This document shows positions 1-64,000 of a DNA stretch of 64,000 nt, piece by piece (the first letter of the stretch is position 1; each line of letters begins with the position of its first letter). The DNA comes from Methylomonas methanica (GTDB lineage Bacteria > Pseudomonadota > Gammaproteobacteria > Methylococcales > Methylomonadaceae), in NCBI GenBank assembly GCA_001644045.1, contig LUUF01000035.1, forward strand, positions 1-64,000, in the 5' to 3' direction. The position numbers were made by a program, and so were the translations under genes. Under the pieces are notes generated by a model. The model did no database searches. It worked only from the letters and a program-made list of their open reading frames with translations, and was not told the DNA's origin.

Positions 1-217
1 TGATGTCGTTGATGGTGATGTACAAGGCGTGCTCGGATTGCGGAGTTTTGATCTTATAGGTGGAACCCAGCAGCATTTCCGGGCGTGCCAGGTTTTCGTG
101 CATCTCTTCCAGCGAAGGTTTTGCCACTTCGGCTTCGGCCTGGGCAGCCGCTTCGAGGTTTTCTTTAGTCAGCACTTTGTAGCTGACGATTTTTTTGTTG
201 ATTTTGTGTAGGGTCAT
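1..217 (-). CDS. nrdJb: Class II ribonucleotide reductase, small C-terminal component NrdJb (3' end outside window)
   Basis: The first 72 codons are visible; the rest lies beyond base 1. The N-terminus contains an IVSYKVL stretch and then GSTYKIKTP...HALYITINDI. This resembles the C-terminal part of adenosylcobalamin-dependent reductases, which some gammaproteobacteria (for example Pseudomonas) encode as a separate nrdJb gene next to nrdJa. The start ATG at 217 has an AGG about a dozen bases upstream. The catalytic partner nrdJa is on the same strand upstream, but two small unrelated genes lie between them. The identification rests on this fragment and on context. Confidence 0.72.
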   Translation of the reverse strand, partial: MTLHKINKKIVSYKVLTKENLEAAAQAEAEVAKPSLEEMHENLARPEMLLGSTYKIKTPQSEHALYITINDI

Positions 218-289
218 GTTTTTGCGCCTAAAAATATTGGGTTACCGGCAAGACCTTAAATCTTGTCGTTTCTAATTTGTTATTGAGAA

Positions 290-538
290 TTACGAAGCTC
301 TTTCAATTTTTACCGCATCTAAATACAAGGTGTCCGGACAAATATCCTGCTCATGTGGCCAAACCACCGTACCGTTATCGACTGACGCGAGTTTGAAATA
401 CTGCTTGTCGCGTAATTCCTTGAAAACACCAAAATCCAGTAACGCCGAGCAGTCGTATACACCCTGCTCGCCGTTGGTAAACTGCAATAGCAAGCGATAA
501 TCCTCGGTGGTTTGCACTGCTTGAATACGTGGATTCAT
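290..538 (-). CDS. DUF2442 domain protein
   Basis: An 82-residue protein with the layout of DUF2442: an N-terminal NPRI..V strand, a VYDCSALLDFGVF segment in the middle, and a VVWPHEQDICPDTLYLDA segment near the end. DUF2442 genes very often follow DUF4160 genes, as here with a 4-nt gap. The pair has been discussed as toxin-antitoxin-like, but no function is established that I know of. The pair sits inside the nrdJ operon between the catalytic and accessory subunits, so it is probably co-transcribed with them. Confidence 0.85.
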   Translation of the reverse strand: MNPRIQAVQTTEDYRLLLQFTNGEQGVYDCSALLDFGVFKELRDKQYFKLASVDNGTVVWPHEQDICPDTLYLDAVKIERAS

Positions 539-542
539 GGTG

Positions 543-812
543 TTACCTCAATGGTTCGATTTTATAGGGCTGTTCGCCCGATACGGCCAGATGCCAATCA
601 GCTAATAATTCATCTTTATGCAGTTCTATCCAGGCTTGCAAAAGTTTCATTTGCGCTTTGGGAATGTTACCGTCCAAAACTTCACCGTCAGGAATAGCGA
701 CTATGACTTCATCATTTTGATATTTCACATGAATATGCGGCAATTTATGCTGCTTATTGTCCATGAAATACATATAAACAATAATTCCATAAAACATTGA
801 AATGGCCGGCAT
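543..812 (-). CDS. DUF4160 domain protein
   Basis: An 89-residue protein. The N-terminus MPAISMFYGIIVYMYFMDN followed by KLPHIHVKY is the typical DUF4160 signature; the paired histidines in PHIHV and the conserved acidic and aromatic residues are all present. It starts 26 nt after the end of nrdJa and is followed at once by the DUF2442 gene. The biochemical role is unknown. It is either a toxin-antitoxin-like cargo pair or a neutral passenger in the reductase operon. Confidence 0.87.
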   Translation of the reverse strand: MPAISMFYGIIVYMYFMDNKQHKLPHIHVKYQNDEVIVAIPDGEVLDGNIPKAQMKLLQAWIELHKDELLADWHLAVSGEQPYKIEPLR

Positions 813-838
813 GGCGTCTCCTGCAACGGAATAAATGA

Positions 839-2989
839 TTAAAACTTGCCGTAATAGCCTTCTTTCAAGGCATCGAACAAGTTGGCCGCGGTATGAATTT
901 CGCCGTCGTATTCCACGTCTTCATTGCCTTTAAATTCCACGACATGGCCGTCTTCCAGCGTGAACTGGTAGGTGGTGTTTTCCAGATCGGACTCTTTCAC
1001 CAAGACACCCTGGAACACTTCCGGATTGAAACGGAAGGTGGTGCAGCCTTTCAGGCCTTGGTCGTAGGCGTATTCGTAGATGGACTTGAAGTCTTCGTAC
1101 GGGTAATCGGTCGGCACGTTGGCGGTTTTGGAGATGGACGAATCGATCCAGCGCTGGGCAGCGGCCTGGATGTCCACGTGTTGTTTGGGCGTGACTTCGT
1201 CGGCGGAGATAAAGTAAGCCGGCAATTGCTGGTCGGGATCTTCGCTATAAGGCATCGCATCGGGATTGACCAGATGGCGGTAAGCCAGCAATTCAAAGGA
1301 AAATACGTCGATTTTTTCCTTGGATTTTTTGCCTTCGCGGATTACGTTGCGCGAGTAATGGTGAGCGAAGCTGGGCTCGATACCGTTACTGGCGTTGTTA
1401 GCTAGGGACAGTGAGATGGTGCCGGTCGGTGCAATCGAGCTGTGGTGGGTAAAGCGGCAGCCCACTTCGGCCAGCTCGGCGACCAGTTCCGGCTGCTCCT
1501 GCGCGACTTTTTGCATGTAGCGGCTATATTTGGCGAGCAATACCCGGCCCGGCACTTGGTCACCCAATTTGTAACCGTCGGCTTTCATTTCCGGACGTTT
1601 GTGCAGCATTTCGCCGGTGACGGTGAACAGCTGGTCCATAATCGGCGCCGGACCTTTTTCCTTGGCCAGTTCCAGACCGGCTTTCCAGCCTTCCAGCGCC
1701 AATTCTTTGGTGACTTGCTCGGTAAATTCCAGGGATTCCGCATCGCCGTATTTCATGCCCAGGATGGTGATAGTCGAGCCCAAGCCCAAGTAACCCATGC
1801 CGTGGCGGCGTTTGCCGATGATTTCTTCGCGCTGTTTTTCCAACGGCAGGCCGTTGATCTCGACCACGTTATCTAGCATCCGGGTAAAGATGCGGATGGT
1901 TTTGCGGTAGCCTTCCCAATCGAAGCTGGCTTCCTTGGTGAAAGGCTTGTCGATGAAACGGGTCAGGTTGATCGAGCCGAGCAGACAGCTGCCGTAAGGC
2001 GGCAAGGGCTGTTCGCCGCAGGGATTGGTAGCGCGGATATGCTCGCAAAACCAGTTATTGTTCATCTCGTTGACCTTGTCGATCAGGATGAAGCCTGGCT
2101 CGGCGTAATCGTAGGTGGAAGACATGATGATGTCCCACAAGCGGCGCGCCGGCATCACTTTGGTAATCCGGCACGCCACCAGGCCGGCCTCATTGACCAC
2201 ATAGCCTTTTTTATTGGGCAGATCGCGCCAGACGATTTTGTCGGTATCGGTCAGATCCAGTTTATCGACATTAGCTTCGCGCTCGGTGACCGGAAAGGAC
2301 AGCGGCCACTGGCCGTTGTTTTTGACCGCTTCGACGAATTCGCTGGTAATCAGCAGCGACAAGTTGAACTGGCGCAAGCGGCCGTCTTCGCGCTTGGCAC
2401 GGATGAAATCCACCACATCCGGATGCGCCACGTCGAAAGTCGCCATTTGCGCGCCACGACGACCGCCGGCGGACGATACGGTGAAGCACATCTTGTCGTA
2501 AATATCCATGAACGACAACGGGCCGGAGGTATAAGCGCCGGCGCCGGACACGTAAGCGTCGCGCGGCCGCAGCGTGGAAAACTCGTAACCGATACCGCAA
2601 CCGGCTTTCAGGGTCAGACCGGCTTCGTGAACTTTATGCAGTATGTCGTCCATCGAATCTTCGATAATTCCGGACACCGTGCAGTTAATGGTGGACGTAG
2701 CGGGTTTATGCTCCAGCGCGCCGGCGTTGGAGACGATACGGCCGGCCGGAATCACGCCTTTACGCAAGGCCCACAGAAATTCTTTGTAATGTTTTTCTTG
2801 CAGGGCTTTGCTGGTTTCGACGCTGGACAATGCCTTGGCGACGCGCTTGTAAGTGTCGTCGATGGTGTCGTCGATGGCTTTGCCGTCCTTGGTTTTTAAG
2901 CGGTACTTACTGTCCCAAATATCCAGGGAAGCACTTTGCAGTGGGATTTCGGTAGTATTTTGCGTCACAACATGAAGTTTTGCGGTCAT
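839..2989 (-). CDS. nrdJ: Adenosylcobalamin-dependent (class II) ribonucleoside-diphosphate reductase, catalytic component
   Basis: This 716-residue enzyme reduces ribonucleotides to deoxyribonucleotides with a B12-derived thiyl radical. The radical-site segment NPCGEQPLPPYGSCLLGSIN is present with Cys at residue 324. The first redox cysteine lies in STINCTVSG, and the PTGTISL phosphate-binding turn is near residue 520. The C-terminal extension of single-chain enzymes is missing and is apparently supplied by the separate nrdJb at the window start. Two NrdR-type boxes lie 110-160 nt upstream, which suggests control by the NrdR repressor. No cobalamin riboswitch is evident. Confidence 0.92.
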   Translation of the reverse strand: MTAKLHVVTQNTTEIPLQSASLDIWDSKYRLKTKDGKAIDDTIDDTYKRVAKALSSVETSKALQEKHYKEFLWALRKGVIPAGRIVSNAGALEHKPATSTINCTVSGIIEDSMDDILHKVHEAGLTLKAGCGIGYEFSTLRPRDAYVSGAGAYTSGPLSFMDIYDKMCFTVSSAGGRRGAQMATFDVAHPDVVDFIRAKREDGRLRQFNLSLLITSEFVEAVKNNGQWPLSFPVTEREANVDKLDLTDTDKIVWRDLPNKKGYVVNEAGLVACRITKVMPARRLWDIIMSSTYDYAEPGFILIDKVNEMNNNWFCEHIRATNPCGEQPLPPYGSCLLGSINLTRFIDKPFTKEASFDWEGYRKTIRIFTRMLDNVVEINGLPLEKQREEIIGKRRHGMGYLGLGSTITILGMKYGDAESLEFTEQVTKELALEGWKAGLELAKEKGPAPIMDQLFTVTGEMLHKRPEMKADGYKLGDQVPGRVLLAKYSRYMQKVAQEQPELVAELAEVGCRFTHHSSIAPTGTISLSLANNASNGIEPSFAHHYSRNVIREGKKSKEKIDVFSFELLAYRHLVNPDAMPYSEDPDQQLPAYFISADEVTPKQHVDIQAAAQRWIDSSISKTANVPTDYPYEDFKSIYEYAYDQGLKGCTTFRFNPEVFQGVLVKESDLENTTYQFTLEDGHVVEFKGNEDVEYDGEIHTAANLFDALKEGYYGKF

Positions 2990-3100
2990 TCGTGGATTCC
3001 CTTTTCTAATTGAATGGTTATTGACCTATCTCAGCGCTCCGGCACGGCTAAGATATTGATGTTTATTGGGTTAAAACCGAAAACACTACAGCCTAGCGAC

Positions 3101-3116
3101 ATACTGCATATAGTGT
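3101..3116 (-). promoter_or_regulatory. Proximal NrdR box
   Basis: Read toward nrdJ the site is ACACTATATGCAGTAT, about 13 of 16 positions of the NrdR consensus ACACWATATATWGTGT. Its start is 32 bp from a second such site, three turns of the helix, the paired arrangement known for NrdR targets. The match is seen directly; control by NrdR is inferred. Confidence 0.7.
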
Positions 3117-3132
3117 CTATGTGCAAATTCTA

Positions 3133-3148
3133 GCACAACATATTGTGT
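3133..3148 (-). promoter_or_regulatory. Distal NrdR box
   Basis: Read toward nrdJ the site is ACACAATATGTTGTGC, about 14 of 16 positions of the NrdR consensus. It lies 144 nt upstream of the nrdJ start codon and is spaced 32 bp (start to start) from the proximal box. The remainder of the 3149-3446 gap shows no further gene that I trust. Confidence 0.75.
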
Positions 3149-3446
3149 TGTCAGCGGGAAATTTTTACTAAACAACCCCGCTTGCGGCTTTGTTTTTTTA
3201 ACTCAAGGAGTTACGGGCGGCAGTTGATTTTAAAATGACGAAAATCGTAATGGGGGGGGCTTAGCCGATGACAGACACTCAGCAATCCAAACGGCGTAAA
3301 TCGGCAGCCTGCAGGAGCAAGCAGCTTACAGTTAAGGAGAGGTTAATATTTCTGGCTAAAATGACTTCGCCAGCTTTGCAGTGGATTGAAAAATCCCGGC
3401 TTGAGGATGAAGTTGGCAACCTAATAATGACACCACCGAGGCACAC

Positions 3447-3776
3447 ATGACTAACATCAGCAAATTTTTATTGTCGAGCGCATTGCTTGCGTCTTCTGGC
3501 TTGGCGCAACCCTGCTTCGCCGGCCTGGAAGCACCGCGCATCGACCAACGCCAGGCAAACCAGGAACGACGTATTGAACAAGGCGAGGCCTCCGGGGCAT
3601 TAACCGACCGTGAAGAACACCGTCTGGAACATCAGCAAATGCGTATCGAACGCCAGGAAAAAACCGCGAAAGCCGACGGCGTGGTAACCGCAGGAGAAAG
3701 AGCCAGATTGACACACCAACAAAATAAAGCCAGCCGCAATATCGCCCGCAAGAAGCATAATTTAAGACGGGACTAA
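3447..3776 (+). CDS. Small secreted basic helical protein, unknown function
   Basis: A 109-residue protein with a signal peptide (charged start, SSALLASSGLAQPCFA core, cleavage near FAG). The mature part is a highly charged repeat-like helix with units RQANQERRIEQGEASG and RQEKTAKADGVVTAGERARL, ending in a lysine/arginine-rich tail. Proteins of this pattern are common as uncharacterised exported proteins in proteobacteria. The start is supported by GAGG six bases upstream of the ATG. It stands alone, divergent from nrdJ, and ends at a shared bidirectional terminator with the SNF2 gene. Confidence 0.75.
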   Translation: MTNISKFLLSSALLASSGLAQPCFAGLEAPRIDQRQANQERRIEQGEASGALTDREEHRLEHQQMRIERQEKTAKADGVVTAGERARLTHQQNKASRNIARKKHNLRRD

Positions 3777-3786
3777 CCACCGGTTT

Positions 3787-3818
3787 AAAAAAATCCGGCG
3801 TAACAGCCGGATTTTTTT
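3787..3818. terminator. Bidirectional rho-independent terminator
   Basis: The stem ATCCGGC / GCCGGAT has a 6-nt loop, an A tract before it and a seven-T tract after it. It lies between the convergent ends of the small secreted protein gene and the SNF2 gene and can serve both. Confidence 0.85.
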
Positions 3819-3824
3819 GCCTGC

Positions 3825-6800
3825 TTAGTTTTCACCTTTCATCAAATTCAGCAACTCGTCGGCAGACACTTTACCGCTAATATCGGCGCCATCCAACAAA
3901 CTATCGGCCAAATCGCGCTTGTGACTATGCAGCGCGACGATTTTTTCCTCTATGGTATTTTTAGCGATCATCCGGTAGATAGTCACCGGCCGCTGCTGAC
4001 CCATCCGATGCGCCCGGTCCGAGGCCTGATCCTCAACAGCCGGATTCCACCAGGGGTCCATATGGATCACATAGTCGGCGGCAGTCAGATTTAAACCCAC
4101 GCCACCGGCCTTCAAACTGATCAAGAACAATTCGCCCTCGCCACGCTGGAATGCGTCCACCCGCAGCTGGCGGTCCTTGGCCGGCGTACTGCCGTCCAGA
4201 TATTGATAACGAATCCCGCGCTGCTCGATATAGTTTTTAATCAATTGCAGGTGATCGACAAACTGGCTGAACACCAGGGCTTTGTGCTTGTTATCCAGTA
4301 ATTCGTCGACGATGTCGCCAAACGCCGCCAGCTTGCTGCTGGGTAAGGACACCGCGGAATTAGCCAGCAAGGTGTTGCAGCAACTGCGGCGCAATTTGCT
4401 AATGGCCGCCAGAATTTGCAATTGTTTTTGCCCAGCCGGCGCATCGGCGCTGCTCAAGGCCGCCAGGCTGTCCCGACGCAGCGCTTCGTAGAAGGCCATT
4501 TCCTCGCTGCTCAGCTCGACATAGATCGGGATTTCGGTGCGCGGCGGCAATTCCTGCAACACCTGGGTTTTGGTGCGGCGCAGGATAAAAGGCTGGATCA
4601 ATTTCTTGAGCTGGAAACGGGCCTCGGCGCTGCGGTCGCGTTCGATAGGGCCTGCGAAACGTTGATTGAATTGTTCCAACGATCCCAGCAAACCGGGATT
4701 GATGAACCGAAACAAATTCCACAGCTCGCCCAGATGGTTTTCTAGCGGCGTGCCGGTCATGATCAGTTTAAACTCGGCTTGCAGATTCATCGCCCCTTGC
4801 GAGCGGCGGGTGGCGATATTTTTTATCCACTGCGCCTCGTCGAGAATCACGGTCTGGAACTGGATTTTCGCCAGCATCTCGGCAACTTGTTCCTGCTGTA
4901 ACAAGCCGTAACTGCAAATCAGCAAATCATACGGCCCCAGATTGTCCAGCAAGCGTTGGCGATCGCCACTGCCCAGAATTTGCGGATTTAGCGTTGGCGC
5001 AAAGCGGCCGGCTTCGTTTTCCCAGTTCATGCATACCGAGGTCGGCGCGACAATCAGGCTAGGACCATTCGGCGCCCGGTCAACCAGCAGAGCCAAGCCT
5101 TGCACGGTCTTGCCCAAGCCCATATCGTCCGCCAGACAGGCACCGACGCCCCAACGTGCCAGACGCGCCAACCAACGGTAGCCGTCGAGTTGATAGTCGC
5201 GCAATTCGGCTTGAAAGGTGGACGGCACTGTGGGTTGATAATCGCGCGAATCTTTCAGGCGCTGCATGTGCGCTTGCCAGTGTTTATCGGCCTTGAAACC
5301 GGCGTCGTCCTGCCAGTCCTCCAAAGTGAGCGCCGCCAAGGGATTGATGCGGACTTTCTTGCCGTGCAGATCGGCGTAGGCGCGTAAATCGTCGAGGCGG
5401 CGGCGAAACTCTTCGGTTAGAGCAATGAACTGCCCGTCCTGCAATTTCAAGAAGCGGCCTTCGCGATTGTTCAATAAACCCAACAATTGCTGAATTTCGA
5501 TGACGGTATCTTCGTTGACCTGCAATTCGCCTTGCAACGCAAACCAATCGTTGTCGCGCTTGATCTGCATGCTAAAGCCGCTGCCGTTGGTTTGCCCCAA
5601 CAGCCGAAACCTGACGCCTTCCGGCCATTCCAATACCGCTTGTTCGGCCGGCAATGCCTGCAATTGCAGCAGCAGCTCCAGGCATTGTTCCGGCTGATCC
5701 AGCAAATAATCGCCGGCGCCATCGCGCTCGGCTTGTTCCAACACGTCGCACGCTTGCAAAACCGTCTGCGCGCGCTGTTTTTCCAAGGCCAGATCGCGTT
5801 TGGTCTGACAATGGCGGCCTTCGATTTCGGCCAACACGCTTTCGCCGCCGTGACCGGGTTGATAATACGCGCCGGCGGCCGCGAACGGCCGGATCAACAT
5901 CGCCACGCGCAGGCCTTCTCCCCAGGGCAATAAATGCACGCGCGGCGTGGCGTCGGCCTGAACTTGCTCGGCGCTGCTGGAACTGCCGCCAATATCCGAA
6001 TGCACCGTCAACAAGCCGGAAATGCTGGTCAGGGTTTGCAAGACCCGGTCTTGCGCCGACACCGGCACTTCCAGGCCCTTCGCACCCAGTACCGCAAAGA
6101 TTTTATGATGGTCGCCGGTAAACTCCAGCACTCGCAAGCGCGTCGGGGTTTCCTTGGCGACATAGAATTTTTGTTCGTGCCCGGGTACGGGTTCCAGGCT
6201 GATTTTGATCTTGTCGCTGCCTTCCAGCTTTTTCACTCGCAGCTCGGCTTCGCCCTTGACTACATCCACCCTCACCTCGGGCGCATCGGCCCAAAACAGC
6301 AGGGGATGTCCCAGTAACGCCTGCGGCGTACTGTTGTCGAATTCGAAATACGTGCCGCTGCCGTACCAGCCGCTATCGCGGTACTCCTTGATGTGCGCGC
6401 ACAGCTTGAGATCTTGCTCGGTTAAATAGTCGAAGCTGTGGGTTTCGTGCGCCAGCCTTTTCAACGCAATCGCCCGGCCCTTGCTCCAGCCGCCCTTGGC
6501 TTGCTGTTTTTGTTCGCGCGGTTCTATGTCCAAATGATGGCTGATGTCGTCGTAACTCAGCAGCCAGGCCAAGCGCGTTGGCTTATCGGTTTGTACGACC
6601 GCCTCGGCTTTCTTTTCCGCTTTCGGCAGGTTTAGCAATGCGTCCAACGCCAGATCCCAATCGGGACGGCTGGTAAACAATTCCGCCAACGCCGGCCGGC
6701 CGTCGAAAAAACTGCGATCCCATTGCATGGAACGCGGCGGTTCTATGCTGGTGAAAATTTTCGCCAATTCCGCCGCCGGCCAGCGATAGCCGTTGTCCAA

Positions 6801-8045
6801 CAAATGCCGATACAGCTTCTGGCTGAGCGGCGTGACATGATTGAATTGATCGGCCTTGACCCAGAATTTGATCAGGGCCAAAAACACATGCAGCAGTAAC
6901 GGCGGGGTGAGCAAGGTCTCCGGGTAGCCGCTTTCCCGATAGCCGCTACTGATTTTATAAGTCAAATCGGTATTTAACAGCTGATCCCTCAATGACAAAT
7001 CGCCTTGTAGAAAACGCTGAAACAAGGCTAATTGATGATAGATACCCAGCCAATAATTGTCGGCTTTAATGGCCTGATTGATTAATGTGCCGAGTTTGGC
7101 GCGTTGTTTAGTGTCGTTGTTTTTCAGGATAGCCAGCGGATAAAACACCCCCGCCAGTCCGTAAAAATAGGCTGTGCGTTGCCCGGAGGCTTTGCGCAGT
7201 TGCAGCAGGGCCGCTTCGAAGCGATTGACAGCTGCCGAATAATCGCCGCGTAAAAAAATCAACGTGGCGGCAATGGCTTGCAATTCCGGATCGCTTTGAT
7301 CCGCCACCCGTTGCGCGACCTCATCCCATTCGCCGCGTAACAAGCGCAATTCCAAGGCCACGCGGTTCAACAATTCTTGCTGCGTGCCCTGACTGACGAA
7401 CAATAACTGCTCCAAAAACCCGTCCAGTTTTTGATCGGCATACAGATACAGCAGCTGATGTAAACCCGAGAAGCCGGCCAGGCCCAGCAACAATTGCGGA
7501 TGGTGCGTGGTAAACCAGGCTACATCCAAGGGGTTTAAAAACCAGGATAGATACAGTTCGTTAACCGGCGGCAATTTGCCTAAATAATGCGCGCCGGATT
7601 CCAGACATTCGTCCACCCTGGCGTAATCACCGCGATAAAACTGGATGCGCGCTTCGCGGATGCAATCGTCCACGGTGCTATAACGATAGTAACCGTGGCC
7701 GGGCGGATTGTTCATTTGTACCGCGCCGGCAAACAAGTCGAATTCCTTATCCACGACGGCTTGCCGCGTCAGCACTTCCGCCAGGGTTCGGCAGCAACGG
7801 GTGCCACCCGACTTAACGTTTTCTTCCAACAAGCCCGCTTTAATCAGCGGTTTTAAACGGGCTTTGACCGCTTCCGACTTCAAGGTTTTGTCGCCTTCCC
7901 TGATACCCAAACTGCCCAGACATTTAGCCAGATTGATCAGCGAACTATAGCCGTAATAAACGGCCAGCAACTTCAGGATAATTTGTTGCTCCGGGGTTAA
8001 TGTCCGATAAGTTTTAAGGCGTTCGACTAAACGAGAAGATTGCAT
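3825..8045 (-). CDS. Large SNF2-family DNA-dependent ATPase (RapA/HepA-like helicase)
   Basis: A 1406-residue SNF2 ATPase. The C-terminal 470 residues hold all helicase motifs: DDMGLGKT (Walker A, near residue 975), DEAQ (motif II), MTGTPLENHLGELW (III), and in the second lobe LDGSTPAKDRQ, SLKAGGVGLNLTAADYV and DRAHRMGQQRPV. The first ~900 residues are helical and TPR-like without a motif I can name; one stretch resembles the SWIM-associated regions of bacterial SNF2 proteins. Such enzymes remodel protein-DNA or RNA polymerase complexes; the target here is unknown. It is transcribed alone, between two strong terminators. Confidence 0.88.
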   Translation of the reverse strand: MQSSRLVERLKTYRTLTPEQQIILKLLAVYYGYSSLINLAKCLGSLGIREGDKTLKSEAVKARLKPLIKAGLLEENVKSGGTRCCRTLAEVLTRQAVVDKEFDLFAGAVQMNNPPGHGYYRYSTVDDCIREARIQFYRGDYARVDECLESGAHYLGKLPPVNELYLSWFLNPLDVAWFTTHHPQLLLGLAGFSGLHQLLYLYADQKLDGFLEQLLFVSQGTQQELLNRVALELRLLRGEWDEVAQRVADQSDPELQAIAATLIFLRGDYSAAVNRFEAALLQLRKASGQRTAYFYGLAGVFYPLAILKNNDTKQRAKLGTLINQAIKADNYWLGIYHQLALFQRFLQGDLSLRDQLLNTDLTYKISSGYRESGYPETLLTPPLLLHVFLALIKFWVKADQFNHVTPLSQKLYRHLLDNGYRWPAAELAKIFTSIEPPRSMQWDRSFFDGRPALAELFTSRPDWDLALDALLNLPKAEKKAEAVVQTDKPTRLAWLLSYDDISHHLDIEPREQKQQAKGGWSKGRAIALKRLAHETHSFDYLTEQDLKLCAHIKEYRDSGWYGSGTYFEFDNSTPQALLGHPLLFWADAPEVRVDVVKGEAELRVKKLEGSDKIKISLEPVPGHEQKFYVAKETPTRLRVLEFTGDHHKIFAVLGAKGLEVPVSAQDRVLQTLTSISGLLTVHSDIGGSSSSAEQVQADATPRVHLLPWGEGLRVAMLIRPFAAAGAYYQPGHGGESVLAEIEGRHCQTKRDLALEKQRAQTVLQACDVLEQAERDGAGDYLLDQPEQCLELLLQLQALPAEQAVLEWPEGVRFRLLGQTNGSGFSMQIKRDNDWFALQGELQVNEDTVIEIQQLLGLLNNREGRFLKLQDGQFIALTEEFRRRLDDLRAYADLHGKKVRINPLAALTLEDWQDDAGFKADKHWQAHMQRLKDSRDYQPTVPSTFQAELRDYQLDGYRWLARLARWGVGACLADDMGLGKTVQGLALLVDRAPNGPSLIVAPTSVCMNWENEAGRFAPTLNPQILGSGDRQRLLDNLGPYDLLICSYGLLQQEQVAEMLAKIQFQTVILDEAQWIKNIATRRSQGAMNLQAEFKLIMTGTPLENHLGELWNLFRFINPGLLGSLEQFNQRFAGPIERDRSAEARFQLKKLIQPFILRRTKTQVLQELPPRTEIPIYVELSSEEMAFYEALRRDSLAALSSADAPAGQKQLQILAAISKLRRSCCNTLLANSAVSLPSSKLAAFGDIVDELLDNKHKALVFSQFVDHLQLIKNYIEQRGIRYQYLDGSTPAKDRQLRVDAFQRGEGELFLISLKAGGVGLNLTAADYVIHMDPWWNPAVEDQASDRAHRMGQQRPVTIYRMIAKNTIEEKIVALHSHKRDLADSLLDGADISGKVSADELLNLMKGEN

Positions 8046-8122
8046 GATTCCGGCAAAACGGCAAAAGGGGTGATGTTACCAGCTTGGCCGGACAAGCTAA
8101 AGAATCTCAAGTCAGCACGCAT

Positions 8123-8150
8123 AAAAAAGCCCGCCGGAGCGGGCTTTTTT
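8123..8150 (-). terminator. Rho-independent terminator of the mtkAB unit
   Basis: The stem GCCCGC / GCGGGC has a 4-nt loop and is flanked by six As and six Ts. It lies just downstream of the mtkB stop codon and upstream of the SNF2 gene. Confidence 0.9.
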
Positions 8151-8163
8151 AGAGCGGGAGACC

Positions 8164-9051
8164 TTACAGTGTAGCCAATACCTTAGCCACCGTTTCGCCC
8201 ATTGCCGCCGGGGTCGGCGCGATAATCACGCCCAACTCTTTCAGCATTTCGACTTTTTCCGCCGCAGATTCGCCAACCGAGGAAATGATCGCCCCGGCAT
8301 GGCCCATGCGCCGGCCTTTGGGTGCGGTCAATCCGGCTATGTAGGCTACGACCGGTTTGGTCATATGCTCTTTCGCGAAAATACCGGCTTCGACCTCTTG
8401 CGGGCCGCCGATCTCGCCAATCATCACGACCACTTTGGTTTCCGGGTCTTGCTCGAACTTTTCCAGAATGTCGCGGTGCGAGCTGCCGTTGATCGGGTCG
8501 CCGCCGATACCGACCGAGGTCGATACGCCTATGCCCAGCGCTTTCATTTGATCCGCCGCTTCGTAACCCAAGGTGCCGGAACGGCCGACGATGCCGACAT
8601 TGCCCGGCATGTAGATATGGCCCGGCATGATACCCAGCATCGATTTACCGGGGCTGATGGTACCGGCACAGTTAGGGCCGGTCAGAACCATACGTTTTTC
8701 CTTGGGGAATTTGCTCAGGAAGATTTTGACTTTCATCATGTCCTGAGTCGGAATCCCGTCGGTGATCGACACGCAATATTTGATGCCGGCTTCGGCCGCT
8801 TCCATAATCGAATCGGCGGCGTAGGCCGGCGGCACGAACACGATGCTGGCTTCGGCGCCGGCTTGCTCTACCGCTTCTTTCACGGTGTTGAACACCGGGC
8901 GACCCAAGTGGGTTTGACCGCCCTTGCCCGGGGTAATGCCGCCGACCACGTTGGAGCCGTAATCGATCATCTCCTGAGCGTGGAAAGTGCCGATCTTGCC
9001 GGTAAAGCCTTGAACGATGATGCGGGTATCTTTATCGATAAAAATTGCCAT
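8164..9051 (-). CDS. mtkB: Malate-CoA ligase (malate thiokinase), alpha subunit
   Basis: A 295-residue ATP-dependent acyl-CoA ligase alpha subunit. It has an N-terminal CoA-binding fold with GFTGKIGTFHAQEMI and the phosphohistidine segment GHAGAI (His251). Sequence alone fits either succinyl-CoA or malyl-CoA synthetase; the adjacent malyl-CoA lyase and other serine-cycle genes point to malate thiokinase, which makes malyl-CoA for cleavage to acetyl-CoA and glyoxylate. It follows mtkA with a 9-nt gap and ends at a strong terminator. Confidence 0.9.
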   Translation of the reverse strand: MAIFIDKDTRIIVQGFTGKIGTFHAQEMIDYGSNVVGGITPGKGGQTHLGRPVFNTVKEAVEQAGAEASIVFVPPAYAADSIMEAAEAGIKYCVSITDGIPTQDMMKVKIFLSKFPKEKRMVLTGPNCAGTISPGKSMLGIMPGHIYMPGNVGIVGRSGTLGYEAADQMKALGIGVSTSVGIGGDPINGSSHRDILEKFEQDPETKVVVMIGEIGGPQEVEAGIFAKEHMTKPVVAYIAGLTAPKGRRMGHAGAIISSVGESAAEKVEMLKELGVIIAPTPAAMGETVAKVLATL

Positions 9052-9060
9052 GTAAATTCC

Positions 9061-10245
<1,185 letters not shown>

Positions 10246-10270
10246 GCACTCTCTCGTGATATTGGAAAAA

Positions 10271-10364
10271 TGTAGGTTGGGTTAGGCATCAGCCGTAACC
10301 CAACACGAAGGCCTTAAATGTTGGGTTACCCTCGGTTTCCCCCTGCAGAGCAACCCAACCTACA
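10271..10364. repeat. Nested palindromic repeat element (REP/MITE-like)
   Basis: A 94-bp element with perfect 13-bp terminal inverted repeats (TGTAGGTTGGGTT and its complement). Inside lies a second perfect 11-bp inverted pair (GTAACCCAACA at 10295-10305 and its complement at 10319-10329). The same core word family, GGTTGGGTTA...TAACCCAAC, is a widespread bacterial intergenic repeat. There is no coding capacity. It sits between mcl and mtkA, which share an orientation, and could fold when transcribed. Confidence 0.8.
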
Positions 10365-10368
10365 ATTT

Positions 10369-11322
10369 TTATTTTGATTTCGCGGCAATCGCTTCGGCGG
10401 CACGGACGATATTATTCGCCATCCGTTCGGAAGCAGCGTCAATTAGACGGCCATCCAGCGCAGCAGCGCCTTTGCCTTGCGCGGCGGCTTCTTGCAACGC
10501 AACCAAAATGCGTTTGGCTTTTTCGACTTCGGCCGCCGGCGGGGTGAACACTTCGTTGGCCAAAGCGATTTGCGACGGGTGAATCGCCCATTTGCCTTCG
10601 CAGCCCAAAGCCGCAGCACGGCGAGCGCCGGCTTTATAGCCCTCAGGGTCTTTGATGTCGCCGAACGGACCGTCGATCGGCCGCAGGCCGTAAGCACGGC
10701 AAGCCACCGTCATCCGGCTGATCGCCGCATGCCATTGGTCGCCAGGGTAATCCGGATTCAAACCGCCGATGTTAACGGTTCGGGCGCGGTTGCTGGCGGC
10801 ATAATCGGCTACGCCAAAATGCAGAGCTTCCACGCGGCCGCCGATGGCGCCTTGTTTGGCGATGTCTTCCACGTTGGCCATGCCCAGGGCGGTTTCGATC
10901 AGGCACTCGATGCCGATTTTGTTTTTCAGGCCTTCCTGCATTTCCAACTGGGTCAGCATCGCGTCAACCATGTAAACGTCGCCGTAGACGCCGACTTTAG
11001 GAATCAACAGCGTGTCGATTTTAGCGCCGGCTTGCTCGACCAGATCGACGACATCGCGCACCATGTACTGGGTATCCAGACCATTGATGCGCACGGACAG
11101 GGTAATGCCGTTGCCTTTCCAATCCAGATCGTTGATGGCCTGGATGACGTTTTTCCGTGCTTGCAGTTTATCGTCTGGAGCGACAGCGTCTTCCAGATCG
11201 AGAAATACAAAGTCCACACCACTTTTCAGGGCTTTTTCGAACATTTCCGGACTGGAACCCGGCACTGCCAACTCGCAACGTTGCACGCGTTGCGCATTGG
11301 CTTCGTAAAGTGTGTGACTCAT
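10369..11322 (-). CDS. mcl: Malyl-CoA lyase (L-malyl-CoA/beta-methylmalyl-CoA lyase)
   Basis: A 317-residue HpcH/HpaI-type (citrate lyase beta-like) aldolase. Diagnostic segments are FVFLDLEDAVAPDDK, an acidic metal-binding region around GIECLIETALGM, HFGVADYAASN and GKWAIHPSQI. It splits malyl-CoA into acetyl-CoA and glyoxylate, the last carbon-releasing step of the serine cycle. It is divergent from sgaA across a 215-bp region that probably holds both promoters, and upstream of mtkAB on the same strand. Confidence 0.93.
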   Translation of the reverse strand: MSHTLYEANAQRVQRCELAVPGSSPEMFEKALKSGVDFVFLDLEDAVAPDDKLQARKNVIQAINDLDWKGNGITLSVRINGLDTQYMVRDVVDLVEQAGAKIDTLLIPKVGVYGDVYMVDAMLTQLEMQEGLKNKIGIECLIETALGMANVEDIAKQGAIGGRVEALHFGVADYAASNRARTVNIGGLNPDYPGDQWHAAISRMTVACRAYGLRPIDGPFGDIKDPEGYKAGARRAAALGCEGKWAIHPSQIALANEVFTPPAAEVEKAKRILVALQEAAAQGKGAAALDGRLIDAASERMANNIVRAAEAIAAKSK

Positions 11323-11537
11323 GTATGTTTCCTACGGTTGGTTGGCCGGCTAAAAAACCGCGCCGTGCATGGATTAAAGAACGTGCCATTTTACTTTCAG
11401 AGCCTGCAATGTCAATTGCGCTTGTCAGCTTCGCCGCAGGTTTGCGCCGGCAAACGACTTGCCGAATCACGGCTAATGTGGCACCATCCCGCGATTTTCA
11501 CCGATTCATTCAATATCACCTATCTAGGAGAAACCAG

Positions 11538-12704
11538 ATGGCAGGTCGCAATCACCTTTTTGTTCCAGGGCCAACCAATACCCCACATGAAATTCTGAGC
11601 GCGATGCATGTGCCTATGGAAGATCACCGTTCGCCGATCTTCCCCAAACTGTTAAGCCCGATTCTGGAAGACCTGAAAAAAGTGTTCCGCACCGAAGCCG
11701 GCCAATGCTTCGTGTTCCCGGCCACCGGTACCGCCGGCTGGGAAGTGGCGATGACCAATTGTTTGAACCAGGGCGACAAGGTTTTGATTTATCGTTTCGG
11801 TCAATTCGGCCACTTGTGGGCCGAAGCCTCCAGAAAACTGGGCTTTGACGTGGAAATCCACCAAGTCGAATGGGGCAAGGGCATGCCTTTGGACCACCTG
11901 GAAGCACGCCTGAAAGAAGACAAGAACCACGAAATCAAAGCGATTCTGGCGACGCATAACGAAACATCGACCGGCGTGACCAGCGACATTCCCGGTGTGC
12001 GTAAAGCGCTGGACGCGGCAAGCCACCCTGCACTGTTGTTCGTGGACGGTGTCAGCTCCATCGGCAGCATCGATTTCCGCCAGGACGAATGGGGCGTGGA
12101 CGCAAGCATCGCCGGCTCGCAAAAAGGCTTCATGTTGCCGGCCGGCCTGGCGATTCTGGGCTTTAGCCAAAAGGCCTTGGCAGCTATCGATAACAGCAAC
12201 TTCCCACGTTCTTTCTTTTCACTGAAAGATATGGCAGCCTCCAATAAAGACGGCTACACCCCTTACACACCCTCTACACCGATGTTGTACGGCTTGCGTA
12301 AAGCGCTGGAATTGCTGCTGGAAGAAGGTATGGAAAACGTCTACGCCCGCCACCACCGCCTCGGCGAAGGCGTACGCCGTGCGGTCGCGGCCTGGGGCTT
12401 GCAAACTTGCGCGCAAGCGGGTTGGGATTCCGATACCGTCACCGCGATCGTGGTGCCTGCGGATAAGGATGCCCGTCACGTAATCAGCACCGCTTACAGC
12501 AAATACAACATCTCACTGGGCGCAGGCTTGAGCGAAGTGGCCGGCAAAGTATTTCGTATCGGTCATGTCGGAGACATGAATGACGTGTCTCTGCTGGGGG
12601 CGATCGCCGGCGTGGAAATGGCGATGCTGGATAACGGCTTCGACATTAAACCGGGCAGCGGCGTGGCTGCAGCTATCGAATATTACCGCTCTACCGCCAA
12701 ATAA
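11538..12704 (+). CDS. sgaA: Serine-glyoxylate aminotransferase
   Basis: A 388-residue class V PLP enzyme that converts serine and glyoxylate to hydroxypyruvate and glycine. The PLP lysine is Lys196 in GSQKGFMLPAG; the N-terminus FVPGPTNTPHEIL and the segment VDGVSSIGSIDF are typical. The ATG at 11538 is chosen because AGGAG lies seven bases upstream and the protein then has normal family length; the longer in-frame extension upstream runs through the mcl promoter region and has no homology signal. A hairpin follows the stop. Confidence 0.94.
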   Translation: MAGRNHLFVPGPTNTPHEILSAMHVPMEDHRSPIFPKLLSPILEDLKKVFRTEAGQCFVFPATGTAGWEVAMTNCLNQGDKVLIYRFGQFGHLWAEASRKLGFDVEIHQVEWGKGMPLDHLEARLKEDKNHEIKAILATHNETSTGVTSDIPGVRKALDAASHPALLFVDGVSSIGSIDFRQDEWGVDASIAGSQKGFMLPAGLAILGFSQKALAAIDNSNFPRSFFSLKDMAASNKDGYTPYTPSTPMLYGLRKALELLLEEGMENVYARHHRLGEGVRRAVAAWGLQTCAQAGWDSDTVTAIVVPADKDARHVISTAYSKYNISLGAGLSEVAGKVFRIGHVGDMNDVSLLGAIAGVEMAMLDNGFDIKPGSGVAAAIEYYRSTAK

Positions 12705-12722
12705 CGCGCTTCCGCTGTAATT

Positions 12723-12751
12723 ACGGGTGACCCGTTTAACCGGTCACCCGT
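12723..12751 (+). terminator. Probable terminator hairpin after sgaA
   Basis: A perfect 10-bp stem (ACGGGTGACC / GGTCACCCGT) with a 9-nt loop, 19 nt after the sgaA stop. The T tract is poor, so termination may be partial. Confidence 0.55.
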
Positions 12752-13060
12752 TCATTCGCTTTGGCCGGTTTTGTTGGCTAAACCTCCGGCTATCCCAATT
12801 TTTTCACTTACCGAAACAGGCTGATTCGCCCGCTTTACTGTACTTTAGGACACAAGACAGACAGTCTTGTTTTGTGCGTTAAGCACCAAAAGCGCCCAAC
12901 ATTTGCACCATTACTCATCGAAAATCGCTGATTTTTAACACCGCGAAATATAAAAAATCGCACTAAATATTTAAAACAAAAAGAATTTTTAATTACGGCC
13001 TCACTTTTGCTGAAGATATGATCGAGTTACCTTCTGACTCCGAAGCCAAGGGAGAACATC
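12752..13060. other. Gene-free AT-rich stretch with a second hairpin
   Basis: No reading frame of interest. A perfect 7-bp hairpin (ACAAGAC / GTCTTGT, 12852-12870) followed by TTTG could be a weak terminator. The last 100 bp are AT-rich and probably contain the promoter of the next gene; a GGGAG lies eight bases upstream of its ATG. Confidence 0.4.
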
Positions 13061-13597
13061 ATGAAACGCAGCCTGTTACTGTTTACGGCACTGACCGCCC
13101 CCGCTCATGCGGGACTTCATGAACACGAGCCGACCGAAATCCACAGCCAAGCATTGCTAAGCACTGCAATACAGATTGGCCTAGCACCGCACTCCGACTT
13201 TTTCGAACAAGCCTTATGCTGGCTCCCCACCAGTTCAACAGGCAAAAATAGCGCCGGCGAGATTGACAATTGCGTGGTCGAAGCCATTTATGCTGCGGGA
13301 TTGAGCCGGCAAATTTCCCACGATACCAGCAGCATGCAGAACATTAACTGGTCCGTGATGAACTACCCGGCCATCAGCAGCGGGGCTTGGTCGTATATTC
13401 CCGATATCGGCTACCAGTTTCTATTGGGAAAAAGCGCCGAAACCCATTCGCATAGTCAACCCAGTACAGCACCTAGTGACAAAACCTTATCATCCATGCC
13501 CCTCGCCACATTAACCTGGTTTGTTTTGGGTTGCATGCTGGGTTCGTTGGCAATGCTGCGTCGGAACCAAGAAAAGCTGGCAATCGTCGCCGATTAA
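13061..13597 (+). CDS. Exported protein with C-terminal membrane anchor, unknown function
   Basis: A 178-residue protein that I do not recognise. It has a short signal peptide (KRSLLLFTALTAPAHA), a His/Glu-containing mature start (HEHEPTEIH), two central cysteines (ALCWLP and DNCVV), and a C-terminal hydrophobic segment (ATLTWFVLGCMLGSLAML) followed by arginines. It is therefore probably periplasmic and anchored at its C-terminus. The tail is not a VPLPA motif. It lies between sgaA and hprA on the same strand. Confidence 0.65.
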   Translation: MKRSLLLFTALTAPAHAGLHEHEPTEIHSQALLSTAIQIGLAPHSDFFEQALCWLPTSSTGKNSAGEIDNCVVEAIYAAGLSRQISHDTSSMQNINWSVMNYPAISSGAWSYIPDIGYQFLLGKSAETHSHSQPSTAPSDKTLSSMPLATLTWFVLGCMLGSLAMLRRNQEKLAIVAD

Positions 13598-13647
13598 TTT
13601 TTTTGCCGGGCATTTGCGCTGCGAATTTCAATTCTTTATAGTCCCAC

Positions 13648-13679
13648 ATGCCGGTAGCGTTGCTCAGTGCCGGCATTTT
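13648..13679 (+). terminator. Possible terminator hairpin
   Basis: The stem ATGCCGG / CCGGCAT spans a 15-nt loop and is followed by TTTT. It lies after the exported unknown protein and before the J-domain-like gene. Confidence 0.45.
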
Positions 13680-13737
13680 CAGGGGCTAGTCCACTATCTC
13701 CCGATCATTAGACGACAACGCGTTGGGAGATGCGAAA

Positions 13738-14589
13738 ATGGCAAAAACCTTATATCAACTGTTAAACATACCCGAGTCCGCCAACGGCCTGCAAATCCAT
13801 CGGGCATTCAAGGATATTGAACGGCATTGGGCAAAACGCGAAGACGACTCCGCGATCGACACGCTGAACCGAGCGCGCGAAGCGTTTGTGATACTGTCCG
13901 ATACTGATCGGCGCATCGCCTATGACCGTAAACTGGCGGCCAGCCGCCTGCAGCCAACTGAAATTGCGCCTCCCAACGCAATCGAGCGCAGCCGGACAAG
14001 CCTATGGTTACAACGCGTGGCTATCGCCCTGCTGTTACTGTTTCCGATAGGATCGTGGATTTATCACAATAACCAGCAATCCAAACAACAAGCCGAACTG
14101 CAGCAGATCCAAAATGCTAAATTAATCGCCGCCACGGAGGCGCTGAAAAGCCAGCAAGAGCAGCTATTACGCGAAAATCAACAAATAAGCGCTCAGCACC
14201 AGGACGAACTGGAAGCTCGGCGCATGGAAATCGAGCTACGACTCGGACAGCAGCAGCTCGACGACGCGAAAATACTTAGCCAACAGCAGTTGCAAAACCA
14301 AGCGCGCAGTCTGGATTTGATGGAGAAACACCTGAATACGGACACCCGTACTCAAGAGCAAAATATCGCCGAACGCCAAGCCGAACTGCAATATCAAAAA
14401 CCGGCAATGGCGATGGCCTTGCAGGAACAACAAGACCAGCATTTGTCATTGCAGCGGCAAAGATCTTTACAGCAACACGATGAGAATATTTCCAGCATCA
14501 ACAGCCTGCGCGCGGCACGTTTGAAAGCGTACGATCGCGACCACGGCAGCGGCGGCATAAGCACCTCCAACCCGGCCGTTGATCCCTAA
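13738..14589 (+). CDS. Membrane-anchored J-domain-like protein with long coiled coil
   Basis: A 283-residue protein. Residues 1-65 follow the DnaJ J-domain pattern (LYQLLNI..., FKDIERHW, LNRAREAFVILSDTDRRIAYD), but the HPD tripeptide that stimulates Hsp70 ATPase is absent. A membrane segment (VAIALLLLFPIGSWIYH, about residues 98-114) is followed by about 150 residues of Gln/Glu-rich coiled coil. The ATG at 13738 is chosen because GGGAG lies eight bases upstream; an upstream TTG is also in frame. The function is unknown; it could be an envelope-facing scaffold. Confidence 0.68.
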   Translation: MAKTLYQLLNIPESANGLQIHRAFKDIERHWAKREDDSAIDTLNRAREAFVILSDTDRRIAYDRKLAASRLQPTEIAPPNAIERSRTSLWLQRVAIALLLLFPIGSWIYHNNQQSKQQAELQQIQNAKLIAATEALKSQQEQLLRENQQISAQHQDELEARRMEIELRLGQQQLDDAKILSQQQLQNQARSLDLMEKHLNTDTRTQEQNIAERQAELQYQKPAMAMALQEQQDQHLSLQRQRSLQQHDENISSINSLRAARLKAYDRDHGSGGISTSNPAVDP

Positions 14590-14644
14590 TCCTAGTTAAC
14601 TTGTTTAAACCTGAAAGCGCAAAAGTTTTACGATAGGAAATCCA

Positions 14645-15616
14645 ATGAACAAACCCAAAGTCCTGATTAGCCGCCGCTGGCCGGCAAGTGTTGAAGCTAA
14701 ACTGCAAGCTCTCTACGACGTCACACTGAATACCGACGACCACCCTTTCAGTGCCGACGAATTTAGAGCGGCGCTGCAGGATTACGATGCGGTGTGCCCC
14801 AGCGTTTGCGATTCCCTGCCAGCCGAGGTACTGAATGTCGCCAATAAGCGCTGCAAAATTCTGGGTAATTTTGGCGTGGGTTATAACCATATCGACATTG
14901 CCGCCGCCAAACAGCAAGGCCTGATCGTTACCAATACCCCGGGCGTGTTGACGCAAAGCACCGCCGATATTGCGATGACCTTGTTGCTGATGTCGGCGCG
15001 GCGCGGCGCCGAGGGCGATAGACTGGTCCGCGCCGGCCAATGGACCGGCTGGTGCCCGACCCATATGATGAGTAGCGACGTGACCGGCGCCACGCTGGGA
15101 CTAATCGGCTTCGGCCGTATCGCCCAGGCCATGGCGCGGAAAGCGCATCACGGCTTTGGGATGAAAATCTTGTATCTCAAACCCAGCCCGGCCGACCCTG
15201 CCATCGTCGACGAGCTACAGGCTGAGCGTTGCGATACGCTTGAGGCGTTATTACCGCAATGCGATTACGTGTCTCTGCATTGTCCGGGCGGCAACGAGAC
15301 TAGGCATTTAATCAATGAAAACACCTTGAATTTAATGAAACCGAGCGCACATTTGATCAATACCGCGCGCGGCGACGTGGTGGACAGCAAAGCCTTGATC
15401 AAAGCCTTGCAAGAAAAGCGCATTGCCGGCGCCGGCCTGGATGTTTACGAAGGCGAACCCAACATAGACCCCGGCTTTTTGACGCTGGACAACGCCGCCC
15501 TCCTCCCCCATCTGGGCAGCGCGACGATTGCAACGCGCACCGCGATGGGGGAAAAGGTGTTGGCAAATTTACGGGCCTATTTTTCAGGTGCTGAACTGCC
15601 GGATAGAGTGGTTTGA
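14645..15616 (+). CDS. hprA: NAD(P)-dependent hydroxypyruvate reductase / D-glycerate dehydrogenase
   Basis: A 323-residue D-2-hydroxyacid dehydrogenase. The Rossmann motif GLIGFGRIAQAMA lies near residue 152, the catalytic Arg is in NTARGDVVD, the Glu in YEGEP and the His in LLPHLGSAT. In the serine cycle it reduces hydroxypyruvate, made by the sgaA product upstream, to D-glycerate. It is on the same strand as sgaA but separated from it by two unknown genes; the gap to the preceding gene is 55 nt. Confidence 0.92.
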   Translation: MNKPKVLISRRWPASVEAKLQALYDVTLNTDDHPFSADEFRAALQDYDAVCPSVCDSLPAEVLNVANKRCKILGNFGVGYNHIDIAAAKQQGLIVTNTPGVLTQSTADIAMTLLLMSARRGAEGDRLVRAGQWTGWCPTHMMSSDVTGATLGLIGFGRIAQAMARKAHHGFGMKILYLKPSPADPAIVDELQAERCDTLEALLPQCDYVSLHCPGGNETRHLINENTLNLMKPSAHLINTARGDVVDSKALIKALQEKRIAGAGLDVYEGEPNIDPGFLTLDNAALLPHLGSATIATRTAMGEKVLANLRAYFSGAELPDRVV

Positions 15617-15665
15617 TGCCTCACTGCCAACCTTGAGCGGTCCGCAGTGAAGTTAAAAAGGTGTG

Positions 15666-16415
15666 TTAAGCCAATTTAGCCGGAGCCTTTTTGCGCTTTT
15701 TCACACCCAATATGCCCATCAAGCCGGCTAAAAATGACCAGACAGCGGCGGGCAGCGGCACAGCGGCGGGCTGCAAGGTTCCGTTAATGGTCACATCCGC
15801 AAAAAAACTCCTGGCTTCACCCTGTCCTAGCGTAAAGGTGTAAGTTATAAAACTTTTATCGCCGGCAATCGCTAAGGCAGGGCCGTAAGACGTTACATTG
15901 AGCAAGCCGTTATTGAAAAATGCATTACCTAATAACTGCGATGAAATTGCATCTGAAAAGTCGAGAACGACATCCGTATCGGCATCACCTTGGGTAACGG
16001 CTTGCAGCGTGTAGTTCAGAGTCAGCGCTATTTGTTGATCCTGGGAGCTTTCGTTCAAAAAATCCAGCTGATACCAACCGATATGCTGCGAATTAAAGCT
16101 CCCAGCAGAGGCATAGCCATTGACCGCAAACGTATGCGCGACATCGAAACCAAGTGAGGGAACCGCCACTGCGTTCTCGGAAGCCGGCACAACAGCTCCT
16201 ACACTGCCGGGAGCAGAAAAAACGTAGGAAAACGCTGCGTCTGCCGGGGCATATGCACTCGTCGCCGTTACTCCATTCGCGACGCCGTTGACGCCAAACG
16301 AAATAGTCGCTTGGCTGTTGAACGAACTACTCGCTTGCACATTGTGGCCAAGCGTTAGTAAAGCCAAAGCCATCAGACTGTTCAAAAGTCTTTTCTGGTT
16401 ACTCAATATTTTCAT
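15666..16415 (-). CDS. VPLPA-CTERM exported protein
   Basis: A 249-residue exported protein. A signal peptide (LLNSLMALALLTLGHNVQA) is followed by a beta-rich Ser/Ala/Asn-rich body. The tail VPLPAAVWSFLAGLMGILGVKKRKK is the exosortase-type sorting signal: motif, hydrophobic segment, basic end. Such proteins are processed and exported to the surface or matrix; no exosortase gene is in this window. It lies 72 nt downstream of the di-haem peroxidase gene, with a hairpin (16449-16473) between them, so co-transcription is likely. Confidence 0.85.
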   Translation of the reverse strand: MKILSNQKRLLNSLMALALLTLGHNVQASSSFNSQATISFGVNGVANGVTATSAYAPADAAFSYVFSAPGSVGAVVPASENAVAVPSLGFDVAHTFAVNGYASAGSFNSQHIGWYQLDFLNESSQDQQIALTLNYTLQAVTQGDADTDVVLDFSDAISSQLLGNAFFNNGLLNVTSYGPALAIAGDKSFITYTFTLGQGEARSFFADVTINGTLQPAAVPLPAAVWSFLAGLMGILGVKKRKKAPAKLA

Positions 16416-16487
16416 TTCTAAATCCTAGTGCAACTGAATAATCCGCATCCAAGCCGGCGATATACCGACTTGGACCGCATAATTAAA

Positions 16488-18791
16488 TTAAGGGGCCTGC
16501 AAATAGCTCTCAAACGGTAACAACGGAGTTTGCGAACCGTTTGCCCCTACGGGTGGAATCACTAGGAATTCTTCGGTAGCCAACTCGGCATTCAGCGGAT
16601 TACCGGCCGTCACAGAAAGATGGTCGCCAGCATGCCCGTTGGGTACTTTGATTTCCGGATGGTCGAAAGGCGCTTTTTCATAGCGTACCCGCTCATCGGT
16701 AAAACTCTTCAATAATGCCAGCAAGTCGGCACGCTGATCGGGCGCATTTGCCAAGGCGATATTGGAAACCAAGGTATGTCTATCCGGATTGTCGTTATTG
16801 CCTTTTCTTGAGTAAAACTCGATAACCTGCTCCAGGGTCGACATGCTGCCGTTATGCATATACGGGCCAGTCAGCTCGATATTCCGCAATCCCGGTATTT
16901 TGAAGGTGGCTTTTTTGGCGACACCCAACTTTAAAGGCGCCGACGTCAGGGCTGCATTGGCTGCGGCAACTGTGGGTATATTCCCCTTTAACGCGAAATC
17001 GTTGATGCAATCCTGATTTTTTAGAACACCCTCCCTTGAGCCATCCGCTTGAATGCCGTTGGGAGCCGTGAATATTACAAGGTTGGTTGTGGTAACGTTC
17101 TTGGCAATCTCGACCAGAAAATCGCAGCTACGCACGCTTTTAACGACTTTATCTTTGATGTTTGAGTAATTTCCGAGTAAATACTGAACGTATTGATCCG
17201 AATACGACAAGGGATTACCAAAATCGTCTAAGCCACCCAAACCTGGATCAGCCGCCGGGTCCGCCACGCCGGTGTTGGCAAAACCAAGGTCCATTAACTT
17301 AATACCGCCGACAGTGGTGTTGCGCGTCACCACGCTGACATGCGGACTGATACCGGCTGCGTAAGCGCCGGCATCCGGCCCCAGACCATCCGGCCCATAA
17401 GGTATTGAAAGATCGCTACCATAGAAGGCATTGAGCGTTTCATCGACCAGCGTACTATTCAACGTAATTGCCGCTGTAGTCAAAGCCGGACCGGAGTGAC
17501 ATAAATTGCAGTGATTGTTGGTGAATGTTGCCAGGCCATTGTTCAACGAATCAATCTCCGCCTGAGTTTTACCCATGCCCTCCCAGGTCGGCAGGTGAGT
17601 AACAGGATCGCGCGGGGTCAAATCAATCGGCGCCTGATCGGACACCAGAGTGCCTTGATACAACTGTAGCGCTATACCAAAGAACATTGAAAAATTGGCT
17701 TCCATTTGATTGTAAGGCTCTTGCCCGGGCGGCGCTCCAAACGGGCCCGTTGAACTAAACGACCAGAATTTCGGGTTGAAAGCTCCCATAATCAAGTTTT
17801 TATAGGTGGTATTCAAACCCGGCTTGAGACTCCCAGGGGTACTCAAGCTCAGCGCTCCCAACACGCTATCTTGGTTATGCACTTTCTGACCTTGCAGAGG
17901 CTGGCGCAATAACAGCTTTCTACCAATATTGGGCCATTTGCGGCCGACACAGGACATCTCGACATCGCTCAATGCCGGTCCCATCGCCAAAGAAGCGAGC
18001 GAGGCGTTTTCCAGCCTAAGCTTCTGTTTGGCGGCACTTCTCGCACCGGTTTTCACCCAAACACCCGCATCGAGGTCGCGATCGCCCCAGGGACTAACGC
18101 CGTTATAGGTATTATTGGCTCGCCCATCCCAAAAGTTTCGATGATTGAAAATGGCGTTTACCACTGTCGGAGCATTTCTGGGCTCCACTCTTCTCGTTCC
18201 GACGCCATCGACATGAAATATTGCATCGGCAGAGCGGGCACATTGATCTTGCTCACCGGTAAATTTCGATACGCCGGTAAAATTGCCGCTGAATGTACCT
18301 GACGACGACACGACATCGTCCGTTGCAAAAGAGACACCGCTTGCCTTGTTCAAGGGATCGTTAAAACGAAAGGTTGGAAAATCCGTGGTTTTAAGCGTGT
18401 AGTTCGGACCGCCGCTATCGGCACTGGAAGGCAAGCGTTCAAAGGTTCCGGCAGTCTCCGAAGTGCTTTTTAGCCCTGGGTTTATTTGGTTTTTCACCCG
18501 ATTGTCGGCACCGGCGTGAAAATGGCAGGATCCGCATGCCATGCCGTCGCTGCCGACATTGACATCCCAAAACAGGGCCTTACCCAAGGCAATCGCCTTT
18601 TGTTTATCCACCACAATAGGATCGCCGCCATCCGTAGGTAAAAAATTTACCGGCAACTCACCCAACGTACCTAAAACCTTTGGTATTGGCACGTTCTGCA
18701 ACGGCATCGGCTGAGGCCCGTGGGCAAAAGCAAATGGCAACCAAAATAACCAGCCCGCGGTTGTCCAGCCAATTTTATTCATAACTCGCAT
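16488..18791 (-). CDS. Di-haem cytochrome c peroxidase/MauG-family protein, long form
   Basis: A 767-residue exported protein with two c-type haem sites: CGSCH near the N-terminus and CNLCH in the middle. It also has FWDGRA and the C-terminal [17 protein letters not shown] segment of the CcpA/MauG family. It is much longer than classical 320-400 residue peroxidases, so it carries extra insertions. I chose the ATG at 18791 because GAGG precedes it; an upstream ATG at 18812 is also possible. A sigma-54-type promoter lies 49 nt upstream. The substrate is unknown: hydrogen peroxide or oxidative modification of a partner protein. Confidence 0.85.
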
Positions 18792-18839
18792 AATTACCTC
18801 GTCTAAACACAAACCCTTCTCTCGAATCGAAACTGTTTA

Positions 18840-18855
18840 AGCAAAAACAAAACCA
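18840..18855 (-). promoter_or_regulatory. Sigma-54-type promoter of the long di-haem peroxidase gene
   Basis: Read on the minus strand the site is TGGTTTTGTTTTTGCT: GG and GC separated by exactly 10 nt, with a full TTTGCT at -12. The match in the -24 half is limited to TGG. It is one of six sites of identical geometry in this region. Confidence 0.55.
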
Positions 18856-18931
18856 TTTAGTTAATAACCACACTAAAACATATAGTTATATTGATTTAAG
18901 CCCTAATATCAGCCGTTCTGGAGCTATCACT

Positions 18932-18945
18932 GAGTCATTTGACAC
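18932..18945 (-). promoter_or_regulatory. Candidate upstream activator dyad
   Basis: Read on the minus strand the site is GTGTCAAATGACTC, an imperfect dyad 77 bp upstream of the sigma-54-type site. It differs at two positions from GTGTCATATGACGC at 27788-27801 upstream of the second peroxidase gene. Function as an enhancer site is inferred. Confidence 0.4.
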
Positions 18946-19045
18946 AATTTGATTTAAATCCCCGGGCAAATAACAGACCTCGAATCGAGCAAACACCAGG
19001 CATAGCCGGCAAGGCCGAATCAAACGCGCTTTACCCTAAATAGAA

Positions 19046-19081
19046 CAAAAAAAAACGGGGTGACGTTACCGCCACCCCGTT
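19046..19081 (-). terminator. Rho-independent terminator
   Basis: The stem AACGGGGTG / CACCCCGTT has a 10-nt loop. Read on the minus strand it is followed by a run of Ts, directly downstream of the PEP-CTERM gene ending at 19110. Confidence 0.88.
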
Positions 19082-19109
19082 AAATTCAACGAAATAATGT
19101 GTTGTAAGC

Positions 19110-19868
19110 TTAAGCTGCTAATGCAATATTTTTCTTTCTTCCGAAAGACAGCAGACCCAACAAACCGCTACCAAACATCCAAACGGCAGCAGGTACAGGC
19201 ACAGCAGAAGTCTGCTGAATCACGACATTATCCAAATGCATTTTGTACGGCAGCCCAGCTGTAACGAACGAATCAGGTTCACCGAGAAAATGAATCCAGA
19301 ATGCACTAATATTTTGAAACCCACTATTTAGCGTCAAGGTACCGCTAAAGTTATTAGCGGCAGTATTCGAGACAGTCTGGTAAGCCACTCGAGTTGCGTA
19401 ATCGGTGCCGTTACCGCTAGACAGACCGGCGTTATTCGCTTGGCTAAAACCTAAAATCTCCCAGGTACCACTACGCGCATTACCCGCCGCAATACCAAAT
19501 GGCGCCGAAAAATCCATTTGTGTCAATGAGAACGAACTACCATCAACAGCGCGCATATAGATGCCCGAAGAGTCGTTGTGATAAGCAACTTCATACAACG
19601 GAGTCACTCCGTCTGGCGCAATATCGTTCAATTCCTGGTGCAGATGGTTAGTCGGATTCGCATCGCTAACCACACCCAACACAAACCCGGACTCTGCATA
19701 ACAGTCGGCACAAACACCTGTCGCCGAGGTATTGGCATGACCGCCATAGGCCGCTTGATTCAAACCATCGAAGTTAATGGTGGTAGTGGTAGTTGCCGCG
19801 GAAGCCGCACCTGAAACCGACGCCATACCGGCAAGTAGTAACGCACTGATTGTGGTTAACTGATTCAT
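19110..19868 (-). CDS. VPVPA-CTERM exported protein, paralogue of the domain in the neighbouring fusion
   Basis: A 252-residue exported protein with a signal peptide ending AASAA, a ~190-residue body and the tail VPVPAAVWMFGSGLLGLL..RKK. The body contains a CADC cysteine pair, the segment NPTNHLHQEL and GEPDSFVTAGLPYKM. Aligned without gaps over 188 residues it is about 72% identical by my count to residues 167-354 of the fusion protein encoded from 21024. The gene is divergent from the TlpA-DUF4266-DUF3570 cassette, with its own sigma-54-type site and a hairpin-rich leader. Function unknown; probably a surface domain. Confidence 0.88.
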   Translation of the reverse strand: MNQLTTISALLLAGMASVSGAASAATTTTTINFDGLNQAAYGGHANTSATGVCADCYAESGFVLGVVSDANPTNHLHQELNDIAPDGVTPLYEVAYHNDSSGIYMRAVDGSSFSLTQMDFSAPFGIAAGNARSGTWEILGFSQANNAGLSSGNGTDYATRVAYQTVSNTAANNFSGTLTLNSGFQNISAFWIHFLGEPDSFVTAGLPYKMHLDNVVIQQTSAVPVPAAVWMFGSGLLGLLSFGRKKNIALAA

Positions 19869-19916
19869 CTATCAAATCTCCTTTCTTGGGTTAATTTTAA
19901 AAATTTGCTCTAACAA

Positions 19917-19972
19917 GATTCCTTGCCTTACTAAAGGCAAGGAATCGTCAGGCGATTGGCAACGCAATCGCC
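19917..19972. other. Two tandem perfect hairpins in the leader of the VPVPA-CTERM gene
   Basis: The first has a perfect 13-bp stem with a 4-nt loop (19917-19929 with 19934-19946). Four bases on is a perfect 8-bp stem with a 6-nt loop (19951-19958 with 19965-19972). Neither is followed by a T run. If transcription starts near 19992 on the minus strand, both fold in the 5' untranslated leader, 50-105 nt before the start codon. Confidence 0.6.
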
Positions 19973-20002
19973 CTTGCCCAACGATCCCCGTAGCCACTAC
20001 TT

Positions 20003-20018
20003 AGCAAAGTCCGGACCA
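20003..20018 (-). promoter_or_regulatory. Sigma-54-type promoter of the VPVPA-CTERM gene
   Basis: Read on the minus strand the site is TGGTCCGGACTTTGCT: TGG at -24, 10 nt to the GC of TTTGCT. The predicted leader is about 124 nt and includes the tandem hairpins. Confidence 0.62.
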
Positions 20019-20103
20019 CCTTATTCAAACCTTTAAAAATCATGCCCTAGACCGACCACCGCAACTCAAAAACAACTCAGAAAAGACGCTAATAAAATAA
20101 ACT

Positions 20104-20117
20104 ATGTTATCTGACAT
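20104..20117. promoter_or_regulatory. Candidate shared activator dyad between divergent sigma-54-type promoters
   Basis: ATGTTATCTGACAT is an imperfect palindrome lying 85 bp from one and 130 bp from the other of two divergent sigma-54-type sites. Its complement ATGTCAGATAACAT resembles the TGTCAWATGAC core seen upstream of both peroxidase genes. Confidence 0.4.
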
Positions 20118-20248
20118 GGCGATAATGCTGTATATGCCATGCACCCGCCTGCCCGACGAATACTGTCCGCGCTTAAACACCACACAGCCTTACTCACCTT
20201 CTTGCTAAGCCAGCGTACGCCAACCTATCCACCCGTAAAACCTTAAAT

Positions 20249-20264
20249 AGGTACAGTTCCTGCT
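20249..20264 (+). promoter_or_regulatory. Sigma-54-type promoter of the TlpA-DUF4266-DUF3570 cassette
   Basis: AGGTACAGTTCCTGCT has the GG-N10-GC spacing and a TGCT end. It is the weakest of the six sites at the -24 element. The predicted start lies about 28 nt upstream of the thioredoxin-like gene. Confidence 0.5.
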
Positions 20265-20303
20265 TATAAAAACCGATTCATATCCGCCCTTCCTTCACAC
20301 ACT

Positions 20304-20795
20304 ATGAATAAAACGCTTTTTTTCTTACCGCTACTATTGCTCGGTAGTTTTTTTGCAACCGCAGCGGAAGTGGGTCAAACCGCGCCAGCGTGCCCGGCCA
20401 TGTTGTCGGGAACCAACGTACCGGTAGACCCAAGCAATTACAAAGGCAAGGTGGTCTTACTGGATTTCTGGGCTACGTGGTGCCCTCCCTGCATAAAGTC
20501 CATGCCTTTTTTCAATGAACTGCACAAGGAGCTTGGCAAAGACGGTTTTGAGGTTGTAGCCGTCAATCTCGATGAAGATCGCGATACCGTTAGCCAGTTT
20601 TTAGCCGAGCATCAAGTGAATTATCCAATCGCCTTCGACCCGCAAGGCGAGTGCCCGAAAATATACGACGTTAAAGCGATGCCCTCTTCTTACCTGCTCG
20701 ACAAATCCGGAACAGTCAGAAAAATCCATTTAGGCTTCCACGATGGCGACCAGACGCTGTTAAGAGAGCAAATCAAAACTTTGCTTAGCCAGTAA
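20304..20795 (+). CDS. Exported TlpA/ResA-like thiol-disulfide oxidoreductase
   Basis: A 163-residue thioredoxin-fold protein with a signal peptide (LFFLPLLLLGSFFATAA) and the active site FWATWCPPCIKSMP, the CPPC of periplasmic reductases. The cis-proline region KAMPSSYLLDKSG is present. Two additional cysteines (APACPA and GECPK) may form another pair. It overlaps the next gene's first possible start and heads a cassette with a DUF4266 lipoprotein and a DUF3570 outer-membrane protein, an arrangement I have seen in other proteobacteria. It probably keeps cassette cysteines reduced or delivers reductant. Confidence 0.88.
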   Translation: MNKTLFFLPLLLLGSFFATAAEVGQTAPACPAMLSGTNVPVDPSNYKGKVVLLDFWATWCPPCIKSMPFFNELHKELGKDGFEVVAVNLDEDRDTVSQFLAEHQVNYPIAFDPQGECPKIYDVKAMPSSYLLDKSGTVRKIHLGFHDGDQTLLREQIKTLLSQ

Positions 20796-20812
20796 TGGCT
20801 TGCGGAACGACA

Positions 20813-21037
20813 ATGAACCAGCTGGAAAAGCTCGTTAAGCTGTTATTGATTTGCGGCATTTGCGGCCTGCAAGGATGCGCCGAGGTTTTACCCTGGGAAA
20901 GGGGGAATCTAGCCAAGAGAGATATGGCGCTGAATCCCAAGCCGAACTTGACTCATTTCCGTGACCACATTTTCACTAGCAAGGAAGCCTCTCAAGGCGG
21001 ACACAGCGGCAGCGGGGGCGGCTGTGGCTGCAACTAG
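20813..21037 (+). CDS. DUF4266 small lipoprotein
   Basis: A 74-residue lipoprotein with a signal sequence ending in the lipobox LQGC (residues 19-22). The body WERGNLAKRDMALNPKP is diagnostic of DUF4266, and the Gly/Cys tail GSGGGCGCN is also typical. I prefer the ATG at 20813 (GCGGAAC upstream); an ATG at 20795 overlapping the tlpA-like stop is also possible. The last codons overlap the start of the DUF3570 fusion gene, which implies translational coupling. The function is unknown; the two C-terminal cysteines could bind metal or serve as the thioredoxin-like protein's partner. Confidence 0.82.
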   Translation: MNQLEKLVKLLLICGICGLQGCAEVLPWERGNLAKRDMALNPKPNLTHFRDHIFTSKEASQGGHSGSGGGCGCN

Positions 21038-24000
21038 CGACAAGAACAAAGCGCTCGCCGCGTTAACGTCCGCCGCGCTGGCTCTGCCGGGCCTCCAAGC
21101 CCAGTGCGCGACACCGGCTACGCAAGCGGAAGCAAATTTTCAATACGGCCACTATCAGGAAAGCGACAATCGCATGTCGGTTGATGTCTACCACGCCGAC
21201 TTCACCGTACCCTATAAGGATAAGCTTGAGCTATCGTTTAGCATAGACAGGGACACCTACAGCGGGGCGACACCAGCATTCAGCATGCCGGCAGCCATGG
21301 CAAACCAGCTTAATTACGACGATGGCGTATTAAGCCTGGTGGATATTGTCTCGGCCGCTTCGGCTGGCGTTAGCGCGGCAACACTTACCACTCCAGCCGG
21401 ACTAAACAATTTTCAAGCCTTTAAGGATATTTACGATCCGGGACAGGCGCAAATTTTATCCACGATTAATGCACTTAAAGACCAGGCAGGATTGTCGATA
21501 GCACCATCGCCCAGCAACGGCACACTAAACTTCGACTCGATGAGCCAAGCTGCTTACGGCGGCCACGCCAATGCTGCCGCAACGGGTGTCTGCGCGGACT
21601 GCTATGCGGAGTCCGGGTTTGTGACAGGCGTGGTGAGCGACGCCAATCCAACCAACCATCTGCATCAGGAACTGAATGGCATTGCCGCAGACGGCGTCAC
21701 GCCTTTGTATCAAGTGGCTTATCACAACGACTCGGCAGGCATTTATATTCGCGCTCAAGATGGACAAGCGTTCGATTTAAAGTCCATGAGTTTTTCCGCA
21801 CCCTGGGGTGTGGCAAATGGAAATGTCAGAGCAGGCGCGTGGGAAATTTTAGGCTTCAGCCAGGCGCAGAACGTCAATTTATCCAGCGGGGACGGCACTA
21901 ACTACGCGACACGAGCAGCGTACAAAAGTGTTAACAACACCAACGCGGACAGTTTTAACGGGATCATGGTGCTTGGGAATGACTTTAAAAACATCTATGC
22001 GGTCTGGATTCATTTTGTCGGCGAGCCTGATTCATTTGTAACACCCGGACTTCCCTACAAAATGCGGCTGGATGACGTCAGTTATTCCCGGCTGGCTGGC
22101 GCCGACGCCGCGACAATTGCCCAATACAATCAGCAAGTCTCAGTCATCAATGCCATGCAGGCCAACTTGTTTCAACAATTGGTGATTGACGCGTATAGAA
22201 ACGTTCTTAATAGAATGATTCCACCGATGTCCTCCATCGTACAAAAATATCAGCAACAGCCGCTGGAAACCCGCACCATGCCGACCTTCAGCGGCAAATA
22301 TTATTTTGCCGACAATACCTTGGCGTTTTCCGGCGGCATGTCGGAAGAACCGGACTTCATCTCCAATTTCGGGTCGGTGACTTTAAGCCATGAATTCAAC
22401 AACAAATTAAGTACCGTATCCGCCGGTTACAATGTGTCCAGCAATCAAATTACGCGAAGCACCGACGCCGCCCATGGCTCAGCCGACCAACACACACATG
22501 GCGACAGCGACAACTCTCCCAACTATCAGGCGCTGAATGAGACCAGCGCCTCCCATGGCTTTAATCTGGGGTTTTCGCAAATCCTAAGCAAAAACACCTT
22601 GTTCCATTCGTCCGTCAGCTACACTCGGCAAAACGGCTATTTAAGTAACCCGTACAAATACGTGTACATCCGCGGCGAAGTGACACCGGAAGAATATTAT
22701 CAAATCTATCAAGGCTCTAACGGCGCGCCCATCGACTGGCATGCCATCACCAAACTGGAAATGGTTGGCACCGAACTGTTCCGGGAAGCCAGACCGGACC
22801 TACGCAATCAATGGTCTATTTCCAACCGCATCAACCAATACATTCCCTCGCTGGACGCCTCGATACATGTTGATTACCGTTTTTACGCGGACGACTGGGG
22901 AGTGAATTCGCATACCGTTGAGCTCAAATGGTATCAATCCTTGCCGATGGGCATTACCGTCACGCCGAGCTTTCGTTATTACTCGCAATCGCAAGCTGAA
23001 TTTTTTGCACCCTATTTTTTAGCGCCGCGCGCCGACGGGCATTATTCCAGCGATTTTCGCCTGGCGGATTTTGGCGCGTTGAGCGGCGGCATCACCTTCA
23101 GCAAACAATTCAATAAAGGGGTTACGCTGGATGCCGGCCTTGAGTATTACACACGGCAAAGCGGTTTGAAATTAGGCGGCGGTCTCGATAACAGTTACGC
23201 GGACTACAGCTATTACATGGTGCATGGCGGATTGAACGTCAATCTGTCCGCATTAAGTTCGCAGACCGGCGAACATGCCCATCACATGCATCATAACCAC
23301 GGCGCGCCGTTACCCGCCGGCGTTATGTTCGGCCATATGATGAACACCCCCGGCGAGCTGATGGTGGGTTATCGCTACGCCTATACCAATCAAACGGGCG
23401 GCATGCAATATGGTTCCGGCACCGTGGGCGACGCATCGCTATTGAACGAGGCCTGCGGCAATTACCAGTGCGCCTCGCGCCCCAGCGAAATGAGCATGAA
23501 TATGCACATGCTGGATATCATGTATGCGCCCACCGATTGGCTGAATTTAATGCTGATGCCGCAAATCATGGACATGAAAATGTCGCTATCGAACATTCCC
23601 GGCTCCACGGCTACCAATGAACATGGTAACGGCCATAGCAGCGGAGGCCTGGGCGATACCATTATGACCGCCACGTTCAAGACCTTCGATACCCCCAACC
23701 ATCACCTGCATGTAGGGCTTGGCGTCAGCGCCCCCACCGGCAGTAACGACGTGACCGTGGATGGTCAAGACTCCCTGACCAGCCAAGTCCAGGATTACGG
23801 TATGCAGCTTGGTAGCGGCACCTGGGATTTCAGACCCAGCTTGACCTATACCGGTCAATTTGCAGACTGGTCTTGGGGTGCACAAATGAGCGGCATCAAA
23901 CGCCTGCAGAATAGAAATCGCGCGGGTTATGCCTTGGGCGATGCATTCCAATCCACCGCATGGGGCAGTTACAAAGTATTGGATTGGCTTGCAACATCGG

Positions 24001-24263
24001 TTCGCGGCATTTATTCGGAACAAGGCGCGCTTAAAGGTCAATTCAACCGCAGTCACTCGCTGAACTCGACAGTGGACTACACCGGCAACTATGGCGGACG
24101 CTTTTGGGACGTCGGCTTGGGTTTGAACGCCACTCTTTCGGACGGCCCGCTAGCGGGCCACAATTTCAGCATCGAGTGGCTGCAACCGATTGCTGACGAT
24201 TTCAATGGGCACCAACTGGACAGAGAAGGCACCTTGAATGCGACTTGGACTTTCGGCTTTTAA
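21024..24263 (+). CDS. DUF3570 outer-membrane protein fused to a PEP-CTERM-type domain and a second Met/His-rich barrel
   Basis: A 1079-residue fusion. Residues 8-27 are a signal-like segment (ALAALTSAALALPGLQAQ). Residues 28-105 and about 415-745 match DUF3570, a beta-barrel family found beside DUF4266. Residues 167-354 are an inserted domain about 72% identical to the neighbouring VPVPA-CTERM protein. Residues 750-760 are His-rich (EHAHHMHHNH). Residues ~765-1079 form a second barrel of a 'transporter-like' type with 10 Met in 31 residues (823-853). I chose the GTG at 21024 (GGGGGCG upstream, 14-nt overlap with DUF4266). A role in surface redox or metal handling is inference. Confidence 0.82.
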   Translation: MAATSDKNKALAALTSAALALPGLQAQCATPATQAEANFQYGHYQESDNRMSVDVYHADFTVPYKDKLELSFSIDRDTYSGATPAFSMPAAMANQLNYDDGVLSLVDIVSAASAGVSAATLTTPAGLNNFQAFKDIYDPGQAQILSTINALKDQAGLSIAPSPSNGTLNFDSMSQAAYGGHANAAATGVCADCYAESGFVTGVVSDANPTNHLHQELNGIAADGVTPLYQVAYHNDSAGIYIRAQDGQAFDLKSMSFSAPWGVANGNVRAGAWEILGFSQAQNVNLSSGDGTNYATRAAYKSVNNTNADSFNGIMVLGNDFKNIYAVWIHFVGEPDSFVTPGLPYKMRLDDVSYSRLAGADAATIAQYNQQVSVINAMQANLFQQLVIDAYRNVLNRMIPPMSSIVQKYQQQPLETRTMPTFSGKYYFADNTLAFSGGMSEEPDFISNFGSVTLSHEFNNKLSTVSAGYNVSSNQITRSTDAAHGSADQHTHGDSDNSPNYQALNETSASHGFNLGFSQILSKNTLFHSSVSYTRQNGYLSNPYKYVYIRGEVTPEEYYQIYQGSNGAPIDWHAITKLEMVGTELFREARPDLRNQWSISNRINQYIPSLDASIHVDYRFYADDWGVNSHTVELKWYQSLPMGITVTPSFRYYSQSQAEFFAPYFLAPRADGHYSSDFRLADFGALSGGITFSKQFNKGVTLDAGLEYYTRQSGLKLGGGLDNSYADYSYYMVHGGLNVNLSALSSQTGEHAHHMHHNHGAPLPAGVMFGHMMNTPGELMVGYRYAYTNQTGGMQYGSGTVGDASLLNEACGNYQCASRPSEMSMNMHMLDIMYAPTDWLNLMLMPQIMDMKMSLSNIPGSTATNEHGNGHSSGGLGDTIMTATFKTFDTPNHHLHVGLGVSAPTGSNDVTVDGQDSLTSQVQDYGMQLGSGTWDFRPSLTYTGQFADWSWGAQMSGIKRLQNRNRAGYALGDAFQSTAWGSYKVLDWLATSVRGIYSEQGALKGQFNRSHSLNSTVDYTGNYGGRFWDVGLGLNATLSDGPLAGHNFSIEWLQPIADDFNGHQLDREGTLNATWTFGF
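21522..22085 (+). repeat. Inserted domain, diverged copy of the body of the 19110-19868 gene
   Basis: The 188 codons encode a sequence that aligns without gaps to the neighbouring PEP-CTERM protein with about 53 differences. Both share YGGHAN, TGVCADCYAESGF, SDANPTNHLHQEL and GEPDSFVT. The copies are in opposite orientation around the divergent promoter region. The fusion copy lacks the VPVPA tail and the signal peptide, as expected for a domain inserted into an outer-membrane protein. Confidence 0.85.
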
Positions 24264-24687
24264 CTGTGCCACCCCGACTGGAGCCATTTTTATTCTCCAA
24301 GTCATGATTGCCGCCCATATTAGTCGCCATAAATAGCATAACGCTCCGCGAGTCGGTTAGTTTGCCGGAACACTGTTTCGCGATAGTCTGAATATCGCGC
24401 CGATTAAAATTAAGCCATTTCACACAAACTGCGGCATATCGCGCACCCTGCCTAGAACAAGACGATTAATTCCTTTAATTTCATAAAGTTATGCATGGCA
24501 CAGTATATGCTTTAAGCAAGATGTGTCTACATAAATTCAGGCACACGCCTTAGAAGACATAAGTGATAGTCGTTGTTAGTTTGCTCCGAAACCTGCTTCA
24601 GCGCCGCAATCCTTTCTTCTAGTTGTATCCCAGGCCGACCCCTCCCCCCTTTCACGTCGGCTAACATATATTCTTGCGAGGAATTAC
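24264..24687. other. Gene-free region holding the promoter of the next PEP-CTERM gene
   Basis: There is no convincing reading frame in 424 bp. It contains a sigma-54-type promoter at 24496-24511 and, 70 bp upstream of it, AAGCCATTTCACAC (24412-24425), whose complement is a weak match to the activator dyad of the neighbouring promoters. No clear terminator for the fusion gene was seen. A ribosome binding site GAGGAA precedes the next ATG. Confidence 0.5.
24496..24511 (+). promoter_or_regulatory. Sigma-54-type promoter of the 24688 PEP-CTERM gene
   Basis: TGGCACAGTATATGCT has a perfect TGGCAC -24 element, the 10-nt GG-GC spacing and TGCT at -12. The predicted leader is about 165 nt. Confidence 0.68.
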
Positions 24688-25689
24688 ATGCTAAAAACCA
24701 AGTTATCTCAGGCCATTGCTTTTGCCGTGACGGGCGTCACCATTACCGCTGTTTCCACTTCAGACGCCGCTGCCGCCGCGACTGTCTCGTATAACGCGTT
24801 CAACCATGACCGCTCCGCGCCTAACGCATTGGTGTCGGGCGGCAACGGAACGGATGGTTGGATGAGAACCGGCACCAATGCCTGCGGTTCGGCCGGCAGC
24901 ACCTGCGGCAATGGACCCACCACCAGCAACAATCCTACAAAAGTCACCTCGGGAGGAGCGGGAAATGTGGCCGTGCCCTGGGTTGGTAACGACGCACGTA
25001 CCGATGCGAACTTCAACTATACCGGCACACAGACATTAAACTGGACTGCGGTAATCGGCGCCGGCGAAACCGCGGTAGTATCGAGATTGGACTCCAACAC
25101 CCGCTACGGCGGCACCGTCCTTGCGGACGGCACCACGTTCAACTATGCGGATATTGATACCGCAAAAGGCGCATGGCATGACGGCGCCAGCGACGGCTGG
25201 AAACACGATACCGACATCGGTTTGTTCAAGTCCAACGTCACTCAAACCGTCACCCTTTCGATCTCCAGCCTGCTGGGTAATGGTACTCTTAACGAAACTC
25301 CGGATTATGGTTTTACTGTTTTTGAAGGCAAAAATACCGGAACCGCCAACTATTCTCACCACGGCGCCTGGCATTCGATAGACCCGGCCAGCGCGCAAGC
25401 CGTAGGCAATAACGCCACCCAAATTACCGACCCCAACCCATTTGGCGGCAGCGGACTCACGGCGCTGATACTGGATGACGTTATCGGTAATAGCGCCACA
25501 TTTACCGCCGAGGCCGGCAAGATTTACACCATCATGCTGGGCGGCTTTCAGGGCGGCGACTGGATCGAAACCCGCAACGACTATCAATTGACGATTGCGG
25601 CCGTTCCCGTTCCCGGCGCGGTATGGTTGTTTGGTAGCGCTTTGACGGGCTTTATTGGTTTGCAACGCCATAAACGCTCACTTGCATAA
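24688..25689 (+). CDS. PEP-CTERM (VPVPGAVWLFGSALTG) exported protein
   Basis: A 333-residue exported protein with a signal peptide (SQAIAFAVTGVTITAVSTSDAAA), a Gly/Asn/Thr-rich beta body with a cysteine pair (NACGSAGSTCGNG), and the sorting tail VPVPGAVWLFGSALTGFIGLQRHKR. The internal sequence is not similar to the other four sorted proteins by eye. GAGGAATTAC precedes the ATG. Probably a matrix or surface protein; the specific function is unknown. Confidence 0.86.
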   Translation: MLKTKLSQAIAFAVTGVTITAVSTSDAAAAATVSYNAFNHDRSAPNALVSGGNGTDGWMRTGTNACGSAGSTCGNGPTTSNNPTKVTSGGAGNVAVPWVGNDARTDANFNYTGTQTLNWTAVIGAGETAVVSRLDSNTRYGGTVLADGTTFNYADIDTAKGAWHDGASDGWKHDTDIGLFKSNVTQTVTLSISSLLGNGTLNETPDYGFTVFEGKNTGTANYSHHGAWHSIDPASAQAVGNNATQITDPNPFGGSGLTALILDDVIGNSATFTAEAGKIYTIMLGGFQGGDWIETRNDYQLTIAAVPVPGAVWLFGSALTGFIGLQRHKRSLA

Positions 25690-25937
25690 CACTCAAAGCC
25701 ACTAAGCCATAGCAACCTGTTCGGCCCATGCTCGGCCGAGCAGGTCTGTTTCCTCGAAAATCATGTATTACCAATGGACACCGGACTCAATTTTCCTTAG
25801 CTATTCTGCCTAAATGAGATTCTCTCCGACTTCTAAAATAAAATAGCAAAAACAATTGGAACTGGCATTCGCCCGACTTCAACCGACTCCATACACATTC
25901 CTTTTTTTAAAGCTTGAATTAGCACACCATACTCACC

Positions 25938-27467
25938 ATGACCCCATTCATGCAACTCGGCCAGGCCGCCGTCCAACAAAAGAATTTCGACGAAGCGGTG
26001 GCATGGTTTACCAAGGCAGCCGAGGATAGCCCTAAAGATCCGCAGACCAAGGCCTGCCTGGGACAATCGCTATGCTGGTTGGGGAAGCGCGAGGAAGGCT
26101 TGGCCCATTTGCATCAGTCCGGGCAACTGATTTTAAAAAAGTCCCGTAAAAGCCGCGATATTGGTCTGGCTCTGGATATGGTCGATCAATTGCAGTATTG
26201 GAACGATTTTCCCGGTGCGTTGGAGATATGCAAACAGGCCGTGCAAATTAATCCGGGGCAATTGCGCGGCTATCAATTGCTGGCCTTGACCTATTCTCGT
26301 TTAAATCAGAAAAAATCCGCTCTTGCTGCCGGTAGACAAGCATTGAAACTGGCGCCGAACAGCGCAGTACTGTCCATTCTGCTGGCGACCCTGGAAGCCG
26401 CCGACGGCCTTAGCCAGGAAGCCAGACAACGCTTGGAAAAAGTATTACAAAACCCCTTGCTGACTGCGGAAGAACGGTTCCGAGCCAATAAAGAGCTGGC
26501 TCGCATCCTGGACAAGCTCGGTGAATACGATCGGGTCTTCGCGAATTTGCATGCCGCTGCCGAGATAGCGCCGCGTCTGCCGGAAGTAAAACGCCAGGAC
26601 GCCGGTTTGGTTCCCAAGATGCTGGAACACTATAAAACCGAATTCGACCGCGAATTACTTGGCCGCTGGGCTAATACCGACTTTCCGGCAGATCAACCCG
26701 CCCCGGTTTTTCTGCTGGGCTTTATGCGCACCGGCACCACGCTGACCCAGGAAGTACTGGCCGCCCACCCGGAAATTTTTGTCGCGGACGAAACCGATCT
26801 GATCGTCTCGGTGGCGAAGGAATTGAACCGGCTTTCGAATGGCCAAGGTAGTCTCGCCGAGCAACTGCGAAAACTCGATTTAGCCGGCGTATTGCATTTA
26901 CGCGCATTTTACTGGCACCGGGCGCGCGCCTTGTATGGCGATAAGACCGGGACCCGGTTATTGCTGGATAAAACCACCATGAACACCATCGATCTTGGCT
27001 TGATCAACTGCATTTTCCCGGACGCCAAACTGGTGTTTTTGCTGCGCGATCCGCGCGACGTTTGCTTGAGTTGCTTCATGCAAACCATGTTGCCGACGCC
27101 ATCAACCGTGCAATTGTTAAGCTGGGAAAGCACCGCCCGGTTTTATGCGCAAGTCATGGACTGGTGGCTGACTATCAGATCCAAACTAACAATGAGTTTT
27201 ATCGAGTTTCGATACGAGGACGCGGTATTCAATTTCGAACCGGCGTTCCGCAAGGTGTTTGATTTTCTTGATCTGGACTGGAATCCGGCGGTCGCCGAAT
27301 TCCATAAAAAAGCGGCCGGCAAATACATCGCCAGCCCCAGTTTTAGCCAAGTCGCGCAACCTTTATATTCATCATCGGTTGGCCGCTGGCGCCATTATCG
27401 GGCGGAGTACGCAGCCATCCTGCCTGAATTGCAAACCTATATAGACGAGTTTGGTTACGAGAATTAG
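25938..27467 (+). CDS. TPR-containing sulfotransferase family protein
   Basis: A 509-residue cytoplasmic protein. Residues 1-230 are tetratricopeptide-type helices (AVQQKNFDEAVAWFTKAAEDSPKD and similar units). The rest is a PAPS-dependent sulfotransferase fold: the 5'-phosphosulfate loop is FLLGFMRTGTTLTQEVL, the 3'-phosphate motif is VFLLRDPRDVCLSCF, and GRWRHY lies near the end. Proteins with this architecture often lie near exported polysaccharide or PEP-CTERM genes; the acceptor here is unknown. The ribosome binding site is weak. Confidence 0.87.
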   Translation: MTPFMQLGQAAVQQKNFDEAVAWFTKAAEDSPKDPQTKACLGQSLCWLGKREEGLAHLHQSGQLILKKSRKSRDIGLALDMVDQLQYWNDFPGALEICKQAVQINPGQLRGYQLLALTYSRLNQKKSALAAGRQALKLAPNSAVLSILLATLEAADGLSQEARQRLEKVLQNPLLTAEERFRANKELARILDKLGEYDRVFANLHAAAEIAPRLPEVKRQDAGLVPKMLEHYKTEFDRELLGRWANTDFPADQPAPVFLLGFMRTGTTLTQEVLAAHPEIFVADETDLIVSVAKELNRLSNGQGSLAEQLRKLDLAGVLHLRAFYWHRARALYGDKTGTRLLLDKTTMNTIDLGLINCIFPDAKLVFLLRDPRDVCLSCFMQTMLPTPSTVQLLSWESTARFYAQVMDWWLTIRSKLTMSFIEFRYEDAVFNFEPAFRKVFDFLDLDWNPAVAEFHKKAAGKYIASPSFSQVAQPLYSSSVGRWRHYRAEYAAILPELQTYIDEFGYEN

Positions 27468-27787
27468 CCATCTAAGGCTGAATGACCAGATTCACGCCAC
27501 CAAACGAGACTAGCTACCGTATTTCCCGGCCATAAACCGGGAATACTCGCTTCACACCAAAGGCAAATGCTTTTGCCTCAAGCCACTCAGTCCGCCCGCA
27601 GAAACCCGATAATCTGAAATTACGGGAAATCCCCTAATTTCTGGTACGGAAAAAGTATAAAACTTGCTTCCCAAGCGAATCCGCACACAAAAACCGGAAT
27701 ATTCATGCAGGATTTAAATATTTCTTTAACAAAAAGACTGTTTGCCGAAAGTCCACATCGTTTTACCCGTTGGCAATCTAATTAAAT

Positions 27788-27801
27788 GTGTCATATGACG
27801 C
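27788..27801 (+). promoter_or_regulatory. Candidate upstream activator dyad
   Basis: GTGTCATATGACGC contains a perfect 10-bp palindrome, GTCATATGAC. It lies 170 bp upstream of a sigma-54-type promoter and matches the dyad upstream of the long peroxidase gene at 12 of 14 positions. Confidence 0.42.
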
Positions 27802-27970
27802 AAGCATAAGGCATATCACCTATTTGCCTGCAGGCTAAAAATTGACTTATCAAAATAATCGTCTAGCGCCCCTCATACGCTTATTCCCAACCGATAAAAC
27901 CAAAACAGAAAAAACACTAATAAATTGATTTATATACTATTTTTTAATTAACCGCCTACAAAACACAATC

Positions 27971-27986
27971 AGGCATAGCTATTGCT
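27971..27986 (+). promoter_or_regulatory. Sigma-54-type promoter of the second di-haem peroxidase gene
   Basis: AGGCATAGCTATTGCT has GG-N10-GC spacing and an ideal TTGCT -12 element. The expected leader is about 125 nt. Confidence 0.62.
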
Positions 27987-28122
27987 GATGCGATGGGGAT
28001 GCCGCGCTGGAACACAATTCAATTGGTTACCATGATCAGAAACATCCGGAACCGTGCTTTCTATCAAATCCCGTCGTTGTCCGCCGCATCAGCCTTATTT
28101 AGCTCAACCCAGGATTATAAGC

Positions 28123-30273
28123 ATGAAAAAACGATTCAAAATTTCTATGGCCTTTGTCACCGTAATCGCTCTTGGATATGTATTAACACCCCAACTGGAA
28201 GCTCCTTTTACCGGGCATGGCAACGTCGACACCTTAAGCAAAGTATACGAACGCTGGAAAACCGCGCGCGAACAACAAGGAAACCTGGAGGTGTTGCGTG
28301 TCGGCTTGGGGTTTTCGCGAGCACAATCTCGGCAATTTACCGCTGCCAACGGGGAAGCCGCGCTGAATCTAGTCAATGGGCAATTACAAGTCGAGGTTAG
28401 CGGGCTATCGAATCAAGAACAGTATGAGGTTTGGCTGCTGGACAATCACAAATCCGGCGATAACATCAGCGATAAAGCCGTCAAAATCGGCCAGATGTCG
28501 GCGCGCGACGACAAACACTTGCTGATAACCCAACTGGATAGAGACCGCTTCGCCGGTTTTACAATGGATGCCGTCGCAATTGCCAAGACAGGCGAGACGC
28601 CGCAAGCCGGCGGCCTGCTATTCGGCTCTCCAAGCTTATTGCAACGGCTGTATTACACCGAGCGCTATTGGCCGGCGGCGACGATAGGCTCCATAACGGC
28701 AGACAAGCAAGCGGCCCCCGTGCAAGCTGCGTTCGAATTTTTATTACCCAAAACCGCGCAAGCCGCGGTGACTTCGTCGGCCGCCACCTCTCCAGAGCAA
28801 CTGACGCAATTGATCGCCACCGGTCAGCAGCTGTTTACCGAACAAACCTTTAACGGTAACGGCCGCACTTGCGCCACTTGCCATAGGCCGGACAACAACC
28901 ACACCATCGATCCCAGCTACATCGCCAAGCTGCCAAAAACCGATCCGCTATTTGTAGCCGAAACCAATCCGGTGTTGGCCGATCTGGAAAAGCCCGCGCT
29001 GCTTAGACAGTTTGGTTTATTCGTTGCCAACGTCGATGGCTTCGATAGACCGCCGGTGCTGCGCAGCTCCTCGCATCTACTCGGTATAGCCAACACCCTG
29101 ACCTTCGAAAAAACCATCAATCCAGGTTACGGCAACGGTGAATTTACCCAGGATACCGATTATTTCAACGCTCACGATCCCGAAGCGCAGCAATCCGGTA
29201 CGCATACCCATGCTATTGGTTGGTCTGGAGATGGCGCACCGGACGGCGGATCGCTGCGGGATTTTGCCAAGGGCGCTATCAAACAGCATTTACCGAAAAC
29301 CCTGATTCGCGCCGAAAACATCGACTTTAGATTGCCCACGGAAGCCGAACTAGACGCTTTGGAAGCCTACATGCTATCGCTTGGCCGTAGTCAGGAAATC
29401 AATCTGGCCAATATGTACTTCAAGTCGCCTCTGGTACAAAACGGCTTGTTATTGTTCAACACCAAAAACAATCCGAAACTGGCCGACGGTACGGTGTTAT
29501 TCGGCACCACCGGCAATTGCAACGGCTGCCACTCCAATGCCGGCGGTATCAGTTCTACGACCAATGCCAATCCTACCCGCGACACTGGCGTCGAGCGCAT
29601 GCGCGATCAGTTACATCATTTAGCTGACCCTAATATTGCCTATGACGGCGGCTTTGGTCAGACCTTGCAAGCCGATTGCGGCCCGAATTTCGATCAGACT
29701 TGTTACAGCGACGGCAGTGTGGCGCCGACCGGCACCACCACGCGTCCGTCCGGTCACCAGGGCCTGAATCGCTTCAATACACCATCACTTATCGAAGCAG
29801 CCGATACCGCGCCGTTCTTCCACAACAACAGCGTTACCACGCTGGAAGAGACAGTAGCGTTTTACAGCTCCGATGCATTTAACAGCTCACCGGGCGCATT
29901 CACCTCAAGCAAAGCCAATCGTCAGGGCAAGCTGGATTCGTCGCAAGTCATTGCCGTGGCATTATTTCTGCGTTCGATCAACGTGCTGGAAAACATCCGC
30001 AGCTCTAATCTATTGGATCAAAAAGCGATTGCACTCAGCGGCGATCTAAGCGTTAAGACCTTGAAACTAGCGATTGCCGATACTCAAGACGCTATAGACG
30101 TACTGAAAGAAGCGGTGATCAATCCTTATCCGGATGCGCTGGATAAACTGCAACAAGCGCTTTACTACGAAACCCAGGCAACCAACAAACTGTATCCTAA
30201 CCGGTCGACCCTTATGCAAAACGCGATAGCTTTAAAAGATCAGGCCCGCGCCTTGATCGCCAGCGGCGGTTAG
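28123..30273 (+). CDS. Di-haem cytochrome c peroxidase-family protein with N-terminal accessory domain
   Basis: A 716-residue exported protein. After a membrane/signal segment (ISMAFVTVIALGYVLTPQL), residues ~35-190 form a beta domain resembling the extracytoplasmic part of RskA-type anti-sigma factors (VEVSGLSNQEQYEVWLLDN). Then come haem sites CATCH and CNGCH and the family segment FFHNNSVTTLEETVAFYSS. I start it at the ATG at 28123, which begins a normal signal sequence; longer in-frame starts lie upstream. It is a likely periplasmic or surface electron-transfer enzyme. The 127-nt gap to the next PEP-CTERM gene suggests one transcript. Confidence 0.84.
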   Translation: MKKRFKISMAFVTVIALGYVLTPQLEAPFTGHGNVDTLSKVYERWKTAREQQGNLEVLRVGLGFSRAQSRQFTAANGEAALNLVNGQLQVEVSGLSNQEQYEVWLLDNHKSGDNISDKAVKIGQMSARDDKHLLITQLDRDRFAGFTMDAVAIAKTGETPQAGGLLFGSPSLLQRLYYTERYWPAATIGSITADKQAAPVQAAFEFLLPKTAQAAVTSSAATSPEQLTQLIATGQQLFTEQTFNGNGRTCATCHRPDNNHTIDPSYIAKLPKTDPLFVAETNPVLADLEKPALLRQFGLFVANVDGFDRPPVLRSSSHLLGIANTLTFEKTINPGYGNGEFTQDTDYFNAHDPEAQQSGTHTHAIGWSGDGAPDGGSLRDFAKGAIKQHLPKTLIRAENIDFRLPTEAELDALEAYMLSLGRSQEINLANMYFKSPLVQNGLLLFNTKNNPKLADGTVLFGTTGNCNGCHSNAGGISSTTNANPTRDTGVERMRDQLHHLADPNIAYDGGFGQTLQADCGPNFDQTCYSDGSVAPTGTTTRPSGHQGLNRFNTPSLIEAADTAPFFHNNSVTTLEETVAFYSSDAFNSSPGAFTSSKANRQGKLDSSQVIAVALFLRSINVLENIRSSNLLDQKAIALSGDLSVKTLKLAIADTQDAIDVLKEAVINPYPDALDKLQQALYYETQATNKLYPNRSTLMQNAIALKDQARALIASGG

Positions 30274-30279
30274 CAGTGT

Positions 30280-30309
30280 TGCCGGGGCTTAGCGTGTTTA
30301 GCTCCGGCA
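30280..30309 (+). terminator. Terminator-like hairpin
   Basis: A 10-bp stem with one G-T pair around a 10-nt loop, seven bases after the peroxidase stop codon. Only a short T tract follows, so read-through into the next gene is plausible. Confidence 0.4.
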
Positions 30310-30399
30310 TTTCAGCAGACTAAAACCCACCCGCGCATCGCCAGCTATCATTTCTGCCGGAACCGGGTGGCTTCACATTCCAGATAAACCAAAACAAAG

Positions 30400-31035
30400 A
30401 TGAACAGACAGCTCAAGCAACTATTTAAAACCAGCCTGATCGCGCTAATCTCCACATGCGGCGTAAGCGACGCCCAGGCCGGCATACTTACTTTTAGCCT
30501 GGATTACAGTGGCCTGGCCTTTGGAAATAGCACCGTCGCGAAAGGCATCATCAGCATAGACGACCAGCTCATACCCAATCCCGGCTCCAGTTTTCTGGAT
30601 TTGAGCGACAACCAGATTATCAAGGCATTGACGTTGACGGTCTCCAACGCCACGGGCGGCGTGGGTAACGGCACTTTTCAGATGACGGATTTCGATTTCG
30701 CCACCTGGGATACCGCCGGCGACACGCTGGACTTTACCAAGCAATTGCTTGGTCAATGGACGCAAGGCGGCGGCTGGGGTACAGCGACTCGATGGGATGG
30801 TAGCGCGGGTGAATTTAACCTTTACGCCAAAACCGGATCTAACGCCCCAACGAGTTCGGGTTACTTTACGCTGGCTACCAACAACGATTTTATCAACGGC
30901 GATTTGCTTAAATTAGTCTCGTTTAAACCCATAGCAGGCTCGGTTCAGCCCGTACCATTGCCCGCGCCGTTATGGCTATTCGGCAGTGCCATCGGTATGT
31001 TTTTAACTCGAAGAACTTGTAAGAAAGGCAACTAA
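30400..31035 (+). CDS. VPLPA-CTERM exported protein
   Basis: A 211-residue exported protein: signal peptide (TSLIALISTCGVSDAQA), a body of PEP-CTERM beta-sandwich character (FSLDYSGLAFGNSTVAKGIISIDDQ), and the tail VPLPAPLWLFGSAIGMFLTRRTCKK. It lies 127 nt downstream of the second peroxidase gene on the same strand and has no sigma-54-type site of its own, so it is probably expressed with it. Function unknown. Confidence 0.84.
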   Translation: MNRQLKQLFKTSLIALISTCGVSDAQAGILTFSLDYSGLAFGNSTVAKGIISIDDQLIPNPGSSFLDLSDNQIIKALTLTVSNATGGVGNGTFQMTDFDFATWDTAGDTLDFTKQLLGQWTQGGGWGTATRWDGSAGEFNLYAKTGSNAPTSSGYFTLATNNDFINGDLLKLVSFKPIAGSVQPVPLPAPLWLFGSAIGMFLTRRTCKKGN

Positions 31036-31267
31036 AAATCTACGGCCAACGTTTTCGAAAGAATGACCTCAAAGCGTCCGGAATCGTTGGCCTTGACGAC
31101 CTATTCCGAGAAAATAACAGCGCTTGCAGCCAAAGAAACACATCAAAAACTTTGATGTTGCCGTACACCGGCATTAACGGTAGCACCATACCAATAGTGT
31201 AATCGCAACAAGCATGCGTTATTGCGGAGTTAGGTTGGAAGTGCATTCCAAGATTTCCAACAAGCAT

Positions 31268-31304
31268 AAAAAAACCGGATGGAGTGCTAGACTCCACCCG
31301 GTTT
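31268..31304 (-). terminator. Rho-independent terminator
   Basis: A long stem (AAACCGG-TGGAGT with ACTCCA-CCGGTTT, one mismatch). Read on the minus strand it runs into a T tract, 16 nt after the end of the 31321 gene. The preceding 230 bp hold no gene. Confidence 0.85.
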
Positions 31305-31320
31305 AAAAGCACGAAAATGC

Positions 31321-31833
31321 TTAGGCTTGAACGGCCGCTTTACGGCGACCGGTATATAGAAAACCTAAGAGAGCGCTAGTCATAAACCAAACCGAGGCAG
31401 GGAGGGGTACGCCAGAGACAGGGTTTTGATCGGCTGCCGGTTTCAGATCGAATCCAAACAGAAAGCTTAAATTATTGGTAGTCACGCCAGGCTTAACAAA
31501 GCTCAACAGGAACGTGTTAGGAGCACCCAATCCGTAATTACCAACTTCGCTAACCCAACCGCTTGTTGTCCACAGACCCAATTTAAAAGGGCTGGCAGAT
31601 GAAAAACTGCCTACACCGTTAAAGGTGTATACAGGCGCATCGGCAGCCAGATTAGCGGTAGCGGAAAAGATACCGAAGGTCTCACTTGAAGGAAATGGGA
31701 ATGGACCAGCACCGAAGGAGATAAAGTTGCTATCGCCGTCAGTAGATTCCCAAATGATGCCTGCCGAACTTGCAGTTGAAACTGCAAATAGGCAAACAGC
31801 AAGCCAAAGTTTTAAAGATAAAAGCGTTTTCAT
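31321..31833 (-). CDS. VPLPA-CTERM exported protein
   Basis: A 170-residue exported protein with a signal peptide (LWLAVCLFAVSTASSAG), a short beta body, and the tail VPLPASVWFMTSALLGFLYTGRRK. It is the fifth sorting-signal protein of the region. A good sigma-54-type site lies 134 nt upstream, and a strong terminator follows. Function unknown. Confidence 0.84.
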   Translation of the reverse strand: MKTLLSLKLWLAVCLFAVSTASSAGIIWESTDGDSNFISFGAGPFPFPSSETFGIFSATANLAADAPVYTFNGVGSFSSASPFKLGLWTTSGWVSEVGNYGLGAPNTFLLSFVKPGVTTNNLSFLFGFDLKPAADQNPVSGVPLPASVWFMTSALLGFLYTGRRKAAVQA

Positions 31834-31966
31834 GGATTTTCCCCATTTAAATTAACGTTAACAATTGGCCATCCTTTTGGCCACCTCACTCCGTAGTAAA
31901 AATTGTTCCTCAATTTCGACTACGAAGGAGGGCAGGTATTTACAAACACCTACCCACCCATAGTTT

Positions 31967-31982
31967 AGCAAATACGATGCCA
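31967..31982 (-). promoter_or_regulatory. Sigma-54-type promoter of the 31321 VPLPA-CTERM gene
   Basis: Read on the minus strand the site is TGGCATCGTATTTGCT: TGGCA at -24, 10-nt spacing and TTTGCT at -12. It is one of the best matches of the six. Confidence 0.68.
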
Positions 31983-32142
31983 TCGTTAAAAATGTTTTTT
32001 TTCAACCAGTTACGCTACCAAAAATTATGACCTGTAAAGTTTACCGACATGATTTGAGGATTTTTTACCTTTTGGCTTAAAAAATCACCAAATTGGTGCA
32101 ATTTGCATTTAAAAACCGCAATCAGCTAATGCTGGTAGGCAC

Positions 32143-32179
32143 AAAAAAGCCGGATGAAACTAAATTTGTCTCATCCGGC
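32143..32179 (-). terminator. Rho-independent terminator of the tusD-SPOR operon
   Basis: A perfect 9-bp stem (GCCGGATGA / TCATCCGGC). On the minus strand it is followed by six Ts, downstream of the SPOR protein gene. Confidence 0.9.
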
Positions 32180-32243
32180 CCGACATATAGTCGTTCAGCG
32201 CTATAGACGCGCTAGACAACACCCTCCCGGCGCGCTATGCGGT

Positions 32244-32996
32244 TTACTTTAATGCATTTCCGCAATCGGTGTCCGGGACACGGGTATACGCAATATTTTT
32301 GGATGCTGCCTGCGCTGCGGCAAACCGAATGAACAACTCATCCCGTGTTTTGTTGCGTTGCCTTATCTCGGCTTTTACGCCTTGTTCGGCCAATTGAGTT
32401 TTATATAACGTTGCGCGTTGCCTGTCGTTGAACACTCCGAGCGATATTGCCCCCTTGATTTCACCATCGGTAATCGGCCACACATCGGTAAATCCCTTAG
32501 CTTTTAGCATCAGCTTATTGATGCGGGTTTGCTCGGCATCTTTTCCCGCAGGGTAATAGACTTGAAAGTCCGATGCGGCGATTATCGGCTTATATACGGG
32601 CTTGAATGCATTTAAGCGCTCGGTATTGGCCCATCGTCGCAAAGCGTCCTGATCGTTAAACGGTCCGGCTTCATAGCAACGATTGATCGAGGTTTGTTGC
32701 CGACCGGAAACGGCCGGCTTCGGAGTATGGGCGCTTGTTTTGAATATCAAAGCAACTTGAGGCGGATTCAAGCGCTGCAAAACATCGCTTATCTGCTTAG
32801 CTTGTAATTCTGCGGCCGCGCTATCCAGATAAGCGGAAATTTGTGCGCCGCGCCTAGCAGTTTGTCTTTCGCTAATCAGTAATAATGTCGGCGCATTACT
32901 TGGTGGCTCGACAGCCGGGGTCAACGCACCAAGATGCAGCTCCGAGAAAAAAAACAACACATTCAGCAGACACAAAAGAAAAAACAGCGCTTTCAT
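32244..32996 (-). CDS. Membrane-anchored SPOR-domain protein
   Basis: A 250-residue protein with one N-terminal membrane segment (LFFLLCLLNVLFFFSEL), a variable linker and a C-terminal SPOR-like domain (GAISLGVFNDRQRATLYKTQLAEQGVKAE). SPOR domains bind denuded peptidoglycan, often at the septum. It overlaps coaX by 4 nt and is the last gene of the operon. This gene next to coaX and birA is a common gammaproteobacterial arrangement. Confidence 0.75.
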   Translation of the reverse strand: MKALFFLLCLLNVLFFFSELHLGALTPAVEPPSNAPTLLLISERQTARRGAQISAYLDSAAAELQAKQISDVLQRLNPPQVALIFKTSAHTPKPAVSGRQQTSINRCYEAGPFNDQDALRRWANTERLNAFKPVYKPIIAASDFQVYYPAGKDAEQTRINKLMLKAKGFTDVWPITDGEIKGAISLGVFNDRQRATLYKTQLAEQGVKAEIRQRNKTRDELFIRFAAAQAASKNIAYTRVPDTDCGNALK

Positions 32997-33733
32997 GAGG
33001 CGTTTTCAGTTCGGCAATAGTTAAGCAAGCCTTTAAAGACCAAATCACCGTCGACGATGCTCGGGACTGACAGGTGTCGAGCTAATATCTCCGCGTCGCC
33101 ACCGCTCAATACAACCCGGTAAGCTTTGGGCTGGCGCGCCAACGCCGCTTCCACCAAACCTGCCGCCGCTAACAACGTTCCGTTATTGATGCCTGCTGCC
33201 GTGACAACCGCCAAACTCGTGTCCGCTTGGTCGTCGCTGAACGGCAGCGCGGCGGTGTTTTGTGCCAGGGATTTTTTCATTAGCAGCAGCCCCGGACTAA
33301 TCAAGCCTCCCAAATGCCTACCATCTGTCTCGATGAAATCGATGGTAATGGCGGTACCGCAATCGACAAGACACGCGTCGCCCGGATAATAACGATGCAC
33401 GGCCTGCAATGCCAACCAGCGATCCACACCCAACTTCTCCGGTTGCGCATAAGCATTTTTGACATTAAAAGCCGTTTCCGAGGCCCGCGGCATGATCACC
33501 TCGATTCCGGACCATAACGACCGCGCCATATCGACCAACAGCATCGTCACCGCATGTTCCGATACCGACGCTATGGCTAATTGCCCGGGTACGGCAATAT
33601 GCCGCCAAAATTCGCGCAAGCGCTCGGGAAAGTCCGCCTGCCGATAATCCATGAATACCGTCGCTTGAAGCAGCCCGCCATCTGCTTGGGCCCATTTCAG
33701 GCGCGAGTTGCCAATATCAACCAATAAAATCAT
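32993..33733 (-). CDS. coaX: Type III pantothenate kinase
   Basis: A 246-residue ASKHA-fold kinase for the first step of CoA synthesis. LLVDIGNSRLKWA forms the phosphate-1 loop, VDRWLALQA is in the centre, and DCGTAITIDF carries the catalytic Asp. It overlaps birA by 4 nt (ATGA) and the SPOR gene by 4 nt. The birA-coaX pairing is common in proteobacteria. Confidence 0.93.
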   Translation of the reverse strand: MILLVDIGNSRLKWAQADGGLLQATVFMDYRQADFPERLREFWRHIAVPGQLAIASVSEHAVTMLLVDMARSLWSGIEVIMPRASETAFNVKNAYAQPEKLGVDRWLALQAVHRYYPGDACLVDCGTAITIDFIETDGRHLGGLISPGLLLMKKSLAQNTAALPFSDDQADTSLAVVTAAGINNGTLLAAAGLVEAALARQPKAYRVVLSGGDAEILARHLSVPSIVDGDLVFKGLLNYCRTENAS

Positions 33734-34719
33734 ATTTGCCTGAAACTGACTTCGCCGGACGCGAATGCCCGGATGTGGCCATCCGCTAGTTTTAGCAGCA
33801 ATAAGCCATGATCGTCGATACCCGCTACCACACCGCTAAACACCTGTTCGTGCATAAAAATATCGACCTGCTTACCTTGCATGCAATCGTATCGGCGCCA
33901 TTCTTCGAGATAATGCCCTAGCGCACGCATCTCGTATTCCGCCAGCACCGGTAGCAACTGATTTAATAACTCACCCACCAGCCAATTGCGTTTGCCGTGA
34001 ATCGATTCCGCCAAAATATCATGCAAATCGACCCAGTCCTGCTCAATGCCCTCCCCTTCATGCGCCGGCAAATAGACATTTAAGCCCAGGCCCATCACCG
34101 CGTGGCAAGGTCCGCTGCTTTCCCCGGACACCTCTATCAAAATCCCGGCCAATTTACGCTGCCGCCAGTAAATATCATTCGGCCATTTCAATCCAACGTC
34201 GGAAATCCCGAAACCTCGCAACGCACGTATCACTGCAACACCCATCGCCAAGCTCAATCCCGCGATCGCTGCCGGCCCACCCTGGAAGCGCCACAAAATC
34301 GATAAATAAATATTGTGGCCAAACGGCGAAACCCAATTCCGACCGCGCCGCCCTTTTCCCGCCGTTTGCCGTTCAGCCAAACAGACCGAACCGTTGTCAA
34401 CGCCCTGCCTGGCCATTTCCAATAAATGCGTATTGGTAGAGTGAATTTGATCGTGAATTTCCAGCTCGCCTAGCAAAGGCCTCACCCGCGACTCCAGGTG
34501 CCGATCGATCTGCTGTTTATCCAGCAACTGTAAGGGATGTTGTAAACGGTAACCTTTGCCGGATACCGCCAGTAACTCGATTCCGAATTCCGACAACGCA
34601 CTTAACTGTTTCCATACCGCAGAACGACTAATGCCGAGCAAGCCCGCCAATTCAGTCCCGGAGTGGAATCGGCCGTCCGCCAGGGCATGTAACAGCTGTT
34701 TGAGCTTATGAGAAATCAA
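33730..34719 (-). CDS. birA: Bifunctional biotin protein ligase and biotin operon repressor
   Basis: A 329-residue protein. The N-terminal winged helix-turn-helix (residues ~1-60, GTELAGLLGISRSAVWKQLSAL) makes it a DNA-binding class II BirA. The catalytic core has GRRGRNWVSPFGHNIYLS (biotinyl-AMP loop) and GLKWPNDIYW. It biotinylates acetyl-CoA carboxylase and, as biotinyl-AMP complex, should repress bio genes. A matching operator lies upstream of bioB at 63302-63334. Confidence 0.94.
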   Translation of the reverse strand: MISHKLKQLLHALADGRFHSGTELAGLLGISRSAVWKQLSALSEFGIELLAVSGKGYRLQHPLQLLDKQQIDRHLESRVRPLLGELEIHDQIHSTNTHLLEMARQGVDNGSVCLAERQTAGKGRRGRNWVSPFGHNIYLSILWRFQGGPAAIAGLSLAMGVAVIRALRGFGISDVGLKWPNDIYWRQRKLAGILIEVSGESSGPCHAVMGLGLNVYLPAHEGEGIEQDWVDLHDILAESIHGKRNWLVGELLNQLLPVLAEYEMRALGHYLEEWRRYDCMQGKQVDIFMHEQVFSGVVAGIDDHGLLLLKLADGHIRAFASGEVSFRQI

Positions 34720-34760
34720 ACGTCAACCTTACGAAAACCCAGTAAAACTGTATGGCGCGA

Positions 34761-35345
34761 TTAAAATTCGTTTTTATCACGCAATTGCTGCAGCTGCTTT
34801 TTGACGACATGTTTGATTAACAACTCTCTATCGTCTTCGGTGAGATTGACGTACTCCACGCATATAGCAAACGGCCGCTCCGGGCTGTCTTCGGAAATAT
34901 CCTTACACTGCACTACCCTGGCATAAGCAACGATCACCGCCATACACGAGGTCAGCAGCATCCGCAGCTCTAGTAGTTCGCCAACCTCTATCGGCGTTTC
35001 ATTACTAAAAGCCAACCCGGTCGCGCTGAGACTTACTTCCCGGGTGTCATGTTCGGAAAACTCCTCGCTCTGCGCGCTGATCGCCTGCGCGATCAGGTTG
35101 ATCTTGGTGTCGATGATTTTCAGATATTCGAACATTTCCGGATCACGCCTCTCCAGGCGCGGCGACAACATTCGCGCTTCCTGCGCTAATACGTCCAAGG
35201 CGGAAGTCAATGAACAATTTCCCAACACGTCATTGGAGACATGACTCAGCGCGTCGACACTTTTTTTGTCGATGACTTTATGCAGCAGATTGATCGTGTC
35301 GTTGACTCGGAAATAACGCCTTTTTTCTTCAATTTCATCCGCCAT
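34761..35345 (-). CDS. PilZ-domain protein
   Basis: A 194-residue cytoplasmic protein. The N-terminus KRRYFRVND resembles the RxxxR c-di-GMP-binding switch of PilZ domains, and a C-terminal beta region (DTREVSLSATGLAFSNETPIEVGELLELRMLL) matches the D/NxSxxG pattern. A helical middle (residues ~40-110) separates them. It is probably a c-di-GMP effector of unknown output, between tusC and birA in the operon. Confidence 0.8.
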   Translation of the reverse strand: MADEIEEKRRYFRVNDTINLLHKVIDKKSVDALSHVSNDVLGNCSLTSALDVLAQEARMLSPRLERRDPEMFEYLKIIDTKINLIAQAISAQSEEFSEHDTREVSLSATGLAFSNETPIEVGELLELRMLLTSCMAVIVAYARVVQCKDISEDSPERPFAICVEYVNLTEDDRELLIKHVVKKQLQQLRDKNEF

Positions 35346-35435
35346 GGTGAGTTCGTCCTCGGTGTATTTAAGTGGGGTAATATTTCGAATAAGGAATTTT
35401 AGCTTAAGCGGCTTTAACTGCTTAATCCCATTACC

Positions 35436-35792
35436 TCAATCGGGAATAATCAGGTCGTAACTACGCATCAAACCGCTAACTTCCGGGCGCACCAGACTGA
35501 CCACCGGCAAGATCAAATCCGTGCATGAGAGCCCGGCGGCAGACAACGATTCTTGTTCTGCGTACAAATCGTTAACGTCGTAGATTTGCAAGGCCTGGAA
35601 AATTGCCGAGGTGTCCTTCAAAACCAAACCGGCCGGTTGCTGCTGATTTTTCAATTGCCACACGGCATCGTCGACAAATAGCAATGCCACGTGCTGATCG
35701 AAGGCGGCCGCAGTCAAAATCGCGTCCAGGGTTTCTTGCAGATGAGAACCGCTGTAAGGCAAGCGGCGCATGATAAATAAATAGCGTTTCAT
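35436..35792 (-). CDS. tusC: Sulfurtransferase complex subunit TusC (DsrF-like)
   Basis: A 118-residue DsrE/DsrF-fold protein beginning MKRYLFIMRRLPYSG, with the typical FDQHVALLFVDDAVWQL segment. The ATG at 35792 gives the usual TusC length; an earlier in-frame ATG at 35813 lies inside tusD. TusBCD relays sulfur for 2-thiouridine in tRNA. Only tusD and tusC are here: the 90-bp gap after tusC leaves no room for tusB. Confidence 0.86.
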   Translation of the reverse strand: MKRYLFIMRRLPYSGSHLQETLDAILTAAAFDQHVALLFVDDAVWQLKNQQQPAGLVLKDTSAIFQALQIYDVNDLYAEQESLSAAGLSCTDLILPVVSLVRPEVSGLMRSYDLIIPD

Positions 35793-35799
35793 TGAATGT

Positions 35800-36189
35800 T
35801 TAACCGAAAACAATGCTGCGGTCAGCCAGTAATGTAGCTTCCAGCCATTGCCCCAAACCGGCTATCCGAAACCCTGGCGCCGTATCGTCATCCTGCTTAC
35901 CCTGCCGCACCGCTTCGTCGGCACACAATAAACCGCGGCGCTGTGCGGCTGAGATGCATACCACCAAATCCAGGCTGTATTGTTCGGCCAATTGCGACCA
36001 ATGCCGGGTAATCGAGAATTCATCCTCCGGAGGATTGGCATAACGAAAGGCATGATAGACACCTTCCTTATAAAAAAATACCCGCAGAACTTGGTGCTCG
36101 GCCGCTAATGCAGCTTGAATAAACCGATAGGCGTTCAGGCCGGCATTGCTGGCGTAAGGACTGGCATTAACTTGTACGGCATATTTCAT
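35800..36189 (-). CDS. tusD: Sulfurtransferase complex subunit TusD (DsrE-like)
   Basis: A 129-residue protein with the DsrE start KYAVQVNASPYASNAGLNAYRFI. The sulfur-carrying cysteine is in LVVCISAAQRRG (residue ~79, the position of E. coli TusD Cys78). It precedes tusC by 7 nt and heads the operon running to the SPOR gene. Confidence 0.9.
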   Translation of the reverse strand: MKYAVQVNASPYASNAGLNAYRFIQAALAAEHQVLRVFFYKEGVYHAFRYANPPEDEFSITRHWSQLAEQYSLDLVVCISAAQRRGLLCADEAVRQGKQDDDTAPGFRIAGLGQWLEATLLADRSIVFG

Positions 36190-36317
36190 CGCGCTGTAAA
36201 ATAATCGTTAAACTAAATGTTGAATGCATTTTAATACGAGCAAACTCAAGCTGCCCGTTTTTGCCGCGTTTTGTTTTTGCCATTGAACCAAATTTACCGC
36301 TTCCGGTCCCAGCCTCC

Positions 36318-37769
36318 ATGACACTTAAGCCTCTTATTTTCAGCCTTGGCCTGATCTTGTTCTGCTCGTCGCCGCGAGCATTGGACATCGAAAAAATCCA
36401 ACTGCCGGATATGGGCGATTCCGCCGGCGCCATTATTTCACCGGCCCAGGAAAAGGAATTCGGCGAAGCATTTTTTCGCAATTTGCATCAACAAGCCGAG
36501 ATTAATCAGGATGTGGAGATCCAGCAGTACATCCAAACCATAGGCCGGCAATTGGCTTCCCACAGCGATACACCATCCAACCCCTTCCATTTTTTTGTCG
36601 TGATGGACCCTAACATCAATGCGTTTGCCGGTCCAGGCGGATACATCGGGGTCAACTCCGGCTTGATTTTGTTGACCGAAGCGGAAAGTGAGCTGGCCTC
36701 GGTAATGGCTCACGAGATTGCTCACGTTACTCAACGTCATTTATATAGATCGATCGAAAAAGCCAGCAAAATGTCGATTCCGACCGTCGCGGCCACGTTG
36801 GCGGCGATTTTAATCGGTACTCAGTCGCCCAACATGGGCCAAGCAGCTTTAATGGCCATCCAAGCCGGCAATATTCAGTTTCAAATCGACTTTACCCGCG
36901 ACCACGAAAAAGAAGCCGATCGGGTGGGTATGCAAACACTGGCCGGGGCCAATTACGACCCGCGCAGCATGCCGACTTTTTTCGAGCGCTTGCAGCAATC
37001 CACCCGTTACTACGGTAAAGGCGTACCCGAATTTTTAAGAACCCACCCGGTATCCGAAAACCGCGTCGCCGACACCCGCGGTAGAGCGGAAATTTATCCG
37101 TACCGGCAATATCCGGATTCATTAGCTTATTTGCTGACCAAAGCCAAGCTCACGGTACTGTCCGCGCAGGATAAACGCACTCCGTTACAGCATTTCACCA
37201 CGCTAGAAATGCAAGGCACGCCGGAACAAAGAGCTGTCGCTCGTTACGGCATGGGGTTGGTGCATCTGGAAAACCAACAATACGCCGAAGCTAGCGAAAT
37301 TTTTCAAAAACTCACCGCGCAATATCCGACCCAACCGCAATATATATCAGCGTTAGCCCGCACGGCCATGGATGCCCACGACTACGAAAAGGCCGGCAAA
37401 TTATTTGAAAAAGCGATCAACACCTTCCCCAGCAACGACGCGCTGAAAATCCAATATACCCGCAGCCTGGTCAAGAACGGCCAGCCGCAGCGCGCAAAGC
37501 AAGTATTGCAAAGCTTGTCGGACAGCGAGAAGGATCAGCCGTATTATTACGAACTGCTCGCGCAGATTTCCGCAGACCTTAAACAGCCTGGCGAATCGCA
37601 TCGCTACATGGCCGAATACTATTACGCCAGCGGTGAAACGGAGGCGGCGATCATGCAAATCAGATTGGCAAAACAAGAAAACGATCTAAGCTTTCAACTG
37701 CAAGCCATCCTCAACGAACGGCTAAATTTCTTTCTCAGCGAGGAAGAATCGCGCAGAGCGGAGCGTTAA
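36318..37769 (+). CDS. bepA: Periplasmic M48 metalloprotease/chaperone BepA-like, with TPR domain
   Basis: A 483-residue protein: signal peptide (LIFSLGLILFCSSPRA), M48 zinc protease domain with HEIAH (residues 132-136) and DHEKEADRVG (third ligand), then C-terminal TPR helices (QYAEASEIFQKL, DYEKAGKLFEKA). The length matches E. coli BepA (487 residues), which helps assemble or degrade outer-membrane proteins such as LptD. The ATG at 36318 starts a normal signal peptide; a longer in-frame start at 36261 is less likely. Divergent from tusD. Confidence 0.9.
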   Translation: MTLKPLIFSLGLILFCSSPRALDIEKIQLPDMGDSAGAIISPAQEKEFGEAFFRNLHQQAEINQDVEIQQYIQTIGRQLASHSDTPSNPFHFFVVMDPNINAFAGPGGYIGVNSGLILLTEAESELASVMAHEIAHVTQRHLYRSIEKASKMSIPTVAATLAAILIGTQSPNMGQAALMAIQAGNIQFQIDFTRDHEKEADRVGMQTLAGANYDPRSMPTFFERLQQSTRYYGKGVPEFLRTHPVSENRVADTRGRAEIYPYRQYPDSLAYLLTKAKLTVLSAQDKRTPLQHFTTLEMQGTPEQRAVARYGMGLVHLENQQYAEASEIFQKLTAQYPTQPQYISALARTAMDAHDYEKAGKLFEKAINTFPSNDALKIQYTRSLVKNGQPQRAKQVLQSLSDSEKDQPYYYELLAQISADLKQPGESHRYMAEYYYASGETEAAIMQIRLAKQENDLSFQLQAILNERLNFFLSEEESRRAER

Positions 37770-37940
37770 TTTTAAACATTAGAAAGCGCTGATGCGCCGT
37801 AAGCTTTTGTTTAAGAAAATTAATTTCGGGGCGAAACCATTTCCCGAATAAATATGGCTTTTTTTGTTGGACACCCGGTTTTTTTTAAAATAAACTTCGC
37901 CCACCTTTTACGGAGTGCATTCAACCTTAACGGGTTGTAT

Positions 37941-38093
37941 CTTTGAGGGGGAGGGAAGCGGCCTGTAAAAAAGGCTGATAATAATAACAATAAAATAGTA
38001 ACTGCTTGACTAAACTGCCCTAAGGCAGGCGTCCAACATAATAACAATAATAATTACAACAAACAGGACGGGCCCGCGCATAGCGGGCTTTTT
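37941..38093 (+). ncRNA. Candidate small RNA with A-rich repeats and terminator
   Basis: The 470-bp bepA-rpoZ gap holds no gene but has an ordered structure: a small hairpin (37961-37975), an unpaired A-rich run containing ATAATAACAATAA (37981-37993), a hairpin CTGCC/GGCAG (38015-38028), a second exact copy of ATAATAACAATAA (38038-38050) within a longer A-rich run, then a terminator. Repeated AAN triplets between hairpins are the pattern of Hfq distal-face binding RNAs such as CrcZ. The 5' end is not defined, and I saw no clear promoter. Confidence 0.35.
38072..38093 (+). terminator. Rho-independent terminator upstream of rpoZ
   Basis: The stem GCCCGC / GCGGGC has a 5-nt loop and is followed by TTTTT. 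An outer pairing (GACGGGC at 38068-38074 with GCCCGTC at 38097-38103) could compete with it. Confidence 0.8.
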
Positions 38094-38242
38094 ATTGCCC
38101 GTCGTTTTACTTTCGCCGCCTATCCGCTTGCAGCCTCGATTGGCCTAAGTGTGCCATTTATCTTATAATTCAACCTCCTTCGCTCGATACTGTTACAGTC
38201 TATCGGGCAAAGCTCCCCCGCAAACTCAGATAAGGCTTAATC

Positions 38243-38482
38243 ATGGCACGCGTTACCGTTGAAGATTGTTTGGAAAATGTTGAAAACCGCTTTAAGTTGG
38301 TGTTACTCGCCAGCAAAAGAGCACGGCAGCTGGAAAAAGGCGCCGATGAATTCATTCCGCGCGGCAAAGACAAAGACACCGTGTTGGCGCTTCGTGAAAT
38401 TGCCGCAGGCTTTGTTAACGAAGAAAATATCGACCGCTTGCATCGCGCGGGATACGTCTCGGAAACCCATCTGGAAATCTAA
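38243..38482 (+). CDS. rpoZ: DNA-directed RNA polymerase omega subunit
   Basis: A 79-residue protein with [30 protein letters not shown], the signature of omega, and the family's usual length. It stabilises the beta' subunit and is needed for ppGpp response in some bacteria. The spoT gene follows after 5 nt, the standard gammaproteobacterial order; gmk, often upstream, is not here. Confidence 0.96.
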
Positions 38483-38487
38483 CCCAT

Positions 38488-40671
38488 ATGCCCGAGATAG
38501 CTGTCAAACCCGTACCAGCGCTTCCTGCTATCGAGCATCCTGAAGAAAAACTTCTTCACCAGCTCTGCGAGATCCTGCGCAGCTATCTCGACCAAAATCA
38601 AATCAACGATGTGATCCGCGCCTATCATTTCGGCGCGGCTGCACATTCCGGGCAATTCCGCAGAAGCGGCGAAGCTTATATTTGCCATCCGGTATCCGTT
38701 GCGATCACGCTGGCCAGTATGCACATGGACCACCATGGCATCATGGCGGCGATACTGCACGATGTAATCGAAGACACCCCCATCAGCAAGGAGCAACTGG
38801 GCGAACAGTTTGGCGTCGAAGTTGCCGAGCTGGTTGACGGCGTGACCAAACTCTCCAAAATCGACAGCCGCTCCCGCGCGGAAGCGCAAGCGGAAAACGT
38901 CAGAAAAATGTTCCTGGCCATGGCGCAAGATCTGCGCGTAATTGTCGTCAAACTCGCCGACCGTTTGCACAATATGCAAACCATGGGCAATATGCCGGTC
39001 GATAAAAAGCGCCGTATTGCCAAGGAAACGCTGGAAATTTACGCCCCAATCGCTAATCGGCTGGGCATGAACGACGTACGGCATCAACTGGAATCGCTGG
39101 GCTTTAAAGCGCTCTACCCTAACCGATTTACGGCCATCAATAATGCCGTGAAAAAATCGCGGGGTAACCGTAAAGAAATCATCGATACCATTCAGAATGC
39201 CATCCAAAATCGTCTAAACGAATCCAACTTGGACGGTGCGGTAGCCGGGCGAGAAAAAAACATCGCCAGCATTTATCAAAAAATGCTTAGCAAACGCATT
39301 TCTTTTACCGACGTATTCGACGTCTACGCTTTCCGGATTTATTGCCAACAAGTCGACGACTGTTACCGGGCTTTAGGTTGCGTACATAATTTATATAAAC
39401 CCGTCCCCGGCCGCTTCAAGGACTACATAGCACTACCCAAAGCCAACGGCTATCAGTCGCTGCATACGATATTGATAGGGCCTTACGGCGTGCCTATCGA
39501 AATTCAGATTCGCACTCACGAAATGCATCGTCTTTCGGAATCGGGGATTGCCGCGCATTGGCTATATAAATCCGATAACGATAAAAGCGAAACCATCCAG
39601 GCCCGCGCCAACGAATGGCTGCGCGATTTACTGGAAATCCAAAAATCCGCCGGCGATTCGCTGGAATTCATCGACAACCTGAAAGTCGACCTTTTCCCGC
39701 AAGAAGTTTTCGTGTTTACCCCCAAGGGCAAGATCATCAAACTGCCGCGCGGCGCGACTATCGTCGACTTCGCCTACCTGGTGCATACTGACGTCGGCAA
39801 CGCCTGTATTTCCGCGCGCATCGACAAGAAACTGGTACCGCTACAAACCAAACTGGAAAACGGCATGACGGTGGAAGTGATCACCGCCACCTGGGCAAGA
39901 CCCAACCCCCTGTGGTTGAACTACGTCACCACCGCCAAGGCCCGCAGCTGCATCCGCGCCTACCTGAAAAACTTCAATCAGCAGGAAGCGATTAATCTTG
40001 GCCGCCGCCTGCTGGAAAAAGAATTGCAGAGCCTGGGTATTCAACTGGAAAATGTCGATAACACCCGCATCATTCAGGTGTTACAGGTTTTGAAAAAGCA
40101 CTCGATGAACGAGTTACTGGAAGACATCGGCCTGGGCAATCGCATGCCTTTCCTGGTAGCCAAACGCATCAGCCAAACCGATGTAAACGCGGCCGTCAAA
40201 CTCGACGACAACGAATCCACTCATAAAACTCCTTTGATCATCAAAGGCACCGAGGGCATCGTAGTCAGCCTGGCCAAATGCTGTCGGCCGATTCCCGGCG
40301 ACTCGATTATCGGCTTCTTTAACCCAGGCAAGGGCATCGTCGTTCATCACCACGAATGCCGTAACAGCAACGAAGTCAGAAAAAAACAGACTACCTGGCT
40401 GGATGTGGAGTGGAGCCCGGAAGCCAGCGGCGAATTCCCCGCCGAAATTCGCATCGAATTGTTAAATCAACGCGGCTCGCTGGCCACCATCGCCTCGACC
40501 ATCTCCAGCATGGATTCCAATATCGAAAACATTACCGTGGTCAGCCAGGACGACCGCGTCTCGGTAGACTTGCTGACCCTGGCCGTGAAGGATCGCGTGC
40601 ATCTGGCCACTATCATCCGCAAGCTGAAAAAACTCTCCATCGTTTTAAAAATTACCCGCATCAAGGCATAG
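38488..40671 (+). CDS. spoT: Bifunctional (p)ppGpp synthetase/hydrolase
   Basis: A 727-residue Rel/Spo homologue. The HD hydrolase domain has ILHDVIEDT near residue 87. The synthetase domain contains [19 protein letters not shown], where RFKD is the RxKD form of bifunctional enzymes. Then come TGS ([25 protein letters not shown]), a zinc-finger/helical region with [10 protein letters not shown], and a C-terminal ACT domain. It sets ppGpp levels in starvation. Co-transcribed with rpoZ and ridA. Confidence 0.96.
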
Positions 40672-40672
40672 C

Positions 40673-41068
40673 ATGAACAAGGAAATCATCTCCACGCCAC
40701 TGGCCCCGCAAGCCATCGGCACCTATTCGCAAGCCATCAAAGTCGGCGAGACTGTTTATTTGTCCGGACAAATCCCGCTTGACCCGGAGACCATGCAAGT
40801 CGTGGACGGTGACATCGCCGTGCACATCCGCCGAGTATTCGATAACCTGAAAGCGGTAGCCGAGGCCGCCGGCGGCGACTTCAACGACATCGTCAAACTT
40901 AATGTGTTTCTGACCGATTTGACTAACTTTCCTATCGTCAACGAAATCATGGCCGAATATTTCAGCCAACCCTACCCCGCCCGAGCCGCGATTGGCGTTG
41001 CAGCATTACCCAAAGGCGTTGGTGTGGAAATGGACGGTGTGATGGTATTGCGCAACGAATACTACTGA
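40673..41068 (+). CDS. ridA: RidA family enamine/imine deaminase
   Basis: A 131-residue protein of normal length with [13 protein letters not shown], the substrate-binding arginine in [14 protein letters not shown], and a conserved Glu in GVEMDGV. RidA hydrolyses reactive 2-aminoacrylate formed by PLP enzymes. It starts 1 nt after spoT. Confidence 0.93.
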
Positions 41069-41110
41069 TCCAGCCGGCGAGGCGCTTTAATTCGCCCCGT
41101 TTGTTTATTC

Positions 41111-43198
41111 ATGAATCATCCGGAACCGCATAAACAGCCTGTCACCGCGCTGACAGGCATCGGTCCGCAATCCGCCGCCCGCCTGGAAAAACTGGGTATC
41201 CATACCCTCCAAGACCTGCTGTTTCACCTGCCCCTACGCTACCAGGATCGCAGCCGCATCGTGCCCATATCCCACTTATTACCGGGCATGACCACGTTGG
41301 TCTGCGGCACGGTGGAATTTACAGACAGCATCCAACGCGGCCGTCCCAGCGTGATTTGCCGTATCGCCGACGACAGCGGCAGCTTGTCGATCCGGTTTTT
41401 CCATTTCACAGTGCAACAAAGCCAACAACTAAAACCCGGCACCCTGCTCGGCTGTTTCGGCGAAATTCGTTACGGTTACAACGGCCTGGAGATGGTGCAT
41501 CCGGAATACAAAATTGTCGCTGCCGCGGAGCAACTACTGGAAGCAACGCTGACGCCGGTTTACCCGCTGACCGAAGGCATTTCCCAATCCGCACTCCGCA
41601 AAGCCATCAAACAGGCGTTAACGCTATGTTTAGCAAGCGACAGCGCGATTACAGATTGGCTGCCGGCTAATTTGTTGACCGAGCATGGTTACCCTTCCCT
41701 CAACGACGCGCTACAAACCCTACACAATCCGCCACCGCATTTGTCGGCGGAGATCATCAACGGCGGCTCATTGCCCGCGTTAAAACGCCTGGTTTTTGAA
41801 GAGTTTCTGGCCCACCATCTGGCGCTGCTGCAAGGCAAATTGGCTTACAAGAGTTGGCAGTCGCCGGTTTTTGACATAAACCAGGCTGTCAAACAAGCCT
41901 TCCTGGAAGGCTTGCCGTTTCAATTGACCGCTGCGCAACAGCGAGTGACCACCGAAATCGAAAGCGATTGCCGCCTAGCGCAACCCATGCTGCGCCTCGT
42001 GCAAGGCGATGTCGGTTCCGGCAAAACCGTGGTAGCGGCTTTGGCAAGCTTACTGGCGCTGAACTCGGGTTATCAAGTCGCGATCATGGCGCCCACGGAA
42101 TTATTAGCCGAACAGCACTTTCGTAACTTCAGCCTATGGTTCGCCGAAACCGGCCACCAAGTACTGTTTCTGACCGGCCAATTGAAAGGTAAATCCCGGC
42201 AAGCCACTTTGGATGCCCTGGCGGACGGCTCGGCCAATATCGTGATCGGCACGCACGCGCTATTTCAAGAAAGCGTGCATTTTCATAAGCTGGGCTTGAT
42301 CGTCATCGACGAACAGCATCGCTTCGGCGTCCATCAGCGCCTGGCCCTGCGCGAAAAAGGCCAGCATGGCGGCCTAAGACCGCATCAATTGATCATGACG
42401 GCCACGCCCATTCCGCGCACGCTGGCGATGCTGCAATATTCCGACCTGGACATTTCCATCATCGACGAGCTACCCCCCGGCCGTAAACCCATCGCCACCA
42501 GTGTGATTTCCTCGGAACGCCGGGAAGAAGTGATCGGCCGTATCGAGCATTGGGTCGCGCAGCAACGCCAAGCCTATTGGGTATGTACCCTAATCGAGGA
42601 ATCGGAAGTCCTGCAATGCGAGGCAGCCGAGAAAACCGCCGCCTATCTATGCCAAACCCTGCCGAACGTGCGTGTCGGTCTGGTGCATGGCCGGATGAAA
42701 GCCGCCGAAAAAGACGCGGTGATGCACGCCTTTAAAAATCGCGATTGCGATTTACTGGTCGCTACCACGGTGATAGAAGTCGGTGTGGACGTGCCCAACG
42801 CCGGCCTGATGATCATCGAAAACCCGGAGCGTTTGGGTTTGTCGCAATTGCATCAATTACGCGGGCGGGTTGGCCGCGGCAATCAGGATAGCTATTGCCT
42901 GTTACTTTATCAAGCGCCGCTCTCGCAAGCAGGCAAACAACGCCTGGCTATATTGAAAGAAAGCAATGACGGCTTCGTGATCGCCGAAAAAGACCTGGAA
43001 TTGCGCGGCCCCGGCGAAGTAATGGGTACGCGCCAAACCGGGCAGATTCAATTCAAAATCGCCGACCTAGAACGCGACAGCGGCCTGCTGGAGCTGATCC
43101 CGGCCGCCGCGCAATTAATCCATCGCCACCACCCAGACGCCATTCAACCGCTGATCCAACGCTGGATCGGCCATAGCCGCCATTACGCCGAGGTTTAA
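41111..43198 (+). CDS. recG: ATP-dependent DNA helicase RecG
   Basis: A 695-residue helicase with an N-terminal wedge OB-fold domain (residues ~60-165), Walker A LVQGDVGSGKT near residue 305, DEQHRFG (motif II), MTATPIPRT (III), QLRGRVGRG (VI) and the C-terminal TRG-type segment. It reverses stalled forks and processes branched DNA. The order spoT-ridA-recG is typical; ubiC follows after 3 nt. Confidence 0.95.
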   Translation: MNHPEPHKQPVTALTGIGPQSAARLEKLGIHTLQDLLFHLPLRYQDRSRIVPISHLLPGMTTLVCGTVEFTDSIQRGRPSVICRIADDSGSLSIRFFHFTVQQSQQLKPGTLLGCFGEIRYGYNGLEMVHPEYKIVAAAEQLLEATLTPVYPLTEGISQSALRKAIKQALTLCLASDSAITDWLPANLLTEHGYPSLNDALQTLHNPPPHLSAEIINGGSLPALKRLVFEEFLAHHLALLQGKLAYKSWQSPVFDINQAVKQAFLEGLPFQLTAAQQRVTTEIESDCRLAQPMLRLVQGDVGSGKTVVAALASLLALNSGYQVAIMAPTELLAEQHFRNFSLWFAETGHQVLFLTGQLKGKSRQATLDALADGSANIVIGTHALFQESVHFHKLGLIVIDEQHRFGVHQRLALREKGQHGGLRPHQLIMTATPIPRTLAMLQYSDLDISIIDELPPGRKPIATSVISSERREEVIGRIEHWVAQQRQAYWVCTLIEESEVLQCEAAEKTAAYLCQTLPNVRVGLVHGRMKAAEKDAVMHAFKNRDCDLLVATTVIEVGVDVPNAGLMIIENPERLGLSQLHQLRGRVGRGNQDSYCLLLYQAPLSQAGKQRLAILKESNDGFVIAEKDLELRGPGEVMGTRQTGQIQFKIADLERDSGLLELIPAAAQLIHRHHPDAIQPLIQRWIGHSRHYAEV

Positions 43199-43201
43199 CG
43201 C

Positions 43202-43780
43202 TTGCCCGACAAAAGTTTTTTATTCAGCCGTCCGCCCGTATGGAAAAGCCTTGAACAAAGCAGCCAACGGCAACTGCCGGATAATCTGCAATCCTGGCTC
43301 AATGAAACCGGCTCGCTGACCAAACGTCTGCGCGGTATACATGGCAACCGTTTCGGCGTAAAAGTGTTATTTCACCGCTGGAAGCCGGCTTTCATAGACG
43401 AATGCCGGCTATTAGGCTTGCCGCCGTGTCGTTATCAATTGATCCGTGAAGTGATGTTGCATGCCAATGGCGTGCCTTTGGTGCTGGCCCGCACCATTCT
43501 GCCGGAACCAACCATAGAAATCGCCCACCGCAACCTGTCCCACCTCGGCACTCGACCGTTGGGCGAGGTGATCTTCGCCTATCCGGATTTGGAGCGCCGC
43601 CAGCGGCAATTTAGTCGAGCCGACAGCAACATTTGGTCGTCAGGTCTGCAAGCGGAGGTTGGTGTTGACGATGCTATTTGGGGGCGACGAACGGTTTACG
43701 CGATCCATCGGCAACCGTTGCTGGTGGCGGAGTTTTTTTTACCTGCGGTGCTGGCGCCGGCAGTTGAACACACACCGTAA
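43202..43780 (+). CDS. ubiC: Chorismate-pyruvate lyase
   Basis: A 192-residue protein matching UbiC: RLRGIHGNRFGVKVLFHRW, REVMLHANGVPLVLARTILPEPT and the LGTRPLGEVIF segment. It makes 4-hydroxybenzoate for ubiquinone. The start is a TTG three nt after recG; no ATG or GTG fits better. ubiA is not adjacent. Confidence 0.9.
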   Translation: MPDKSFLFSRPPVWKSLEQSSQRQLPDNLQSWLNETGSLTKRLRGIHGNRFGVKVLFHRWKPAFIDECRLLGLPPCRYQLIREVMLHANGVPLVLARTILPEPTIEIAHRNLSHLGTRPLGEVIFAYPDLERRQRQFSRADSNIWSSGLQAEVGVDDAIWGRRTVYAIHRQPLLVAEFFLPAVLAPAVEHTP

Positions 43781-43793
43781 ATCGTTAAGCCGT

Positions 43794-44465
43794 TTATTCA
43801 AAAATCTTGAATATCACTTCGGCTACAGACGCCACTAAATCACCATCTACGCTCTGTTCGCCGTAGCTTTGTTGCGGCCGAGAATAGTCTTTCCGAAAGG
43901 CCTTTTTGAATTGCTCGGAACTGGCTTTTTCTTGTTTGGCAGCGATTTTTTGCTGATTCAAAATCTGGCCGCCGGCTTTTTTCCACTCCAACAGGTGACT
44001 GATTTGCCCGCCATCCAGCCAAATGCCATGGCTTCTGCATTGGTCGATAATCACACCGCTGCGATAGCCGTAGATCACCCGATTCATTAACACCTGGCAC
44101 ACCGGGCATTTAAGATATTTTACGGTGGCATTTTGCGGATAACGGTCCTGATTGATGTTGCTCAGCAGTTCTAAATTAACGGTAACGACCGGCGCTACCG
44201 CGCTATCCAACAACGTTTCTATTTCACCAGGATCGAAAAACAAGCCGTAACAGTTGGCGCAACGCTCGATATGCAAGGAACCGGCGGCATCCAGGCTAAT
44301 GGTTTGCAGGCTTTGTGCGCATTCCGGGCAAACTCGCTCGCTGGTGGAATCGATGACTTGATAGTCGTGCTTGCCTAGCAGATCAATATCGTTGCGGACC
44401 CCGCAATAACTACAATATTGCGTGTTGGCGGGTAACGGAGCAGAACAACTCGTACAGTTGGCCAT
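43794..44465 (-). CDS. Zinc-ribbon (TFIIB-type) protein
   Basis: A 223-residue protein with three zinc-finger-like units: CTSC..CSYC at residues 4-21, CPEC..CANC at ~46-75, and CPVC...CRSHGIWLDGG at ~120-150 (zf-TFIIB type). The C-terminal part is charged and helical. It is translated directly after the SPFH-SHOCT gene (1-nt gap); the pair recurs in other bacteria. The exact role is unknown; it could be a partner in membrane-microdomain or stress function. Confidence 0.78.
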   Translation of the reverse strand: MANCTSCSAPLPANTQYCSYCGVRNDIDLLGKHDYQVIDSTSERVCPECAQSLQTISLDAAGSLHIERCANCYGLFFDPGEIETLLDSAVAPVVTVNLELLSNINQDRYPQNATVKYLKCPVCQVLMNRVIYGYRSGVIIDQCRSHGIWLDGGQISHLLEWKKAGGQILNQQKIAAKQEKASSEQFKKAFRKDYSRPQQSYGEQSVDGDLVASVAEVIFKIFE

Positions 44466-44466
44466 G

Positions 44467-45477
44467 CTAAAACTTAGCCAATATTTGTTGTTTCTTGGCG
44501 GCGTATTCGGCTTCGGTAATCAGCTGCGCCTCGAATAACTGCTTCAACTCGGTCAGCTTGGCGACGGTTTGATTGTTATCGGCAGCGACTGCGGGATTCG
44601 CCGCCCCTAGGGATTGCGCCATGCCTTGCCCCAAGCCGATGCCGGCCCCCATTCCCATACCAAGGCCAGCCCCGCCGCCTTCGTTGCGAGCAGCGTCACG
44701 TAAGGCATCCAGCTGCTGCACCTTGGCGTAATCCAGACCCACCGCTTGCGCGGCTTGCGCTTCAGCAGTCAAATCGGCAATACGATTGATGCGACGCAAG
44801 GTATCTTCATCAAAATCGGTGCCTTCGATGCGAAAATCGCTAATGCTAAAGCCCAGCTTACGAAACACGATAGCCAGCTTAATGGCTATGCCCCGGGCTA
44901 TTTCGTCACGATTGGCGTCGATGTCCGCAAAACTATGCTGACATTCCGCCAGATAATCGGAAATGGGGTTGATGATCCGCGCCGAGAGAATGTTGCGGAA
45001 ATCGTCTATGCGCATCTGGTTGTGGCTGCCGACAATACTCACGAAGAAATCTCCGGGGTCGGCTATCTGGTAGCTATAGTTGCCGTAGGCTTTTAACGCG
45101 ACCGGAAAATGATACTTCGGATCCTGATATTTTATCGGCGAGGTAGTGCCCCACTTCTGATCGAGAATCTTGGTTTTGCGGAAGAAATAAATTCCTACCT
45201 TGTGCTCGCTTTCGAAAAACTGCATGAATTTCTTGATCGTGGTCCAGAACGGCACGTTATCGGTCTCTAGGTTGATCATGCACTGGTCTTCGATAATCGC
45301 CTTGACTTGCCCCTGATACACAAAAATACAGCCCTGCCCCGGACCGACAATCAATTTTGAGGCATTTTTGATTTCGTCGCCGTTTTCAGTCCATTGAGCC
45401 AACAACAGATCGGGATCGGGATTTTCCCATTCGATAACCGAACGCAGTTGCCGTTTGATGCCGTCTATGAATGCCAT
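44467..45477 (-). CDS. SPFH-domain (virion core protein-like) protein with C-terminal SHOCT
   Basis: A 336-residue protein beginning MAFIDGIKRQLRSVIEWENPDPDLLL, typical of the YdjI-like SPFH subgroup. The SPFH core runs to about residue 250, followed by a Gly/Met-rich linker (GAGLGMGMGAGIGLGQG) and a SHOCT domain (LTELKQLFEAQLITEAEYAAKKQQIL). The ATG at 45477 is chosen because GAGGG precedes it; an in-frame start at 45564 lies under the divergent carbonic anhydrase start. Confidence 0.85.
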   Translation of the reverse strand: MAFIDGIKRQLRSVIEWENPDPDLLLAQWTENGDEIKNASKLIVGPGQGCIFVYQGQVKAIIEDQCMINLETDNVPFWTTIKKFMQFFESEHKVGIYFFRKTKILDQKWGTTSPIKYQDPKYHFPVALKAYGNYSYQIADPGDFFVSIVGSHNQMRIDDFRNILSARIINPISDYLAECQHSFADIDANRDEIARGIAIKLAIVFRKLGFSISDFRIEGTDFDEDTLRRINRIADLTAEAQAAQAVGLDYAKVQQLDALRDAARNEGGGAGLGMGMGAGIGLGQGMAQSLGAANPAVAADNNQTVAKLTELKQLFEAQLITEAEYAAKKQQILAKF

Positions 45478-45557
45478 TACTACCCTCGCTGGACTGGAGA
45501 AGAATCGATTAATTGCGTAACATCGCGGTTTAATTATGGCAAAAAACTGGAGTTGCG

Positions 45558-46097
45558 GTGGCAATCAGAACATATAAAGGCAAACAGCCGGAAGTCGGCA
45601 AAAACGTGTATATCGACGAAGCAGCGGTCGTGATCGGCGATGTGACAATCGGTGACGATGTATCGGTGTGGCCAACCACGGTGATACGCGGCGATGTGGA
45701 AGCCATTACCATCGGCGACGGCACCAACGTTCAGGACGGCTCGGTATTACATGTCTCTCACGCAGGCGACTATTCGCCGCAAGGTCATCCTTTAACAATC
45801 GGCAAAGGCGTCACCATCGGTCATCGCACCGTAGTGCATGCCTGTACGATAGGCAATTATTGCCTTATCGGCATAGGCGCGATTGTGATGGACGATGCCG
45901 AACTGGGAGATTATCTGATGTTGGGCGCCGGCGCATTGGTGCCGCCCGGCAAAAAACTGGAAGGGGGCTTTTTGTATGTCGGCACGCCGGCCAAGCAAAT
46001 CCGGGCTTTGACCGACTCCGAAAAAGCCTTTCTGGAGTATTCTGCAAAACATTACGTAAAGTTGAAAAACGACTATTTGGCCGAATCCGCAATATAA
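45558..46097 (+). CDS. Gamma-class carbonic anhydrase family protein
   Basis: A 179-residue left-handed beta-helix protein with hexapeptide repeats (VVIGDVTIGDDVSVWP, ITIGDGTNVQDGSVLHV) and the zinc-ligand segments HVSHAGDY and GHRTVVHACTIG. It is similar to YrdA/CaiE-type proteins. The start is a GTG with GGAG upstream. Whether it hydrates CO2 cannot be told from sequence. Confidence 0.88.
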   Translation: MAIRTYKGKQPEVGKNVYIDEAAVVIGDVTIGDDVSVWPTTVIRGDVEAITIGDGTNVQDGSVLHVSHAGDYSPQGHPLTIGKGVTIGHRTVVHACTIGNYCLIGIGAIVMDDAELGDYLMLGAGALVPPGKKLEGGFLYVGTPAKQIRALTDSEKAFLEYSAKHYVKLKNDYLAESAI

Positions 46098-46236
46098 ACA
46101 CTGTTTTGTGTAGCCGAAACGTTTCTTAAAACAGCTCACACTTCTCCAGACTAGCCACTGGCTCGCATCGGACTTTTACTATCTTGTTAACTAGCCGACT
46201 TGGATGCTTTGCCGGCCAGTTCCCAGCTTGCATTTG

Positions 46237-46776
46237 TTAATGAATGTGCACTTCCCGCGATTTGGATTTATCGCTTCTTGCCAGCGTATAGTCATCCTGG
46301 TCGCCGAGCATGGGCGTACCATCACTGTTGAGTTGAATCAGGGTGCCTTCGTCTTTAATACTAAATTTGCGATTGAGATCGTTTTTATTGGATGTTAACG
46401 ACAATATCCGCGTTTTGTCATCCCAGTCGTACTTGCCCTTCTCGTAAAACTCTCTGGAAGAGGCTTTTGCGTATTGAGTCACTAATAAGTAATTGTTCTT
46501 TTGTTTCAACGACAAGGTCATTTTAAAGCCATCGCAATCTTTTTCCTTGCAGGGCAAATATCCGTAAAACACGCCGCGAAACCCCTCGGTTTTGTCCGCC
46601 AGATCGGTATGGGCGGAATGATCCATGTCTTTCTGATGAATCATTTCCCGCGCCTTGAGCGTTTTTTCCTGGAGTTGCTTATCGGATTCCGCCCAAGCCG
46701 GGTGGAGTGCCGGAAGCAACGCACCTAAAAAAATCAACGTCACATTTTTCTTAATTTTTCTAGTTAATGTTTGCAT
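46237..46776 (-). CDS. NlpE-N-terminal-like exported protein
   Basis: A 179-residue exported protein with a signal peptide (NVTLIFLGALLPALHPAWA), a Met/His-containing helix (MIHQKDMDHSAH), and a C-terminal NlpE/copper-resistance-like barrel: FRGVFYGYLPCKEKDCDGF, YLLVTQY, EKGKYDWDD, LIQLNSDGTPM. The CxxxxC spacing differs slightly from CxxC forms. E. coli NlpE is linked to copper and surface sensing; a similar role here is inferred. The start at 46776 is chosen for its signal peptide; the reading frame is open to 46914. Confidence 0.65.
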   Translation of the reverse strand: MQTLTRKIKKNVTLIFLGALLPALHPAWAESDKQLQEKTLKAREMIHQKDMDHSAHTDLADKTEGFRGVFYGYLPCKEKDCDGFKMTLSLKQKNNYLLVTQYAKASSREFYEKGKYDWDDKTRILSLTSNKNDLNRKFSIKDEGTLIQLNSDGTPMLGDQDDYTLARSDKSKSREVHIH

Positions 46777-47356
46777 ATGAGATTTTTCTGTTTCAGTGAG
46801 TAAAGTGGTCAAACAAGAGCAAATAAGGCTGAAGAGTACCAGCATAATCGCTAATTTCAACTTGGCAGGTATTATTCTATCGCCAACAAGCATTCCACTT
46901 GCCAGACTTTTCATGTAAAGCCGCTTCGGTTATTCAAGTCAAACCGCACTCATCACGTTTGTTGAATCCGTTAATCGCGCAAAACCTAAGCGCTATTTAC
47001 GGAGACTGCTTGCGAAAACATCCTCAAACTCATAATATTGATACGATATTTGTTTGACAAGCCAGCTCGTTTCTTTTATTGTTTCGAATCGCTACCATAG
47101 AGCAAGTCGGCAATGCCTAATTCAGTCTTTTTTCAGACCGGAACTGCTCATATGGAGGTGTAACACAATTCCTGGCTGATGTATTCAATCCATTCAGCGA
47201 CAGATTCGATCTTGCTCGGCGGAGCGAGCAGGCAGTTAGTATCGAAAAATCGCTGCGGTTGACGTCAAATCAGTGCCGGCCCTGATAAGGCGAACAGGTT
47301 TTTTATTTCAAACTCGGTGTGGCACTGACCGATTTACTATCTTAAGAGGTAAAACC
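46777..47356. other. Gene-free region with a structured leader
   Basis: No convincing gene. Near its end, 47205-47246 can form a nested hairpin (TGCTCG/CGAGCA inside TTCGAT/ATCGAA). TCAGTGCC (47270-47277) is perfectly complementary to GGCACTGA (47321-47328), 29 nt before the next start codon; between them lies CCTG..CAGG followed by six Ts. It may be a regulatory leader. Confidence 0.4.
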
Positions 47357-47542
47357 ATGACAGAAGTAAAACAAGAAAAAGATAACTTCGTGTTGTATGT
47401 GGTGTTGGCTACCGCAGTTGTCGTTGGCGCCATTCTGGCGGTAAAAATGAGCGAAAACGAAAAATTTGCGCCGATCAAGGATCAAATTGCCGAAGAGAAT
47501 CGCTTAATGAACATCCGCGTCATCGGCAACCGCGAGGATTAA
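47357..47542 (+). CDS. Small single-span membrane protein, unknown function
   Basis: A 61-residue protein with one membrane segment (FVLYVVLATAVVVGAILAV, about residues 10-28), then a charged tail (ENEKFAPIKDQIAEENRLMNIRVI). AAGAGGT lies just upstream of the ATG at 47357, which favours it over a longer frame from 47273. It is 2 nt from the next gene, so the two form a pair. Not recognised. Confidence 0.62.
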   Translation: MTEVKQEKDNFVLYVVLATAVVVGAILAVKMSENEKFAPIKDQIAEENRLMNIRVIGNRED

Positions 47543-47544
47543 TT

Positions 47545-47904
47545 ATGATGAAAACAACTTTTATCGGCACCCTGTTAGCCTCTCTATTGTTGGCCAGCCC
47601 CGTCCAGGCTACCGAATATATTTACCGCGACATAATGGCGAACACCCTCGCCCCTGAGCACTGCCAAGTTGAGGGCAAAGCCAAGGAAAATGCTGCCAAA
47701 AGCTACAATATCGACAGATTCAGCAAGAAATTCTGCCAATCCCAAGGTTACGGCTGGCATGTTGATGAGATTAAAAGCACGGGCAACACAGTTTGCGACA
47801 CCTGCAGCAACCCGCAGGAAGCAAAATGCCGTCAGCAAGATGTCGTGGTTAGTTGCAAGCGGATTAAACCGGGTACGGTAGGTATGCTACCCGGCAAAGG
47901 ATAA
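47545..47904 (+). CDS. Small cysteine-rich exported protein, unknown function
   Basis: A 119-residue protein with a signal peptide (FIGTLLASLLLASPVQA) and seven cysteines in the mature part (EHCQVE, KFCQS, TVCDTCSN, AKCRQQ, VSCKR). Disulfides or a metal site are likely; the CDTC pair is notable. It follows the small membrane protein after 2 nt. Not recognised. Confidence 0.65.
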   Translation: MMKTTFIGTLLASLLLASPVQATEYIYRDIMANTLAPEHCQVEGKAKENAAKSYNIDRFSKKFCQSQGYGWHVDEIKSTGNTVCDTCSNPQEAKCRQQDVVVSCKRIKPGTVGMLPGKG

Positions 47905-47956
47905 TTTAAAACTTAGAGCCCAAGGGATCAGCAATCCCGGATTTTCCACACCTGAC

Positions 47957-47985
47957 GCCGCCGGAAAACTAAGTTTACCGGCGGC
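47957..47985. terminator. Hairpin between convergent genes
   Basis: A perfect 8-bp GC stem (GCCGCCGG / CCGGCGGC) extended by A/T pairs; no T tract on either side. It lies between two converging gene ends and may act as a terminator or RNA stabiliser. Confidence 0.4.
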
Positions 47986-47999
47986 CCAGCCAGCCTCAA

Positions 48000-48431
48000 T
48001 CAGGGCTGCAACCATTCGATAATATGATCTTCCAGATCGGTAACTTGCGACTCCTTGATCGCATAACTGCCGATAGACACACCAGCCTCTTTGACTGACT
48101 CGCTAGTCCCGGTAAGCAAGGGATGCCAGCTAGGCAACGGTTCACCATCGGTTAACAAGCGATACGCACAGGTTGACGGCAACCAGTTGTACTCGGCGAA
48201 ATCGTGCTGCTTCAAATCGATACACTCCGGCACCAGCGTGCAACGCTCGCTATAACGCGTGCAACGGCAGGTCTCTAAATCGATCAAATCGCACGCCACG
48301 CTGGTAAACGCAATTTCGCCGGTGTCTTCGTCTTCTAGCTTATTCAAACAACACTTGCCGCAGTTATCGCACAGCGATTCCCACTCTTCCGTGCTCATTT
48401 GCGCCAGGGTCTTGGTTTCCCAAAAATTCAT
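48000..48431 (-). CDS. ycgN: YcgN family cysteine-cluster protein
   Basis: A 143-residue protein matching the UPF0260/YcgN pattern: WESLCDNCGKCCLNKLED, TSVACDLIDLETCRCTRY and FAEYNWLPSTCAYR. The ordered cysteines suggest metal (possibly zinc or Fe-S) binding. Function unknown. It starts 4 nt after ftsX ends, so it is in the ftsEX operon. Confidence 0.88.
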   Translation of the reverse strand: MNFWETKTLAQMSTEEWESLCDNCGKCCLNKLEDEDTGEIAFTSVACDLIDLETCRCTRYSERCTLVPECIDLKQHDFAEYNWLPSTCAYRLLTDGEPLPSWHPLLTGTSESVKEAGVSIGSYAIKESQVTDLEDHIIEWLQP

Positions 48432-48435
48432 CGTC

Positions 48436-49404
48436 TTATTGCGGTTTTAGTTGGCGTAACTGATAGTGCAACACCGCCCAGGAACCCACTACCGCCAACA
48501 CGGACGAGATCATCAATAGCAAAATAAATTCCGAGAAACTCAAAAACAGTAAGTCGAACGAACTGTTATACAAGGTCGATAGTTTCTCCACCGGCGTTTC
48601 CAGGATCAACAGCATGATAGTCATGATCAGCCAGCCCAGAAAACCCGAGATAAAACCCAGCCAAAAACCGGTGTACAAAAATGGCCGTTGAATAAAAGCA
48701 TGAGTAGCGCCAACCAGTTTGGAAATAAACACTTCGTCCTGACGATTCTGCAATTCCAGCCTAATAGTGTTGCCGGTGATGAACGTTACCGCAAAACCCA
48801 GCAACAGACTGACCAACATCACCCCACGGCTGGCGATCAGCATGATGGTTTGCAAGCGCGCCACCCACTGCATATCGACCTGCACGAAATCCACTTGCGG
48901 GAATTGTTTAAAATCAGACATCAATTTTTCGATGTCTTCGTTATTTTCCAGCGCATTTTTCGGCACTACCTGAATCACGCTCGGCAAGGGATTGCGTTCC
49001 AGCGCATTCAACGCATCACTGAAACCGCTATTGGCTTTGAACTCCTCCAAGGCTTGCTTCTTGCTGATAAATTTAACTTCCACAACGCTACCGTTTTGCT
49101 GGATTTGCTCGGCAAGCTTCTGTCCGGCCGCATCCGTAATGTTGTCGTGCAAAAACAGGGACATCTGATTGCTGGATTCCAGATTACCCGTCAATTGCTG
49201 AATGTTGGCGACGACGATATAAAAGCTGCTGGCCAAGGAAATGGCGATGGCCAATACCAGGATGGTCATGGCAGAAGTAAAAGGCGTACGGCTCAATCGG
49301 CCCAGGCTGGAAAACAGGCCATGGGCATGATTAAGCAAATAGGCGTGAAATAATTCGACTAGCCTGCTGCCCGCTTGTTTGCGGTGATTGTGTTTCATCG
49401 TCAA
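48436..49404 (-). CDS. ftsX: Cell division protein FtsX (permease-like)
   Basis: A 322-residue membrane protein: a membrane segment (AMTILVLAIAISLASSFYIVV, residues ~43-63), a periplasmic loop, and three C-terminal membrane segments, the FtsX topology. With FtsE it controls peptidoglycan hydrolases at the septum. It overlaps ftsE by 4 nt. Confidence 0.94.
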   Translation of the reverse strand: MTMKHNHRKQAGSRLVELFHAYLLNHAHGLFSSLGRLSRTPFTSAMTILVLAIAISLASSFYIVVANIQQLTGNLESSNQMSLFLHDNITDAAGQKLAEQIQQNGSVVEVKFISKKQALEEFKANSGFSDALNALERNPLPSVIQVVPKNALENNEDIEKLMSDFKQFPQVDFVQVDMQWVARLQTIMLIASRGVMLVSLLLGFAVTFITGNTIRLELQNRQDEVFISKLVGATHAFIQRPFLYTGFWLGFISGFLGWLIMTIMLLILETPVEKLSTLYNSSFDLLFLSFSEFILLLMISSVLAVVGSWAVLHYQLRQLKPQ

Positions 49405-50057
49405 CTCGCTATCAAATGGCCTTTATCGAGCGTCAACACTCGATGGCCGAGATGATTGATCAATTCTATATCGTGGCTGGCTATCAATACCGTCACCCCG
49501 ACTTGTTTGAATTGCTCGAACATGAACATCACTTCGGCGGACAGATCAGGGTCCAGGTTACCGGTTGGCTCGTCGGCCAGAATCAGCTTAGGTTTGTTGA
49601 CAATGGCTCGGGCGATACCCACGCGCTGTTGCTCCCCACCGGACAGTGCCAAGGGATGTTTTTTTTCCTTACCTAGCAGACCCACTTTATCCAGAGATGC
49701 CCGCACCCGCCGCGCCACTTCCTGATGGTTGTAACCCGAGACCACCAATGGCAGGGCCACGTTATCGAATACCGTTCTATCGTTCAGCAATTTGTAATCC
49801 TGAAAAATCAGGCCCAGGTTGCGACGCATATAGGGGATTTTCCGCTCGCCGATGCGGGTAATATCCTGGCCGTCCAGCAATACGCTGCCGCGCGTACATT
49901 GCTCCATCATCGCGATCAACTTCAGCAATGTACTTTTGCCGGCGCCGGAACGGCCGGTTAAAAATGCCATTTCGCCGCGATGCAAGTGAAAACTGACATC
50001 AGTCAGGGCTTCGCCGGCATCGGGATAGCGTTTGCTTACGTGTTCGAATCTCAACAT
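49401..50057 (-). CDS. ftsE: Cell division ATP-binding protein FtsE
   Basis: A 218-residue ABC ATPase: Walker [10 protein letters not shown], signature [16 protein letters not shown], Walker [14 protein letters not shown]-loop IASHD. It pairs with FtsX. It starts 19 nt after the ctaA-ftsY reading frame, keeping the usual ftsY-ftsE-ftsX order. Confidence 0.95.
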
Positions 50058-50076
50058 GGGATCAATCTGTTACGCT

Positions 50077-52044
50077 TCATTCTTGAACAAATAGGGCATC
50101 GACGAAGTTTTGCGCATTAAAATCCTGTAAATCGTCTATCTGCTCGCCCACGCCGATAAAGCGGATTGGAATATGCAGTTGATTGGCCAACGCGAAAATA
50201 ATGCCGCCCTTGGCGGTACCGTCCAGCTTGGTTAACGCGATGCCGGTCAACTCCACCGCTTCATTGAATAGTTTAGCCTGCGACAAGGCATTCTGCCCGG
50301 TGCCTGCGTCCAGTATCAGCAGTACCTCATGCGGCGCGGACTCGTCCAGCTTGGTCATGATGCGTTTGATTTTTTTCAATTCGTCCATCAGGTTGGACTT
50401 GGTATGCAAACGTCCGGCGGTATCCGCGATCAATACATCCACCCCTTTGGCTTTGGCGGACTGCAAGGCATCGAAAATCACCGATGCGGAATCGGCACCG
50501 GTATGCTGCGCCACGACTTGTATATCGTTACGCTCGCCCCAGGTTTGCAATTGCTCGACTGCCGCGGCCCTGAAGGTGTCTCCCGCCGCCAGCATCACGC
50601 TATGGCCTTGCTGTTGCAGGCGTTTGGCCAGTTTGCCTATCGAAGTTGTCTTGCCGGCACCGTTAACACCCACCACTAGAATCACGAACGGCCCATCCTG
50701 CTTAGGAATTTGTAGCGGCAAACTGCACGGTTCCAGCATGGCCAATAAATTTTGCTTCAAGGTTTGGCTCAATACCTGGCCATCGCTGAGTTGATCGCGC
50801 TCCAAACTATCGGTCAGTTGCTTGATCAATTGCGTGGTGGTTTCGATACCCAAGTCGGCCATTAATAATTGAGCTTCGATGTCCGCCAATAACTCCTTGG
50901 TAACCGCTTTTTGCCCGAATGCCAAGCTGCTCAGTACCCCGCCCAGGCCGGTTCGGGTTCTTTTCAGCTGGGTGGTTAAACGCAAATATAAGGAATCTTC
51001 GCGGCTTACCTGAGGTACTTCCGCAGGCACTTGTTCAGTTGCAACAGTCTCCACGGCTTCGAAGGCTACACTTTCGTCTTCTGTTCCCGTGCTGTAACGG
51101 CTGTAAAACAAAATCCCCAGCAACGGCAACATCAGCAATGCGGCGACCGCATTATGCGCAACGGCCAACGCTAGAGGCAGCTGGTACTTGACGCTAAAAA
51201 TCCCCAGCGCAATCTGCACCAATAACAGCAGGCTCAGGATATTCCCCGCCAAACGCACCGGTTTTGGATAACGTTCCGAAGTAGCCGACAACATCAAGGC
51301 GCTGAGGACCAGGAAAGTAAATGCCGCCAAAACGCGATGCAGCCCCTGAATCGCCATTTTCGCATCGGCGGAAAGACCGCTGTCTCTGAACAAATCCAAG
51401 ATGCTCAGATAATCGGCTCCCGGTAACCATTCGCCGTTACAACGCGGAAAATCGCTGCACGCCAATCCGGCGTAGTTGCTACTGACCCAGCCGCCCAGCA
51501 CGATCTGCGCCAGCAAGACCAGTATCGCCAAACCGGTGAATATGATGGGGCCGGAACGAACCGGCCTTTTTTCGGCGGCTGGATTAAGTCGCAAATAGCT
51601 CCAGCCTAAGGTCCAAAACGTGAAAAAGCCTAATAACAAATGCGCCGTTACGACGCCGGGTCGCGTGCCGGATGTAACCGCCCACATGCCCAAACCGGCT
51701 TGCCCGGCAATCAACAGTAATACCGAGGCAGTCAACATCACCGCAGGCGAACGCGGCTTTTCCTTCCACGCCAGTCCAAACCAGATCAACACCAATACTG
51801 CCAGACCGCCCGCCAAGTAGCGGTGAGTCATTTCTTTCCAGGCTTTTGCGGTATCCAAGGCATACTGCGGAAATCCGGCAGCCGCATCGGCTTTAAATTC
51901 GGCGCTGTCGCTGACAATTGCCTTGCCGTAACAGCCTGGCCAATCCGGGCAGCCCAAGCCGGCGTGGGTTAGTCGCACATAGGCGCCGACGATAATGACT
52001 AGCAGCGCCAAAAACGCGCAGCACAGGGTTAATTTTCTGAACAT
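50077..52044 (-). CDS. ctaA-ftsY: Heme A synthase-FtsY fusion (CtaA joined to SRP receptor)
   Basis: A single uninterrupted frame of 655 codons. Residues 1-318 are a full-length CtaA/COX15 (converts heme O to heme A): eight membrane spans, the four haem histidines at 74, 135, 236 and 297, and CPDWPGCYG and CSDFPRCNG. Residues 319-350 are an acidic linker. Residues 351-655 are the FtsY NG domain: GVNGAGKTT (459-467), DTFRAAA, DTAGRL, TKLDGTAKGG, GVGEQIDDL. The usual acidic A domain of FtsY is replaced by CtaA plus the linker. GTG codons at residues 331 and 339 could give separate FtsY translation, but SD signals are weak. Operon context: SURF1 upstream, ftsEX downstream. Confidence 0.88.
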   Translation of the reverse strand: MFRKLTLCCAFLALLVIIVGAYVRLTHAGLGCPDWPGCYGKAIVSDSAEFKADAAAGFPQYALDTAKAWKEMTHRYLAGGLAVLVLIWFGLAWKEKPRSPAVMLTASVLLLIAGQAGLGMWAVTSGTRPGVVTAHLLLGFFTFWTLGWSYLRLNPAAEKRPVRSGPIIFTGLAILVLLAQIVLGGWVSSNYAGLACSDFPRCNGEWLPGADYLSILDLFRDSGLSADAKMAIQGLHRVLAAFTFLVLSALMLSATSERYPKPVRLAGNILSLLLLVQIALGIFSVKYQLPLALAVAHNAVAALLMLPLLGILFYSRYSTGTEDESVAFEAVETVATEQVPAEVPQVSREDSLYLRLTTQLKRTRTGLGGVLSSLAFGQKAVTKELLADIEAQLLMADLGIETTTQLIKQLTDSLERDQLSDGQVLSQTLKQNLLAMLEPCSLPLQIPKQDGPFVILVVGVNGAGKTTSIGKLAKRLQQQGHSVMLAAGDTFRAAAVEQLQTWGERNDIQVVAQHTGADSASVIFDALQSAKAKGVDVLIADTAGRLHTKSNLMDELKKIKRIMTKLDESAPHEVLLILDAGTGQNALSQAKLFNEAVELTGIALTKLDGTAKGGIIFALANQLHIPIRFIGVGEQIDDLQDFNAQNFVDALFVQE

Positions 52045-52048
52045 ATTT

Positions 52049-52636
52049 CTAACCGATTTGTGAAATTCTGAGTAACTTGTTTAAGTCGCTTTTGACTTGG
52101 TAAGGATCGTAACCCGGGGCGTATTGCATCATCAGGTTGCCCAGTGGGTCCATGATGATCAGCATGCCTTCCGGCAAAGGCCGTGCGCTTAATTGTTTTA
52201 ATTTTTCCTGCAAGGAGGCGGCTGGCAACGCTTTCAACAAGCGGCCGTCGTCACGCCATTCGGCCGGCAGCTGATAAGTTTTGTCGAACAGCACCGCCAA
52301 GCGACGAATCCGGGCAATATCCTTACCCATCATTAATGTCAGTTGATTAGTTTTATACAAGGCATCGCGACATGCTTCCTCGCAATTCTTGGGTACCGGA
52401 TTCACTAACACCCAGTGGCCTTTCAACTCCTGCATGTTTTGCGCGGAAAATGTATCGTAGCCGGAAAATTCGTCGGCCGAGGTAACTTGCGGCGGCGTAA
52501 TCAGCGCGCCATTGTTGGTGCCTAGCTTGACTATCTCAGGATTTTTCGCCAAAAACCACGCAAACCCAAAGGGCACAATGGACATGGCAAATATCACTAT
52601 GATGGTGATGCGGTTTTTTTTATATTGATTATCCAC
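52049..52636 (-). CDS. Membrane-anchored SCO/thioredoxin-like cytochrome oxidase-associated protein
   Basis: A 195-residue protein with one N-terminal membrane span (RITIIVIFAMSIVPFGFAWFLA) and a thioredoxin-like domain carrying NCEEACRDALYKT, a CxxxC pair of the SCO1/SenC type. The C-terminus GMLIIMDPLGNLMMQY matches the family fold. It sits between surf1 and ctaA. It probably helps insert copper or manage thiols for the oxidase; a canonical SCO with its distal His was not seen. Confidence 0.72.
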   Translation of the reverse strand: MDNQYKKNRITIIVIFAMSIVPFGFAWFLAKNPEIVKLGTNNGALITPPQVTSADEFSGYDTFSAQNMQELKGHWVLVNPVPKNCEEACRDALYKTNQLTLMMGKDIARIRRLAVLFDKTYQLPAEWRDDGRLLKALPAASLQEKLKQLSARPLPEGMLIIMDPLGNLMMQYAPGYDPYQVKSDLNKLLRISQIG

Positions 52637-53372
52637 GGTGTATTTTTCGACTACTGATCCAAATAAATAGGGCTGTTAACGTCAGCGCCAATCCGAACCA
52701 TTGTACTGCATAGGCTCGATGTTTTTCAGGCGGGATTGCGACGGCAATCTTCCATTGCCGTTGATAGCCCTCGGGCTGCGCCGGGTCCAGCTCGATCTGA
52801 TAATCGGCCAATGCATACCCCAATTTATCCGCCAAGAGCTTGCTATCGACAATTTGCACCCTGACCGGCCACGTTTCCCCTGGAATTTCCGCACCCTTTA
52901 ATTTCAAACCAGGTTCGAGAAAACGGTTGATTCTGCCACGCACTTGCTGCGCAGCCACGCCGATACTGATGTCCGGCAAAACTTCTCGCGAGACGCCCAA
53001 GGCCACCCAACCGCGGTTAACTAATACGCCAGGCTGCCCGCCGTCGGGCAAAAACGGCGTTAAAACCAGGTAACCCGGTTTACCGTTCAGCATCTGGTTA
53101 TCGATCAAAATCTGATGCTTGGTATCGTAATGCCCGTTCACTGACACGGGTCGATAGCGTAAAACATCCTTATCGATTCCGGTTTGCCGAGTTAAATCCA
53201 AGGCTTCCGCGCTGGCGGCATCTTGCTGTTGCGCCAGTAAAATCCTTTTTTGTTCGCCGCGTCCCAACTGCCAAAATCCCAAACTGCACAACAAACCGAA
53301 TAACAGCAGATATCCGCTCAATGCCGGCAGCGAACAACTGAATTCGATACCCCGCGTACTAAATTTGATCAT
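52629..53372 (-). CDS. SURF1 family cytochrome oxidase assembly protein
   Basis: A 247-residue protein with membrane segments at both ends (YLLLFGLLCSLGFWQLGRGEQKR and WFGLALTLTALFIWIS). The SURF1 marks FWQLGR and VLVNRGWVALG are present. It helps haem a insertion into CoxA. It overlaps the downstream SCO-like gene by 8 nt. Confidence 0.9.
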   Translation of the reverse strand: MIKFSTRGIEFSCSLPALSGYLLLFGLLCSLGFWQLGRGEQKRILLAQQQDAASAEALDLTRQTGIDKDVLRYRPVSVNGHYDTKHQILIDNQMLNGKPGYLVLTPFLPDGGQPGVLVNRGWVALGVSREVLPDISIGVAAQQVRGRINRFLEPGLKLKGAEIPGETWPVRVQIVDSKLLADKLGYALADYQIELDPAQPEGYQRQWKIAVAIPPEKHRAYAVQWFGLALTLTALFIWISSRKIHRG

Positions 53373-53457
53373 AGGTGAATGCTCCTGTGTGGATATGCGC
53401 TATTGGCAAGCGTACCCGAATCGCCGAGAATGCAGGTTTTTATTTATTATCGCCGCC

Positions 53458-53718
53458 ATGCTCATCAAAACGCTCACTATCGTCGCATTTCTGGCCATCG
53501 TCATCAGTCTTGGTTCCGCGCTGTTTCATATTGTCAAACACAAGGAAGATAGCGATTCGGCGAAAACCGCCAAGGCATTAACCATGCGCATCGGTCTTTC
53601 GCTGGCTTTGTTCGTCCTGCTGTTCATCGCATATGCCAGCGGCATGATTCAACCCCACGGCATTGGCGCGCGCATGCATGCCAATCAAAACCCGCCAACA
53701 ACAATCTCAAACCCTTAA
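53458..53718 (+). CDS. DUF2909 twin-transmembrane protein
   Basis: An 86-residue protein with two membrane spans (KTLTIVAFLAIVISLGSALFHIV and MRIGLSLALFVLLFIAYASGM) around a charged loop (KHKEDSDSAKTAKALT). The family recurs in cytochrome oxidase operons, usually between coxC and surf1, as here, on the opposite strand. The start at 53458 gives family length; the frame is open to 53365. Role in oxidase assembly unproven. Confidence 0.82.
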   Translation: MLIKTLTIVAFLAIVISLGSALFHIVKHKEDSDSAKTAKALTMRIGLSLALFVLLFIAYASGMIQPHGIGARMHANQNPPTTISNP

Positions 53719-53727
53719 AGGACCGAC

Positions 53728-53763
53728 AAAAAAAAAGCGCGATCCGCAAAGACCGCGCTTTTT
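53728..53763. terminator. Bidirectional terminator between DUF2909 and coxC
   Basis: The stem AAAAAGCGCG..TC / GA..CGCGCTTTTT has one mismatch and a 6-nt loop, with A and T tracts on the two sides. Confidence 0.88.
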
Positions 53764-53782
53764 CCAGTGTATTTAAAGGCTG

Positions 53783-54658
53783 TTACATCATGTAAACAAA
53801 CACGAACAGACCCAACCAGACCACGTCAACAAAGTGCCAATACCAAGCTGCCGCTTCGAAGGCGAAATGGTTTTCCGGGGTGAAATGGCCTTTCCAGCTT
53901 CTGAACAACACCACCGATAAAATAATAGCGCCGACGCACACGTGGAAACCGTGGAAACCGGTCAACATGAAGAAGGTTGAGCCGTAAATACCGGAACCCA
54001 GGGTCAAACCCATCTCGTGATAGGCTTCGTAATACTCGGTTGCTTGAAAAGCAACGAATAAAAAGCCCAAACCGACGGTAGCGATCAAACCTTTGATCAG
54101 TTGATCGCGATTTTTTGCTAACAAGCCGTGATGCGCCCAGGTGCAGGTTACGCCGCTGGACAACAGCAACAGGGTATTCAGGAACGGTAAACCAAAAGCT
54201 CCCATCGGTTCGAAATCGCCGCCCACTTTACCTGGACCGTTAGTCGGCCAAACCGCTTGGAACGCCGGCCACAAAGCATCGTGTGTTGAACGGCCCGGCC
54301 CGCTTGGTAGACCGGTTTCACCCAACCATGTGACCGATAAATTACGCGTATACCAGAGTGCGCCAAAGAAAACGGCGAAGAACATGACTTCGGAAAAAAT
54401 GAACCACATCATGCCCATACGATAAGAAATACCGACGCCGTGGTTGTACATACCGGATTCGCTCTCGGTGGACTGCAGCGCAAACCACAAACCCAGCATC
54501 ACCAGAAATATCACAAAACCCGTCAACATCATACCGGGGCCGATCGACGAACCGTTCAGATGATTGGCAAAACCCGCCAGCGTCATCATCAAGCCGCCGG
54601 TAGCCAAAACCGGCCACACGGCCTTATGCGGTATGTAATAACTATCGTGTGTAGACAT
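53783..54658 (-). CDS. coxC: Cytochrome c oxidase subunit III
   Basis: A 291-residue protein with seven predicted membrane spans. FHGFHVCVGAIIL and FEAAAWYWHFVDVVWLGLFVFVYM are highly conserved subunit III segments; FIFSEVMFF is also present. It stabilises proton pumping in the aa3/caa3 oxidase. It is the last gene of the cox operon; a terminator follows. Confidence 0.95.
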   Translation of the reverse strand: MSTHDSYYIPHKAVWPVLATGGLMMTLAGFANHLNGSSIGPGMMLTGFVIFLVMLGLWFALQSTESESGMYNHGVGISYRMGMMWFIFSEVMFFAVFFGALWYTRNLSVTWLGETGLPSGPGRSTHDALWPAFQAVWPTNGPGKVGGDFEPMGAFGLPFLNTLLLLSSGVTCTWAHHGLLAKNRDQLIKGLIATVGLGFLFVAFQATEYYEAYHEMGLTLGSGIYGSTFFMLTGFHGFHVCVGAIILSVVLFRSWKGHFTPENHFAFEAAAWYWHFVDVVWLGLFVFVYMM

Positions 54659-54669
54659 ATCCTTCCCCT

Positions 54670-55212
54670 CTATTTTTTACTGATGTTAGTGTTATCAAAA
54701 AAAGTGTATGCAAGCGTGACGGTCTTATAGCGTTCGGGTAATGTCGGTTCTACAACGAAACGGACCGGCATGGTTTTTTCTTCGTTAGCTGCAAAGGTTT
54801 GTTCGGTAAAGCAAAAACACTGAGTCTTTTTGAAAAACTCCGCAGCCAAGCCAGGTGTGATACTGGGTATGGCTTGGGCAATCATCGGCTTATCAGTGTT
54901 GTTTTTGGCATAAAAATTAACCGTGTAGTATTCGCCCGGATGCACTTTCATGCTTTTCACCTCGGAGCGGAACAACATAGGCGTCGATTCGTTTAGGGAG
55001 GTGAGAAACTCCACAGTCACTTCCCTATTCTTATCCACCACGTACTCGGCTTCCTGTACGGCTTGACCTTCAACCTTGCCGTTTAAACCGGTTAAATCAC
55101 AGAGCACGTCATAAAGCGGCACCAAGGCATAACCGAAACCAAACATGGCTACCGCAACCAAAGCCAGCTTACGAACCAGCTTGGCATTTTTCTGCCTTAA
55201 ATCTTCGCTCAT
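54670..55212 (-). CDS. ctaG: Cytochrome c oxidase assembly protein CtaG/Cox11
   Basis: A 180-residue protein: one membrane span (LALVAVAMFGFGYALVPLYDVLCDLTG), a copper-binding CFCFTEQ motif, and the immunoglobulin-like body with MPVRFVVEP. It delivers Cu to the CuB site of CoxA. It starts with a 4-nt overlap (ATGA) on the 32-residue protein gene. Confidence 0.93.
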   Translation of the reverse strand: MSEDLRQKNAKLVRKLALVAVAMFGFGYALVPLYDVLCDLTGLNGKVEGQAVQEAEYVVDKNREVTVEFLTSLNESTPMLFRSEVKSMKVHPGEYYTVNFYAKNNTDKPMIAQAIPSITPGLAAEFFKKTQCFCFTEQTFAANEEKTMPVRFVVEPTLPERYKTVTLAYTFFDNTNISKK

Positions 55213-55307
55213 TGCGAGATAGCCTTAATTACCGCAAATACGTATATCGTAAAGGCAATCGCGACCAGCACCACAGCCGTCAAAATGTTTTTCTTTTTTG
55301 TATCCAT
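55209..55307 (-). CDS. 32-residue single-span cytochrome oxidase assembly-type protein
   Basis: A small gene between coxA and ctaG. It encodes MDTKKKNILTAVVLVAIAF followed by TIYVFAVIKAISQ: a charged N-terminus and one membrane span. Small proteins of this position and shape are annotated in other proteobacteria as cytochrome oxidase small assembly proteins. Its stop overlaps the ctaG start (ATGA), a strong sign of real translation. Confidence 0.8.
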   Translation of the reverse strand: MDTKKKNILTAVVLVAIAFTIYVFAVIKAISQ

Positions 55308-55367
55308 ATCGTTACCCGACACGTCATCCCCATGGGCATGACGTGTCTCATTCACTCATTTCAAGCA

Positions 55368-56984
55368 TTAAAAATGCTCAGTAGGGATTCTTTCCGGCGG
55401 TGTTGTAAAGGTGTGATACGGCACAGGGGAAGGCAGAGTCCATTCCAAACTGTGTTTGCTTGCATCTTCCCATACCTCGTCGCTGACTTTCTCGCCTGTT
55501 CCACCACGAATAGTGTCGATGACGATATACACGAACAACAATTGGCTAAAACCGTAGATGAACGCACCGATACTGGACACCATATTCCAATCAGCGAATT
55601 GAATCGCATAATCAGGGATACGGCGCGGCATACCAGCCAAACCCAAGAAATGTTGCGGGAAGAACAAAATGTTCACCGATACCGCTGACAGCCAAAAATG
55701 CAATCTACCAATTTTCTCGTTGTACATATTGCCGGTCCATTTAGGCAACCAGAAATAACCGGCAGCCATCAGGATGAAAATAGACGCAGGCACCAAGGTG
55801 TAATGGAAGTGGGCAACGATGAAATACGTATCGTGGTATTGAAAATCCACAGGCGCTACCGCCATCATCAAACCGGTGAAACCGCCCATCGTGAACAGCA
55901 CCACAAACGCAATCGAAAACAGCATAGGCGTTTCGAAAGTCATCGAGCCTTTCCACATGGTAGCGGTCCAGTTGAACACCTTCACGCCGGTCGGAATCGC
56001 GATCAACATCGTGGCGTACATAAAGTACAACTCACCCGCAACAGGCATACCCACGGTAAACATGTGGTGAGCCCAAACGATGAAAGACAAGAACGCAATC
56101 GCACCGGTCGCATACACCATGGAGGCATAACCGAACAGAGGCTTGCGGGCAAAGACCGGAATGATGGTAGATGCCACACCAAAAGTCGGCAGGATCATTA
56201 CATACACTTCAGGGTGACCGAAGAACCAGAAAATATGCTGATACAACACTGGGTCGCCGCCGCCAGCCGCATCGAAGAAGCTGGTATCGAAGAATTTGTC
56301 GGTCAGCAACATGGTTACCGCACCGGCAAATACCGGCATAATAGCGATCAACAAAAACGCAGTGATCAACCAAGTCCACACGAACAAAGGCATTTTCATC
56401 AAGGTCATGCCGGGCGCGCGCATGTTGAAAATGGTGGCGATGACGTTGATCGCACCCATGATCGAAGAAATACCCAGCAAGTGCACGGAGAAAATAGCGA
56501 ACGGAAAGGATTTACCGTTTTGAAAAACCAACGGTGGATAAAATGTCCAACCGCCCGATGGTGCGCCACCTTCCATGAACAAGGTGCTGGCCAACAATAA
56601 TACGCCGGCCACCAACATCCAGAAGCTCATATTGTTCATGCGTGGCAACGCCATATCCGGTGCGCCGATCATCATCGGAATCATCCAGTTGGCCAAGCCG
56701 ACGAACGCCGGCATTACCGCGCCGAATACCATCACCAAGGCATGCATGGTGGTCATCGAGTTAAAGAAGTTGGGATCGACAAATTGCAGGCCCGGCTCGA
56801 ATAATTCGGAGCGAATGACCAATGCCATGGCACCACCGACAAAAAACATTATCAGACCGAATACCAGATACAAGGTGCCTATATCTTTGTGGTTGGTGGT
56901 AAATATCCACCGTAAAACGCCCTTCTCGGGGCCGTGATCGTGGTGATCGTGATGATCATCATGTTCAGCTACGACAGCAGTCAT
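55368..56984 (-). CDS. coxA: Cytochrome c oxidase subunit I
   Basis: A 538-residue protein with 12 membrane spans. [15 protein letters not shown] holds the CuB histidine and the covalent His-Tyr pair; the haem ligand region is [11 protein letters not shown]. It is the A-type family with the Glu of the D channel replaced or retained outside what I can judge by eye. The N-terminus is His/Asp-rich ([13 protein letters not shown]). It is the catalytic subunit (haem a/a3, CuB). Confidence 0.96.
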
Positions 56985-57037
56985 ACTTTATACCTCAGCA
57001 AAAATTAGAAAATGAGTTCATTGCGAAAATCAGTGAA

Positions 57038-58168
57038 TTACTCATCATCGTCCCATTTGGGTGTGATTTTATTAGGCTGAATCTCATCACCCACGTTGTT
57101 ACCCAATGCCGGTGCGTTTCTGATGTAAGTGATCAGCTCGGCTAACTCGTCGTCCGGCAGTTTTTTGAACGCCGGCATTTTGCTGGTACCCGCCTGAATA
57201 AAACCAATCAACTGATCCATATTGCCGGTGACTTTCTCGCTGCCTCTCAACGCAGGGAACCAACCGGAGATACCGTTACCGTCGATTTGGTGGCAAGCCA
57301 CGCAGTTTTTCAGATACACAGACTCGCCTTTTGCCATCAGCGTATTGCGGGTTTGGTCGCTCAAATCAGGTTTCTGATTTTGCTTATCCAAAGTCGCTTT
57401 CACCCAGGCATCGTACTGGTCTTGCTCCATAGCAACCACAACCACAGGCATGAAACCATGGTCACGTCCGCATAGCTCGGTGCATTGGCCGCGGTAAGTA
57501 CCGGGTTTGTCGACAGAAGTCCAAGCTTCGTTGATGAAACCGGGGTTAGCATCTTTTTTCCAGCCCAGATCCGGCACCCACCAGGAGTGAATCACGTCTG
57601 CAGCGGTAAACAGAAAACGGATTTTCTTACCGACCGGCACCACCAGCGGCTTGTCAACGTTCAACAAATAGTTGGCGACGTTATGCGGATCCATACTGCT
57701 GACCCGATGAGTTTTTTCGCTAGCTTCATCTAAGTGGCTTTCGAAATGCACGCCGTTATCCAGGTATTCATACTCCCAATACCATTGTTTACCGGTGACT
57801 TTGATGCTCATCTCGGAATCTTGCACCTTGTCCAAATCGATAACGGCTTTAGTTGCCGGAATCGCCATACCCACCAGAATCAGCGTGGGAATAATGGTCC
57901 AGATAATCTCGACAGTCGTATTCTCATGAAACTGCTCGGCTTTATGACCCTTTGATTTACGATGATGATAAATCGAGTAAAACATAGTGCCGAATACCGC
58001 GATCCCAATAAACACGCAGATCCACAGAATCAGCATGTGCAAATCGTAAAGCTCGTTACTGAGTTGCGTCACGCCCTTCATCAGGTTGAGTGTATAGTCC
58101 GCATGCGCAGTCCCTAGGCCCAAAGCCATCAAGACCAGACAAGCGAGCAGTTGCTTTGTTTTCTTCAC
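57038..58168 (-). CDS. coxB: Cytochrome c oxidase subunit II with fused cytochrome c domain (caa3 type)
   Basis: A 376-residue protein with a signal peptide, two membrane spans, and a cupredoxin domain with the CuA ligands in RGQCTELCGRDHGFMPVVV. A C-terminal cytochrome c domain has CVACH near residue 290 and the axial Met probably in TSKMPAFKKL. Electrons enter through the attached cytochrome. It is the first gene of the operon coxB-coxA-small gene-ctaG-coxC. Confidence 0.95.
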   Translation of the reverse strand: MKKTKQLLACLVLMALGLGTAHADYTLNLMKGVTQLSNELYDLHMLILWICVFIGIAVFGTMFYSIYHHRKSKGHKAEQFHENTTVEIIWTIIPTLILVGMAIPATKAVIDLDKVQDSEMSIKVTGKQWYWEYEYLDNGVHFESHLDEASEKTHRVSSMDPHNVANYLLNVDKPLVVPVGKKIRFLFTAADVIHSWWVPDLGWKKDANPGFINEAWTSVDKPGTYRGQCTELCGRDHGFMPVVVVAMEQDQYDAWVKATLDKQNQKPDLSDQTRNTLMAKGESVYLKNCVACHQIDGNGISGWFPALRGSEKVTGNMDQLIGFIQAGTSKMPAFKKLPDDELAELITYIRNAPALGNNVGDEIQPNKITPKWDDDE

Positions 58169-58351
58169 GGAGCAGCCTCCCCATTAGTAGTTATAAACTT
58201 GTATGCGTTATATCTTCGTAATATCGTCGCACGAGATTAAACGAGCGAACAATTCCATTTACTGATAATTATCATAAATTAACCGGGCAATTTTAACCCA
58301 TGACTCACCCACAAACCAGAAGAGGTTTTCCCGTTTGTAAAAAATACACAT

Positions 58352-58389
58352 AAAAAAGGCTTGAGAGCATCGCTGCTCGCAAGCCTTTT
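58352..58389. terminator. Terminator after the hemerythrin gene
   Basis: The stem AAAAGGCTTG.GAGCA / TGCTC.CAAGCCTTTT has one mismatch and runs into A/T tracts on both sides. It lies downstream of the hemerythrin gene and upstream of coxB. Confidence 0.88.
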
Positions 58390-58420
58390 GTTGTCTAGCA
58401 GAGACAGATTTACGCGATCA

Positions 58421-58816
58421 TTACTTCAATGTGTCCGAATAAGCCATGTCGAATTTCGGAATGTGGTTATCCAACCAGCCTTTTACCAACTGCCCCACTT
58501 CCTCGGTGACTTCCGCTTCACCGGCATGGAATTTTTTCTGCAAATCCGCGCAGATACCGATCAAAGCTTCATGCTCGGCTTTGTGACGATCATAACCGCC
58601 AAAGCCTTTAGCAACCATTTCTCTTTCTTCGTGAGCAAAGTGATCAACCACATAGGTGATCAACGCATCCAGCGAAGCGCCAACAGTAGCGCGCGCCGCG
58701 CCGCCCGTGGCCTCATCGTACAGTTTATTCAACAAACCGAACAAGGTTTGGTGTTCTTGGTCGGCAAATCCGACATTAGTGCCATACTGAGCCGCAGTCC
58801 AAGTAATTAAAGCCAT
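58421..58816 (-). CDS. Bacteriohemerythrin
   Basis: A 131-residue four-helix oxygen-binding protein. Iron ligands are visible in VGFADQEHQTLF, HFAHEEREM, HKAEHEAL and NHIPKFDMAY. Single-domain hemerythrins in methanotrophs are thought to carry oxygen to particulate methane monooxygenase. GGAG lies upstream of the ATG. It is a single-gene unit between bioD and coxB. Confidence 0.94.
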   Translation of the reverse strand: MALITWTAAQYGTNVGFADQEHQTLFGLLNKLYDEATGGAARATVGASLDALITYVVDHFAHEEREMVAKGFGGYDRHKAEHEALIGICADLQKKFHAGEAEVTEEVGQLVKGWLDNHIPKFDMAYSDTLK

Positions 58817-58870
58817 ATAACGTCTCCTGGTTGTTTTTGTAATGGAGCCGTCATTTTGAACATCTATTAC

Positions 58871-59566
58871 TCATTTTTTTTGATGTACATCAAATTTTTG
58901 CCAGTTTGATAAACTCAAGCTCATCGCCAAAAGCTCAAAATCAGGTGCCGCCAAAAACGGCAAAACACCCAACAGCGGCGCATCTATAGCCTCGCTTAGA
59001 AAAGCCAGATTGCCGTCAAAACCGGGCATGGCCGGGTCAATTTGCACCGCCACCCAACCGGCGCAGGACAAACCAGCCTGCCGTATAGCCGAAATCGTCA
59101 AGCGCGCATGATTGATACAACCCAGCTTGATACCCACCACCAAAACCACCGGCAAATGCAGCGCTTGCGCAAGACCTGAATTGTCCAAAACATTGCTCAG
59201 AGGCGAATACCAGCCGCCCGCGCCTTCCACGATCACTACATCGGCCAATTGCTGTAGCCGGATAAATGCATCGGCAATAACGTCCACCGAAACTTCGACA
59301 TCACCGCAAGCCAGATGCGGAGAAATTGCCGCTTCGAATGCATAGGGATTAATTTGCTGATATTCCAGGGGCAACGAGGCATATTGCTGCATCAGCAGCG
59401 CATCGGAATTTTTCAATATGTCGTCTTGCCGTTCGCAGCCCGCCGCCACGGGTTTCATGCCCACAACCCTTAAACCCTGAATTTGCAGCCGGCGCATCAA
59501 TGCAATAGTCGTCCAGGTTTTGCCGACATTAGTATCGGTACCGGTGACAAAGAATCCGCCTTTCAT
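58871..59566 (-). CDS. bioD: Dethiobiotin synthetase
   Basis: A 231-residue P-loop enzyme: GTDTNVGKTWTT at the start, MKPVAAGC, and VEGAGGWYSPL. It closes the ureido ring of dethiobiotin from DAPA and CO2. It overlaps bioC by 4 nt and is the last gene of the bioBFHCD operon. Confidence 0.95.
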   Translation of the reverse strand: MKGGFFVTGTDTNVGKTWTTIALMRRLQIQGLRVVGMKPVAAGCERQDDILKNSDALLMQQYASLPLEYQQINPYAFEAAISPHLACGDVEVSVDVIADAFIRLQQLADVVIVEGAGGWYSPLSNVLDNSGLAQALHLPVVLVVGIKLGCINHARLTISAIRQAGLSCAGWVAVQIDPAMPGFDGNLAFLSEAIDAPLLGVLPFLAAPDFELLAMSLSLSNWQKFDVHQKK

Positions 59567-60351
59567 AAGCTTGCCCGCACGAAAATAATTTCATAGCTGG
59601 CAAGTATTTCGCTATTCAGCATGCTATTTTCATAGTGCAGTATCATTTGCTGTAATTGCGAGCGCGTGGTCAGCCGCCGATTTCTGCCGAGACTGACATT
59701 ATGCGCCCCAAGGTCTTTTAGCTCCCGCATCAAAGCCAGCACCGAGGGATAAGCTAAGCGATACATCACGGTTTCCACATCGACCCGCTCTAACCCGACG
59801 ACCCTTAGAAAATCGCGAATCTGTCCGACGCTATAAAAGTCGTTAACATGGGCAAAATCGTCAACACCGCTCCAGGCAGTTTTCAACTCCTTTAAGGTTT
59901 CCGGGCCGAAAGTCGAGAATACCAACTGCCCATCCGGACTCAATAATCGCCGCACATCGGCAAACACCGCCGGTAAATCCTGACACCACTGCAAAGCCAG
60001 GTTTGAATAAACCTGTTGCAGACTGTTATCCGCAAACGGCAATTTTTCGGCATCGGCGCAAAAATAATCGACCGGCAAATCACCGTTGTTCCGCCGCGAA
60101 GCTTGCAGCATCGGCAAAGCAATATCCAATGCCAAACAGGGCAATTCCAGGCTACCGACCGATAAACGCCGCGTCAAAAAGCCCGTGCCGCAACCCACAT
60201 CCAGGACCCAGCCTGGCGTGGGCTGCAACGGAAATTTTTGTAGCAAGGCCAATCCTACCTGGCGCTGCAACATCGCCGCCGAATCGTAACTTGCAGCTGC
60301 TACGGCAAATGAATGCCTGATTTTGACTTTATCCAACACGGCAAGACTCAT
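59563..60351 (-). CDS. bioC: Malonyl-ACP O-methyltransferase BioC
   Basis: A 262-residue SAM-dependent methyltransferase: VLDVGCGTGFLTR (SAM motif I), FADNSLQQVYSNLALQWC and LSPDGQLVFSTFGPETLKEL, all typical BioC. It masks the malonyl carboxyl group so that the fatty acid pathway builds the pimelate chain. It overlaps both neighbours by 4 nt. Confidence 0.94.
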   Translation of the reverse strand: MSLAVLDKVKIRHSFAVAAASYDSAAMLQRQVGLALLQKFPLQPTPGWVLDVGCGTGFLTRRLSVGSLELPCLALDIALPMLQASRRNNGDLPVDYFCADAEKLPFADNSLQQVYSNLALQWCQDLPAVFADVRRLLSPDGQLVFSTFGPETLKELKTAWSGVDDFAHVNDFYSVGQIRDFLRVVGLERVDVETVMYRLAYPSVLALMRELKDLGAHNVSLGRNRRLTTRSQLQQMILHYENSMLNSEILASYEIIFVRASL

Positions 60352-61109
60352 TCAGCCGCCGCAAGGATGTCGCACAATTGCCGCGCATGCGACAGAAACG
60401 GTACGTGTCCGGCATTTGCCAGGACATGCAGGTCAACGCGCGAATTTAAAGCTTTTATGGATTGCCCGGTTTGCGCCGGTATCAAAGTATCCTTATCGCC
60501 TTGCATCACCGTGATCGGACAACGCATGCCCACTAAGGATTTACGTAAATCGCTATTTTTCAGAATCTGCAAGCCGCCCTGCAACGCATCGCGCGCTGGC
60601 GCATCGCACTCATGCACCGCCAGGCGCAATTGCTGCAACAACTGCCGGCTTTCGGGCAAGCCCTGCACTTGCAAACCCAAAAAGCGCTGCAAGGTCAGCT
60701 TCGTGTCATCGCTAAGCTGGGCAACAAAACCATCCAATACCTCCGGCCTCACCCCCGGCCAATCGGTATTTTTTACAAACTTAGGATTGCCGGATAACAA
60801 AAACAACGACTGCACTCGGTCCGGACAGCGCGCCGCCATATCCAAAGCCACCGTCGCGCCCAGCGACCAACCCAACAGGCTAAAACGATTGACCGGGATC
60901 GCATCGAATAAGGCAGAACCGATAGCCGGAAGATCAAATTGCTCCAGCCCGGCGCTACGGCCATGACCGGGCAAATCCAGGCAAATAACCTGGCGATGCC
61001 TAGCCAGTTGTCTGGCAAACTCGCGCCAGATCCCGCTATGCATCGCCCAACCGTGCAGCATTACCAATGGTCGGCCCTGGCCATATATTTCCCGATGGAT
61101 GCCAGTCAT
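60348..61109 (-). CDS. bioH: Pimeloyl-ACP methyl ester carboxylesterase BioH
   Basis: A 253-residue alpha/beta hydrolase: oxyanion region [14 protein letters not shown], nucleophile GWSLGA, and catalytic Asp (QGDKD) and His (NAGHVPF). It removes the methyl group added by BioC. Overlaps bioF and bioC by 4 nt each. Confidence 0.93.
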
Positions 61110-62266
61110 GGCAAAACCTTAGCCAATGCGTCCAACAAGGCGTCAACTTGCGATTCGGTATGATTGGCGGAAAAAGTGATCCGCAAGCGGGCGCTGCCGG
61201 CCGGTACGGTCGGCGGCCGAATCGCGCTGACCCAGAATCCATGCTCCGACAAACGCCGGCTAGCTGCGAGGGTTTGGCCGCTGTCGCCGATCAGAACAGG
61301 TTGAATCGCGGTAAAAGAGTCCATTAATTGCAGGCCTTGCTGCTGAGCGCCCTGCCGAAACCGGCGGACTAGATTTTGCAGCTGTTCGCGGCGCCAGGAC
61401 TCGGTTTGCAACAAACGCAAACTGGCGCGAGTCGCCTCCGCCACAGCGGCCGGTAGTGCGGTAGTGAATACATAACTCCTGGCTTTTTGAATCAGCATCT
61501 CGATCAAATCCTCGGAACCGGCCGCAAACGCGCCGAACGTCCCAAATGCCTTGCCCAAAGTCCCAATTAGAATGGGCACATCATCCTGAGTCAAACCGAA
61601 ATGCTCGACAACACCGCCGCCGTTTTTACCGAGTACGCCAAAGCCATGGGCGTCGTCGATCAATAAGCCGGTATGATGCCGTTCGGTCAACTCGACCATT
61701 GCCGGCAAGGGTGCCAGGTCGCCGTCCATGCTGAATACGCCGTCACTGACCACTAAAGCCTTGCCTGCGGCATTGGACAGTTTGGCCTGCAAGTCTTCGA
61801 TATCCGCGTGCCTATAACGTTGAAAGCGCGCCCGCGACAACAAGCCGCCATCCAGCAGGGATGCGTGGTTCAAGCGGTCTTCCAGCACCGTATCGCTACG
61901 ACCCAACAAAGCCGAAATCACACCCAGATTCGCCATATAGCCGGTGGAAAACAGCAAGGCCCGCTCCCTCCCGGTAAACGCCGCCAACTCTTCTTCCAAG
62001 GCATGATGCGCACCGCTGTGTCCGCAAATCAGATGCGAGGAACCGCTGCCGACGCCGTAGCGGTCGACGCCGGACTTGAACGCCGCAGCAACCTCGGGAT
62101 GATTGGCCAACCCCAGATAATCATTACTGCAAAAATTGATCAGCTGCCGGCCGTCGACATTCAGCATGAAGCCTTGCGGGCCATCAACCACCCGTCGGCG
62201 CCGATACAGATTATCCTGCTCCAGCTGCCGCAGTTCGCCGGTAAAATCGTAGAAAGCGTTGGCCAT
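61106..62266 (-). CDS. bioF: 8-Amino-7-oxononanoate synthase
   Basis: A 386-residue PLP enzyme: [45 protein letters not shown] and the PLP lysine in [13 protein letters not shown]. It condenses pimeloyl-ACP with alanine. It directly follows bioB (1-nt overlap). Confidence 0.95.
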
Positions 62267-63255
62267 TAAGCGTAACTGGAACCGCCCATCCTCACACCCA
62301 AACGCTCGAACAGCTGCTGGTCGTGGTTGGTCATCGGATTATCGGTGGTCAACAGTTTATCGCCGTAGAAAATGGAATTGGCGCCGGCCAGGAAGCACAA
62401 AGCTTGCATCTCATCGCTCATTGCCTTGCGGCCAGCCGACAAGCGCACCCGCGATTGCGGCATCAAAATTCTGGCGACAGCGATGGTGCGCACGAAGACG
62501 ATAGGATCCAGCGTCTCAGTGCCATGCAGCGGTGTGCCTTCCACTTGCACCAACATATTGATAGGTACGCTTTCCGGATGCTTGGGCATATTCGCTAACT
62601 GCACCAGCAATTTCGCGCGGTCTGTCGCCGACTCGCCCATGCCCACAATCCCGCCGCAGCAGACATTGATACCGGCGTCGCGCACCCGCTCCAAGGTATC
62701 CAAGCGGTCTTGATAAGTACGGGTGGTGATAATTTCGGAATAATAATCTTCCGAAGTATCGAGATTGTGGTTGTAATAATCCAGGCCGCCGTCTTTCAGA
62801 GCTTGGGTCTGCTTATCGCTGAGCATCCCCAGCGTTACGCAAGTTTCCATACCCAGCGCCTTCACACCCTGCACCATTTCCACGACTCTTTCGATATCGC
62901 GATCTTTCGGGCTGCGCCAGGCTGCACCCATGCAAAACCGCGATGCGCCCTGCTCTTTGGCTTGCTGCGCGGCTTTTAATACTGCATCGACCGGCATCAA
63001 GGCTTCCGGATTTAAATCCGAATCGTAGCGCGCGCTTTGCGGGCAATACCCGCAATCCTCGGAACACGAGCCGGTCTTGATGCTCAATAAGCTACTCACC
63101 TGAATCTCGTTAGGATCGAAATACACCCTATGCACGCTTTGCGCCTGAAAAATCAGATCATTAAACGGCAGCGCCAGCAATGCTTCGACTTCGTGTAATT
63201 GCCAGTCGTGACGGATGGTAGCCGCTGATTCCAAGGGTTTCTGGCTTGCAGACAT
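62266..63255 (-). CDS. bioB: Biotin synthase
   Basis: A 329-residue radical SAM enzyme: the cluster motif [11 protein letters not shown], the second-cluster cysteines and the conserved Arg in the RLSAGRK region. It inserts sulfur into dethiobiotin. The ATG at 63255 is chosen because GGAG lies nine bases upstream; an in-frame ATG at 63297 is nearer the BirA-type operator. First gene of bioBFHCD; bioA is not in this window. Confidence 0.95.
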
Positions 63256-63301
63256 TCTGATAATCTCCGAGAGTGAGGACAAAGCCGTGCCAAGCACTGA
63301 C

Positions 63302-63334
63302 TTATCAACCTATATTTAAAATTATGGTAAACAA
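63302..63334. promoter_or_regulatory. BirA operator (bioO-type)
   Basis: TTATCAACC, 15-nt spacer, GGTAAACAA. The BirA consensus recalled for proteobacteria is TTGTAAACC-N14/15-GGTTTACAA; each half matches 7 of 9 positions. It lies 47 nt upstream of bioB and overlaps the comF start codon (63324-63326). Confidence 0.7.
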
Positions 63335-64000
63335 CTGGCTGAACATTATACAGAAGAAATTGCTGCCGCCACGTTGTGTGTTATGCGCAAGTCCGGGACA
63401 CGGCGATTTGGATTTGTGCCTGGGCTGTTTGACCGACCTACCGCGCAATCTTTCCTGCTGCTACCGTTGTGGCGAACACTTCGAGACCGCGATTGACATG
63501 CCGCAACTCTGTGGCCGTTGCCTGAAGAAATCACCGGCCTTCGACGAGACCTATGCGCCGTTTTTGTACCAAAGCCAGATGCGCTATTTGATCGGGCAGT
63601 TAAAGTTCGCCAACGATTATAAAAACGCCCGCTTAATGGCGGCCTTGCTAGCCGAGCATATTGTCGATAGCGCGGAATTGCCGGATTGTCTGTTACCCGT
63701 TCCATTGCACCCCAAGCGTTATCGGGAACGCGGCTTCAATCAGTCAATAGAAATTGCCCAACATTTATCCAGGCAACTTCACATTCCGTTGGATTTACAT
63801 AGCTGCGTTCGCCAGCGCGATACCGGCCATCAAACCGGCTTACCGGCCAAGCAGCGCCGGAAAAACATGCGCCTGGCCTTCAAGATTGTTAAGCCCCTGA
63901 CATTTCAACATGTCGCCATTATTGATGACGTAATGACTACCGGCGCTACCGCCTCGGCGCTGGCCGCCACGCTAAAACAAGCCGGAGTCGGCAAGGTCGA
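63324..64000 (+). CDS. comF: ComF family phosphoribosyltransferase-like protein (3' end outside window)
   Basis: Some 225 codons are visible. An N-terminal zinc-ribbon-like set of cysteines (CVLCAS, CLGC, CYRCGEH, CGRC) is followed by a phosphoribosyltransferase fold with LLPVPLHPKRYRERGFNQS and the PRPP loop VAIIDDVMTTGATA. ComF is involved in DNA uptake in naturally competent bacteria. It is divergent from bioB; its start codon lies in the right half of the BirA-type operator. Confidence 0.9.
   Translation, partial: MVNNWLNIIQKKLLPPRCVLCASPGHGDLDLCLGCLTDLPRNLSCCYRCGEHFETAIDMPQLCGRCLKKSPAFDETYAPFLYQSQMRYLIGQLKFANDYKNARLMAALLAEHIVDSAELPDCLLPVPLHPKRYRERGFNQSIEIAQHLSRQLHIPLDLHSCVRQRDTGHQTGLPAKQRRKNMRLAFKIVKPLTFQHVAIIDDVMTTGATASALAATLKQAGVGKV

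Follow-up and report, generated by a model that had tools for sequence, protein, structure and literature searches.

In the window, the stretch of 64,000 nucleotides of Methylomonas methanica DNA analyzed here, a single uninterrupted frame of 655 amino acids on the minus strand (50077-52044) encodes both the haem A synthase CtaA and the SRP receptor FtsY, and raises the question of what a haem enzyme is doing in front of a targeting GTPase. From a comparison of sequences we propose, with a probability that we put at roughly three in four, that CtaA became the permanent membrane anchor of the SRP receptor through an ancient fusion and, in many lineages, may have kept this role after catalysis was lost.

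A single frame for CtaA and FtsY

Pfam assigns residues 4-306 of the fusion protein to COX15-CtaA (E 2.7e-70), residues 371-433 to SRP54_N and residues 452-652 to the SRP54 GTPase (E 2e-77). The FtsY equivalog model of NCBIfam (TIGR00064) is exceeded with 364.9 bits against a cut-off of 260.7, and the nearest NCBIfam haem A synthase model, an alphaproteobacterial one, scores 59.3, below its cut-off of 550. A search of PDB sequences aligns residues 330-655 with E. coli FtsY, and a six-row profile of the CtaA part retrieves the B. subtilis haem A synthase (6a2j) and a haem O oxygenase (8aw5). The COX15-CtaA domain, the eight helices and the cysteine pairs C32/C38 and C196/C202 agree with the CtaA type that bears two such pairs. 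By alignment, E71, H74, H135, H236 and H297 are all present, and hence the full set of both the N-terminal and the C-terminal bundle; H236 is the residue that we take to be H216 of B. subtilis CtaA. In the numbering given in passages of PMC8239418, E71, H74, H135 and H297 correspond to E57, H60, H123 and H278, respectively, and the same passages, with those of PMC7327177, identify the N bundle as the haem O (substrate) side and the C bundle as the haem b side of the enzyme.

An AlphaFold2 model of the fusion, built from a 37-row alignment (mean pLDDT 86.8, pTM 0.61), displays eight long helices within residues 2-316, a drop of pLDDT below 50 at residues 327-346 and, after this low-confidence linker, the helix alphaN1 and the NG fold. 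The best Foldseek match of the model is the E. coli FtsY-NG structure 6cqp, with a TM-score of 0.92 by target. Since all 50 rows among the Foldseek matches listed are SRP GTPases, the assignment of the CtaA fold draws on Pfam, the PDB profile match and the predicted helices. The earlier note on this DNA, made without database searches, had described a complete CtaA with all four haem histidines and a complete FtsY NG domain in one frame, and each element of that description stands.

On one strand, the gene order of the window reads cox1-cox11-cox3-surf1-(PA0111-like)-[ctaA::ftsY]-ftsE-ftsX (Table 1), so that ctaA does close an oxidase operon and ftsY does precede ftsE-ftsX, as had been noted. 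Just four bases (52045-52048) separate the stop codon of the PA0111-like gene from the ATG of the fusion, which is devoid of a clear Shine-Dalgarno site, and the two genes are probably translationally coupled.

Table 1. Coordinates of the fusion gene, its parts and its neighbours in the window, and of the second CtaA of the same genome.
Feature	Position	Strand	Basis
ftsX	48436..49404	-	domain match
ftsE, ABC ATPase	49401..50057	-	named by synteny and proximity to ftsX
ctaA::ftsY fusion gene, 655 aa	50077..52044	-	same arrangement, one frame, in 154 fetched genomes
FtsY NG domain, SRP-receptor GTPase, residues 373-655	50080..50928	-	Pfam SRP54_N and SRP54, TIGR00064, Foldseek
FtsY helix alphaN1, amphipathic, retained, residues 351-372	50929..50994	-	alignment, AlphaFold2
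Acidic disordered linker, residues 313-350	50995..51108	-	pLDDT <50 at 327-346; no conserved start codon
CtaA C-terminal four-helix bundle, residues 156-312	51109..51579	-	Pfam, AlphaFold2 helices
H297 codon, haem b ligand	51154..51156	-	alignment; His in 154/154 fused proteins
H236 codon, haem b ligand	51337..51339	-	alignment; His in 153/154 fused proteins
CtaA N-terminal four-helix bundle, residues 1-155	51580..52044	-	Pfam COX15-CtaA, AlphaFold2 helices
H135 codon	51640..51642	-	alignment
H74 codon	51823..51825	-	alignment
E71 codon	51832..51834	-	aligns with the Glu three residues ahead of the first haem His in 6a2j
PA0111-like small redox protein	52049..52636	-	49.6 bits, below NCBIfam cut-off of 230
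surf1	52629..53372	-	domain match
cox3, oxidase subunit III	53783..54658	-	domain match
cox11/ctaG	54670..55212	-	domain match
cox1, oxidase subunit I	55368..56984	-	domain match
Second CtaA, E-N-H-H-H	window genome, C76 (L003 1027-2001)		Pfam, alignment

The genome that contains the window (5.02 Mb in 115 contigs, 99.98% complete) yields only three further matches to the fusion protein at E 0.001: Ffh on C5 (TIGR00959) and FlhF on C11 (TIGR03499), each above the curated NCBIfam cut-off for its name, and a second CtaA, here termed CtaA2. Further copies of either half had been left as a check by the earlier note. At this threshold no second ftsY is found in the window genome, the other GTPase matches being Ffh and FlhF, and one second ctaA is present, on C76. 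In the same genome a single haem O synthase exceeds the cut-off, and oxidase subunit I is matched three times. Two copies of PF02461, the family of copper monooxygenase subunit A, lie on C92 and C86, which fits a methanotroph.

Distribution and origin of the fusion

The fusion is a single frame in all 37 genomes of the genus to which the window belongs, with two exceptions in form: it is cut by a contig edge in G029, and in G005 it is matched in two pieces within a single longer frame. Two loci of the genus, L190 and L021, have frames of 787 and 775 codons; in L190 the two halves align separately with the window protein, which suggests a longer linker. Across a sample of 201 genomes of the family, and among the matches listed, single frames extend down to 52% identity except for pieces at contig edges; an FtsY-level match, judged by the best E value, is lacking in eight of these genomes, perhaps because of assembly gaps. 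For the order we sampled 151 genomes with a completeness of 85% or more, in which frames were fetched and re-read, and found CtaA and FtsY in one frame in 135 of them; the total fused set comprises 154 genomes from 44 genera and six of the eight families sampled. The search for further CtaA-FtsY frames proposed in the earlier note has thus been answered abundantly, and the fusion, there treated as a feature of this genome, turns out to be common to most of the sampled order. With one frame recurring in 154 genomes and in four named records, assembly error, frameshift and chance can be excluded as its source.

Within families f1 to f6, 135 of the 137 genomes of the order sample are fused. The 16 unfused genomes are the two exceptions, G267 and G274, and the 14 genomes of families f7 and f8, where FtsY occupies a frame of 343-367 amino acids in 13 and the listing for the remaining one (G229) gives a best E of 1.2e-73. 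In G274 no FtsY-level match was found in the order sample. In G267 (family f4, genus g47) the CtaA and FtsY parts lie in different frames and most of the linker is missing (L084), which is either a real fission or a sequence error; two other genomes of g47 (L086 and L159) are fused. Among the best 80 named CtaA loci of the scan, four are fused, namely those of Methylomonas sp. SURF-1 (L189), Methylomonas koyamae R-45383 (L190), Candidatus Methylobacter oryzae KRF1 (L191) and Methylococcus sp. UBA6136 (L236), and the other 76 have frames of 324-436 amino acids.

Beyond the order, 370 genomes of the class, searched to E 1e-110, gave full-length matches among those listed only in G000, G046 and G219, and 397 genomes of the phylum, searched to E 1e-122, only in G000 and G219, all of them members of the order, in samples that are sparse and E-limited and in which rarer or very diverged fusions could be missed. 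Hence, the fusion looks confined to the order and old there. Among the plasmid records searched, none covers 80% of the fusion query. In two genomes from other families of the class, FtsY lies in frames of 993 codons (G360:C40, 14689-15597) and 944 codons (G528:C31, 17235-18152), which may represent further fusions or simply long open frames. A link to methane or copper monooxygenase was considered and rejected: PF02461 occurs in 127 of the 151 order genomes and, being present in 11 of the 14 unfused f7 and f8 genomes, fails to separate fused from unfused members. In agreement with the earlier note, which knew of no described example, literature searches judged by titles and abstract openings returned no description of a CtaA-FtsY fusion, and the word FtsY is absent from the passages of PMC8239418 and PMC9145763 consulted.

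The unfused families suggest how the frame may have arisen. In three f7 stretches (L061, L174 and L175), two pitrilysin-family genes are followed by ftsY-ftsE-ftsX-rpoH, which lies tail-to-tail with ctaA-(PA0111-like)-surf1-cox3. The same convergent arrangement is seen in f8 (L059), where the stretch ends with ctaA; in another f7 locus (L062) rpoH is farther away and ctaA falls outside the stretch. At the more distant named loci L210, L221 and L249, ctaA likewise faces the rpoH...ftsY block, ftsE and ftsX matches being absent from L210. In fused loci of f6 (L053 with L276; L278) and f4 (L083 with L277), two pitrilysin genes lie downstream on the strand of the fusion, as would be expected from an inversion of the ftsY-rpoH block. 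This support comes from three genomes of two families: pitrilysin genes are present in only 2 of 35 mapped fused loci and absent from two of five extended stretches (L279 and L280), the rest being rearranged or too short. The rpoH gene follows the fusion in 16 of the 35 mapped loci and in a 17th (L050) lies upstream on the other strand. In three f4 loci (L055, L056 and L083) no ftsE or ftsX match occurs in the 6.4-7.2 kb after the fusion, which suggests that ftsEX was relocated or lost in them.

A single inversion, cutting close to the end of ctaA and shortly inside ftsY, would explain both the fusion and the gene order. In the ancestor of most of the order, such an event would have joined ctaA, the last gene of the oxidase operon, in frame to ftsY and removed the N-terminal tip of FtsY, which in the unfused sisters consists of MFGFGKKK... 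and a short spacer. All six unfused FtsYs read (five of f7, one of f8) start in this way; in fused FtsYs the MFGFGKKK tip is gone, CtaA stands in its place and alphaN1 is kept. The tip of the unfused protein probably binds the membrane. The proposal of the earlier note that eight membrane spans replace the lipid-binding A domain holds for the part before alphaN1, the amphipathic alphaN1 itself being retained. In a quick tree of 76 FtsYs, the 70 fused rows fall on one side of a branch with an SH-aLRT of 93, although the tree carries no bootstraps, support is weak for 30 of the 73 inner branches and the root was set on the six unfused rows.

One origin on the tree, for which one inversion suffices, together with full-length matches that are restricted to the order among those listed in the E-limited samples of 370 and 397 genomes, is also what would be expected if the fusion were simply adequate and hard to undo, with no advantage to either part. 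We regard such a frozen accident as possible, if short of even odds. It amounts to the anchor proposal minus its benefit and is not exclusive of it, and the conservation of haem b ligands and cysteines in members with a changed active site, described below, suggests more than inertia.

Change in the catalytic half of CtaA

Residue states were scored on an alignment comprising every fused and stand-alone CtaA, on which the calls of a decayed bundle depend. The set E71/H74/H135/H236/H297 is canonical throughout in 62 of 154 fused proteins and changed in the other 92. The changes of the N bundle affect E71 in 83 proteins, at least one histidine in 53 and both in 30, whereas both C-bundle histidines are kept in all but one protein, which has Tyr at H236. 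The full active site is found in 31 of 32 loci of the genus of the window, and all five residues are canonical in the six unfused f7 and f8 CtaAs; the five also figure in the 90%-conserved list of a mixed alignment. On a quick tree, at least 10 switches between canonical and changed states are needed.

The loss of constraint is concentrated in the N bundle. In 200 draws of one genome per genus, comparing 13 canonical with 13 changed genera, the columns conserved at 90% fell from 34.9 to 3.5 in the N bundle, as against 31.1 to 19.2 in the C bundle and 169.0 to 157.4 in FtsY. M1 is the sole conserved N-bundle column of changed members, while their C bundle conserves G184, W186, A192, C196, F199, P200, C202, P208, H236, R237, F244, L273, L274 and H297. 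Among unsaturated independent within-genus pairs (25 canonical and 27 changed), the median dN/dS was 0.094 for canonical versus 0.201 for changed members in the N bundle, 0.098 versus 0.125 in the C bundle and 0.034 versus 0.045 in FtsY. The N/C ratio of nonsynonymous change was 0.84 in canonical and 1.31 in changed pairs (Mann-Whitney p 0.00016), and the N value was higher than the C value in 21 of the 27 changed pairs, as compared with 11 of the 25 canonical ones. In the N bundle of changed members, selection is relaxed yet still purifying. The membrane part persists nonetheless: by hydropathy, all but one of the 61 canonical fused proteins (60) and 85 of the 92 changed ones have eight helices, the other changed members having six (three proteins), nine (three) or seven (one). 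In the three g13 loci with six helices, helices 2 and 3 were lost together, so that parity is kept. What is new here is that the N-bundle set is changed in 92 of 154 fused proteins while the helices, the haem b ligands and the fusion itself persist.

A second CtaA accompanies most fusions. In a Pfam scan of the same 151 genomes, 132 of the 135 fused genomes have two or more CtaA matches, the exceptions being G056 and G220, both canonical, and G230, which is changed and 85% complete; among the 14 unfused f7 and f8 genomes, 13 have one match and G258 none. Of the 89 changed genomes in the order sample, 88 have at least two matches, and a second match is also present in 44 of 46 canonical ones; hence, the presence of CtaA2 permits decay and does not predict it. 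Haem A synthesis may have passed to CtaA2 in lineages whose fused site decayed. All 20 copies of CtaA2 read in fused genomes, from among the matches listed, have the set E-N-H-H-H, with Asn at the H60 position, so that the role of CtaA2 as haem A maker is not certain; passages of PMC8239418 list an Asn at that position for one CtaA type.

These results bear on the view, held in the earlier note, that the fusion ties targeting to aerobic respiration. Since the active-site set is changed in 92 of 154 proteins and the fusion is kept, no simple tie of this kind is apparent, and 132 of the 135 fused genomes of the order sample have a further CtaA match. A more specific form of coupling, in which haem A synthase and SRP docking work together and oxidase subunit I is inserted at the site where haem A is made, would suit the place of the fusion within the cox operon, the intact active site of 31 of the 32 loci of the genus and the E/H/H/H/H set of the two single-match genomes G056 and G220. 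Against it stand the partial or complete change of the N-bundle set in those 92 proteins and the small share that oxidase insertion takes in SRP traffic. We consider it unlikely as a general account, and it could still hold for canonical members. The C bundle, which retains its two ligands and cysteine pair even in members without the catalytic set, might also be thought to sense haem or redox state and signal to the FtsY GTPase, insertion thereby following haem supply or respiration; such haem gating we deem a very unlikely, if bold, possibility. The retention of haem b ligands in decayed members might reflect either this kind of haem or redox control or, more plainly, support of folding.

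CtaA as a candidate anchor of the SRP receptor

Under the anchor proposal, the SRP receptor would since the inversion have been an integral membrane protein, held by the eight CtaA helices. The C-terminus of CtaA would be cytosolic, and the NG domain, tethered by the flexible acidic linker, would meet SRP-ribosome complexes at the membrane without an on-off lipid cycle. Haem A is probably still made by the CtaA part in the genus of the window; many other lineages possess a second CtaA, and in these the catalytic N bundle would have decayed and the CtaA part would have been kept as an anchor because FtsY needs it. From the sequences we infer the inversion, permanent anchoring, loss of catalysis, topology and the haem A maker among the CtaAs, and the anchor role is suggested by retention of the CtaA part. 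Passages of PMC8239418 place the cysteine loops after helices 1 and 5 outside the cell and, the helix number being even, FtsY should stay on the cytosolic side, an argument that the 4 of 92 changed members with seven or nine helices would break unless the crude count is off.

Alternatively, the fusion might be merely a unit of translation from which CtaA and FtsY, acting apart, are released by a protease or through an internal start. The linker, disordered in the model and fast-evolving, would suit such a polyprotein, and gene order places both genes in one operon anyway. The internal start suggested in the earlier note, GTG at 51054, corresponds to residue 331 and is not conserved across loci. 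It lacks a Shine-Dalgarno-like site, a weak test that proves little, as just 2 of 153 aligned fusion starts are preceded by one. Across residues 313-350, no column has a start-like codon in more than 14 of 152 loci, 42 of 153 loci have no ATG, GTG or TTG at all and 7 of 153 have an ATG; in columns 352-371 such codons occupy ordinary leucine or valine positions, in at most 40 of 153 loci. A conserved separate FtsY start is therefore unlikely, and a weak local start in some species is possible. A released FtsY would not need CtaA, yet members with a changed N bundle keep six to nine helices, and the near-universal fusion of f1 to f6, where G267 is one possible reversal, likewise speaks against release. 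Overall, we judge the polyprotein distinctly unlikely. The fusion could still be cleaved after synthesis, or a minor amount of FtsY arise from weak internal codons, either of which would count against the anchor proposal.

Permanent anchoring of FtsY has parallels. In a laboratory construct of 1997, cited in PMC2780400, the NG domain was placed behind a membrane protein and was reportedly functional in vivo; the fusion has the same layout and, unlike the construct, is natural and present in six families. Some FtsYs are reported to have a true transmembrane helix. Together with the construct, they indicate that a membrane-anchored FtsY works in principle. They share with the fusion a receptor held by its N-terminal part, but the anchor is here a whole eight-helix haem enzyme, joined by rearrangement. 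In the eukaryotic SRP receptor, according to passages of PMC2780400, SR-alpha is held by the membrane subunit SR-beta, so that a targeting GTPase is again tethered by a dedicated membrane protein; SR-beta, however, is a GTPase and a separate subunit, whereas the tether of the fusion is covalent and carries haem ligands. On the CtaA side, B. subtilis CtaA/Cox15 (6a2j) shares the domain, the cysteine pairs and the haem ligands, and CtaA-CtaB fusions, mentioned in passages of PMC8239418, likewise join CtaA to a partner; in the present case, by contrast, the partner is a GTPase of another pathway and the catalytic half is changed in 92 of 154 proteins.

For annotation and genetics, it would be misleading to treat ftsY of fused genomes as a normal FtsY. 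The ftsY gene is essential in E. coli and B. subtilis, and a knockout of the fused "ctaA" would be expected to remove it. FtsY is usually described as a peripheral lipid-binding protein. In passages of PMC5533587, a two-step mechanism of membrane binding is proposed for it. The order, to which methane-oxidizing bacteria belong and which includes Methylomonas, Methylobacter and Methylococcus records, has apparently exchanged lipid binding for a permanent anchor and thus offers a natural test of whether the lipid-binding step of FtsY matters. It would also be a striking case of an enzyme turned anchor, in which the catalytic half decays while the other half and its haem b ligands are kept, so that the constraints on the two halves of CtaA appear to be separable.
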